From Candidatus Thalassarchaeum sp. (GTDB lineage Archaea > Thermoplasmatota > Poseidoniia > Poseidoniales > Thalassarchaeaceae), in the NCBI GenBank assembly GCA_022449945.1, contig JAKURM010000008.1, positions 1-45,918 on the forward strand: a stretch of 45,918 nucleotides of DNA, given 5' to 3'. The notes below the pieces were generated by a model. It had not been told where the DNA came from and did not search any database. It saw only the letters and a program-made list of their open reading frames with translations. A program made the position numbers and the translations under genes. This document shows positions 1-45,918 of the stretch, piece by piece (the stretch's first letter is position 1; every line of letters begins with the position of its first letter).

Positions 1-398
1 CAGGCCTTCTCGGTGACCAGCCTGACAGGCATCCGATGATTCGGATCGGCCCCGCAGAACGCATCCTTGACGAACAGGTTCTCGCGAGAATTGAGGTGCC
101 CTCTGACCATTCCAAGCAGGTTCTCGAAGACTTTAGATTTGGTCGACTTGTTTACTTGCCCCCACCAGACATCTTCCGCTAAGCCGGGTTCGTCCACAAT
201 GAACCGGTCATTTGGAGAACGCCCGGTTCGCTCTCCTGTAGTGGCAAGAAGAACTCCCTGAGAAGTCAGTCTAGCCTCACCAAGTTCAACGGCGGTAGAA
301 TGCAAATCCTGCCAACCCAAGTTCCAGTGAACTTTCCCAGAGGGGTCCAGTCCATGGTCAGATAGGGGCACGGCAGTCTCTTGCGAGGAGTCCTGCAT
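1..398 (-). CDS. pckA: Phosphoenolpyruvate carboxykinase (ATP-type), N-terminal part, truncated by window edge
   Basis: Manual reverse translation gives MQDSSQETAVPLSDHGLDPSGKVHWNLGWQ...LLATTGERTGRSPNDRFIVDEP...ENLFVKDAFCGADPNHRMPVRLVTEKA, matching the conserved TGRSPxDxFIV and xAFCGADxxxRxPVRxVTE blocks of ATP-PEPCK. Start codon is uncertain; the frame stays open upstream. Confidence 0.88.
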   Translation of the reverse strand, partial: MQDSSQETAVPLSDHGLDPSGKVHWNLGWQDLHSTAVELGEARLTSQGVLLATTGERTGRSPNDRFIVDEPGLAEDVWWGQVNKSTKSKVFENLLGMVRGHLNSRENLFVKDAFCGADPNHRMPVRLVTEKA

Positions 399-534
399 CC
401 CATGTCCCCCAGCAACCGGGGGGAACACTAGGCCTTCAAGCGTTCCGGCTTGGAGAATTCCACAAACTGGGCCATTCGCAGAATCGAAGTCCCTGCAGGG
501 GATGTGATTATGCAATGCAAGCCTCGTTGGCAGG

Positions 535-3500
535 ATGATGACAGATGAGGAGCCGGATGACAAGATTATCCGCGAGCGTCAATTCAGGCGCTCCACCGGG
601 ATAGACATCATCGACCTCAATCACAATTCTTCTGAGGAGGAGGGGGAGGTTTCTCCACCAGAAGACGAGGCCCTCGGAGACGTATTCGACCCATTCATCG
701 ACAAGGGTGGTTCCGCTCCTGGTGCCGTACGGTCCGATGGAACTGTTCAATCGGAACCAGAGAGGGACATTGTGACTAACTTGGCAATTGACGGGGAAAG
801 CAGAGTAAACTGGATCCTGATGGCATCGATGGTAGTGGTCTACAGCGCAATAAGCATCCAAATTGGGAGGACTTTCGATCCTGCCTTAGGGACGTTGGCA
901 CTCCTGTTACTGGCATCAATCGGATTCGTACTGGGGGAGTATTGGGTCCCGAAGGAAGGAATGACCCTTCTAGGGGTCACATGGGTGATAATCTCGATGA
1001 AGGTCCTGTATGGCCTTGCGATAGAGCTGAGACAGTGGGGGATAATCGACAGCGACCTGTTACTGGGCATCTCCCTTCTGGTGCTCGTGGGCCTAAACAT
1101 CTACGTCTCGTACAGGCACGATCAGGACGCGATAGCTGCCCAGTCGACCCTGGTCCTACTCGCGATTGGATCGACTGCGGGAACCGAGTTCGGAGAGACT
1201 GGGGTAGCTGCAATGATCCTTCTGGCAACTATTCTAGTTCACGGGCTGGCTCTTAACAGGAATTCTGGAAACCTAGCATCACTTGGAATTGCTTCCTCTA
1301 ACCTCTGGATTGGGATGCATGCCCTGACCTCAGGATTCGAGATCGGCCAACTTCGTGTACTTTCTCTCGATTCGCCATTGCTTCTTTTCATGCTCCTGAT
1401 GACTGTGACAGCGCTCAACGCAGTAATGGCGGCGAGGTTTGCTCGTGAGGAGAACTGGTTCTCTAAGGGATTCGAAACCGTCGGACTTGGGAAACCCGGA
1501 CTTTGGGGAGTCTCGACTTCCCTAGGCATGGTGGGCGCTATCCTGGCGGTTGCTTCGAACCGGGATGACGTCGGTTACGCCTTAGGAATGATCACCTTCC
1601 TAGGAGGGGCATTCGGTGGTTCATACCTGGTCGTCAGAGGAGTAGGGACACGAAGGGTTGCATTACCCCTGGTATCTTCCGGTTTGTTACTTAGCCTGCT
1701 ACTACTAGGTGGTGACGGGGTTCGCGATTCGCTAGGCATCTCTTCCTACCAAGTGTTCACCGTTCTGGGTGCCTTGGTTACAGGAGCGGTAGTCCTCAGA
1801 GACCAAAGTAGCGTTTCCGACCGTGTGCTGTGGGTTGGCTCGGTAGCGATTCTCGGGATTCTAGTGATCCTTGTACCCGCAGAGTTCTCCGATTCGGGTG
1901 GCGACGGTGGGGCCCTACTTCTGGGCCTATTGGGAGTATTGCATATTGGTACAGCCATTCTAGCACTGATGAGAAACTCTCCCTCCCTAGCTGGGGTTAC
2001 TGTTCTACTTCCTTGGTCCTGGATGCTAATAGAGGAAGTAGTGCAGGAGTCATACAGGACCATAATGCTAGCCAATGACATTTCAGATCCTGGGGGGATG
2101 GTCGAGCTTTCCCCCTTACCACTGGCAATTTACCTGAGCCTCTCATGCATTCTGCTGTATGTTGTGAATAGCAGAATGGGGGGCAAGGGAGTGAACCTAG
2201 CTTCGAGTTTCCTAGGAATTACAGAGATTTCTTCCTCGATCAGAGATTCTGGAATTCTGCAGTTGTGGAGCATTGGCCTTTGGCTGCCTGCGCTAACAGT
2301 ACTATTCATGGCACAGTTCGGAGGCTTCGACTCGGTTACGATAGTTGCCGTAATTTCTCTTCTGGCTGGAACGCATGCGTATGCCAGCGTCAGAGGGCTG
2401 AGGGATGGGGGTGGACGTGGCATAATGTGCGCCATCGCCTTCATAGCCCTGGTAGTGCAATGGAGACATGGCCTAGAACAAGAAATGTTGATCATCCTAT
2501 GCATAACGGTCGCTTACCTAGTTCAATTTGGAGAAGAGGAGTTCAGCCTAGGAATGGGACTAGTATCTCTTCCGGTTCTGGTCGCCATCACTGACAGACG
2601 GGGCCCGATAACGATTGAGGAACCGAGTTGGCTGTCGGGTGATGTGTTATCATTCCCCAGTGTGGAAGTGGTGGCAGTTGCATGCTCGATGTTGTTGCTG
2701 GCAATTTACCTGCCAAAGGCGGACAAATTAGAGAAGATGCTCCCCGCTGCGGCCTCCTCTCTCGGACTAATCGTGGTGACCATCGTACTGGCACTCAATT
2801 CAGACGAGACGGGGCTCGTCGCGGCATCAGTTTCTATGTTTGCAGTTACCTCAATCTGGCTAATTGCTAGGGGGGAGCTGCGATCTGAGTTGAAGACGAT
2901 GGCAAAGCGCGACAGGGTGCTGGAAGAAGCTGGTTTGGATTCTTCTGGAACGCCTATCTTGAATGGTGAAGGCGTTGATTCCTACAACCCAAAAATTGCT
3001 GAGTTGATGGAACTAAGGAAGAAGAAGAGCCATTTGTCTGAGACTGCTGATCTGGATGAGCTTCTAACCACTGACATTAGCCATAGGCCAGTCGTTGGAA
3101 TGTTCGTTCTCGCAATTGTATTGGCCTCTACGACGATAATGGGTGCACTATTTGGTTCTAGCCAAGAGATCTGGCCACTGTTTCTACTTGCATCGGGTGG
3201 TTTCTCGGCATTGATTGTCCTATTGATTAGGAACAGGACCCGAGGTCTGGAGCTTCACCTGCCTCACATTCTGGGAATTGAGATGCCAATAGCGTTCTCC
3301 ATTGTGGGCCTCTCGCTCGCTCTGGTAACTGCACATGTGATCTCACCTGGGAGTAGCAACCAGATACTGCTAGACTTGGCGGTTCACACAATTCTCATAT
3401 TGCTTCTAGTGGTGATTTCCCTGGTCCACCAGAAAAATCTGCTAGACAGGATTTCCATTGCCATTGACTGGTTTGTATTGTCACTCTTATCTGTCAGAGT

Positions 3501-4278
3501 TCTCGGTGCTATGCTTGGAGGTGGGCTTCCCGCACCGCTTAGCGTGAACCCATTAAAGGGAGAGTTGGTTGATTGGAAGGTGCCTTGGATGCTTCTCGAG
3601 ATGCTGTTGGTACTATGCGTCTTCTTCGGATTCTGGTTGGATGAGAAGAGGTTGCAAACCGGCCGAGGCCAGCAAACGAATGGTTCGATGATCGGTGCTC
3701 GAACGTTTGCGGTAGTCATGCTTTCATTTGGCGTTGCAGGGATACTAGCTTCTGCCAGTGGCTGCTATAGGAGTTGGAAGTCTTCCGAACCATCTGGCCT
3801 AGGAATTTCCCTACCCGCTGGAATGATTGCTTTGGTTTCAATCGCCTCATGGAACGAGATACTATGGGACGTGATGTTCGAGTTCGTTCTGGCATTCGGA
3901 CTGTTGCTAATTGTTGCCTGTGTGCTGACTGTCCCCCTAAAGATGGAAAAGTGGACAGTGACGATCGCTGCCGATGGGCACCTATTCGTCATTTCAGGGG
4001 CCCTGGGGATGGGTCTGCTCGTGCAAATCGAGATGCCGATGCTGTTGGTAACCATGTCAACAGCGGTTTGGGTAGTGGGAATACTGCAACTCAGGAAGGC
4101 AATGAGAATTTGGGGTCTTGCCGAGTTGGTCGCAGCTGTACTTTGTTCACTGATATTCGTTTCAAGCGAGATCACTCAACCTGAGAACCTGCTAGTAGGG
4201 CTAATTGTCTTAGCACTTGAGTTGGGAATAGTGGCTTGGCTGGGTTCGGCTAGGCAGGAAGAACTCGTTAGAGACTAG
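535..4278 (+). CDS. Very large polytopic membrane protein (1247 aa, dozens of hydrophobic segments), function unknown
   Basis: Single long ORF with an acidic hydrophilic N-terminus followed by repeated hydrophobic helices; DUF2339-like appearance only. Confidence 0.85.
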   Translation: MMTDEEPDDKIIRERQFRRSTGIDIIDLNHNSSEEEGEVSPPEDEALGDVFDPFIDKGGSAPGAVRSDGTVQSEPERDIVTNLAIDGESRVNWILMASMVVVYSAISIQIGRTFDPALGTLALLLLASIGFVLGEYWVPKEGMTLLGVTWVIISMKVLYGLAIELRQWGIIDSDLLLGISLLVLVGLNIYVSYRHDQDAIAAQSTLVLLAIGSTAGTEFGETGVAAMILLATILVHGLALNRNSGNLASLGIASSNLWIGMHALTSGFEIGQLRVLSLDSPLLLFMLLMTVTALNAVMAARFAREENWFSKGFETVGLGKPGLWGVSTSLGMVGAILAVASNRDDVGYALGMITFLGGAFGGSYLVVRGVGTRRVALPLVSSGLLLSLLLLGGDGVRDSLGISSYQVFTVLGALVTGAVVLRDQSSVSDRVLWVGSVAILGILVILVPAEFSDSGGDGGALLLGLLGVLHIGTAILALMRNSPSLAGVTVLLPWSWMLIEEVVQESYRTIMLANDISDPGGMVELSPLPLAIYLSLSCILLYVVNSRMGGKGVNLASSFLGITEISSSIRDSGILQLWSIGLWLPALTVLFMAQFGGFDSVTIVAVISLLAGTHAYASVRGLRDGGGRGIMCAIAFIALVVQWRHGLEQEMLIILCITVAYLVQFGEEEFSLGMGLVSLPVLVAITDRRGPITIEEPSWLSGDVLSFPSVEVVAVACSMLLLAIYLPKADKLEKMLPAAASSLGLIVVTIVLALNSDETGLVAASVSMFAVTSIWLIARGELRSELKTMAKRDRVLEEAGLDSSGTPILNGEGVDSYNPKIAELMELRKKKSHLSETADLDELLTTDISHRPVVGMFVLAIVLASTTIMGALFGSSQEIWPLFLLASGGFSALIVLLIRNRTRGLELHLPHILGIEMPIAFSIVGLSLALVTAHVISPGSSNQILLDLAVHTILILLLVVISLVHQKNLLDRISIAIDWFVLSLLSVRVLGAMLGGGLPAPLSVNPLKGELVDWKVPWMLLEMLLVLCVFFGFWLDEKRLQTGRGQQTNGSMIGARTFAVVMLSFGVAGILASASGCYRSWKSSEPSGLGISLPAGMIALVSIASWNEILWDVMFEFVLAFGLLLIVACVLTVPLKMEKWTVTIAADGHLFVISGALGMGLLVQIEMPMLLVTMSTAVWVVGILQLRKAMRIWGLAELVAAVLCSLIFVSSEITQPENLLVGLIVLALELGIVAWLGSARQEELVRD

Positions 4279-4295
4279 GGGGCGATGCTCCTGAA

Positions 4296-5300
4296 GTGCC
4301 AACGTTGATGATGGGCGGTTGGTACAACGGACTCGTGACAAGGTCCTGGATATCGGATACTCCCGACGAGGTAGAGCACCCTCCAATACCCCTCGGCCTA
4401 AACAGAATGGCCGTTCCTAGAGCTGCACTAGTGCTATCGATAGGGACTGTTGTGGTGTTAATATTCTCAGCTATATGGGTAGGAATCTCGGCAATCAGTT
4501 TTCTCGATGACCTTGAAGCGAGTTTCGGAACTACTGACGTCGAAATGCTTGAGTCCGAAGGTAGATGGATTTGGGAGATCTCCCTTCTTTTCGATACCTG
4601 CTCCTCTAGGGAAGACAATTGGGAGTGGCCCGAGTCTCTTGCCGAACAGGATGGTAACTTTCTCTATCCAGGCGAGTTGAGATGCGACTGGGAACATCAG
4701 GGAGACGGGGATGCGGCTAGCGTTGCCGTGTTCAATCGAGGAAACGAGACGCTCAGTCTGGTTTTGGAAATCAGCGGAGGAGGTGTGGTTTTCGCTTCTG
4801 GTGGCGAAGAGAACCTAATCATCAACGATCTAGGGCCCAATGAAAGCATAATTCTGGAGATCGACCTTATCGAGAGCATTACTGAACGCGAAATTAGCAT
4901 CACTGCCACCCATGTCTCGGTCCTCCAAGCACAGGTCCGATTAGATCTGAATATTTTCGAAGGCACTGAACAGAAAGACGTGCATGTCGATTACAACGAT
5001 AGGATCGAGGTGGATTACATAGTCTGGAATGCCGATACCGACGAGCAACTGGACGAAGGGACGTTGTGGGTTACTGCAGGAAACGACCCCGCCTACATCG
5101 ATGGATTCGAATGGTCCGCAATCGGACTAGACATTGACTCCGATAGAGGAGGCCTCTACCCAGGAGTCGATACCGGGACCTCCCACACTACTCTCCTGCC
5201 CCCCCCTATTGCCTATGGGAACTCAGATGATCACGAATTGAAGGACAGTTGGCTCAGATTCCAACTCAAGGTCAACAGAGCCCCCCTGTCAAGCGGTTAG
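4296..5300 (+). CDS. Membrane-anchored extracytoplasmic protein, possible degenerate C-terminal FKBP-like domain
   Basis: One strong TM segment (AALVLSIGTVVVLIFSAIWVGISAI), then an acidic ectodomain. The C-terminus (VDYNDRIEVDYIVWN...GTLWVTAGNDP..IDGFEWSAIGLD...TTLLPPPIAYGNSDDHELKDSWLRFQLKV) resembles the FKBP block PPxxAYG...LxFxVxL. Confidence 0.7.
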   Translation: MPTLMMGGWYNGLVTRSWISDTPDEVEHPPIPLGLNRMAVPRAALVLSIGTVVVLIFSAIWVGISAISFLDDLEASFGTTDVEMLESEGRWIWEISLLFDTCSSREDNWEWPESLAEQDGNFLYPGELRCDWEHQGDGDAASVAVFNRGNETLSLVLEISGGGVVFASGGEENLIINDLGPNESIILEIDLIESITEREISITATHVSVLQAQVRLDLNIFEGTEQKDVHVDYNDRIEVDYIVWNADTDEQLDEGTLWVTAGNDPAYIDGFEWSAIGLDIDSDRGGLYPGVDTGTSHTTLLPPPIAYGNSDDHELKDSWLRFQLKVNRAPLSSG

Positions 5301-5321
5301 TCACGAAAGTAACTTGACTGA

Positions 5322-6641
5322 GTGCCAACAGGGAGAGGCGTGACAGAAGCAGGGCACTTGGCACTCACTCCCTCTAAGAAGATGCTATCCAGTGCAAAAA
5401 AGAAGGCTAAGCCGGAGTCATCTAGGAAGGGCGAGCCTGAGTTCATCATGACGGATGAAATGAGGCGCCTCTCGACTCCTTGGTCGGTGGCTTCGATAAG
5501 AGCGAGTCAGATTGACCCAATGTCTTTGCCTGCGGGAGTGGTGCTAGATGCTGCTGCAGGCTCTGGAGTACAACTAATCGCTTTCTCAAAGAGTCTCAAG
5601 AGGCCCGCATTGGGAATTGAGTTGGACGAGGCCGTCGCTAGGATGTGCGCTGCCAACATGGAGTTGAACTCCGAGGGAGCGGTGCAGAGGGGCCTTGACA
5701 GGGTGCTAGTTGGCGATGGCAAGGAAGCAGATGCTGCAATCTCCTCATACTGGGCCAGTCTTAGGGAGGCGGGTACCAGGGCACACCCGCCGATTGGGAT
5801 GCTGCATCTAGATCCAGCCAGGCCACAGGATGCTCAGAATCACAGTATCGATGAAATGCAACCGGACATCAAATCTGTTCTGAAGGCATGGAGCTCGCAT
5901 CTGCAAACTGGACCTAGGGGGCCTGCAATTCTACTGGACCTGTCTCCGAGGCTTGACTCTGTCCAGAGAGCAATGGTTGACGGGATTATCGAGACCACGT
6001 TCCCGGGAACAAACAGAACGTGGGAGTGGCTAAGCCGTGGAGGGGGCAGGGTAGACAGGCTATCGGTGTGGATAGGGTCTCTTTCCTCAAAGAACAGCAG
6101 ACGATGCCTGAGGGTCGGTAGAAAGAAGGTAATTGCGAGCATAGAGGGGGAAAGCTCGGCGGCCGAATCAATAACCTTCCAAAGCGCCATGGACGTACCT
6201 CGAGGGGCGTGGCTTTCCATAGTCGATCCTGCCCTTTTCGAAAGCGGCCTTCAAGGCTCATGGCTGAATAGCGCCGTGAAGTCAGGAACCGGTTCATCAT
6301 GGGTCAGGACAGAGGGTAGGAGGCCTCTGCTGATTCACTCTGATGCTCTTTCCGATGATGAAAATGTCCAGGGATTTGTTGTCGCCACTGGGGAGATCGT
6401 CCAACAGAGGCTGAGGCCTCCGGAGCTTCACACCATAGATCAGGTGGCCTCTTCAATTTCCAAGAAAGGGATTGGGAAGGTTACCCTTAGATGCAGGTTG
6501 GATCCTGAAATCCATCCCACACTACAGCGGCGTTTGGACAGGGAATTGAAGGAGGTTGACGGGTCGAGGAGTTTCATGGTTGACATGGGAGTCTCTCGTC
6601 CATCCGGCACCCAGACAATCTACTTGGTGTGCAAGGAGTAG
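5322..6641 (+). CDS. Class I SAM-dependent methyltransferase, THUMP-like family
   Basis: VVLDAAAGSGVQLIAFSKSLKRPALGIELDEAVARMCAANMELN (motif I/II) and GMLHLDPARPQD (motif IV-like); GTG start. Confidence 0.75.
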   Translation: MPTGRGVTEAGHLALTPSKKMLSSAKKKAKPESSRKGEPEFIMTDEMRRLSTPWSVASIRASQIDPMSLPAGVVLDAAAGSGVQLIAFSKSLKRPALGIELDEAVARMCAANMELNSEGAVQRGLDRVLVGDGKEADAAISSYWASLREAGTRAHPPIGMLHLDPARPQDAQNHSIDEMQPDIKSVLKAWSSHLQTGPRGPAILLDLSPRLDSVQRAMVDGIIETTFPGTNRTWEWLSRGGGRVDRLSVWIGSLSSKNSRRCLRVGRKKVIASIEGESSAAESITFQSAMDVPRGAWLSIVDPALFESGLQGSWLNSAVKSGTGSSWVRTEGRRPLLIHSDALSDDENVQGFVVATGEIVQQRLRPPELHTIDQVASSISKKGIGKVTLRCRLDPEIHPTLQRRLDRELKEVDGSRSFMVDMGVSRPSGTQTIYLVCKE

Positions 6642-6745
6642 GTTTTGGCGCCCCTACGGGGCGTCCAATCGGTTCAAATAGGGAGGGTAGGTCGCCGAGA
6701 TGCCCAATGGGCCACCGGGAAACCGGTGAACACGGGGGAACCGTA
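6642..6745 (+). promoter_or_regulatory. Candidate structured leader upstream of the rps13 operon (three hairpins)
   Basis: GGCGCCCC/GGGGCGTC (6647-6654 / 6658-6665, one G-U), GCCC-AAT-GGGC (6702-6712), and CACCGG-GAAA-CCGGTG (6713-6728, perfect stem with GNRA loop), all before the rps13 ATG at 6746. Confidence 0.5.
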
Positions 6746-7213
6746 ATGCCAAAAGTGGACGAAGCAGAACTGGGTGACGACTTCTCGTACATCCTGAGGA
6801 TCGCTGACACTGACATAGACGGGCTCAAGCCCATTACCTACGGCTTGGCCTCCGTAAAGGGAATTGGAATCAGGACATCGATGATGGTATGCCAGATTTC
6901 TGGAATCGACGGAAACAGGCTGGGCGGGCACTTGTCCCTTGAAGAACAGGACAAACTAAGGAATGTTATCGACGAGTATGCAACAAGTGTTCCTTGGTGG
7001 ATGGTAAACAGGCAAAGGGACTTGGAAACTAACGAAGACGCTCACATCATCTCAAACGAAGTTACCATGACTAGAGACGATGACGTCTCCCGTCTGGCCG
7101 AGATCAAGACCTACAGAGGAATAAGGCACAGAAGTGGTCACAAGGTTAGAGGACAGAGGCTCCGGTCAAATGGAAGGAAGGGCTCTGCACTCGGAGTCGA
7201 GAGGAAGAAGTGA
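6746..7213 (+). CDS. rps13: 30S ribosomal protein S13
   Basis: DFSYILRIADTDIDGLKPITYGLASVKGIGIRTSMMVC...YRGIRHRSGHKVRGQRLRSNGRKGSALGV; archaeal S13 signature. Start moved to 6746 from the ORF track's 6629. Confidence 0.95.
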   Translation: MPKVDEAELGDDFSYILRIADTDIDGLKPITYGLASVKGIGIRTSMMVCQISGIDGNRLGGHLSLEEQDKLRNVIDEYATSVPWWMVNRQRDLETNEDAHIISNEVTMTRDDDVSRLAEIKTYRGIRHRSGHKVRGQRLRSNGRKGSALGVERKK

Positions 7214-7223
7214 GGCTGATTGA

Positions 7224-7889
7224 ATGGGTGAGCCGAAATTCTCCAGACCAAGGACTCAGACCCCCACTCACCCATGGAAGCAGGCAAGGATAGACGAAGA
7301 GCATGCTCTCAAGGAGAAGTATGGACTCAAGAAAGTTGGCGGAATGAGGGAAATTTGGAGAGAGAAATCCGCTCTAAGGAGACACCGGAACCAGGCAATG
7401 AAGCTCATTGGTAGAGTGGACACTACGGAAGGACACTATGCCAAGGAAAAGGAGCAACTTATTGGATCTCTGCACAAGAAAGGTCTTCTTCAGGACGGGG
7501 CCGATGTCGGTGACGTGCTAGAAATCAATGTTGAGCACATGCTTTCCAGGCGTTTGCAATCTGCGGTCTACTCCAGGGGCGTCGCCCCTTCGAGGAGGCC
7601 AGCCATGAACCTGATTGTGCATGGTCACATTTGCGCCGGCGACCAGCGACTGACTGTTCGCGGTTACCATGTACTGAAGGAGGAAGAGGAGCAATTGAGA
7701 TACAGTGAAAGCTCCCCATTCGCAGACCCAGGGCACTCCTTTAGGAAGGAGTTGGAACTACGAAGGGTCTCCGATGATGGAGGAGAGCATGTAGAAGGCG
7801 AGGTTGCCGAGTCCGAGGAAGCAGTAGAGCAAGTCGAGGATACTGGAGATGGCAAATCCGAGGAAAAATCTCCCAAGGGGGATAAGTGA
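7224..7889 (+). CDS. rps4: 30S ribosomal protein S4, with acidic C-terminal extension
   Basis: YGLKKVGGMREIWREKSALRRHRNQAMKLIG...ML SRRLQSAVYSRG...VHGHICAGDQRLTVRGYHVLKEEEEQL; operon context. Confidence 0.95.
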   Translation: MGEPKFSRPRTQTPTHPWKQARIDEEHALKEKYGLKKVGGMREIWREKSALRRHRNQAMKLIGRVDTTEGHYAKEKEQLIGSLHKKGLLQDGADVGDVLEINVEHMLSRRLQSAVYSRGVAPSRRPAMNLIVHGHICAGDQRLTVRGYHVLKEEEEQLRYSESSPFADPGHSFRKELELRRVSDDGGEHVEGEVAESEEAVEQVEDTGDGKSEEKSPKGDK

Positions 7890-8269
7890 TGGGACACAAG
7901 GCAATTCTTCACATTTTCAGCACGTTCAATAACGTACTGATCACAGCGACAGATCTGACAGGTGCAGAGACCATCTGCAAGGTTTCAGGAGGGATGGTAA
8001 CCAAAGGAGGGAGCGATTCTGGGGGTCAGTTCGCAGCCACTAGGGCTGCAGAGAAGATAGCAGAGATGCTTTCGGAAAAGGAATTTGACCAAGTGATTGT
8101 GAAGTACAGGGGTGCCGGTGGAAACAGATCCAACAGTGCACCTGGAGCGACTGCTGCTATCCGAGCCCTGACTAGGGCGGGAGTTAGGATTACAAGAATT
8201 GAGGATGTGACTCCCATTCCTACTGATGGGACGAAGAGCAAAGGCGGAAGGAGAGGCCGTCGAGTATAA
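7889..8269 (+). CDS. rps11: 30S ribosomal protein S11
   Basis: AILHIFSTFNNVLITATDLTGAETICKVSGGMVTKGGSDSGGQFAATRAAEKIA...GAGGNRSNSAPGATAAIRALTRAGVRITRIEDVTPIPTDGTKSKGGRRGRRV. ATG at 7889 overlaps the rps4 TGA. Confidence 0.97.
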   Translation: MGHKAILHIFSTFNNVLITATDLTGAETICKVSGGMVTKGGSDSGGQFAATRAAEKIAEMLSEKEFDQVIVKYRGAGGNRSNSAPGATAAIRALTRAGVRITRIEDVTPIPTDGTKSKGGRRGRRV

Positions 8270-8284
8270 GGAAAAGGTGAAAAA

Positions 8285-9172
8285 ATGGTTAAGATGAAGG
8301 TGCTGAAGGAATCCGAAGAAAGGCTGCAAATACTGCTGACTGGAACCGACAGGAGCCTTGCCAACGCCCTTAGAAGGTCACTGATTTCTGATACTCCCAA
8401 GATGGCAATAGACAGCGTAAGGTTCCAACTTGGCACCAAGGAGCAAGACGAACAAATCTGGGAGACAACGGGGCCACTTCCTGATGAGATGGTCGCTCAG
8501 CGCCTTGCCATGATTCCTATTCCAACTAAGCACGAAAAGTTCCACTTCCAGCAAGAGTGCCCCAACTGCAAGGACCTTATCGAGGCAGACAGGGGTTGCC
8601 TGGAATGCCAGATGATTTACACATGTGTGGTCTTCGGAACGGAAGAGGGCAAGTGGGTAACTGCAGGGGACATGAAATACCTTGGAGAAGAGGCTCTGGA
8701 GATTCCCGAGGATTACAAGTCAATTCCGATTACGAAGTTGCTGAAGGGGCAAATGATTGAGTTCTATGCCACTGCAATAATGGGAAGAGGAAGGGAGCAT
8801 ACCAAGTGGTCTCCAGTGTGTGGTGTTTCATTCAGTCCTCGAAGAGTCGGCGTAATAAACAACAAGACGAAGGCAAAGGTTCTCTGGGGAATGGACCTTG
8901 GCATCTCAGCAAAGGACTTCGGAAAGGACAATCGTCTTGATGATGTGGGCATGGTTGCTATCCTAGAAAGAGAGTTGCACCATGTCGGGGAAGGAACCGA
9001 GGCATCTCGGGAATTCAAAGAGGCCATTTCGCTGGAAGAAGTGGCAGGCGAGTTCATCCTTGACTTCGAAACAGATGGCTCGATGACACCGAGAGTGGCG
9101 CTTGAGATGGCCTGCAAAGAGCTTGCAGAGAGATTCGGGGCACTTGAGGAGGATCTTGGGGCTGCGCTCTGA
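8285..9172 (+). CDS. rpoD: DNA-directed RNA polymerase subunit D
   Basis: TDRSLANALRRSLISDTPKMAIDSVRF; ferredoxin-like cysteine insert CPNCKDLIEADRGCLECQMIYTC; follows rps11 as in archaea. Confidence 0.95.
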   Translation: MVKMKVLKESEERLQILLTGTDRSLANALRRSLISDTPKMAIDSVRFQLGTKEQDEQIWETTGPLPDEMVAQRLAMIPIPTKHEKFHFQQECPNCKDLIEADRGCLECQMIYTCVVFGTEEGKWVTAGDMKYLGEEALEIPEDYKSIPITKLLKGQMIEFYATAIMGRGREHTKWSPVCGVSFSPRRVGVINNKTKAKVLWGMDLGISAKDFGKDNRLDDVGMVAILERELHHVGEGTEASREFKEAISLEEVAGEFILDFETDGSMTPRVALEMACKELAERFGALEEDLGAAL

Positions 9173-9212
9173 GATTCCAACAATTCATTACCTAATTGCG
9201 GGATGATTCGCT

Positions 9213-10190
9213 ATGGCCACTCGACTGGGCAGGGGTCATTGTGGAGCGCATCTGACCTTACTATTCACAGTGGAAGACGAGGCAGAGGAGCCAGAGTACC
9301 AAGGAAGCATGGGGGCAGGGATTTGCCTGGATCACGGTGTTGAGGCCATTGCCAAGGGAGAAGAAGGAGGGTCGTCGCTGACTGTTTCCTTTCTTGATGG
9401 AGATTACCCATCCTCAATGTACGAAGAGGTCCTAGATGTTCTTTGCTCTGAGATGCCGGAAGCGTCTGAGTTGGTCTGGGAACTAACCATCAGGATGGGT
9501 TTGCCCGCCTCTCAGGGATTCGGAATGTCGGCTTCGGGAGCAGTTGCTGCTGCAATGGCATTCCAGAGAGCAATGGGAATTCCCAACGAAGAGTGCCTGA
9601 GGAGGTCATTCCTAGTTGCACATATTGTGGAGAGGAGGAGATCTAGCGGACTTGGCGACACTACGGCACTGGCGGCCGGGGGAGTGGAGAGAAGGACCTC
9701 GGCTGGGTCCCCATACAGTGGTGAGCTATTGAGTAACGGTCCGGGAAAGGCAGAAGGATGGTCCGAAGGCAATTCCGTTCTTCTGTGCTGGAGAAAGGAT
9801 ACTGGTGCACATACCTCTACGTACATAGACGATAAAGGCTGGAAGTCCAAGATTAGTGCCGCTGGAAGAAGCGCAATGAGAGTTCTGGGGTCTGGAAAAT
9901 GGGACAGGACCAGGTGGAAGGACTTGATCGACGAGGCAAAGACGTTCTCTGTTGAAAGCGGACTAATTGAAGACGTATCCAGGGGAGAGTTGGTGTCTCT
10001 GGTAGAGGATGCGATTTCGGAATGCGGGCTAGAGGAAAGGGTCTCGGCATTACTGTGTATGCTGGGAGAGAGCGTGGTAGTTCTTGAGAACGACTTGGGT
10101 GGACGTACCGAGAATCTGGAGATTCTATCCGAAAAACTAGGCACTCTTGGGATAAAAACGGAAATTAGCCAAGTCGGGAGATTGGTCTAA
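9213..10190 (+). CDS. Pantoate kinase (archaeal CoA biosynthesis, GHMP superfamily)
   Basis: GMGLPASQGFGMSASGAVAAAMAFQRAMG-type GHMP ATP-binding motif, pantoate-kinase-like RSSGLGDTTALAAGGVERRTSAG. Confidence 0.82.
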   Translation: MATRLGRGHCGAHLTLLFTVEDEAEEPEYQGSMGAGICLDHGVEAIAKGEEGGSSLTVSFLDGDYPSSMYEEVLDVLCSEMPEASELVWELTIRMGLPASQGFGMSASGAVAAAMAFQRAMGIPNEECLRRSFLVAHIVERRRSSGLGDTTALAAGGVERRTSAGSPYSGELLSNGPGKAEGWSEGNSVLLCWRKDTGAHTSTYIDDKGWKSKISAAGRSAMRVLGSGKWDRTRWKDLIDEAKTFSVESGLIEDVSRGELVSLVEDAISECGLEERVSALLCMLGESVVVLENDLGGRTENLEILSEKLGTLGIKTEISQVGRLV

Positions 10191-11275
10191 TCATCTGCCT
10201 TCCTTGAGTTCTCGTGGAAGTCCTCGAGGGGTTGCAGGTCAAGCGGACTGGAGTCGAGCTTCACCGCACCCCTGAGTCTCAGGCCGTCACAGAATCCATG
10301 CCGGTACACTATGGCACCCTGTCCATACTCTGCGACATAACGGTCAACTTGCTTCTGGGTCTTCTTTCTCGGGAACTTCAGATCGGCCCCGAAGAAGTGC
10401 TTCGCATCAATCCACGCACAAGGTATTCCATTGATGCGGACATCATCTAGGAGGAGAAGGTCCGGGGTAATAATCGCCCTACCCTCACTTCTTTTCTGTT
10501 CGTTGAGTAAATCATCCTGCTTTCTGAACCGGATTCCAAGTGAGGAGAAGTGATCACATAGGATCTCTTCGAATACCTCTGCCGCATTCTGCGTCTCTGT
10601 CTGGTTTACGGAGCTGACTCTGTCTACCGACTCGGCTAGCTCAAACTGTTCCCTATCTCGTTTGTTTAGCTTAGAGGGGTTCTTGTTCAGGGTGTCCTTG
10701 ATCCTGGTCTTTGTCCAGCCCCTGCCGGTCAGAACTGCGCGAAAGGTGTTGACTGGCGGGGCGTCGAACCTCTTTGAAAGGGAAATTACGCTCTCCCCGG
10801 AATCGTACCTCCTACTGAGCTCATTTGACCTGCGCATTAGCTTGGAGTGCGAGTATACGCTCTTCTCCTGGTTTAAGGCCGCTCTGAGGGAAAGGGCCTG
10901 TTCCAGTGAAATCGGCATCCCCTCCAACTGCACTGCAATCTCCTGTACCCTCTCCTCAGGGAGGAACCCGAATTCACCGGGAACGCACGAAATCTTCCCT
11001 GCAGAGACTTGTACTGGCTTTGGAACGGCGTTGGTCTTCCAGCGAATTTCCACCTTCTTTGGTGGTGGGTCGATCACTTTGGGAATCCCCATGGGCCTTG
11101 GTTCGGCCTTGAACCTGGATAGCGCCCTCTCAATCTCTTGCGAACTAGGCTGCCTTCCGTTCTCCTTGGGAGCTTGGTTTTTGTTCCCAGGTTTCCGGCG
11201 GCGCCTCCGGCGCCCCCGGCGCCGCTTGGAGCTCCCGTCTTCACTCAATAGCACTGCCAGAGAAAGGGGCTCCAT
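10187..11275 (-). CDS. TPD-family nuclease, homologue of eukaryotic CDAN1-interacting nuclease 1 (CDIN1/C15orf41)
   Basis: C-terminal ITPDLLLLDDVRINGIPCAWIDAKHFFGADLKFPRKKTQKQVDRYVAEYGQGAIVYRHGFCDGLRL matches the TPD/nuclease core. Start set at internal Met 11275 (MEPLSLAVLL) to avoid overlapping the upstream DCC gene; basic RRRGRRRRRR stretch near the N-terminus. Confidence 0.78.
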   Translation of the reverse strand: MEPLSLAVLLSEDGSSKRRRGRRRRRRKPGNKNQAPKENGRQPSSQEIERALSRFKAEPRPMGIPKVIDPPPKKVEIRWKTNAVPKPVQVSAGKISCVPGEFGFLPEERVQEIAVQLEGMPISLEQALSLRAALNQEKSVYSHSKLMRRSNELSRRYDSGESVISLSKRFDAPPVNTFRAVLTGRGWTKTRIKDTLNKNPSKLNKRDREQFELAESVDRVSSVNQTETQNAAEVFEEILCDHFSSLGIRFRKQDDLLNEQKRSEGRAIITPDLLLLDDVRINGIPCAWIDAKHFFGADLKFPRKKTQKQVDRYVAEYGQGAIVYRHGFCDGLRLRGAVKLDSSPLDLQPLEDFHENSRKADD

Positions 11276-11295
11276 GAACCCACCGTGTGGAGAAG

Positions 11296-11631
11296 CTAAT
11301 TCCGAAAGCGGGCAAACAGGTCGTAAGCTACATCCCTGATAGGCCAGGGAACCAGTGCAATCGCTGATGCAATCGGCCAGGGGAATCTCAGAAATCGAAA
11401 AATCCTCCACACAGCTGAGCTCTTAGCATGCCAATCTCCTACAGAAGAAATCAGAAATACCGAGTCGACCCCCCGAAATCTGACTGGCATCGATTCCAAG
11501 ATTCCCTGTCCTTCTTGACTGCTCTGTCCGATTAGGATGACATTGGAGGATGGGTCTCTTTTCTCAATAAACCTAGCCCACCGGCTGCATTTGTTGCAGT
11601 TATCATCGAAAAGGACCAGGGGAGTATTCAT
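11296..11631 (-). CDS. DCC family thiol-disulfide oxidoreductase (DUF393)
   Basis: MNTPLVLFDDNCNKCSRWARFIEKRDPSSNV; N-terminal DxxCxxC motif; start at internal Met 11631 just after leuS. Confidence 0.8.
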   Translation of the reverse strand: MNTPLVLFDDNCNKCSRWARFIEKRDPSSNVILIGQSSQEGQGILESMPVRFRGVDSVFLISSVGDWHAKSSAVWRIFRFLRFPWPIASAIALVPWPIRDVAYDLFARFRN

Positions 11632-11638
11632 TTTACAC

Positions 11639-14494
11639 CTACAAGAATGCAATTCCGGGCTCGAGGGGGGATGAGATTCTCGCCTTTCCTCCTACGTCCT
11701 CTCCTTGGCCTACTCTGTAGACCTCAACCGTTTTGACACCAAGGGAGGCGGCTATGAACTCAGCATTTTCCTGAATTACTGCCGTCTCATCGAGACCGCC
11801 CGATATCAGAGACTTCTCGCCATCTGACCAAGAGTGGATCCGTCCTCGCTTCTTCTTGCTTCCAGTAGTTAGTGCCATCCAAGTCTGGAAAACCTCCCCT
11901 CGCTTCGACTCGTCCTGGAATATATCGAGAGACTGGACGTGAGACTGGCCTTCAGACTTGAAGTCGAAGCCCTCGAGATTTAGCCTGATTGCGTCTTTCG
12001 CCATGTCGTTCTTCCACTTTGCTGCAGTCTGGATGACTGCTTGGGTGATTTCTCCCTCCGAATGCCTTTCAGCGAGAGACTTGAGATTTCTTCCGCTGGT
12101 GATGAGATCCCTGATGTATGCCTCGCGGGCAATCGCTGAATCGCTCCCGGTAGCCTGTTGCACCGGTTCCAGGATATGGCTTGCAAGCAAGCCTTCGCCA
12201 TCCAATTTGAGCCAGAACTCCTCAGCTATGTGGGGTGTGGCAGGCGCCAGCATGGGGACCCAGCCCTCAAGGAAATTCCTTGCAGTTTTGGGGTCACAAC
12301 CACCTCTATGGAGGTACCAGCTCCAGTCCGATAGCATCTCGAAGTGACTAATCATCACTCCTTCTCGAAGGCTGACATCTGACATTGCCTCCGCCCAAGA
12401 TGTTTGGTTTCTACTCAATTTAGCCATAATCCACCCATCCATCTCCGAAGTGCTTCCATCGAGTGTCAGTGCGTGTTCGATGGCACCAATTATTGAGAAG
12501 AGTTGTCGGTTATTGGCCTCGAGAGCGCTGTCTGACCAATCCATTCCTGCTTCGGGGTTTGCCCCGAACAGTATGAACAATCGGACAGTGTCGGCCCCGA
12601 ACCTGGAGACCATCTCCTCCGGGCTAACGGTATTTCCCAGTGATTTACTCATCTTAGCGGAGCGTGTCGATAGAGAAGAGCCACAAGTGGGGCAGTCGGA
12701 CCCGAAATTGTCTATGTGATATTCGGAATTGCAATTTTCGCAATATGGAGCGGGTGCGTTGAGCATTCCCTGGCATACCAGCCTTCCGAAGGGCTCTCCG
12801 ACTGAGTTCATCCCCGCATCTCGGGTGAACTTGGTGAAGAATCGGGCGTAGAGGAGGTGCATCACCGCATGTTCGATACCTCCGATGTAGAGGTCTACCC
12901 CCCCGTCCATCCAGTAATCCACTGATGCCCTATCGAAAGGCTGTGAGTCGTTGCTGGCATCGCAAAAACGCATGAAATACCAAGAGGAGTCGTAGAAAGT
13001 GTCCATTGTGTCGGTTTCTCGTTTGGCTTTGCCTCCGCAAGCAGGGCATGAAACGTCGATGAACTGTCGATGAGAGGCAAGTGGATTTCCGCTCTGCTCC
13101 TCGCTGAATACCACGTCCAGTGGGAGTTCTACAGGGAGTTCGTCCTTCGGTACTGGAACTATTCCACATGATTCACAATTTATCATGGGAATTGGGGTCC
13201 CCCAGAATCGCTGCCTACTTAGGAGCCAGTCCTTGAGGCGGTACTCCACCTTTCCGTGTCCTGAGCCGGAAGACTCGAGTGCGTCTATTACAGCGTTCTT
13301 GGCATCCTCCCCCGATAGACCGTCGAACCCATCTTTCGAGGAGTTGGTCATCGGCCCGTATCCCTCAAATGCCTCGGTCAAAGGTGAGTTCGGGTCGTGT
13401 CCCGGACTCTTGGTCAAGACTCTTCGAATTTCCAAGTCGTATGCCTTAGCGAAGTCAAAGTCACGCTGATCGTGCCCGGGAACTGCCATTACTGCACCAG
13501 TCCCGTAAGAGGCTACGACGAAGTTGCCTGCGTAAATCGGGACCTCTTCTCCGTTCATCGGATTGATTGCGTTTCTACCAAGGAAGACCCCTTTCTTCTC
13601 CTTGAGCATGTTGATCCTCTCAAACTCGGACATCTTTGCACACTCGTCCCTTAGTTCCCTCCAACCGCCCTCCCACTCGGTGCCTTCACAAATCTCCTCG
13701 CAAAGAGGGTGCTCGGGTGAGAGGGTGACGAAGGTGACTCCGAAGATGGTGTCTGGACGGGTTGTGAATGCCCCTATCACTGAGTCTGAACCAACAACTG
13801 GGAAGTCGATATGAGCCCCATGGGATCGTCCAATCCAGTTTCTCTGCATGGCCTTGACGTTCTCCGGGAATGAGATGTTGTCAAGCTCGTCGAGAAGCTC
13901 GTCGGAGTACTCTGTCATTCTGAGGAACCACTGTGCCATATCCCTCTGGACCACTTCGAGGCCACATCTCCAACATCGGTTGTTCTTCACTTGCTCATTT
14001 GCTAGGACTGTGTCGCAATCGGTGCACCAGTTGACTGGTGCCATCCTCCTCTCAACCAGCCCGCGTTCGTTTAGAGTGAGGAACATCTCTTGGTTCCACC
14101 TGTAGTAATCGACGTCAGAGGTGGCCAAGAATCGCCGCCAGTCGTAAGAGTAGCCCATCCTCTCCTGGTCTGAGCGGATGCTGGAGATGTTGCTATGAGT
14201 GACTTCATGCGGATGTCCACCTTCTTTCTTAGCGGCATTTTCTGCAGGCATCCCGAATGAGTCGTAACCCATCGGGTATAGGACGTTCTTGCCCATCAGT
14301 CGTTGGAAGCGGGCCATGGCATCGCCGATTGAGTAGTTCCTGACATGCCCCATGTGCATGTGACCAGAGGGATACGGGAACATCTCCAAACAGTAGAATT
14401 TGGGCTTGGAGCTGTCGGACTCAACCTCGAAAACTCCCGAATCAGCCCAGACCTTCTGCCATCTGGTCTCCAGTTCCTGAGCATCGTATACCAT
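11639..14494 (-). CDS. leuS: Leucyl-tRNA synthetase, bacterial type
   Basis: KFYCLEMFPYPSGHMHMGHVRNYSIGDAMARFQRLMGKNVLYPMGYDSFGMPAENAA; NWCTDCDTVLANEQV; MQRNWIGRSHGA; AKMSKSLGNTVSPEEMV. Start at internal Met 14494 (MVYDAQELETRWQKVW). Confidence 0.93.
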   Translation of the reverse strand: MVYDAQELETRWQKVWADSGVFEVESDSSKPKFYCLEMFPYPSGHMHMGHVRNYSIGDAMARFQRLMGKNVLYPMGYDSFGMPAENAAKKEGGHPHEVTHSNISSIRSDQERMGYSYDWRRFLATSDVDYYRWNQEMFLTLNERGLVERRMAPVNWCTDCDTVLANEQVKNNRCWRCGLEVVQRDMAQWFLRMTEYSDELLDELDNISFPENVKAMQRNWIGRSHGAHIDFPVVGSDSVIGAFTTRPDTIFGVTFVTLSPEHPLCEEICEGTEWEGGWRELRDECAKMSEFERINMLKEKKGVFLGRNAINPMNGEEVPIYAGNFVVASYGTGAVMAVPGHDQRDFDFAKAYDLEIRRVLTKSPGHDPNSPLTEAFEGYGPMTNSSKDGFDGLSGEDAKNAVIDALESSGSGHGKVEYRLKDWLLSRQRFWGTPIPMINCESCGIVPVPKDELPVELPLDVVFSEEQSGNPLASHRQFIDVSCPACGGKAKRETDTMDTFYDSSWYFMRFCDASNDSQPFDRASVDYWMDGGVDLYIGGIEHAVMHLLYARFFTKFTRDAGMNSVGEPFGRLVCQGMLNAPAPYCENCNSEYHIDNFGSDCPTCGSSLSTRSAKMSKSLGNTVSPEEMVSRFGADTVRLFILFGANPEAGMDWSDSALEANNRQLFSIIGAIEHALTLDGSTSEMDGWIMAKLSRNQTSWAEAMSDVSLREGVMISHFEMLSDWSWYLHRGGCDPKTARNFLEGWVPMLAPATPHIAEEFWLKLDGEGLLASHILEPVQQATGSDSAIAREAYIRDLITSGRNLKSLAERHSEGEITQAVIQTAAKWKNDMAKDAIRLNLEGFDFKSEGQSHVQSLDIFQDESKRGEVFQTWMALTTGSKKKRGRIHSWSDGEKSLISGGLDETAVIQENAEFIAASLGVKTVEVYRVGQGEDVGGKARISSPLEPGIAFL

Positions 14495-14630
14495 TTCTAC
14501 ACTCCCAGTAAGCTTCGGAGGGAGCGTCAGGCTCCCTGCAGAAGCAGTAGGCAAGGCGAAAGCCCGCCTGGCAGGGTCTGTGAAGCGGGCATTCGTGCCA
14601 CAAGCCGACGACGGGCTACCTCGATTTGAA
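14495..14630 (-). promoter_or_regulatory. Candidate structured 5' leader of leuS with mutually exclusive helices
   Basis: AGGGAGC-CTGAC-GCTCCCT hairpin (14519-14537, read on the minus strand); GCCCGC/GCGGGC pairing (14585-14590 with 14562-14567) competes with AGGC..GGC/GCC..GCCT hairpin (14549-14569); TAATATT TATA-like element near 14653-14660. Confidence 0.45.
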
Positions 14631-14673
14631 CCATCCCCCCTCTATGTGGTAACTTGGAATATTACCTTGCACT

Positions 14674-15414
14674 ATGACTTTGTTTGATGGCCTCCTCGAT
14701 GAGTGTATGTTATCCGATGGTGAGTTCCATGTTTCCATTTGGGAAGACGGAGTGGAGGTCTGGGTAACCCAAATGGGGAACCTGATGAATATGAACACAG
14801 CCTTCGTAGATAGGGCCAATGGAGTGGTTGTAATTATCGATCCATTCGATGCAGGAAAATGGATAAAGAAACTAGAAGAGGAGAGGTTGGAGCCAACACA
14901 TCTCCTCTATACCCATACCCATAGAGATCATGCTGCAGGCTTTCCAGGGATGATCAAGAGATTCCCAAATCTAGAGGTTTGGGGTCACGAAGAAGCGAAG
15001 GTGCCTAGCCTACTTGGCCATGTGGTCTTCAGGAAGGTGGATTTCACTGGCACTTGGGATTGCTTGCCGGATGAAAGTGTGGGATGGTCGGCCTGAGCAA
15101 TCAATCTAGAGATCACTCACTCACCGGGACACGCTCCGGGACACGTCACCATTCATGGCCATGGGGTCTATCATGCTGGAGATCTCCTATTCGTGAGGAG
15201 TGCGGGGAGGGTTGACTTGCCTGGAGGAGATCCGGAAGCAATGCAAAGGAGCCTCATCAGGGCGAAGGAGTTGCTAAGTGGTCTCGATCAGGATTGGAGG
15301 CTAATCCCAGGACATAGGTACGACTCCCATGGAGGAACAACCCCTGACTGGATTAGCGTTGGAGATGCCTTGAAGTTCAACTACTTCCTTGCAAATATCA
15401 CGATGATTGACTAG
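14674..15414 (+). pseudogene. Metallo-beta-lactamase-fold hydrolase interrupted by one in-frame TGA (15094-15096)
   Basis: THTHRDHAAGF metal-binding motif before the stop; EITHSPGHAPGHVTIHGHGVYHAGDLLF and GRVDLPGGDPEAM...LIPGHRYDSHGG after it, in the same frame. Confidence 0.75.
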
Positions 15415-15900
15415 TTACCTTCTGATTAGGCGTCGGACCAGAGAGCTCTCTTTTTCTAGCGAATGGTCTGGTTCCTCCCTAGTCGTCTTCATTGCTTTGA
15501 TTGGAATCCAGTCATCTGGAATCATCTTCCACGGGGTTACTCTTGCCATTATGCCCAGGAGTACCTGGCTCCCCGGAATCATGAAGACCCTAAGTGGGGG
15601 GACTACTATGCTCAGTGCAGCGAGGTCATTTCGGGCGTCTATCTTCTTTTTCTTGCTAACCTTCCTCCCAATTAGGATGTTGGCAAGTGTGCCTGCGGTG
15701 TCCTTGAAGTGATCTGCTCCAATCTTCGATTTGTCCCATGACTTCTCTATGGCTTGCCCCCACTTTCCTGGCTCCTTCGCCACATCCTTGATGTCTTCTT
15801 GGGAGTTTTCTGGTAGGCGTCTGTATGCGGCAGCGGCTCCTGTAGCCACCCATGGGAACCACCGCACCATGAATCGGACCGAGTTGCCAACTCTGCCCAT
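15415..15900 (-). CDS. Conserved-looking hypothetical protein, 161 aa, basic, with hydrophobic segments
   Basis: ORF lies tightly between convergent MBL and upstream aceE; no recognised family. Confidence 0.65.
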   Translation of the reverse strand: MGRVGNSVRFMVRWFPWVATGAAAAYRRLPENSQEDIKDVAKEPGKWGQAIEKSWDKSKIGADHFKDTAGTLANILIGRKVSKKKKIDARNDLAALSIVVPPLRVFMIPGSQVLLGIMARVTPWKMIPDDWIPIKAMKTTREEPDHSLEKESSLVRRLIRR

Positions 15901-15904
15901 ATTA

Positions 15905-18562
15905 TCACGCCGTCTTGTCCGTTCTTTCGAACGATACTCCTCTTTCCTTGCCTACCTTCATTACGGTACCAGACTGCAATTCGCCCTCTTGTTCAAGGGC
16001 AGATAATGCTGCAACAACGATGCTGTTCGTGTCTATCTCGAAGAACGAACGTAGAGCTTCTCGCGAGTCTGATCTCCCGAAGCCATCGGTCCCAAGTACC
16101 ACAAATCGACCCCCGACCCAGCGCTGAATCATCTCTGGGACGGCTGCGATATAGTCGGAAGTGGCTACTGTTGGCATGCTGTCCCCAAAGCACTCAGAGA
16201 CATATGACTTAGTGGGTTTCTCTGGATTCAATCGTGTCTTCCTCTCTGATTCAAGACCCTTCCTCCTCAACTCCCCATAGGAGGTTACAGACCAGACCTC
16301 GGAGCATATTCCGTGTTCCTTTTCCAATATCGAGGCAGCCTCGAGGACGTACTTCAGAATAGGACCCGAGCCAAGCATCCGCACCTTCGGACCCTCGCCT
16401 CCCAGCTCTTGGAGAAGGTAGGCACCGCTTACTATACCCTCGTCAGACCCATCTGGCTTGGGTATCTGCTGTTGGTTCTCGTTGTAGAGCATCACGTAGT
16501 GGAACACATCGAGGTTCTGTGACCACATCTCGTCCATCCCATGCCTGATGATGGTGGATAGTTCGTATGCGTAAGCGGGATCCCAAGCCCGGCAGTGCGG
16601 GACTGCAGAGGCCATCAGAAGGCTATGGCCATCCTGGTGCTGCAGTCCCTCTCCATTGAGTGTAGTCCTCCCAGCAGTGGCGCCCATCAAGAAGCCCCTG
16701 GCCCTGGCATCAGCAGCGCTCCAAATTTGGTCTCCGACTCGCTGGAAACCGAACATTGAGTAGAACGTGTAGAAAGGCATTGTTGGAGTTCTGGCATGGG
16801 AGTATGATGTAGCGCTAGCAATCCATGATGCTATAGCTCCGGCCTCTGAGATTCCCTCTTGGAGTACCTGGCCTGATTCCGACTCCTTGTACCTCAACAA
16901 CATTGTGTGATCAACAGGAGTATACTTCTGTCCCTTAGAAGCAAATATCTCGAACTCGCTGAATAGGGGGTCCATACCGAACGTCCGACCCTCGTCAGGG
17001 ATGATAGGAACTACCTTGTCTCCGATTCCGGACTTCAAGAGATTCCGGAGTAGTCTCACGAATGCCATAGTAGTCGAGACCTCTTGGCCCTCGGGGGTTC
17101 CCTGGTCAAAGGCAGCATAGGTTTCTATCCCGGGAAGTTCAAAATCGATATGGATTGGGTCTCTAGAAGGAAGTTTTCCCCCTAGGTCCTGCCTTCTCTC
17201 GAGCAGGTAGGCCCTCTCTTCGGAGTCCTCATCTGGTGTGTAGAATGGATCATCCTGAAGCCTCGAGTCTTCGATTGGTAGGTTGAGGGCGTTCCTGTAG
17301 GCTACAATATCGTCGATTCCCATCTTCTTCTTCTGATGTGTCGAGTTCCTTCCCTCGAAGGAGTCTATTCCCCAGCCCTTCACGGTGTGAGCTAGGATTA
17401 CTGCAGGGCCTTCTGCACGTAGAGCTGCATTGTATGCAGCGAAGACCTTGATTGGGTCATGCCCGCCCCTGGTCAGGCCTTCAATATCCTCGTCTGATAG
17501 AGAGGCCCCTAGTTCCCCTAATGTTTCACTACCTGAGAACAATTCAGTTCTGAAATCAGATGTGGGCAGTGTACTGAGGCGCTGCCAGTCTCCGTCGGTA
17601 ATCTCTTCGAATCTGGAAAGGAGTTCTCCTCCCACGTCTCTTCGGAGGACCTCGTCCCAACCAGACCCCCAGATGACTTTGATTACAGTCCATCCCGCAC
17701 CTCTGTAGAGTCCCTCGAGCTCTTGGATGATCTTTGCGTTTCCTCGTACGGGCCCGTCCAGGCGCTGTAGGTTGCAGTTCACTACCACTACTAGGTTGTC
17801 TAGATTCTCTCGTCCGGCGACGGCAATCGACGCAATGGACTCGGGCTCATCCATCTCTCCGTCTCCCAAGAATACGAACACTCGACTTTCTGACGTATCG
17901 GCTAGACCCCTTTGGTGGAGGTACTTCCAGAATCTGGCCTGCATCACAGCTCCTAGGGGACCGAGTCCCATTGAAACGGTGGGGTACTCCCAGAAATCAC
18001 TCATCAGACGAGGATGCGGGTATGATGAAAGGCCATCTTCAAAAGCCTCCTGCCTGAAGTTTGAGACCTGTTCCCTAGAAATCCGGCCCTCTATGAAAGC
18101 CCTAGCATAAATCCCAGGACTTGCGTGTCCCTGAACATATACCGCGTCTCCGATTCCGTTGTTCTCCTTTCCTCTGAAGACATGATTGAAGCCGACTTCG
18201 TATAGTGTGGAGCTTGATGCGTAAGTGGAAATATGCCCTCCAATTCCGTCCATCCTTCGGTTAGCATCGGACACCATCAATGCCGCGTTCCATAGGATTG
18301 AATTCTGTATAGACCTCTCAATTCCGAGATTTCCCGGATATGGCGGCTGCTGTTCAAGTGATATGGAGTTCAAGTAAGGGGTTCTCGATGGTGGCCTGAT
18401 AGGGACATTCAGAGAACTGGCCTCCGCCATCAGCTCTTGGAGTAGCATCCTAGCCCTCTCCACGCCCTGTGAAGATACCACAGAACGCAGTGCCTCCAGC
18501 CACTCATCTGTCTCCTCCGGGTCGGCGTCCGGGAGTCTCTGGCGTGGTTCTGGAGGGGTCAT
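15905..18562 (-). CDS. aceE: Pyruvate dehydrogenase E1 component, homodimeric type
   Basis: GNLGIERSIQNSILWNAALMVSDANRRMDGIGGHISTYASSSTLYEVGFNHVFRG; thiamine diphosphate motif GDGEMDEPES...VVVNCNLQRLDGPVRGN; GWGIDSFEGRNSTHQKKKM. Start moved to Met 18562. Confidence 0.92.
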   Translation of the reverse strand: MTPPEPRQRLPDADPEETDEWLEALRSVVSSQGVERARMLLQELMAEASSLNVPIRPPSRTPYLNSISLEQQPPYPGNLGIERSIQNSILWNAALMVSDANRRMDGIGGHISTYASSSTLYEVGFNHVFRGKENNGIGDAVYVQGHASPGIYARAFIEGRISREQVSNFRQEAFEDGLSSYPHPRLMSDFWEYPTVSMGLGPLGAVMQARFWKYLHQRGLADTSESRVFVFLGDGEMDEPESIASIAVAGRENLDNLVVVVNCNLQRLDGPVRGNAKIIQELEGLYRGAGWTVIKVIWGSGWDEVLRRDVGGELLSRFEEITDGDWQRLSTLPTSDFRTELFSGSETLGELGASLSDEDIEGLTRGGHDPIKVFAAYNAALRAEGPAVILAHTVKGWGIDSFEGRNSTHQKKKMGIDDIVAYRNALNLPIEDSRLQDDPFYTPDEDSEERAYLLERRQDLGGKLPSRDPIHIDFELPGIETYAAFDQGTPEGQEVSTTMAFVRLLRNLLKSGIGDKVVPIIPDEGRTFGMDPLFSEFEIFASKGQKYTPVDHTMLLRYKESESGQVLQEGISEAGAIASWIASATSYSHARTPTMPFYTFYSMFGFQRVGDQIWSAADARARGFLMGATAGRTTLNGEGLQHQDGHSLLMASAVPHCRAWDPAYAYELSTIIRHGMDEMWSQNLDVFHYVMLYNENQQQIPKPDGSDEGIVSGAYLLQELGGEGPKVRMLGSGPILKYVLEAASILEKEHGICSEVWSVTSYGELRRKGLESERKTRLNPEKPTKSYVSECFGDSMPTVATSDYIAAVPEMIQRWVGGRFVVLGTDGFGRSDSREALRSFFEIDTNSIVVAALSALEQEGELQSGTVMKVGKERGVSFERTDKTA

Positions 18563-18636
18563 GAAGTCACAACTGCCGTTTGGGGCAGAATATCGAGTCG
18601 AGGCGTGTTTATTGAATGGGTCGTCAGGTGTGCCTG

Positions 18637-19248
18637 TCAAGTAGGCCCTAGCCCCGGACCGACCTGAATTACGTGACACTCGTGAAGGGTCCTTATTCCT
18701 GCTACTGTGATTGCCACATCGCCTGAAACACTTCGCTGACCACCCCAGTTACGAACTGCACGCAAAACGGTGTTCTTCCCTGGCAAATTGTTGGGATCAA
18801 CCTTCAGTTCTACAGTAACCCTGTCAACCTTTCCAAGCCAGTGAAGCACTGCATCGATGCTCTTCCGTGCGATTCCATGCTGTTGTTCCGAACTCCTGAC
18901 CCAATATCCCAAATTCCAGACAGCATCGTCTGATCTGGTTACTCTGTCGAATCCTACAAGACCCATGACGTATCCATCCCATGGCCTCACCATAGACCAA
19001 TGGTGTAGCATGCCGGCTCTCCCTTTGCGCTCGGTGTCTTCGATAAAGTCCCGAATCTGTGGATTGGCTTCCTTGTCGGGGTTTATCCATGGCATTGCCC
19101 TGATTACATCAGGCCAAGTCTCTTCGAAGGCCTCGATGATTTCTGAGACATGGGACATTGATGCGGGCCTGAGGACCAGCCCCTCGTCGATTTGGATTGA
19201 TGATGTTGCCCTCCTGGACATGTTTCTCTGGGGTTGGCTGCGTCGCAT
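18637..19248 (-). CDS. GNAT family N-acetyltransferase (RimJ/RimL-like)
   Basis: LRPASMSHVSEIIEAFEETWPDV...VWNLGYWVRSSEQQHGIARKSIDAVLHW...VELKVDPNNLPGKNTVLRAVRNWG. Start uncertain (19248 or 19221). Confidence 0.8.
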   Translation of the reverse strand: MRRSQPQRNMSRRATSSIQIDEGLVLRPASMSHVSEIIEAFEETWPDVIRAMPWINPDKEANPQIRDFIEDTERKGRAGMLHHWSMVRPWDGYVMGLVGFDRVTRSDDAVWNLGYWVRSSEQQHGIARKSIDAVLHWLGKVDRVTVELKVDPNNLPGKNTVLRAVRNWGGQRSVSGDVAITVAGIRTLHECHVIQVGPGLGPT

Positions 19249-19273
19249 CAGCCCTGCGGTAGTCACTCTTTGG

Positions 19274-20416
19274 TTAAGAACTAAGTTTTTCCCGGGCATT
19301 TGCAATATCTTGATCCCCTGGATGTGCTTCACTTGCTGATTCAATCATGCTAATTGCCTCCCTGTTCCTTCCTACTGACATTAGTAGTCTGCCCACGGAG
19401 TACACCAATGAGGTACGGTTCCCCAGATGTGGTCCGACCTCATCGAGAAGGACGGTTGCTTCCGCTGTGTTCTGTTCCTTGGCTGCTCGAATAGCGGCTT
19501 GAAGTTGCCTGTAGATGTCCGCAGCGGGCCACTCTTCCTGCTGGTGCCACGGCCAGAACGACCTGTCTTCTTCAGTTTCTGCATCGTTGACTTCTGGGGG
19601 CTTCGGTTCTGGTAGATCCATCGGAGCTGGAGGCAGGGGAGGGGGGGGTTCCTCGTCCTTGGAAACTGGTACCGAGGAGATTCTCGGGATTGGCAAGTCC
19701 ACGGGTGCCGGTGGGATAGAGGGTGATGCGTCTGGAGCAGGTGGTGTTTCTTCGGTCGGTTCCTCGAGGGTATTTTCCCCGAATGCAAATTCGGCCTCGA
19801 ACTCGTCCACCTTCCCATCTCCGTCGAAGTCGGCGGGGTCTGAAACTGGCAACCCGCCCGATGGCTTTGGCCAACCGTTTGAATCCGGAACTTCGCTTGC
19901 TGAAACGACCTCGACAATATCTGGAGTGTCCGCAGTGGGTTGGATGAGTTCCACTGTCTGCAAGTCCAGTGGCTCATCGGGCTCTGTTGCCTCTTTTTCA
20001 TCGGGAACGTCGAATTTCTGAACAAAGGCAGGGATGTCAGCAGCAGTGAGTTCGTATTCTTCTTCCTCTGTTTCGGGGCTAGTGGATATTGATTGGAAAG
20101 CTGGGGTGCTGCTCAGAACTATCTGTTCATCTTCCCCGTATTGTGCAACCTCGATTGTGACATCATCCATTGAGAATGCGGTGGGAATGTGCTCCTCTTC
20201 GCTCTCTTCTTCCTGGATTTCACTCATTAGTTGGTCAAGAAGGTCAGAAGATTCGCTGTCTTCGAGTCCGGGGTCTTGTTCGAAAGCAGCCTTGTCGAGC
20301 TGGTAGTAGCACCTAGTGCAGACCCTGGTTCCTTGCTGGTTCCTGTGCTGGCAAGATGGGCATGGAACCCCAAGATTCTGATTGCTGCGCCATGACTTGA
20401 ATTTATCGAAGACCAA
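19274..20416 (-). CDS. Zinc-ribbon protein with long acidic/proline-rich linker, EF-hand-like loop and C-terminal TPR-like helical region
   Basis: PCPSCQHRNQQGTRVCTRC zinc ribbon; DFDGDGKVDEFE fits the EF-hand loop; PPAPVDLPIP / PPAPMDLPEP repeats; C-terminal helical repeat. Confidence 0.7.
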   Translation of the reverse strand: MVFDKFKSWRSNQNLGVPCPSCQHRNQQGTRVCTRCYYQLDKAAFEQDPGLEDSESSDLLDQLMSEIQEEESEEEHIPTAFSMDDVTIEVAQYGEDEQIVLSSTPAFQSISTSPETEEEEYELTAADIPAFVQKFDVPDEKEATEPDEPLDLQTVELIQPTADTPDIVEVVSASEVPDSNGWPKPSGGLPVSDPADFDGDGKVDEFEAEFAFGENTLEEPTEETPPAPDASPSIPPAPVDLPIPRISSVPVSKDEEPPPPLPPAPMDLPEPKPPEVNDAETEEDRSFWPWHQQEEWPAADIYRQLQAAIRAAKEQNTAEATVLLDEVGPHLGNRTSLVYSVGRLLMSVGRNREAISMIESASEAHPGDQDIANAREKLSS

Positions 20417-20543
20417 GTCCCAACCCCCTCGGACGTTCTGCTCGGTGGAGCCACGCGTATAACTCTCACCCGAATTAGTTGGGGGTGCGTTTGTATGCTT
20501 TCAGTCAGGCAATCGTGATAGGTCCGCTTCTAGACGGGAGCGC

Positions 20544-22472
20544 GTGGTCGAAGCGGGAAAGTATGTACCTGCACGTTTCAAACGTAGTCAGGACCACCAT
20601 GAGGCGTTTCTAAGACTAATTCGCTGGGAACTGGATGACGAGTTGGCAATCACTGAGGAAAGGCTCAGAAAATGGCCCGAAGCCAGGCTTCGTGCCAATG
20701 GAATTGCATTATTTGGGCTGAATGCTAAGCCTGACGGTTGGTTGTTTGGGCAGAGGATTGTGAAGCTAAGAAATTCCACAGGAGGGACCTTCGGAAGTCA
20801 TCGTTTCAGACAGGGTGACATTGTGATGCTAAGCCGTTCAAGCCCGCTGACTGAAAAGCCAATTGAGGCAATTGTTAGCAAAGGCGGTAGGAACTCGATC
20901 AGGATAGTCATGCCTGAAATCCCCCAAGGACTCAGAAGAGGGACTTGGAGGATGGATAGAGGGGCGAATAGAGTCGCATTTGATAGGATGAGGGATGCCT
21001 TGAATTCAGTCTTCGAGGAAGATGGTGGAGCCCCCTTGAGGGACCTGTTGCTGGGAACTGTGCACGACCCGTCAGGGACTGCGTCCCTAATTCCCGAATT
21101 GGGTGGTGCAAAACTAGCAAGGGTGATCCTACCTAGTGATCTAAACGAGGCCCAGAGGAATGCGGCGGAGGCGGCTATTTGCAGTAGGCTGGCCCTTGTC
21201 CAAGGACCCCCCGGGACTGGGAAAACACATACTGCAGTCAGGATTCTCGAAGCCTGGGCAACACAAGATATAGGCACAATATTGGCTGTTGCAGACTCAA
21301 ACGTGGCTGTAGACAACTTGCTCGAGGGGCTATTAAGCAAGAATATCCGGGCAGTGAGGTTGGGTCAGCCAGTCAAGGTAAGGGAGGGATTGAGGAACGC
21401 CACCATGGATGCCATGATGGAAAGCCATCCTCTCAGGAGGGATCTGCTAGAAAATATTGAGCTCAACGAGAAACTGGCAAGAAGGATCAAGGGAATGAGG
21501 GGCGGTAAGGACAAGGGGCTTGCACACAGGGACTTGAGCAAGGGTTGGAAGGAAGTGCGGAGGATTGAGTCCCAGATGAGAGATGACATCCTTGATCGTG
21601 CCCAAGTACTATGTTGCACATGTATTGGTTCGGGGCACGAACTATTGGATGGTAGGAGGTTTGTCCGAGTTCTAATCGACGAGGCTACTCAGGCTACGGA
21701 GCCAGCAACACTTGTTCCCCTGGTCAGGGGGGCCCGGCAGGCGGTCCTGATTGGAGATCACAATCAGCTTCCTCCCACGGTTATTTCCAGAAGGGCAGAG
21801 GGAGGTGGCCTAGGCCGATCATTATTCGAAAGGCTGGTCGAAATGGGGTTGCAACCCTTCGTTCTTAATACTCAGTACAGGATGCATCCATCAATTTCTC
21901 TGTTTCCGAATTCACAATTCTACGGAGGGATTCTCGAGGATGGTGTCTCTGAGTCTGAAAGGATGGCCCCCTCTGGACTACTTTGGCCAGATTGGGATAG
22001 GCCTGTTGCATTCCTACCAGTAGGTGGAGCGGAGGTCCTTTCGCCCGATGGAGCTTCAAAAGAGAATCCTGAGGAGGTTGCCTGGGTTGTGAAAATCCTC
22101 ATTGATCTACTAAATCCAGGTGATTTGGCGATATCGGACATAGGTATTGTTACGCCCTACGCGGGACAAGTCAGAGCGATTAGAGACAGCATCCCAGAGA
22201 GTCTCCAAAGTGTTGAGGTGAGGACAGTTGATGGTTATCAAGGACGTGAAAAGGACGTCATAATATTCTCCTGTGTTCGTTCGAACAAAGACGGGAACGT
22301 GGGGTTCCTTTCAGATGCAAGGAGGTTGAATGTGGCCATAACTAGGGCCAGGAGAGGCCTGGTAGTAGTTGGGGACCCTGATACTCTGAGGTGTGACCCG
22401 AACTGGGGGGCCTGGCTAGAACATATTAGAAGTAGAAATCTAGAGGCTTGGCACCTGCTTGGAACCGCCTGA
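20544..22472 (+). CDS. SF1 helicase, IGHMBP2/Upf1-like
   Basis: Walker A LVQGPPGTGKTHTAV; LIDEATQATEPATLVPLV; LIGDHNQLPPTV; LNTQYRMHPSIS; VRTVDGYQGREKDVIIFSCVRSN; RRLNVAITRARRGLVVVGD. GTG start. Confidence 0.93.
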   Translation: MVEAGKYVPARFKRSQDHHEAFLRLIRWELDDELAITEERLRKWPEARLRANGIALFGLNAKPDGWLFGQRIVKLRNSTGGTFGSHRFRQGDIVMLSRSSPLTEKPIEAIVSKGGRNSIRIVMPEIPQGLRRGTWRMDRGANRVAFDRMRDALNSVFEEDGGAPLRDLLLGTVHDPSGTASLIPELGGAKLARVILPSDLNEAQRNAAEAAICSRLALVQGPPGTGKTHTAVRILEAWATQDIGTILAVADSNVAVDNLLEGLLSKNIRAVRLGQPVKVREGLRNATMDAMMESHPLRRDLLENIELNEKLARRIKGMRGGKDKGLAHRDLSKGWKEVRRIESQMRDDILDRAQVLCCTCIGSGHELLDGRRFVRVLIDEATQATEPATLVPLVRGARQAVLIGDHNQLPPTVISRRAEGGGLGRSLFERLVEMGLQPFVLNTQYRMHPSISLFPNSQFYGGILEDGVSESERMAPSGLLWPDWDRPVAFLPVGGAEVLSPDGASKENPEEVAWVVKILIDLLNPGDLAISDIGIVTPYAGQVRAIRDSIPESLQSVEVRTVDGYQGREKDVIIFSCVRSNKDGNVGFLSDARRLNVAITRARRGLVVVGDPDTLRCDPNWGAWLEHIRSRNLEAWHLLGTA

Positions 22473-22481
22473 GGTCGTATT

Positions 22482-23051
22482 ATGTCCGATCACGAATCTC
22501 CAATTTCAATCCAGGGAGGCGGAACCCTGGCCAAGGCAATTGTGTCACAGGGTGAGCACTGGTCCGTTCCTGATGGAGCGATATTGGCCTCTTGGATGTT
22601 GAGAGTTGCAGCTTTCTTGGTGGATGTGGTAATAGTGAACTCAGTTCTGATGTTGATTTCTCGTAAGGAAATTGTGAATGCATGGAACCTATCCCTCTGG
22701 AATTCGGCTGACTTCCACTATGCTCTTGCATTCTCCGTGACCATTTTGGCTAGTCATTGGCTTTACTGGAGATTAACCGGATTGGCATACTCTAGATCAC
22801 TTGGACAGAAGATGTTTGGCATTGCTGTCGTCTGCGACGACGGTTCCGCTGTTACGAGCAAGATGTGGGATAGGCGTGCAGCGGGAAAGCTGCTCTACCT
22901 ACTTCCATTGGTAAACTTGTACTTCGCAGTTTACGAAATTGCACGTATTTCTCAGAGGCATACTCATCAGTCCAACTTGGATCTGAAAGTAGGGACCATA
23001 GTTGCTCAGGCGGAGTCTCTTCCCCCGGCCAGTAGGCGTCACATTAGGTAG
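22482..23051 (+). CDS. RDD family membrane protein
   Basis: ASWMLRVAAFLVDVVIVNSVLML ... LTGLAYSRSLGQKMFGIAVVCDDG. Confidence 0.75.
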   Translation: MSDHESPISIQGGGTLAKAIVSQGEHWSVPDGAILASWMLRVAAFLVDVVIVNSVLMLISRKEIVNAWNLSLWNSADFHYALAFSVTILASHWLYWRLTGLAYSRSLGQKMFGIAVVCDDGSAVTSKMWDRRAAGKLLYLLPLVNLYFAVYEIARISQRHTHQSNLDLKVGTIVAQAESLPPASRRHIR

Positions 23052-23058
23052 GAATTTG

Positions 23059-23661
23059 ATGGACGAAGTGGTTGAAAGCGCGAAATCTGGGAGTTGCGTG
23101 GTCTATCCTACCTCTACCCTTCCTGCTCTTGGGTGCATCCCAGAGAAATTTGCATTGGACGAGTTGTTTTCCATCAAAAGAAGATCTGCGAGTTCTCCTG
23201 TTAGCCTGGGAGTTGCAGATATCGATCAGGCAAAAGAATTCGTGGAGGTCCCCGACGACGTATTGCATATCCTCGAGTCTTTTCCCAGGGGTTCGCTGAG
23301 CATCATCCTTCGTGCTCACGAAAAGATGGACGCGCGCCTTGGAGGTGAAAACGTTGCAATCAGAGTTGTTTCGCATCCGAAGGCTAGGAAACTATTGAGG
23401 AGGACAGGAGCACTGACTGCAACTAGCGCAAATATCAGTGGAGAAGAGCCGTTGAACGACTGTGTCGAAGCAGCATCTGCAATTTCATCTCCTGAAAAGG
23501 AGATTGTTGCCCTAGAAGGTAACTGTGAAGGTGGTGCTCCCAGTACTTTGATAGCATGGCATACGGTCTGTGGTACACCTGAGTCGCTAAGCATCAGGGT
23601 TGTAAGAGAGGGAAAGATAAGTTCAGAGGACGTGTTATCATGGTGGAAGAGAGTGACCTGA
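23059..23661 (+). CDS. L-threonylcarbamoyladenylate synthase (Sua5/YrdC/TsaC family)
   Basis: GSCVVYPTSTLPALGCIPEKFALDELFSIKRRSASSPVSL ... TGALTATSANISGEEP. Confidence 0.88.
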   Translation: MDEVVESAKSGSCVVYPTSTLPALGCIPEKFALDELFSIKRRSASSPVSLGVADIDQAKEFVEVPDDVLHILESFPRGSLSIILRAHEKMDARLGGENVAIRVVSHPKARKLLRRTGALTATSANISGEEPLNDCVEAASAISSPEKEIVALEGNCEGGAPSTLIAWHTVCGTPESLSIRVVREGKISSEDVLSWWKRVT

Positions 23662-24653
23662 AACAGTGGAGGGATGCCGGCCATGTTGCTAGGAGAACCT
23701 TAGAGGGCATCAAGGGAGAAATCATTGCTGGAAAGCAGTGGTCTGAGGTAATTGACTCGGCTGAGAGGTTCATCAGAAGACATGGTGGGAAAGCCGCCTT
23801 CCCTGTCACGATTTCAGTAAACGATATGGCCGCACATTTCACCTCACACACGGAAGAAATTCCCCCAGATGGATTCGAAGGTGAGATGGTCTTCCAGAAG
23901 GGCGACCTAGTAAAGTTAGATGTTGGAGTGCACATCAAAGGAGCCTTGGGGGACAATGCATTGACTGTTGAAGTGGGGAATGGGGGGCTACATACAGAAC
24001 AGATCAAAGCAGCCAAGGAAGCAAGAGATGCAGCCATTGAAAAATTGCACCCGGGGACTCCATGGCACGAAGTCGGGCAAGCTGCTCATCAGGCTTCTTC
24101 TGATGCTGGTTTCGAGCCTATCAGTAACCTATGTGGACACCAGATGGAGAGGTGGAGCTTGCACACTGGACTGTCGGTACCAATGTATGCATGTGGACCG
24201 AAAAACCCCTCGTTCAAGGGCGAGGTTGAGGTTGGTGGTGTGTACGCGATCGAGCCATTCAACACTACCGGATCATCCGGGATGATTGAGAATGTTCCAC
24301 CCGCTGGATCTTCAAACATTTTGAGAGTGACTGGTAACGTGAAGATTAGGAAGGCACTAACAAAGGGCAAGCTAAAGCCACTGGGTGCAACGATGGCCAG
24401 ATACATCGAGGAGCGTTACAACACATTGCCCTTCGCAGAAAGATGGGCATACCCACTACTAAGCAAGCCCTTCCCGGAGGAGAGCGAAGAGGCTCTAAGG
24501 AGAAAATGGAAGGCTCTCGTCAAAAAGCTGACCTCGATTAGATTTCTTGAGGTATACTCGGCCCTCAGAGATGTCGATGGCGGCCTAGTTGGACAATTCG
24601 AGCACACCGCTTACATCACCGATGGCGGACCAGAAGTCCTTACCGTGGAATAA
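23640..24653 (+). CDS. map: Methionine aminopeptidase, type II
   Basis: AAFPVTISVNDMAAHFTS, GDLVKLDVGVHIKGALGDNALTVEV, NLCGHQMERWSLHTGLSVP, YAIEPFNTTG. Confidence 0.93.
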   Translation: MVEESDLKQWRDAGHVARRTLEGIKGEIIAGKQWSEVIDSAERFIRRHGGKAAFPVTISVNDMAAHFTSHTEEIPPDGFEGEMVFQKGDLVKLDVGVHIKGALGDNALTVEVGNGGLHTEQIKAAKEARDAAIEKLHPGTPWHEVGQAAHQASSDAGFEPISNLCGHQMERWSLHTGLSVPMYACGPKNPSFKGEVEVGGVYAIEPFNTTGSSGMIENVPPAGSSNILRVTGNVKIRKALTKGKLKPLGATMARYIEERYNTLPFAERWAYPLLSKPFPEESEEALRRKWKALVKKLTSIRFLEVYSALRDVDGGLVGQFEHTAYITDGGPEVLTVE

Positions 24654-24815
24654 AGGGGCATTTTTCCTCGAAATGGAATAGAATTACGAATATCTTCACA
24701 ACGATTAACTATTGCCGGCCCCCTGATGTTACCGTACAGGACGAAAGGTTCTCGCTGAGTGCATCCCATCCCCTCGCTATTATCTCTCGCCCTGTACACC
24801 TTTATGGGTTAGCAG

Positions 24816-25715
24816 TCATGCATTTTCTTCGGCGACTGATGAAGATGGAGCTGCCCCATAAATTGTGACTGTAACTATTGCGGCTAGGACTAGGAATATC
24901 CCTACCGTTTGGTTTCTGGACGGGTTCTCATCTAGAAGTACTACACCCCAAATCAGTGTAAGAACCGGTTGAAGTAGTACTGCGAAAGATGTGTGTGCTG
25001 CCGGTAGTCTTGGTAGTGAATACGCGATTGCTGTCCAGCCCCCTACTTGACAAACTAATGCCAGTACTACCAACCAAGCGTGTCCGGGCCATGTTGGTTC
25101 GAGGACTATGGGGTCAATGGAAATACGCTCGAGATCCATCAGACCGAGGATTAGCAGTCCCAGAGCGGCTCCAGCCGTGGCGTCCAATTGGGCATTCGTT
25201 GCCGGTGCCAACTCCCTGTTTGAATATCGGAATAAAATTAGGAATGAGGAGTAGAAGAATGCGGCCCCAGCGCCAAAGATCACCCCCTTCACTGGAGCGA
25301 CTCCAAATGGCTCAGGATCGTCTATTCCAGCAATTAGAGCAAGGCCCAACAGAACCAGGGGGAGGGAAAACAGTATTGCGGGATTCGGACGCTCACCAAA
25401 TAACTTCCAAGAAGCCAGTGTCACAATAATGACCTGGGAGTTACCCAATAAGGTTGCAATCCCAATTCCGATGAAGATCATCGAACTGTGGTAGGCGAGC
25501 ATGTCTGGAGCAAGAATAAGCCCAGCAGCGAATGCCATCCACCTGGTCCTGGGACTCCTCATGTCCTTTCTTCTGGAATAGAATGCCAAGATTAGCAGAA
25601 TTGGTAGAGCATATAGCATTCTGAAGAATGCCCCTGTAGAGGGGTTTGTTTCAGATGCCACGAAGAAAACCGGTGAGAATGAAATCGCAACGGCACCAGA
25701 CAATGCGATTAGCAT
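24816..25715 (-). CDS. EamA/DMT superfamily transporter
   Basis: About ten hydrophobic segments in two EamA-like halves (SPVFFVASETNPSTGAFFRMLYALP...; AAHTSFAVLLQPVLTLIWGVVLLDENPSRNQTVGIFLVLAAI). Confidence 0.85.
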   Translation of the reverse strand: MLIALSGAVAISFSPVFFVASETNPSTGAFFRMLYALPILLILAFYSRRKDMRSPRTRWMAFAAGLILAPDMLAYHSSMIFIGIGIATLLGNSQVIIVTLASWKLFGERPNPAILFSLPLVLLGLALIAGIDDPEPFGVAPVKGVIFGAGAAFFYSSFLILFRYSNRELAPATNAQLDATAGAALGLLILGLMDLERISIDPIVLEPTWPGHAWLVVLALVCQVGGWTAIAYSLPRLPAAHTSFAVLLQPVLTLIWGVVLLDENPSRNQTVGIFLVLAAIVTVTIYGAAPSSSVAEENA

Positions 25716-25755
25716 AGTCTGCCGGTCCGAATCGACCGAAATGAGAGAGTCCCCC

Positions 25756-26082
25756 TCAAGATTCCTCGGCTTCCAGCATCTGCTTCAATTCGCCGCTTTC
25801 GAACATTTCCAAGGCAATGTCGGAGCCTCCTATTAGTTCTCCATGAACAAAAATCTGTGGCATTGTGGGGAAGTCAGCCCATTCGCATACCGAGGGTATT
25901 GCTCTCGGGTCGGAAAGGACATTGACGCAGACGAAGGGCCGTTCAAGTTGCTGTAGAACCGTTGCAGCCCTATTGCTGAACCCACACAAAGGCTGCTGCG
26001 GGGTTCCTTTCATGAATAGGACTAGTGGGTTTTCGCTGACAAGCTCTTGTAGCTCGTCTGGGGTCCAGTTGAATTCTGACAT
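25756..26082 (-). CDS. Monothiol (CGFS) glutaredoxin
   Basis: PLVLFMKGTPQQPLCGFSNRAATVLQQL...WADFPTMPQIFVHGELIGGSDIALEMFESGEL. Confidence 0.93.
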   Translation of the reverse strand: MSEFNWTPDELQELVSENPLVLFMKGTPQQPLCGFSNRAATVLQQLERPFVCVNVLSDPRAIPSVCEWADFPTMPQIFVHGELIGGSDIALEMFESGELKQMLEAEES

Positions 26083-26086
26083 TGTT

Positions 26087-26410
26087 TCACTCCTTGTCCG
26101 GTCTTCGTATATGGACTCCAAAGAACTCTGCTTCTTCACCATGTGGGTCGAATGCTGTAACTCCGCTTGATTCGGCTTGTTCCGGAGTCATGCACTTTAG
26201 ATCTAATGCGTGAACTGTGTTTGATTTAATGTACTGTTTGAAGTGACTGAGGATTGGTCTCTGTCTCTGGAGAGGTCGAACTCCTTCATAGCTGCTAGAA
26301 ATTACTCTGACATGGAAATGATCACCACTTCCATGAAGATCGGAGACCTCAACCACGGCATCTGGGACTATGATCAGGACCTGGTCCCTTATCCAGTCCT
26401 CATCGGGCAT
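26087..26410 (-). CDS. BolA family protein
   Basis: VVEVSDLHGSGDHFHVRVISSSYEGVRPLQRQRPI...SNTVHALDLKCMTPEQ; directly upstream of the CGFS glutaredoxin. Confidence 0.88.
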   Translation of the reverse strand: MPDEDWIRDQVLIIVPDAVVEVSDLHGSGDHFHVRVISSSYEGVRPLQRQRPILSHFKQYIKSNTVHALDLKCMTPEQAESSGVTAFDPHGEEAEFFGVHIRRPDKE

Positions 26411-26452
26411 GGATTAATGCTCGGGTAGGGGTGTTTTGAATGCTGTTAGTTG

Positions 26453-27133
26453 CTATTCTCCCAGATATTTGTTGATTGAAGATAGGTTCTGCCTGATTGA
26501 TGCTCTGTCATTAATCAGTCCCGAGCCCACAACTGCTATGTCAACGCCCCAACTAGCCACCATGGCAGCGTTATGATCTTTGATTCCGCCATCAATCATA
26601 ATCTTGGTTTCCCGGCCTCCCTCAGAAATCTGCAAGTCTATTGCTGAACGAAATGCCTTCACCTTGCCCTCAACCTCAGGCATAAATGACTGGCCTCCCT
26701 TACCTGGGACAACTGACATGACAAGTACCAGGTCTAGATCTGGTAGGAGAGGAATCACACTATCTTCGGATGTGCTGGGGTTGAGAACGCACCCCACTTG
26801 GACACCTGCTTCTCTTAGTTTCGATATTAGGTCGGGAAAATCGTTTACAGCTTCAATGTGAGCGATTACCATGTCAACCCCGGCATCGACATACTGGTTC
26901 CATGTTTCCTCTGCATTTGTGATCATTAGATGACAGTCGATGAACACCTCTGGTCCCAGTCTATCGCGAACTGAGCGAATAAGTGCTGGTCCGAAAGTTA
27001 TGGTCCTGTTGACGACCCAATTGCCGTCCATCACATCCATGTGGATCCAATTTATTCCGGATTCTATAGCTTCCTCGAGAGTTTTCCCGAGCTTCGAGAA
27101 ATCGGCTGTAAGAATGCTGGGGGTGATCTCCAT
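26453..27133 (-). CDS. rpe: Ribulose-phosphate 3-epimerase
   Basis: ITPSILTADFSKLGKTLEEAIESGINWIHMDVMDGNWVVNRTITFGP; DCHLMI; VLVMSVVPGKGGQSFMPE; MIDGGIKDHNA. Start at Met 27133. Confidence 0.93.
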   Translation of the reverse strand: MEITPSILTADFSKLGKTLEEAIESGINWIHMDVMDGNWVVNRTITFGPALIRSVRDRLGPEVFIDCHLMITNAEETWNQYVDAGVDMVIAHIEAVNDFPDLISKLREAGVQVGCVLNPSTSEDSVIPLLPDLDLVLVMSVVPGKGGQSFMPEVEGKVKAFRSAIDLQISEGGRETKIMIDGGIKDHNAAMVASWGVDIAVVGSGLINDRASIRQNLSSINKYLGE

Positions 27134-27251
27134 TTGTTTCCCCCTCAAGCAGCGGGAGGGTGTTTCGGTTCTCAATCCCTCGTATGCAATCCATCCTTCT
27201 GAATACGCATATTGATAGGATGGGAACGCATGGTTTGTGCAAGGTGAGATA

Positions 27252-27569
27252 ATGGGGAAGATTGTTGATGCAAGTGATTCGGACTTTGATGTGGTAACAA
27301 AGAGTGACGAGTGGGTTCTAGTCGATTTCTGGGCTCCTTGGTGTGGTCCTTGCAGGATGGTGGGACCGGTGCTTAGCCAAATTGCGGATGAGAGGGAGAT
27401 TACGGTAGCCAAAGTGAATACCGATGTAAATCCGCTGACTTCTGGAAGATTTGGAATCAGGGGAATTCCTGCCCTACTGTTATTCAGGAATGGCGAAATG
27501 ATCGATAGGATGACCGGTGCCATGCCGAAGCACGGAATGGATACATGGCTAAACCGTCACATGGCTTAA
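27252..27569 (+). CDS. Thioredoxin
   Basis: WVLVDFWAPWCGPCRMVGPVLSQIA; RFGIRGIPALLLFRNGEM. Confidence 0.95.
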   Translation: MGKIVDASDSDFDVVTKSDEWVLVDFWAPWCGPCRMVGPVLSQIADEREITVAKVNTDVNPLTSGRFGIRGIPALLLFRNGEMIDRMTGAMPKHGMDTWLNRHMA

Positions 27570-27570
27570 G

Positions 27571-29136
27571 CTAGGATTGCTCCAACTTTCTAGATCGTTC
27601 CTCATGTGGTGCCCCTACTTCTCTGAGTAGTCGGGATCTAAGTGCCTCGTGGAGCCACATTCCCTCCTTTAGCTCAAGCATTAGTCCCCTCTCGATTAGG
27701 GGTTTTGGCGGACTTCCCTCCACACCGGCAGCTCTAGCCAGCCTAGTCCAAGGAACTGGCCTATCTGAAACTGCCAGGATTGATAGTATCTCTCGATGAT
27801 CATCTGGTAGAACATCAAGTATCTCCTCATCCAGGAATCGTAGCCAGTCCTCATGCAAGGTTTGGCCATAAATCTCCAGTAATTCTACCGCTAATGGGTG
27901 GCCCCCGGTAGCCTCGTATATCTGCTCTGCAGGAGCGGATTCGGGTAAATCCATCATTCCGAGCCAAGCAGAAACCTCCTCAATGCTCAGACCCGTTAGT
28001 GACAATTCAGTTACCCTTTCCCTGGTGATGACGTCGCGGCGATCATAGAATGCGAGATTGGTCCTAGAAATTAGCAAGAGTCTGAGCTGGGTTGATTCGG
28101 CTATCTGCAGAAGAGCTCCAAAGAAATGATCTCCGGTACTTCCGATATTGTGAACGTCATCGAGGATAATTAGCGCTTCACCTACGGATGAGTCTATCGT
28201 GTTGTCAACGAGTCCCTCCTTGTCATTCATGTGGGCAGTCAGGCGGCGTCGATAAGCATCCAAATCTATTCTTGCGCCAGGTCTGAGAGGGAGGGAGGCA
28301 AGAATGTTGTAAGGATCTTCAGATTCATCTGTGATGCCGAACCTGTGTAGAATACTGGTAGCAATCCCAAGCGGAGAATCCCATGGTTGGCACGGGTAGT
28401 ACATTGCCATCGGCCTTTGTTCTGAGCCGTTATACTCAGAAAGCCAATGTGATGCTAGTGTGGTCTTTCCACAGCCGGCAATACCGGAAAGAACGAGCAT
28501 TGGTTTACCTGACCTGAACCAATCTGCAAGAAGAGCCTTCTCGTTTGTCCTTCCATGAACTATTCGGGTAATAGGTGGACTAGTGTGGTAGGTAGAATGG
28601 GCACCTGTCATCATTGACAGTGAACCGGGGTCGGGGATTGTGTCCTCATTCTTTACTAGGACTCCAAATCTAATATCTCCAAAGTTCAGAACTCCCTCGT
28701 GTTGGGCATGCATAAGGACTTGTAGAAGGCTAAGGCCGGTCTGAAGCTTCGAGGAAGCTTGGTCGGCTCTAACTTCTAGAAGTTCCCCGTCCCTTGAGCG
28801 AACGAGGACCGTGGTTGAGCGTAAATTGGAGATTCGGTCTCTTGCCAATTCTCTCCCTACGTCTGTCAGTTGCCAGGTTTTTTGCCTTCTCTTTTCACCT
28901 CGAACGGTCCTACTGTGTTGAGACACCGCATCAAGTGACATCAATTCACTCATCGCCCTAGAGACATTGGGAGGGTGCAAGGCACACGACTCGGCAATTC
29001 CGGAGCGGGTGATATCATTAGTAACAATATAGTGATCAGCCTGATGGTCCTGCTCCCAGAGATGTAGGATGATCCTGTCCGATACGGAAACGTTTGGCTT
29101 TGCATCGCCGCGTGCCATGTTTTGCCTCGACGACAA
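27571..29136 (-). CDS. STAND-type NTPase with N-terminal winged-helix (MarR-like) domain
   Basis: N-terminal wHTH (SGIAESCALHPPNVSRAMSELMSLDAVSQHSRTVRGEKRRQKTWQLT); Walker A VLSGIAGCGKTTLASHWL; Walker B EALIILDDVHNI; GGHPLAVELL. Confidence 0.82.
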   Translation of the reverse strand: MSSRQNMARGDAKPNVSVSDRIILHLWEQDHQADHYIVTNDITRSGIAESCALHPPNVSRAMSELMSLDAVSQHSRTVRGEKRRQKTWQLTDVGRELARDRISNLRSTTVLVRSRDGELLEVRADQASSKLQTGLSLLQVLMHAQHEGVLNFGDIRFGVLVKNEDTIPDPGSLSMMTGAHSTYHTSPPITRIVHGRTNEKALLADWFRSGKPMLVLSGIAGCGKTTLASHWLSEYNGSEQRPMAMYYPCQPWDSPLGIATSILHRFGITDESEDPYNILASLPLRPGARIDLDAYRRRLTAHMNDKEGLVDNTIDSSVGEALIILDDVHNIGSTGDHFFGALLQIAESTQLRLLLISRTNLAFYDRRDVITRERVTELSLTGLSIEEVSAWLGMMDLPESAPAEQIYEATGGHPLAVELLEIYGQTLHEDWLRFLDEEILDVLPDDHREILSILAVSDRPVPWTRLARAAGVEGSPPKPLIERGLMLELKEGMWLHEALRSRLLREVGAPHEERSRKLEQS

Positions 29137-29170
29137 AGGTCTGCATCAAGCGTTCGGGACGTAGTATTAC

Positions 29171-31000
29171 CTAACCTTCATCGTGACAATGTGGATATCC
29201 TTGGTGCATAGGCGGCAAAAACAGATTGCTGCAGTCCCTATTGACCGAAGAAAGGCTGAGAACGCTCTCAGATCCAAGTCCAAGAGATACCGGCATAGTA
29301 GAAGAAGGGCTTGGAACATAGTCTTCTCCTGTCTGGGAAATTATCAGGTTTATTCCATCTCCCTCGGGCACTACAACATCCATTCCGAAGAATTCCATTT
29401 TTGCTATTACAGTGGTTCCGGGGACTAGCATCTCGCCCTCCTTGCCACCAGCATGAAATCTGAGGTCCATCACAGCATGACCCAGATGCTTGCCATCGCT
29501 GGATTGTACCATCTCCACGAACAGGTGACCGCTTGTTGATGCAAGAGAAATAGTGGCCTCCACGTGGAATGTAGGTGTGCCAACTATCCGGACTTCTCTT
29601 TCGAATTTGGGGCATTCGATTGTTAAGCTAGAGAATGCCGTGATGGTATCGCTGCCTCCAATAATTGAGCATTGGTCCATGTCCATCCTAATCCATTCTA
29701 AATCATTAGGGGGATACTGCACTTCGACCCTCCAGCCGCCAATGTTGTCCTGAACCTCTGCAACAAGCCTGGGCTGGGGGCCCTTGTCCATCAGATAGAA
29801 ATTGAACCATTCAAGCAGGTCATCGGCCCAGTCCCATCTTAGTGTATACGGGAAGGCCTCTCCACCTCTGCCAGATCCTAGGCCCTCATGATCAGAACTG
29901 CGATCTGGGTAGTGATGGCCCCACTGACCGTATAGACCCTTGACCTCAAACCCGGCATCAACCATGATGTTATGAACTGGGAATGCCATATGCGGGTCAA
30001 CGTTCCAGTCTTGCAATCCGTGAATGATATACACAGAACCTCCGTAATTCTGAATCGCTCTAGAAAGAAAATGCCTCTCTTCCCAATAGTCGCTTCCAGT
30101 CCATGCCAAGTTATCGCCAGTCAGATATGCCCCTACTCCAGCGTAATAGCCCTCAAAATATCCCTCACATGCATTCTGGACATCCTCTAAATCTCCATCA
30201 AGGCCGAAGCTGCCATAAACTCCATTGTGCATAATTGCCCCCCTTGCCTCCATGCTTCCATTCCTCCACATCAAATCATGGACCCCAATTAATCCTGACA
30301 TTGGGACAATCGTTCTCAGGAATTCTGAACCCATGGCAGCTGCCTCCCAGGGCGTGGATCCGTCGTATGACTTCCCGATGGCACCAACATTCCCATTTGA
30401 GAATGGTGCACTTCCAAGATATTCAACGGCCGCATGGATTCCCTCTTGCTCGTCCAAACCCATCAGATCCATGCAGTGATTTGATTCGCCTGTCCCAAAA
30501 ACGCTAACCTGAGCGACACCGAAACCGTGTGGGACGAAATTCTCGATCAAGAAGCGGCCAAGTCGGTTCGCCGGAGTTAAGGCATCGACATCTCCATCGT
30601 CGTAGTATGGCCCAATTTCAGCAATTATCGGTACGCGACAATTGTCTTCGACCTCTGGCAAATCAAAGTCACATCCTTCGATAACTGGCAGCCACAGTCC
30701 TAGATGGACCTCTGCGCCGCCCGATGCGCCAGCCCCCCCATCTACCAAGCCGATTGCTGGAACCTGAACATAGATAGAGCGAACCGAATCAATGGCAAAT
30801 GTGCCATTCCAGGAAACTCTGCTGAAAACATCATCGTCACGGTATTGCATTTCCGAGCGATCTTCAACAGGAGGCAACCAGTGTTCGTCTTCAGAAGAGT
30901 CGGGGTCAGCTATTGAACCGCCCAAACATCCCGATATCGATGGCATTAGCAAGAAAATGCAGATGAGGGCACACGAATTGCCAATGCGCATGATTTTCAC
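29171..31000 (-). CDS. Lipoprotein of the CocE/X-Pro dipeptidyl-peptidase (S15) family
   Basis: Signal plus lipobox PSISGCLGG; GAIGKSYDGSTPWEAA nucleophile region; YIIHGLQDWNV; C-terminal jelly-roll-like domain. Confidence 0.82.
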   Translation of the reverse strand: MKIMRIGNSCALICIFLLMPSISGCLGGSIADPDSSEDEHWLPPVEDRSEMQYRDDDVFSRVSWNGTFAIDSVRSIYVQVPAIGLVDGGAGASGGAEVHLGLWLPVIEGCDFDLPEVEDNCRVPIIAEIGPYYDDGDVDALTPANRLGRFLIENFVPHGFGVAQVSVFGTGESNHCMDLMGLDEQEGIHAAVEYLGSAPFSNGNVGAIGKSYDGSTPWEAAAMGSEFLRTIVPMSGLIGVHDLMWRNGSMEARGAIMHNGVYGSFGLDGDLEDVQNACEGYFEGYYAGVGAYLTGDNLAWTGSDYWEERHFLSRAIQNYGGSVYIIHGLQDWNVDPHMAFPVHNIMVDAGFEVKGLYGQWGHHYPDRSSDHEGLGSGRGGEAFPYTLRWDWADDLLEWFNFYLMDKGPQPRLVAEVQDNIGGWRVEVQYPPNDLEWIRMDMDQCSIIGGSDTITAFSSLTIECPKFEREVRIVGTPTFHVEATISLASTSGHLFVEMVQSSDGKHLGHAVMDLRFHAGGKEGEMLVPGTTVIAKMEFFGMDVVVPEGDGINLIISQTGEDYVPSPSSTMPVSLGLGSESVLSLSSVNRDCSNLFLPPMHQGYPHCHDEG

Positions 31001-31072
31001 GTGGAGGGGTCACTCATCATGGATTCGGTTTTCTGAGATGAGTTCAATAGTCCTAAGTTCTAAGACAATAGT

Positions 31073-31954
31073 ATGGGCGACTCTAGGATGGATAGGTTGC
31101 TTCGTTTGCAACGGATGGAGGCTACGGAGGCAGAAGTCTACAGGAGGTTGGCAAGGATCCAACCAGACCCAATGAACAAATCTATTCTAGAAGGAATTGC
31201 GTTGGAAGAGGAGAGGCACGAGTCGGAAATTGCAAAGATGACAGGACAAGTTATTGAAGCGGACATCTGGAAAGTGAGGAAGCAAGTAATGCTTGCCAGG
31301 CTTTTCGGTTTCACTTTCTCTATCAAGATGATGGAGGCCACGGAGAAGGATGCTTCTGCTGAATATCGGGAGCTCGGACTCCATGACATTGCGGACGAAG
31401 AGGATGCTCATGAGGAAAACATGATTGGGATGCTCGACGAAGAACGGTTGCGATACTCGGGTAGCGTAGTACTGGGGATGTCCGACGCATTGGTAGAGCT
31501 AACTGGCGCTCTAGCTGGACTTACCTTTGCACTTCGAGACCTGAGGCTGGTAGCATTGGCCGGTTTGGTAACAGGAATTGCCGCGGCGTTCAGCATGGGG
31601 GCCTCGGAGTTCCTTTCTTCTAGGGCCGAGAAGAAGGACGAGTCGGCAATAAAGGCTGCAATATTCACTTGGATTTCCTACCTAATTACTGTCTTGCTTC
31701 TTGTTTCTCCGTATCTATTAATCGGTAATGACACAGCAGACTTCCAAGGACTTGGTCCCCACATTCAGGCCCTGTTCGGTACCCTTTCCATTGGGCTAAT
31801 CATTGTGGCTTTGTTCAACTACTATGTCTCAGTAGTTGAAGGAGTCTCATTCAAGACCAGATTCTCTGAGATGGCAGCAATCCTGGGAGTTGTTACCCTG
31901 ATTTCTTACGGAATAGGAATAGCTCTTCGGGGTTTTCTAGGAGTGGAAGTCTGA
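31073..31954 (+). CDS. Ferritin-like (rubrerythrin-type) domain fused to VIT1/CCC1 transporter
   Basis: N-terminal EATEAEVYRRLARIQPD...EGIALEEERHESEI diiron-type motif; C-terminal VVLGMSDALVELTGALAGLTFAL...GIAAAFSMGASEFLSSRAE VIT1 motif. Confidence 0.88.
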   Translation: MGDSRMDRLLRLQRMEATEAEVYRRLARIQPDPMNKSILEGIALEEERHESEIAKMTGQVIEADIWKVRKQVMLARLFGFTFSIKMMEATEKDASAEYRELGLHDIADEEDAHEENMIGMLDEERLRYSGSVVLGMSDALVELTGALAGLTFALRDLRLVALAGLVTGIAAAFSMGASEFLSSRAEKKDESAIKAAIFTWISYLITVLLLVSPYLLIGNDTADFQGLGPHIQALFGTLSIGLIIVALFNYYVSVVEGVSFKTRFSEMAAILGVVTLISYGIGIALRGFLGVEV

Positions 31955-31974
31955 GATTGGGGGCGGTTCCGCAA

Positions 31975-32010
31975 TCTATGTGTCCGACACCGGTCTCCGG
32001 GACACATGGA
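31975..32010 (+). other. Inverted repeat burying the start codon of the M32 carboxypeptidase gene
   Basis: TCTATGTGTCC (31975-31985) pairs with GGACACATGGA (32000-32010), 11 bp with one G-U; the ATG at 32006-32008 is inside the stem. Confidence 0.6.
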
Positions 32011-33508
32011 TACATACGAGGAATTGCTCGCTAGACTGAAAGACATAGACTTAATTGGCCAGATTGGGGGGTTGATTAGCTGGGATCAAGAGGTGCTAAT
32101 GCCACCGAAGGCAGCCTCATTGAGAGCAGAACAACTTGCTTGGGTATCAAAGGCAGGTCACGAGAGGTTGACAGACCAGAAAATAGGAGAGTTGCTAACT
32201 CAACTTGAGTCTGATGACGGTCTCGATGAAGTTGGATTGGCAAATGTCAGGCTTGCTAGGGAATCCTATGACAGGGCCACGAAGCTCCCGACCGGATTCG
32301 TCGAAGAGATGGCCAAGCACAGATCTAGGGCTCAGATTTCATGGACAGAGGCCCGTTCAAAGGACGACTTCTCTATCTTCCGAGACGACTTGGCGAAGGC
32401 AATAGAGCTCGCAAGAAAGAAGGCCGACTATCTTGGATACGAAGACTTGCGATACGATGCCCTTCTGGACCTGTACGAGACGGGACTGACTGTGGCTAGA
32501 GTCGATCCGCTTTTCGCTGGGCTACGAGATAAAGTCGCACCATTGATCAGGGCGGTTATGGAAAGTGGAAGGCGTCCCGACACATCCTGGATTGATGACA
32601 ATTCTTGGCCCCAACCAGCACAAGAGCAGTTGAGTCAAGGCGTTGCTGAAGCGATTGGTTTTGACTTCAATGCAGGTAGGAGGGATGCATCGACACATCC
32701 CTTCTGTGGTGGGCCGAATCCAGATGACGTAAGATGGACAACCAGGTACAATGAGTCTGATCCATTCGGCTCACTCTATGGTTCGATGCACGAGACGGGC
32801 CACGGGACCTATGAACAAGGTCGAAGAAGAGACTTAGATTTCCAACCCGCTGGACAGGCAAATGGTCTTGGAGTTCACGAGAGCCAGAGCAGGCTCTGGG
32901 AGAACCAAGTTGGGAGATCTAGGGAGTTCTGCGAATGGGCACTCCCACTTTGGAAGAAGTGCTTTCCCGAAAATACGGAAGAAATAGGCGTAGAAGAGTT
33001 ATGGCAGGCTGTCAACCTAGTAGAGCCTAGTCTAATCAGGGTGGAGGCAGACGAGGCGACCTACAATTTGCATATCATGATTCGTTACGAGATTGAGAAA
33101 ATGTTGATCGGAGGAAGTCTTGAGGTTGATGATCTTCCTGATGCATGGGACGATATGTACGAGGAATTCTTGGGAATCAGGGCCCCTAATCGTGCACTTG
33201 GGGTCCTGCAAGATATTCACTGGTCCATGGGGGCATTTGGCTACTTCCCCACATATACTCTGGGTAACCTGTATGCAGCACAGCTCCTAGAGGCGGCTAG
33301 AGGAGAATTGCCTGAACATGACTTGCAGATTAGCAGAGGTGACTTCGTGCCATTGCTCAGCTGGATGAGAGAGCACGTGCACAGCAGAGGCAGTATTCTC
33401 AAGCCCGCTCAACTTATTGAGGAAGCAACGGGGGCTGCGCCATCTCCCGATGCTTTTGTCCGGTATCTTGGATCGAAGATAGAAAGGCTGTATGGCATTA
33501 AGGCGTAA
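32006..33508 (+). CDS. Carboxypeptidase Taq, M32 family metallopeptidase
   Basis: MHETGHGTYEQG (HExxH); HESQSRLWENQVGRSREF; IRVEADEATYNLHIMIRYEIE. Confidence 0.95.
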   Translation: MDTYEELLARLKDIDLIGQIGGLISWDQEVLMPPKAASLRAEQLAWVSKAGHERLTDQKIGELLTQLESDDGLDEVGLANVRLARESYDRATKLPTGFVEEMAKHRSRAQISWTEARSKDDFSIFRDDLAKAIELARKKADYLGYEDLRYDALLDLYETGLTVARVDPLFAGLRDKVAPLIRAVMESGRRPDTSWIDDNSWPQPAQEQLSQGVAEAIGFDFNAGRRDASTHPFCGGPNPDDVRWTTRYNESDPFGSLYGSMHETGHGTYEQGRRRDLDFQPAGQANGLGVHESQSRLWENQVGRSREFCEWALPLWKKCFPENTEEIGVEELWQAVNLVEPSLIRVEADEATYNLHIMIRYEIEKMLIGGSLEVDDLPDAWDDMYEEFLGIRAPNRALGVLQDIHWSMGAFGYFPTYTLGNLYAAQLLEAARGELPEHDLQISRGDFVPLLSWMREHVHSRGSILKPAQLIEEATGAAPSPDAFVRYLGSKIERLYGIKA

Positions 33509-33548
33509 CGTCGAGCAAAGTCGATAGCGGGGGCGTCTTTGGACGAAC

Positions 33549-34634
33549 ATGGCAACTGGTAGTTTGGAGTTCTATGCTTCGTTCGTTCGCAAAGTAGACG
33601 GGCCGTGCTCCATTATCTGCATTGAAGAAGATGTCATGGTTGCTGGTTCTCGGAACGGGGAACTGTCGACTTGGGAAATTAGCAGCGGATCGAAGAAATG
33701 GAGTCTTGAGTTCGATGGGCATTGCTCAAGTGCAGACATCAATGATGGGTTGGTCTTCCTTTCGGAGTCCGATAATCTACATTGCATAGAAATCGAGTAC
33801 GGGGAGTTACTTTGGAGCAGTGAGCTGGAGGGTTCCTGCGATTTGGTCAAATTCTCCAATGAAGGGATATGGGTAACCTCTTCCGTCTACAGCCTAGAGA
33901 TACAGGACTACTATGATAGTGCAGTATGGCTATTTGACTATCAAGGTGGTCTAATGGAAAAATGGTCAATTGAGGGGAGGGCTTGGTCATTGGATTCTGT
34001 ATCTCAGGCTGCCATAATCGGGCTCAGCAGACCAAAATGCGGCTATTGCACCGTTACTCGGGAGGAGGGCGTTAAGTACCATTCTCTAGACATCTCAAGT
34101 CCAGTAACTGTAGGAATGTCGAGTCATAAAGGGGCTCTTCTGGGCCACAGCGATGGTAGCATGAGTCATGTTACAATGGATGGATCTTATTCGACGAGCA
34201 TTGGGGAGGGATCAGTTTCCGCATTGAGCATGCATGAAGACTGGGTAATTGGGATGGATTCTGGAGAACTGGTATCCGGCGACAATATGGGTTCATGGAA
34301 AGTAGAATTAGGAGGAATTGTTGACTTGGTGAAATTGGGCCCTTCTCCCGATGGGGGGTCATGTGTGTGGGCTTCATCTTGGTCCGATTCATGCAAATTA
34401 TCTCTTCTCGAAACCCATAGTGGTCTGGAAAAAATGAAGATTCTTCATGGCGATAGAGTATCTGTGGGTTCTTCGGTGCCAGGAATAATTGCTCTCGGTG
34501 ATAATTGTGGTCGAGTTTTTCTCCTGGAAGACGAGGTTATTGGCCGAAGGAGAAATCAAGTTGATAGAAATTTGGACGATGATAAAAAGAGTGAACTGCT
34601 AAGAAGAAAGATTCGCGAGCTCAGGATGAAGTGA
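33549..34634 (+). CDS. Beta-propeller (PQQ/WD-like repeat) protein, function unknown
   Basis: Repeated blades such as VMVAGSRNGELSTWEISSGSKKWSLEFDG and LVFLSESDNLHCIEIEYGELLWSSELEG; charged C-terminal tail. Confidence 0.7.
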   Translation: MATGSLEFYASFVRKVDGPCSIICIEEDVMVAGSRNGELSTWEISSGSKKWSLEFDGHCSSADINDGLVFLSESDNLHCIEIEYGELLWSSELEGSCDLVKFSNEGIWVTSSVYSLEIQDYYDSAVWLFDYQGGLMEKWSIEGRAWSLDSVSQAAIIGLSRPKCGYCTVTREEGVKYHSLDISSPVTVGMSSHKGALLGHSDGSMSHVTMDGSYSTSIGEGSVSALSMHEDWVIGMDSGELVSGDNMGSWKVELGGIVDLVKLGPSPDGGSCVWASSWSDSCKLSLLETHSGLEKMKILHGDRVSVGSSVPGIIALGDNCGRVFLLEDEVIGRRRNQVDRNLDDDKKSELLRRKIRELRMK

Positions 34635-34692
34635 TTTGCAGTGGAAATTTACTATTTTGGACCCCTTTTTCCAGTGGACTGCGCCTTATTTC

Positions 34693-34707
34693 GGGAAAGG
34701 TTTATGA
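34693..34707 (+). promoter_or_regulatory. Archaeal BRE/TATA-like promoter for the candidate ncRNA
   Basis: GGGAAAGG followed by TTTATGA, about 25 nt before the first strong hairpin. Confidence 0.45.
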
Positions 34708-34727
34708 GCCGGTCACGACCCTGTGTT

Positions 34728-35310
34728 CTTTGCCGCTCCGGGGGAGTGGTGTGAGGGCGCTTCGGCGCGACTCGCGGGCCACATAACCGAGCCCCAAAGC
34801 TGGGGCGGTAGAACCGAGATTCGAAAGGAGATCGGGGAAAGGCTGGAACGTCTGTGGACGGGAAGGCAGCGGCGACGAAATCGGAGGAACTGGACGCAAG
34901 GAAGGGGAGAGCGAGAAAGAAGCTGCAGAGATACACGCGCGTAGGGGGAAGAGAATGAACCTGGGTCGCGGAAAAGTGGGAAACGAAGTGGAGAGAACCG
35001 GACGCAAGGAAGGGGAAGGAAACCGAGGGAAACACTTGGGCAACAAGGGCGGGGAGACCCGTGGAGGAGCTCGTATCGAATCGTGGAAGGAGAATACCGA
35101 GAGGTAGGAACGGAAGCGGAGACGGCAAAAGAGAGAGAGATCGTTCAAGAGTCGGAAAATGACAAAGGGAGAGCACGAAGTCCCGGAGTCTTCTACCCGG
35201 GGAAACTCGGGCCTTCGGGCCCGAGGGACACCCGGACCCTGCGGAGTTAACAGGGGGGGATGCTCCCCCATGTGCAGAACCCCCTGTTGCTCCCACCTGT
35301 TTACTTCGGC
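34728..35310 (+). ncRNA. Candidate large structured non-coding RNA, no family recognised
   Basis: About 580 nt with no credible ORF. Purine-rich and T-depleted (34861-34920: G 27, A 22, C 9, T 2). Hairpins: CCGCTCC/GGAGTGG 34733-34749; GAG..GCGC-TTCG-GCGC..CTC 34753-34773; GCCCCA-AAGC-TGGGGC 34791-34806; CTCGGGCC-TTCG-GGCCCGAG 35206-35225; AACAGGGGG/CCCCCTGTT 35249-35257 with 35280-35288. Confidence 0.65.
34888..35016 (+). repeat. 22-nt near-identical direct repeat pair inside the candidate ncRNA
   Basis: GAACTGGACGCAAGGAAGGGGA ending at 34908 and GAACCGGACGCAAGGAAGGGGA ending at 35016; 108-nt offset, one mismatch. Confidence 0.85.
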
Positions 35311-35350
35311 CCTTATTTCCTTCAATGCCTTAGCAGAGCCTTTTCCTTGT

Positions 35351-36952
35351 TCAAGAACTGGGCCCTATCATGTTCTCAGGCCTGACCCATTCATCGAATT
35401 GCTCGTCAGTGAGCATCTCCATCTGAATCGCGCTCTGCCTAAGAGTCAGGCCTTTCTCATGGGCGTTCTTCGCTATCTTGGCTGCATTGTCATAACCTAT
35501 GTGTGGGTTTAGAGCTGTGACTAGCATTAGCGAATTCTCAAGGTGTTCAGATATATTTTCCTTATTGGCCTCCAAGCCCGAAACGCACTTCTCTGAGAAC
35601 GAGATGCAAGTATCAGAAATCAGTCTGATGCTGTGTAGGAAGTTGTGAATCATCAGCGGTTTGAACACATTCAGTTCGAAGTTCCCTTGGCTGCCACCAA
35701 TGGAAATCGCCGTATGGTTCCCAATTACCTGGCAGCAAACCATTGTCATTGCTTCAGACTGAGTTGGATTTACCTTGCCTGGCATGATGCTGGAACCTGG
35801 CTCGTTTGCAGGTAGAGCCAGTTCTCCAAAACCGCATCGGGGACCTGATCCTAGCCATCTGATGTCATTGGCTATCTTCATCAGTGAGACTGCGAGAGTG
35901 TTGAGTGCGCCAGATGCAGAAACGATTGCATCGTGAGCAGCCAATTGTGCAAACTTGTTCTCTGCACTTTCAAATGGAAGGTCGGTCTTTTCTGCGATTT
36001 TCTCTGCGACCAAATTTGCGAACTCAGGGTGCGTATTCAGGCCTGTTCCCACAGCAGTACCTCCCAGGGCCAGTTCGAATAGGTCCACCAGAGAGGACTG
36101 GATTCTAATCAAGTCTGCATCAAGCATTGAGACATATGCTCCGAATTCCTGATCCAGTGTTAGTGGAACTGCATCCATCAGATGTGTTCGCCCAATCTTG
36201 ACTATGCCAGAGAACTCTTCTGACTTTGCAGATAGTTGTGAACGTAATTTAGCGATTGCTGGAATTAGTCTGTGTTGAACTTCCTCTGCGGCAGCGATGT
36301 GCATTGCAGTAGGGAATGTATCGTTGCTGGATTGAGCCCTGTTCACATGGTCATTCGGGTGAATTGGCGTCTTGCTGCCCAGTTTTCCCCCCGCCATCTC
36401 AATTGCCCGATTGGCAATGACCTCGTTGGCATTCATATTCGTCTGTGTCCCAGAACCAGTCTGCCAAATCCTGAGGGGGAAATGTTCGTCCAGAGAACCC
36501 GAAATAACCTCATTGCAAGCCTCGGATATCAAATTCCCAATCTCCTCATCGAGTCCCCCGAGTTCCACGTTAGTCTCGGCTGCAGCTTGCTTCAGAACCC
36601 CAAAAGCACGGATTACCGACCTGGGCATCCTGTCTTCGCCAATGTCGAAGTTGACCAGGGACCTGGCCGTCTGTGCGCCAAAGTACCTATCGGCAGGGAC
36701 CTCTATCTCCCCCATGGTGTCCTTCTCAATCCTGAATTTTCCTTTCGATGTCTTCGGTTTCCTAGGTTCGCTCGGGACAGAGTCAGTCCGTGGAGGCTCG
36801 CTACCTGAAAGCGAGCTTTCAATCATCCTCGAGATGGTTGCAGACCTTCCGCTCTGTCTTCCCTTTCCAACTCTGGCGTCCAACCTCTTGGCCAGATTCT
36901 CTGGTATGCTGACTGTGATTATCCTTCGATCGCCCGCACGGTGCTTTGCCAT
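35351..36952 (-). CDS. fumC: Class II fumarase with an N-terminal ribbon-helix-helix (CopG-like) domain fusion
   Basis: Fumarase core [30 protein letters not shown] ... [18 protein letters not shown] ... [17 protein letters not shown]-terminal [40 protein letters not shown] fits an RHH fold. Confidence 0.88.
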
Positions 36953-36960
36953 GAAATTTC

Positions 36961-36983
36961 TATTTATTAGTTATTAATAAATA
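36961..36983. promoter_or_regulatory. Perfect 9-5-9 palindrome overlapping the TATA-like region of the RHH-fumarase gene
   Basis: TATTTATTA-GTTAT-TAATAAATA, 8 nt upstream of the start codon at 36952. Confidence 0.65.
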
Positions 36984-36998
36984 TTATTGATTCGAGTC

Positions 36999-37481
36999 TC
37001 ATGCCCTCTCTACCTTGATTATCTTCTGCGGAGACTGGGGCCTGTCCCCTGGTAATGTTGTTGTCGATTCAATAACCCTAACTACGTCCATTCCCTTTGC
37101 TACCTCCCCAAATACCGCATGGTTTCCATCAAGCCACGGAGTTGGGACCGTCGTCAGGAAAAACTGCGATCCTCCAGTATTCCTTCCTGCATTTGCCATG
37201 GAAAATATTCCTGGCTTATCATGCCTCTTTGCAAGTGCCGATTGTTCACAATCTATCCTCCATCCTGGACCTCCAGTACCTGCCCTGCCGTTGTTCGGAT
37301 CGCTCGAATGAGGGCAGCCCCCTTGGATCATGAAGTCCTTGATGACCCTATGGAAATGCAGTCCATCATAGAATCCATCATCCACTAATTTGAGGAAATT
37401 TCCGGTAGTATCCGGGCACTCGTCCGTATAGAGTTCAATGTCGATTTCTCCTGCGCTCGTTGTCATCCTAACATATGTCAT
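36999..37481 (-). CDS. Cyclophilin-type peptidyl-prolyl cis-trans isomerase
   Basis: YDGLHFHRVIKDFMIQGGCP; GIFSMANAGRNTGGSQFFLTTVPTPWLDGNHAVFGEV. Confidence 0.95.
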   Translation of the reverse strand: MTYVRMTTSAGEIDIELYTDECPDTTGNFLKLVDDGFYDGLHFHRVIKDFMIQGGCPHSSDPNNGRAGTGGPGWRIDCEQSALAKRHDKPGIFSMANAGRNTGGSQFFLTTVPTPWLDGNHAVFGEVAKGMDVVRVIESTTTLPGDRPQSPQKIIKVERA

Positions 37482-37527
37482 GAGTCAAAGCCGGAGTTCC
37501 AAGTTCAATATGGTATGCTTGTATCAG

Positions 37528-37926
37528 TTACGCAACCGTAGAACCAGGTAAAATTCCCTCTGGAAGCTCGAGCAGTCTCACCGTTCCATCTGGATCGAGA
37601 GATCCCAGAACTAGGAACTGGGAGACAAAACCCGTAGGAAGCGTCTTCTCTCCCAAATTGATGGCTGCCACCACCGATCTTCCGATTAGCTGTGCCCTAG
37701 AATAGTTGGTAATCTGGGCTGAGCTCCATAGCTTTCCAACCACAGGGCCGAAGTCGGCCCTGATCTTGTATGACGGCTTTCTCATCTCTGGGAATTCCTG
37801 GACGTCGTCTATAACGCCCGCCCGCATGTCCACGGAGAAGAACTCCCCTATTCCGATGTACTCTTTCCTCTCGAGCTTGGATGGATGGTATTGCAGGTTA
37901 TCCGGGTCAATCTCGTGCTGCCCCAT
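37528..37926 (-). CDS. tRNA-binding (CsaA/EMAP-like OB-fold) domain protein
   Basis: VDMRAGVIDDVQEFPEMRKPSYKIRADFG ... SSAQITNYSRAQLIGRSVVAAINLG. Confidence 0.85.
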   Translation of the reverse strand: MGQHEIDPDNLQYHPSKLERKEYIGIGEFFSVDMRAGVIDDVQEFPEMRKPSYKIRADFGPVVGKLWSSAQITNYSRAQLIGRSVVAAINLGEKTLPTGFVSQFLVLGSLDPDGTVRLLELPEGILPGSTVA

Positions 37927-37930
37927 TCAT

Positions 37931-38512
37931 TCATCCCACAATGTCAGACTTTACAGTTAATGGAAGCAGTAGTATTCCAGCCTCTTGGAATGCCTCGGCT
38001 CCGCCTTCCTCACGATCTAGGATGGTGATACACGCAACTAACTCGCATCCTATTTCGATTAGTCTTCTGGCGGCCTTAAGGGCAGACCCACCTGTAGTGG
38101 TTACATCCTCAAGGAGGACGACTCTGTCGCCCCTTTGCAAGCTTGAGCCCTCAATACCTGGAGGGTTTCCTGTCTTCCTACCACCCCTTCCCTTGGGTTC
38201 CTTCCTAGCAATGAAGCCTCTGAGTAATGATCCCTTGCCGGCCTTGGCTATGGCAATTCCAGTTAGAGGAACGGCTCCTAGTTCCAATCCCCCAACAGCA
38301 TCCGCCCCCCCAATCCCTTCTATCGTGTCGTGAATCATGACCCCAAGAAGATGGGCACACTCTGGATCCATCATCACTGGCTTCATGTCAAAGAAGTGGT
38401 TGCTCTCCCTCCCACTCGCCAGAGTGAAGGTTTCCTCGGAGTACAGATATGCCAATTCCCTAATCCTCTCAACGAGCCTTTCTCTCGCATCATCCACTGA
38501 AGTCGCCGTCAT
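37931..38512 (-). CDS. pyrE: Orotate phosphoribosyltransferase
   Basis: FTLASGRESNHFFDMKPVMMDPE; GGLELGAVPLTGIAI; RVVLLEDVTTTGGSALKAARRLIE PRPP motif. Confidence 0.93.
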   Translation of the reverse strand: MTATSVDDARERLVERIRELAYLYSEETFTLASGRESNHFFDMKPVMMDPECAHLLGVMIHDTIEGIGGADAVGGLELGAVPLTGIAIAKAGKGSLLRGFIARKEPKGRGGRKTGNPPGIEGSSLQRGDRVVLLEDVTTTGGSALKAARRLIEIGCELVACITILDREEGGAEAFQEAGILLLPLTVKSDIVG

Positions 38513-38641
38513 CCTACCCGTTCTGGCCTAGACGGAGTCGGATGAAGGTTGCCTACGCTGAGGGTAATTAATGCCAAGAAGTCGGTCAATGTTCTTGGAC
38601 GGTCGAGTTCGAGTGAGTCATACCGAAGGGGAGCGTGTGAG

Positions 38642-41600
38642 ATGTCAGTAGACTTAGAGAACCTTGCTATGGACTCCAAGAGGCTAGAGCAAGAGCGGGA
38701 ATCCTATCAAAATAGGCTCGATGAGGAGATAGATTCTGTCTATAGGATAGCTGCCGAAGCCAAGAAGAAAGGATTAGACTTCTCTAATGAAATAGAAATC
38801 CCAAGGGCCTCGGACCTGGCAAGCAGAACACAGAAGCTAATGGAACGTTACCTCGATCCGGACTCAGAGAATAAGGACATTCTGCCGCTAGACATTGAAG
38901 CATTGCTTCGAGACCTGCTAGATTCTCATGATAGGGAGGCAGCAGCGATAATGATTTCCCGTTCCGTGACCAAGCAGATGTTCGCAAGGACTGGCGATAG
39001 GAGGAAATCTATCGATTCTGGACTAAGAGTGGGCCTAGCAGTACTAACGGAAGCAGTACTCGTGGCTCCATTGGATGGAATCGGTGACGTTCGAATCATG
39101 AATAACGCTGACGGGTCTGAGTTTCTCTCTATCGACTTCTGTGGCCCGATAAGGGCAGCGGGAGGTACCGCGCAGGCGATGGGTGTTCTCATCGGTGATA
39201 TTCTGAGAAGAGAGCTTGGAGTTGGGCGTTACAAACCGACAGTACCAGAGGTAGAGAGGGTAAAGGAAGAGTTTGGACTATATCGGATGAACCTACAGTA
39301 TAAGCCCCAGCCAGAAGAGACCGGTGTCATTGTCAACGCATGTCCAGTAATGATCAACGGTGAAGAGACCGAGAGGATGGAATGCGCTGGTTACAAAGAA
39401 GTCAGGAATGTAGTCAATGAAAATGGAACCTACAGGACTCGGGTTAGGGGAGGGGTGATGTTGGTAATTGGAGAGGGGCTATGCCTCAAGGCTCCAAAGA
39501 TTCAGACGCACACCGAGAGGTTGGATGTCCCCGGATGGGGATTCATCTCACAATTTGCTGAAAAGGGAAAGAGTACCAAGTCTGAAGACAAGTCCGACAA
39601 GAGTCGTGTGATAGCCAAAGAAGACCGTTACATGGGAGACGTGATCGCCGGAAGGCCGATATTTGGAGAGCCTAGAGAGCCGGGTGGGTTCCGCCTCAGA
39701 TATGGGAGGAGTAGAGCGACTGGTTTGGCAGCCGCTGGACTTAACCCAATTACGATGGAAGTGATGGGCGGATTCCTATCAGTTGGGACTCAGATGAAAA
39801 TCGAGGGGCCGGGAAAGGCATGCGCAGTGACACCATGTACGGAAATTGATGGTCCCACTGTTCTACTCAAGGACGGATCATTCGTTAAAATCGAGACTGC
39901 TGAGCAATGGGGGGGTTGCAGAGATGAACTGGACTGCATTTGGGACGCGGGAGAGATTCTGATTGGATTCGGAGAGTTCCTTGAGAACAACAAGAGCCTG
40001 GTCCCGTCATCATACTCAATTGACTGGTGGGCTGCAGACGTTGCAGAGTCTATTGACTCGCACGAGAAGGTAGAGTCTTTTTCGGAAATGGTGAGCATAC
40101 CCCGAAGTTCGCTTCCTCCGGGGATTCCTTTCAATGGGGCAATAGAAAGAGGAGGGGAAAGTACTCTGGAAAGGGCCTGGAGGCATAGGGATTGGATTTC
40201 CTTCCTCAAGTCACTAGAGCTGACCTGGGAACAGGTGCGCAATATCTCTGAATCCCTAGGTGCTGCAGTCCCACCACCCTGGAACTTGTGGTGGTCCGAC
40301 CTACCAGTCCAATTCGTAACGCCACTAATCGAGTCGATCCTGGAGAATGGCGTAGTGGAATCATCCGCACTGCGGATTCGAGATGTAGTTGGTGATTGGC
40401 CAAACGAAAGTGAGGGAGATTCGGGAATCGGGCCGCCCCTACTGGATGATTGTCCCGATTGGACCAGAGTAGGGGAGCATGGCCTAGTAAAGTCATCACT
40501 GATGACATTGGGGCTGGAGCACAGTCACGAAGATAGCGACATTGTGGTTCCCAAATTCTGGGAGGCCCTTTTCGAGGGCCTCGGAATTGAGGTTTCTCAT
40601 GATGGCCTTCGCTTGAGAGTTGATGCAGGCCAACATGTTTCCGAAATCGTGGAAAGAGTATCCGCTGCGAAGGAGATTGTAATTCAAGAGGGGCGAGAAT
40701 CGGGAGAATTGGACAGTGCTAAATCGAGCCTCGAAGACTACCTTGTTGAGCGTTCTCTAATGTTGGTAAGGAGGTTATCAGTACTGAGATGGGAGGACTC
40801 GGTCCCCTGTAGGGTGGGAGCCAGGATGGGGAGGCCAGAGAAGTCAGGAGCCAGGGAGATGAAGCCCCTGGTTCACTCTCTCTTCCCCATTAGAGATTAT
40901 GGGGGGCCACAGAGGCTCCTATCGGAGGCATCCTCGAAGGGTTCCATCAGAGTAGTATTGGGTCCGAGGAAATGTCAAAAATGCGGGAAGGAGTCCCCAC
41001 ATCTCTCCTGTCACAACAGACCTGATCCAAGTGTCCCAATAGAGTGTGGTGGAAAGACGACCAGCGCTGGTAGGAGAAGGGGCAATTCAAGGAGGAAAGG
41101 GGAGAGGACGGCGGTTAATCTCGCTCCAATACTGGAAGTGAAGAGGAGAGTTTTGGGGCTTGACAAGATTCCTGGAAAAATTAAAGCGGTAAAGGGACTG
41201 ATGTCTGAGGACCAGTCCCCTGAGCCCCTTGAGAAAGGGATTCTAAGAGCGAAGCACGGAGTCTCGGTTTTCAGAGATGGGACATCTAGGTTCGACATGA
41301 GCGATGTTCCGGTTTCTCACTTCAGGCCATCCGAGATAGGTACTAGTTGGAAGAGACTGGTTGAGTTGGGTTATTCCCACGATATAAGGGGTGACGCAGT
41401 GAAAAGTGATGAGCAGGTCCTCGAGCTATTTCCTCAAGACTTCATTCCATCGAGCTTGTCTGCCAAATACCTCCTAGCTACGTGCTCATTCGTTGATGAT
41501 CTGCTAGTTCGTTTCTACGATTTGGAGCCGTTCTATGGGGCCAAAGAGATTGGTGACATAGTTGGGCACGTAGCAATTGGCCTTGCACCTCACACCTCTG

Positions 41601-42493
41601 GTGGAGTTGCTTGCCGAATAATCGGATGGACGGATGCATCGGCAGGATACGCTCATCCGCTTTTCCACGCGGCTAAGAGGAGGAATTGCGATGGAGATGA
41701 AGACAGCATCATGATGCTGATGGATGGATTGCTCAACTTCTCCCAGTCAATCCTTCCCGCGAACCGGGGCGGCAGAATGGATGCGCCTCTGGTTCTAACC
41801 ACTCGCCTTAACCCTAGCGAGATCGACAAAGAGGCCCTGAACGTAGACTGCTCCTGGGGGTACACCAGGGATTTCTATGAAGTGACCCTCGGACAACCCC
41901 ACTCGAGAGAGACGAAGGGTATGGTTGACCTGGTAGAGGACCGTCTGGGAACAATTGGGGAGATCAGAGGCTACGGATGGACTCATGATTCCGGACCTCT
42001 TGACGCTGGGCCAAGGAACTCTTCATACAAGACGCTAATCACAATGAAAGACAAGCTGGATATGCAGTTGGAGCTAGGAGGCAGGCTAAGATCTGTAAGC
42101 GTCAGAGGAGTGGCGAAGCAAGTGATCGAGTCACACTTCCTTCCGGATATGAGGGGCAACCTGATGGCATTCACTAGGCAGAAGGTTAGATGTGTCAAGT
42201 GTGGAGAGTCCTACAGGAGAATGCCTCTGGCAGGAAAATGCATCAGAGAGGTCTCACAACGCTCCGGGGGGTTCTCAGGTGGTTCCAGCAATGGTTCGTC
42301 TTGTGGTGGAAACGTGGTACTCACCGTATCTGAGGGAGCAGTTAGGAAGTACATCAAAATCACAGAAGAAGTGATGGACGAGTATGGGGTCGATGATTAC
42401 ACCAAGCACAGGGTTGGTTGGATGTCTTCCAGTGTTGACTCGTTGTTCAACAACGACAGGGTCACGGTGATGACCCTGGAAGATTTCATCTGA
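38642..42493 (+). CDS. polC: DNA polymerase D large subunit (DP2)
   Basis: DFCGPIRAAGGTAQAMGVLIGDILRRELGVGRYKPTVPEVERVKEE; CQKCGKESPHLSCHNRPDPSVPIECGG; IGLAPHTSGGVACRIIGWTDASAGYAHPLFHAAKRRNCDGDEDSIMMLMDGLLNFS. No intein evident. Confidence 0.96.
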   Translation: MSVDLENLAMDSKRLEQERESYQNRLDEEIDSVYRIAAEAKKKGLDFSNEIEIPRASDLASRTQKLMERYLDPDSENKDILPLDIEALLRDLLDSHDREAAAIMISRSVTKQMFARTGDRRKSIDSGLRVGLAVLTEAVLVAPLDGIGDVRIMNNADGSEFLSIDFCGPIRAAGGTAQAMGVLIGDILRRELGVGRYKPTVPEVERVKEEFGLYRMNLQYKPQPEETGVIVNACPVMINGEETERMECAGYKEVRNVVNENGTYRTRVRGGVMLVIGEGLCLKAPKIQTHTERLDVPGWGFISQFAEKGKSTKSEDKSDKSRVIAKEDRYMGDVIAGRPIFGEPREPGGFRLRYGRSRATGLAAAGLNPITMEVMGGFLSVGTQMKIEGPGKACAVTPCTEIDGPTVLLKDGSFVKIETAEQWGGCRDELDCIWDAGEILIGFGEFLENNKSLVPSSYSIDWWAADVAESIDSHEKVESFSEMVSIPRSSLPPGIPFNGAIERGGESTLERAWRHRDWISFLKSLELTWEQVRNISESLGAAVPPPWNLWWSDLPVQFVTPLIESILENGVVESSALRIRDVVGDWPNESEGDSGIGPPLLDDCPDWTRVGEHGLVKSSLMTLGLEHSHEDSDIVVPKFWEALFEGLGIEVSHDGLRLRVDAGQHVSEIVERVSAAKEIVIQEGRESGELDSAKSSLEDYLVERSLMLVRRLSVLRWEDSVPCRVGARMGRPEKSGAREMKPLVHSLFPIRDYGGPQRLLSEASSKGSIRVVLGPRKCQKCGKESPHLSCHNRPDPSVPIECGGKTTSAGRRRGNSRRKGERTAVNLAPILEVKRRVLGLDKIPGKIKAVKGLMSEDQSPEPLEKGILRAKHGVSVFRDGTSRFDMSDVPVSHFRPSEIGTSWKRLVELGYSHDIRGDAVKSDEQVLELFPQDFIPSSLSAKYLLATCSFVDDLLVRFYDLEPFYGAKEIGDIVGHVAIGLAPHTSGGVACRIIGWTDASAGYAHPLFHAAKRRNCDGDEDSIMMLMDGLLNFSQSILPANRGGRMDAPLVLTTRLNPSEIDKEALNVDCSWGYTRDFYEVTLGQPHSRETKGMVDLVEDRLGTIGEIRGYGWTHDSGPLDAGPRNSSYKTLITMKDKLDMQLELGGRLRSVSVRGVAKQVIESHFLPDMRGNLMAFTRQKVRCVKCGESYRRMPLAGKCIREVSQRSGGFSGGSSNGSSCGGNVVLTVSEGAVRKYIKITEEVMDEYGVDDYTKHRVGWMSSSVDSLFNNDRVTVMTLEDFI

Positions 42494-43474
42494 CTATAGT
42501 TCACTAGTTATGATTCCCACTGGATCGCCGAATAGGACCAATGGGATGATTGAGACAAATAGGTAGACCAAGAAGGGGTGCTTGTTTGCCACCCAGGCAC
42601 TATGGATGCCCATGGACTCTAGGTCTTCGAGAACTCGAGAAGCCTCGCCTTGTGAGTTGGGCCCACCCGAGGGGAGTATCCTGTTTACGACCTTCTTGCC
42701 ACCCTCTTGTTCGATGACGTCAGTGAGAAGCCATGACGAGCCTTTGCCAATCTCGGATATTGGCCTCTTGATCGAGTGCCATGCCATCTTCAGGTCAGAA
42801 AGCGAAGAGATGTTTCCACGTGTGGCATTCTGAATGAATAAAGTCGGGGGGGCTAGCAGAAAGGCAGTCCCTGCCCACAGGAACATAGCCATCGATGGAG
42901 GGATGCTGAGAATTGCCCCTTCTGAAGGGAAGATCGGCTCGGGCAGGAAGGCCCATGATGGAAATATCACTGTGACCAGAATCAACGCCTTTGCATCGGC
43001 TCCACCTTGGATTATCCTAAGCCTCCATGCCATTAGGAAGAAGAGCGTTGTCACTATTGCTCCAAGTAGAGACCACCATAGAGTGGTTTCTGGCGACTCG
43101 TTACCTAGAACCAGTGCAATGAAATCGGTATTCGAGTGGCTCGCTGCCCCCCCGATAAGTCCAACCAGTCCAACTCCGTATACGATGGACAGGGCATGCT
43201 GTTCCTTTGTCCATACGGATGCTTTTCTCAGATCAGGTGGATCGAACATGCAAAGCGACGACGTTGCCAATAGCGCCCCGGCCATGCAATAGTTCAGGAT
43301 AGTGGCATCAATGATTGCCAGTTCCAAGACCAGTATTGCAGCAGATGGAACCGCCCATTTCAACCAATGAGAGTCGCTGACCAGCAATGTGGAGTAGTCT
43401 GCCCTGGCAGCCCAGGCAAGGCAGCAGAACAATACCAAGAGCCGGGCCCAATCAAATGCCGCGGCCGGCTCCAT
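42494..43474 (-). CDS. A24-family prepilin/preflagellin peptidase (PibD/FlaK-like)
   Basis: Polytopic; AARADYSTLLVSD and GGADAKALILVTVIFP aspartyl motif region; adjacent to FlaJ and FlaI homologues. Confidence 0.78.
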   Translation of the reverse strand: MEPAAAFDWARLLVLFCCLAWAARADYSTLLVSDSHWLKWAVPSAAILVLELAIIDATILNYCMAGALLATSSLCMFDPPDLRKASVWTKEQHALSIVYGVGLVGLIGGAASHSNTDFIALVLGNESPETTLWWSLLGAIVTTLFFLMAWRLRIIQGGADAKALILVTVIFPSWAFLPEPIFPSEGAILSIPPSMAMFLWAGTAFLLAPPTLFIQNATRGNISSLSDLKMAWHSIKRPISEIGKGSSWLLTDVIEQEGGKKVVNRILPSGGPNSQGEASRVLEDLESMGIHSAWVANKHPFLVYLFVSIIPLVLFGDPVGIITSEL

Positions 43475-43517
43475 GGTATCAGGTCTGCATCATCCGACAT
43501 CAAGGCTTCGCGAGGCG

Positions 43518-45320
43518 TTACCCTCCAGTCTGGAATAGCCCGACCGATTGAGTCAGAATCCATGCGCTGAACAAATTCGCAAGTCCTGCGACCCACATCA
43601 TCTGAATCATCTGACCAAGGACTAGGGTAGTCCCCCCTCCCCTGATTCTAGCAGTTATCAGGCCAAGAACAACAATGGTGATTACTATCAAGAGCGAACC
43701 CATGATCTGGAAAACTGCGATATTCTGGTCCACTCCGCCGGTCTCTGAAAGTACAGGCAATGCGACATCTACGCCTCCCGCAGCCGTTCCCACTTCTCCA
43801 GTGCTATCTACGAGTCCTTGAGCAACTTGAGCAATCGTCTCACCGAGTCCTGCGATAATTGAGGTAGTGATGTTGAGAGCGATTATCATGGCCACTAGGA
43901 GTCCGTATGATACGCTTCTCATGACATTCGCTGATATCTCCCTCCTCTGCCTCAACCCAAGCAGGTTTGTAGTGCTCTGCGAGACCAGATCCCCTACAAG
44001 TCCTGCTTCTCCTGTGGATGATGAGCCCTCGATGAACACACGAGTGAATCGAGATACTAGCATCGAGTTGTTGTCAGCAGCGAACCAGTTCCACGAGTAG
44101 TCGCTATCGATCCTCATTGACAGTCTCTTTTCGAGATTGGCGATTGAGTCGTCGAGTGCTCCGAAGTCGATTCCGGAAAGGGCCTTGACCATCGCGCTTG
44201 GCTCTTGGGCCCGGGCCTGTGCGGTCCCTCCGAATGCTCGGATGAACTCTGGGAAGGCGTCGTCCCTCCTCCTAACGCGAGTCTCCTCCTGAACTGTAAG
44301 CAGGGCAGGAGCCAGCAACGGTGAAGCGAGAGCAGCTATTACAAGTAGGCCGATGTAGTTCCAATTTCCGAAAAGCCAGTCTGTACCGAGAAATACGAAA
44401 AGCCCTATCAGTATTGTAAACTCGATTGTCCCTAGAACTCCGGCGAAAATCCATGCCCTGCGCATATCAATTGCTTGATCGGTGTTGAAGCCGTGCTTTG
44501 CGAAGAGGTCCTCATCGGGGATCACTAGGGTAAATAGGTACCATGCGCCGATTTGGAGAAGTGCGAATAGGGTCCCAGCCATCAGAACCCATCTTGCCCT
44601 GAGGATAATCAGGAACGGGTTCGAGGTTTCTTCACCAATCTGGAAAAGAATCAGATGAAGGCCTGCGACCACAAGGAGTAGAAGTCCGGTGGTAGTTAGG
44701 GACACGAATGTCTCCCTAAGGGTGTCCAGCTGCTCGAGCCTAGCATCATAGATAGTCGTGAAGGCCTGCTCGAAAGTCTCGTTCTCACTCTTGAAGAACT
44801 CCCCGATGGGTTGGCCTACCTCGACCGAAAAGGCCATCCTGTCTAGGAAGTCGCTCCATATAGCAGATGGGCTCTGCCTACCGACTATCCTAGCTGCCTC
44901 GGGAAGGTTCGTGTGCCATTTCGATACCAGGGTCTCAATTGCTTGTATTTCTTGGGCTAGTGCACCGTAGTCACCCATCTCCTTCAAGATGTCGAACATT
45001 CCCTTCTCTGCAGACTCACCCAGGGAGAGAATTCCCATTCTGGTCATGAACATGTGCATGTCCTGTTCGATCTGTATTGCCTCTGCAGAAACCTGGGCTA
45101 CCGGGTATGCAATCGTGGCTGAGAAAGACAGCAGGGGGAACAGTAGTATTAGGGAAACTGCCCCCAAACCGGAAACCACGTCGCTGACTGTGTACCAAAC
45201 TGCGATTCCGGCGATGACTCCTATCAGGGTGGCTGGGAGGGAGAAGAAAAGCAGGTACCTGGTAAATGGCATCCCTAACCTTAGGAGAGCTATTTCCCAG
45301 GTGCTTAACTTGTCCTCCAT
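43518..45320 (-). CDS. Type IV pilus/archaellum assembly membrane protein (FlaJ/TadC, T2SSF family)
   Basis: Two T2SSF-like halves with hydrophobic clusters; lies directly downstream of a FlaI-type ATPase gene. Confidence 0.82.
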   Translation of the reverse strand: MEDKLSTWEIALLRLGMPFTRYLLFFSLPATLIGVIAGIAVWYTVSDVVSGLGAVSLILLFPLLSFSATIAYPVAQVSAEAIQIEQDMHMFMTRMGILSLGESAEKGMFDILKEMGDYGALAQEIQAIETLVSKWHTNLPEAARIVGRQSPSAIWSDFLDRMAFSVEVGQPIGEFFKSENETFEQAFTTIYDARLEQLDTLRETFVSLTTTGLLLLVVAGLHLILFQIGEETSNPFLIILRARWVLMAGTLFALLQIGAWYLFTLVIPDEDLFAKHGFNTDQAIDMRRAWIFAGVLGTIEFTILIGLFVFLGTDWLFGNWNYIGLLVIAALASPLLAPALLTVQEETRVRRRDDAFPEFIRAFGGTAQARAQEPSAMVKALSGIDFGALDDSIANLEKRLSMRIDSDYSWNWFAADNNSMLVSRFTRVFIEGSSSTGEAGLVGDLVSQSTTNLLGLRQRREISANVMRSVSYGLLVAMIIALNITTSIIAGLGETIAQVAQGLVDSTGEVGTAAGGVDVALPVLSETGGVDQNIAVFQIMGSLLIVITIVVLGLITARIRGGGTTLVLGQMIQMMWVAGLANLFSAWILTQSVGLFQTGG

Positions 45321-45332
45321 GTAATCGCCAGC

Positions 45333-45918
45333 CTAGTGGTTAATTCCCGTCCAGGTCTCCAGCGATGAGGCGAACCTGTCCCAGCCCTCTTTGTAGTACA
45401 CGTCGAGGAGGTCATACACGTCATCGTAGTGAGTGAGGTCGCGGTCCGCCATCCTCTGGATGGCCTGGGTCCTGCGCTCGAGTTCGTCGTAAATGTCCCT
45501 CTTGCTCCTAAAGCCCATCCTCGGTGCTATCTTGTTCTCTAGCATGTCCGACTGGAACATCCCACGGAAGTAGACAACGTCCGCCACAGGATCCCACTCG
45601 AACATGTTCCTGGTGAGGATTCCGTCTGCCGTCTTGTCGAATCCTATGACCTCGCTGACTCCGGTAATCCTTCTGGCAATCCCCCCACCCGGGGCCTCAA
45701 CGACCTCTTGGAAGATAGCGAAGTTCAGGTTGTCGAAGAACCTGGCTGGGACATTGATTGGATCTCCAGTGAACCTCTGGATGAGCTTGACGATGTTCGA
45801 GGCGTGGAAGGTCCCGACCACAGGGTGTCCGGTCTGCATCGCTTGGAAGGCGATAGCCCCCTCTACGCCCCTTATCTCTCCGATGCTGATGTTCCTTGGC
45901 CGTGACCTTAGTGCGGCC
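45333..45918 (-). CDS. Type II/IV secretion ATPase (FlaI/VirB11-like), C-terminal part, truncated by window edge
   Basis: RPRNISIGEIRGVEGAIAFQAMQTGHPVVGTFHASNIVKLIQRFTGDPINVPARFFDNLNFAIFQE; His-box and C-terminal region of secretion ATPases; frame open to 45918. Confidence 0.9.
   Translation of the reverse strand, partial: AALRSRPRNISIGEIRGVEGAIAFQAMQTGHPVVGTFHASNIVKLIQRFTGDPINVPARFFDNLNFAIFQEVVEAPGGGIARRITGVSEVIGFDKTADGILTRNMFEWDPVADVVYFRGMFQSDMLENKIAPRMGFRSKRDIYDELERRTQAIQRMADRDLTHYDDVYDLLDVYYKEGWDRFASSLETWTGINH

Follow-up and report, generated by a model that had tools for sequence, protein, structure and literature searches.

Evidence for a long noncoding RNA gene, outside the catalogued RNA families, at a syntenic locus of Candidatus Thalassarchaeaceae

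A plus-strand RNA gene between convergent neighbours

The window, by which we mean the whole stretch of 45,918 nt that was analysed, comes from a genome of Candidatus Thalassarchaeaceae (Marine Group IIb; order Poseidoniales, Thermoplasmatota). Two genes that serve as syntenic markers, a PQQ_2/BamB-like beta-propeller gene (33549–34634, plus strand) and a convergent class II fumarase gene (35351–36952, minus strand), border a gap that a sequence-only reading of the DNA had described as lacking a credible protein; we likewise find no conserved protein between 34634 and 35351. Homologues, a covarying fold and the lack of coding signal instead largely support a long noncoding RNA (ncRNA) gene of about 569 nt at 34730–35298 on the plus strand, matching no catalogued RNA family. 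The sequence-only reading had bounded its candidate at 34728–35310; gene and strand stand, while the ends are refined, the 5′ end to ~34730 by promoter spacing and the 3′ end to at least 35298 by a conserved terminal helix together with CCCACCU.

Upstream of the gene lies the BRE/TATA-like element GGAAAGGTTTATG (34694–34706, plus strand), previously placed about 25 nt ahead of the RNA; its TTTA stands 29 nt before the RNA start. The position of this box is conserved: 73 of 81 homologues, drawn from the host's family and from a second one, carry a TTTA/TTAA-type box exactly 29 nt 5′ of the RNA start, within the upstream consensus cGaAA.gTTTAT. This conserved promoter points to transcription of the ncRNA as its own unit; no terminator signal was established for it.

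The composition of the region is unusual. The plus strand of the gap has 11% T against 28% in the adjoining genes, the top 300-nt purine windows of the entire 45.9 kb fall in the ncRNA region, and the segment 34861–34920, for which 82% purine had been claimed, recomputes to 81.7% with 3.3% T. Two long open frames, of 214 and 207 amino acids, run over the ncRNA on the minus strand and would favour a protein-coding gene; judged from comparison with relatives, in which these frames are disrupted, both are by-products of the T-depletion. Among genus members we count 92 indels relative to the window sequence, none of them a multiple of three, so the region is not coding, and the genus comparison reveals no three-base periodicity. 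That the region encodes a protein, on whichever strand, or is a compositional artefact is therefore vanishingly improbable. Cells of the consensus fold contain 263 G-U but only 13 A-C combinations, which makes the plus strand the RNA strand; these counts, together with the promoter, rule out a minus-strand RNA.

As a separate observation on the neighbours, the fumarase of the window carries an N-terminal extension of ~70 residues that is unusual for fumarase, with a sub-threshold match to the ribbon-helix-helix family PF01402 (E = 0.006) at residues 12–45; some fumarase matches in the second family span the extension, and others begin only at residue 62–74.

Conserved terminal domains and a modular centre

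Folded as a single sequence, the ncRNA departs only mildly from expectation (z = −2.1 on the plus strand, −0.75 on the minus strand), and we therefore built the structural case on comparison rather than on one fold. The conserved 5′ domain (34730–34811, plus strand) forms a predicted four-way junction of P1 (34730–34734/34807–34811; UUGCY/RGUAR, with C-G to U-A changes), H1 (34736–34739/34743–34746), H2 (34748–34779, with a UUCG loop) and H3 (34791–34806). Across the 30 sequences of the corresponding alignment (A1), 95.8% of cells are paired, and double-change cells number 44, where shuffles give 10.4 and slid controls no more than 12. Two cUUCGg hairpins reported by the sequence-only reading are indeed present, at 34757–34768 and 35206–35225; in the genus consensus fold the latter, CUCGGGCC-UUCG-GGCCCGAG on the plus strand, has every cell paired across the genus and compensatory change at two pairs. 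The 9-bp closing helix noted near the 3′ end was also recovered, as AACAGGGGG/CCCCCUGUU (35249–35257/35280–35288); it is the long helix of a 3′ terminal domain (35242–35296, plus strand) that further comprises a GGAG/CUCC pairing and a conserved loop. In the alignment of this domain (A3; 21 sequences from both families) compensatory change affects 10 of 17 pairs, with 39 double-change cells in the terminal helix against 8.4 ± 3.2 in shuffles.

The signal extends to the whole RNA. Against column shuffles, which ignore relatedness (the slid controls, applied to the 5′ domain and the 3′ helix, preserve phylogeny), the genus consensus fold reaches −336 kcal/mol compared with −242 to −266 (about −253) in 12 shuffles and has 35 compensated pairs compared with 2–10, and that of g5, a genus of the second family, reaches −412 compared with −200 to −222 (about −209), with 88 compensated pairs compared with 16–22. 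Lack of covariation had been named beforehand as a sign against the candidate; compensatory changes far above the controls instead strongly support a structured ncRNA. Two further pairings were considered and set aside. The pairing GGUAGA/UCUACC (34807–34812/35192–35197) proposed by RNAalifold is not preferred, because P1 shows covariation and this rival pairing shows none in the genus, and a kissing interaction between the H1 loop and the C-rich loop of the 3′ hairpin was dropped when the loops of genera g15 and g17, inspected by eye in the aligned sequences, proved non-complementary.

Between the terminal domains, the consensus fold predicts a purine-rich array of short hairpins with compensatory pairs (34812–35187, plus strand), whose length varies between genera. 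It includes two copies of a 34-nt module of the type GAACYGGAC-GCAA-GGAAGGGGA, at 34875–34908 and 34983–35016 (both plus strand; 82% identical), and an 845-nt homologue (L065) has six. The module is predicted to form a hairpin that is capped by a GNRA loop and contains a purine-purine internal loop; the pair that closes it is swapped from C-G to G-C among relatives. Such a structure explains a large part of the purine richness of the ncRNA. Overall length ranges from ~435 nt in genus g13 to ~920 nt in g9, with ~570 nt in the window, and one g13 homologue (L136) has a 207-nt tandem internal duplication that homologue L137 lacks.

Several homologues depart from this plan in other ways. In three g9 loci (L142, L143 and L145) the 3′ terminal hairpin recurs 325–331 nt downstream on the same strand, which suggests a 3′ duplication that would either lengthen the RNA (to ~1.23 kb) or provide alternative ends. 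In two g5 homologues (L185 and L186) the array consists of many UUCG-capped hairpins with GGAAAC/GGACC linkers, and the 52-nt spaced repeat there is unlike the GCAA module of the window in sequence. One genome has a second element, near a MoaA-like gene at 3940–4450 of locus L141 (G018:C32); it resembles the ncRNA in its TTTATG promoter and in a hairpin like H2 (88% over 40 nt) but is otherwise different, and may be a shortened paralogue of the 5′ domain.

Distribution, synteny and loss across Poseidoniales

In DNA searches, 22 of the 25 genus genomes had a full-length homologue. Across the family, 102 of 149 genomes gave a match, including 13 of the 14 that are near-complete, and most matches between genera had identities of 66–81%. 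The ncRNA exceeds both flanking genes in conservation, in one example at 87–88% compared with about 75% and 62%. An exact search for the 5′ motif in 85,488 species genomes returned almost only Thalassarchaeaceae or Marine Group II records. A contig labelled Acidimicrobiaceae (L274; PBPU01000093.1) holds a g9-type copy matching the models of the 5′ domain and the 3′ terminal helix described below, and is most likely a mis-binned archaeal contig. The 5′ pattern gave a single chance-like match in 2.9 million viral contigs, and a viral or mobile origin was rejected on this result.

Covariance models of the 5′ domain (R1), the 3′ domain (R2) and the 3′ terminal helix (R3) extend this range. Weak matches to R1 and R2, independent of one another, occur paired on one strand and in the right order, 435–921 nt apart, in distant genera that had been left out of model building (g9, g11 and g13, and g7 of the second family). 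The R3 model adds genera g8, g5 and g22, and found no match outside the two families among 346 genomes sampled across the phylum. Together the structure models reach all genera of the family that were followed up and three genera of the second. Conservation, whose absence from relatives had likewise been named as a sign against the candidate, is strong, and it reaches into the second family.

The genomic setting is equally stable. In all eleven genera first examined (ten of the host's family, and g7) the ncRNA lies 3′ of an M32-peptidase/beta-propeller gene pair, and the convergent fumarase gene follows wherever the locus extends far enough, save in two g13 loci; in the second family, g5 and g22 likewise have the ncRNA here. 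Several second-family genera do not have it, absences being recorded in g2, g3, g4, g6 and g18–g21, and in g20, g6 and one g3 genome this absence is precise, with the beta-propeller and fumarase stop codons ~10–30 nt apart. From these comparisons, several second-family genera have evidently lost the ncRNA, and lost it cleanly. On a fumarase tree, a single-gene phylogeny with weak support in places, presence is clustered and requires five changes, three of them forced, a pattern consistent with one origin and several losses. We rejected the neighbouring genes as obligate partners, since genomes that lack the ncRNA still carry them, and because several second-family genera manage without the ncRNA, its function is dispensable or replaceable.

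Possible function and relation to known RNAs

We infer, with a probability of roughly 0.55 for the explanation as a whole, that the ncRNA is a trans-acting scaffold or ribonucleoprotein (RNP) RNA, ancestral in Poseidoniales, that works in the manner of OLE, GOLLD or ROOL while being unrelated to them. It would be made as a stand-alone plus-strand gene from its own TATA promoter; since it lies between two convergent genes, it is not the leader of any mRNA. The fixed ends, the 5′ four-way junction and the long 3′ terminal helix, may cap and stabilise a particle, and in the middle the short purine-rich hairpins, GNRA- or UUCG-capped and duplicated or lost over time, could present many copies of one docking surface, to which a protein or a second molecule of the RNA would bind. 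The RNP or RNA assembly that results would be of the kind formed by OLE, GOLLD and ROOL, for which there is precedent in that all three are large RNAs that assemble with themselves (PMC12286853).

As both convergent genes face it with their 3′ ends, its position also fits a cis-acting element that belongs to the beta-propeller or the fumarase mRNA, either a 3′ untranslated region or a convergent-terminator structure. The ncRNA, however, is preceded at a constant 29 nt by a promoter of its own, is long and better conserved than the genes that flank it, and is missing from g20, g3 and g6 where both of those genes remain, so that we hold such a role to be very improbable. Somewhat more credible, if still unlikely, is a protein sponge in the manner of CsrB/RsmZ, whose many purine-rich hairpin modules with GGA/GGAA would titrate an RNA-binding regulator protein, with the dose set by copy number. 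The 569 nt contain 36 GGA, compared with 23.6 ± 3.6 in shuffles, and module copies range from 2 to 6, as a sponge would have it; yet a sequence-conserved 5′ junction and 3′ helix exceed what a sponge needs, and the GGA excess may instead reflect structural purine-purine internal loops. Sponges of the CsrB/RsmZ type are bacterial, GGA-enriched and variable in module number, without conserved junction or terminal domains, and we know of no canonical CsrA in archaea, which also counts against this reading. A large ribozyme or catalytic RNP is less probable than a sponge: although a compact tertiary fold is suggested by the many GNRA loops, the junctions and unpaired stretches of high conservation, GGGCCACAnnAACCGA for example, the ncRNA matches no group I or II intron, RNase P or other Rfam ribozyme, and extensive central variation with repeat expansion is unusual for a catalytic core.

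A different kind of alternative, compatible with a scaffold or RNP role, is that the RNA is in part known already. A Red Sea RNA-Seq study (PMC5069720) describes Thalassoarchaea ncRNA 1 (Tan1) as an unassigned, abundant Marine Group II transcript of 229 nt, fifth in RNA-Seq, with a ‘complex secondary structure’ and homologues at 75–79% identity. Tan1 might be a fragment or processed form of the ncRNA: by that description Tan1 too is structured and comes from the same group of organisms, and the identities of the Tan1 homologues compare with the 66–81% found here between genera. Against this, a length of 229 nt is under half that of the ncRNA, which measures 539–845 nt in the compared members of the family, and a large truncation would be unexpected in a study that reportedly recovered RNase P and SRP RNAs at full length (PMC5069720). 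We consider the identity doubtful, if the most plausible of the alternatives weighed here; beside Tan1, our literature search found no other description of the ncRNA.

We would also propose, more tentatively than the scaffold or RNP role itself, that the ncRNA is the first archaeal class of large ornate RNAs, an RNA of order-level range that, in one of the most abundant archaeal groups of the ocean, builds an RNA-based or RNP particle with a size set by module number. The novelty claimed is for the RNA class, for which we found no relationship to any catalogued family; the notion of large ornate RNAs already exists, those described so far coming from bacteria and phages. If the proposal holds, such RNAs exist also in archaea, at one locus in an archaeal order of abundant plankton. 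The locus supplies its own test material: many variants that span 435–1,230 nt, natural differences in repeat number, and genomes from which the RNA is precisely absent. It also offers a candidate identity for unexplained abundant transcripts of marine metatranscriptomes.

Comparison with catalogued RNAs was made by covariance search. At gathering thresholds, Rfam 15 (whose families include OLE, GOLLD, ROOL, RNase P, SRP, group I and II introns and snoRNA) gave no match at this locus in the window or in 12 homologous loci, and a scan at E ≤ 10 yielded chance-level matches only. The sequence-only reading, which had looked by eye for RNase P, SRP and other known signatures and found none, is borne out on this point; its description of a large ornate archaeal RNA that it could not assign gains support from this result and from the strong conservation and covariation. 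Like the ncRNA, archaeal RNase P RNA (RF00373) and SRP RNA (RF01857) are large stable archaeal RNAs, but they are separate genes, and both were rejected as identities for the locus: RF00373 has no match here and is found elsewhere in 30 of 40 relatives, including the ncRNA carriers G004, G009, G010, G015 and G022 (G000, 88% complete, gave no RF00373 match), and RF01857 has no match here, the SRP RNA of G000 lying on contig C102.

The closest parallels are in architecture. With OLE RNA (~600 nt, from Bacillota) the ncRNA shares its length, an intricate covarying fold, a stand-alone gene and restriction to one clade; it differs in being archaeal rather than bacterial and in having no sequence or covariance match to OLE. 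The k-turn of OLE is bound by the L7Ae-like protein OapC, and a counterpart was not detected in the ncRNA: in a crude sequence scan of seven homologues, k-turn-like motifs occurred at shuffled frequency, and docking of L7Ae through a k-turn was set aside accordingly. To GOLLD and ROOL, phage-borne RNAs that form nanocages (PMC12286853), it is alike as a large ornate RNA that combines conserved regions with variable linkers; in contrast to them it is chromosomal and syntenic, and it matches neither in Rfam.
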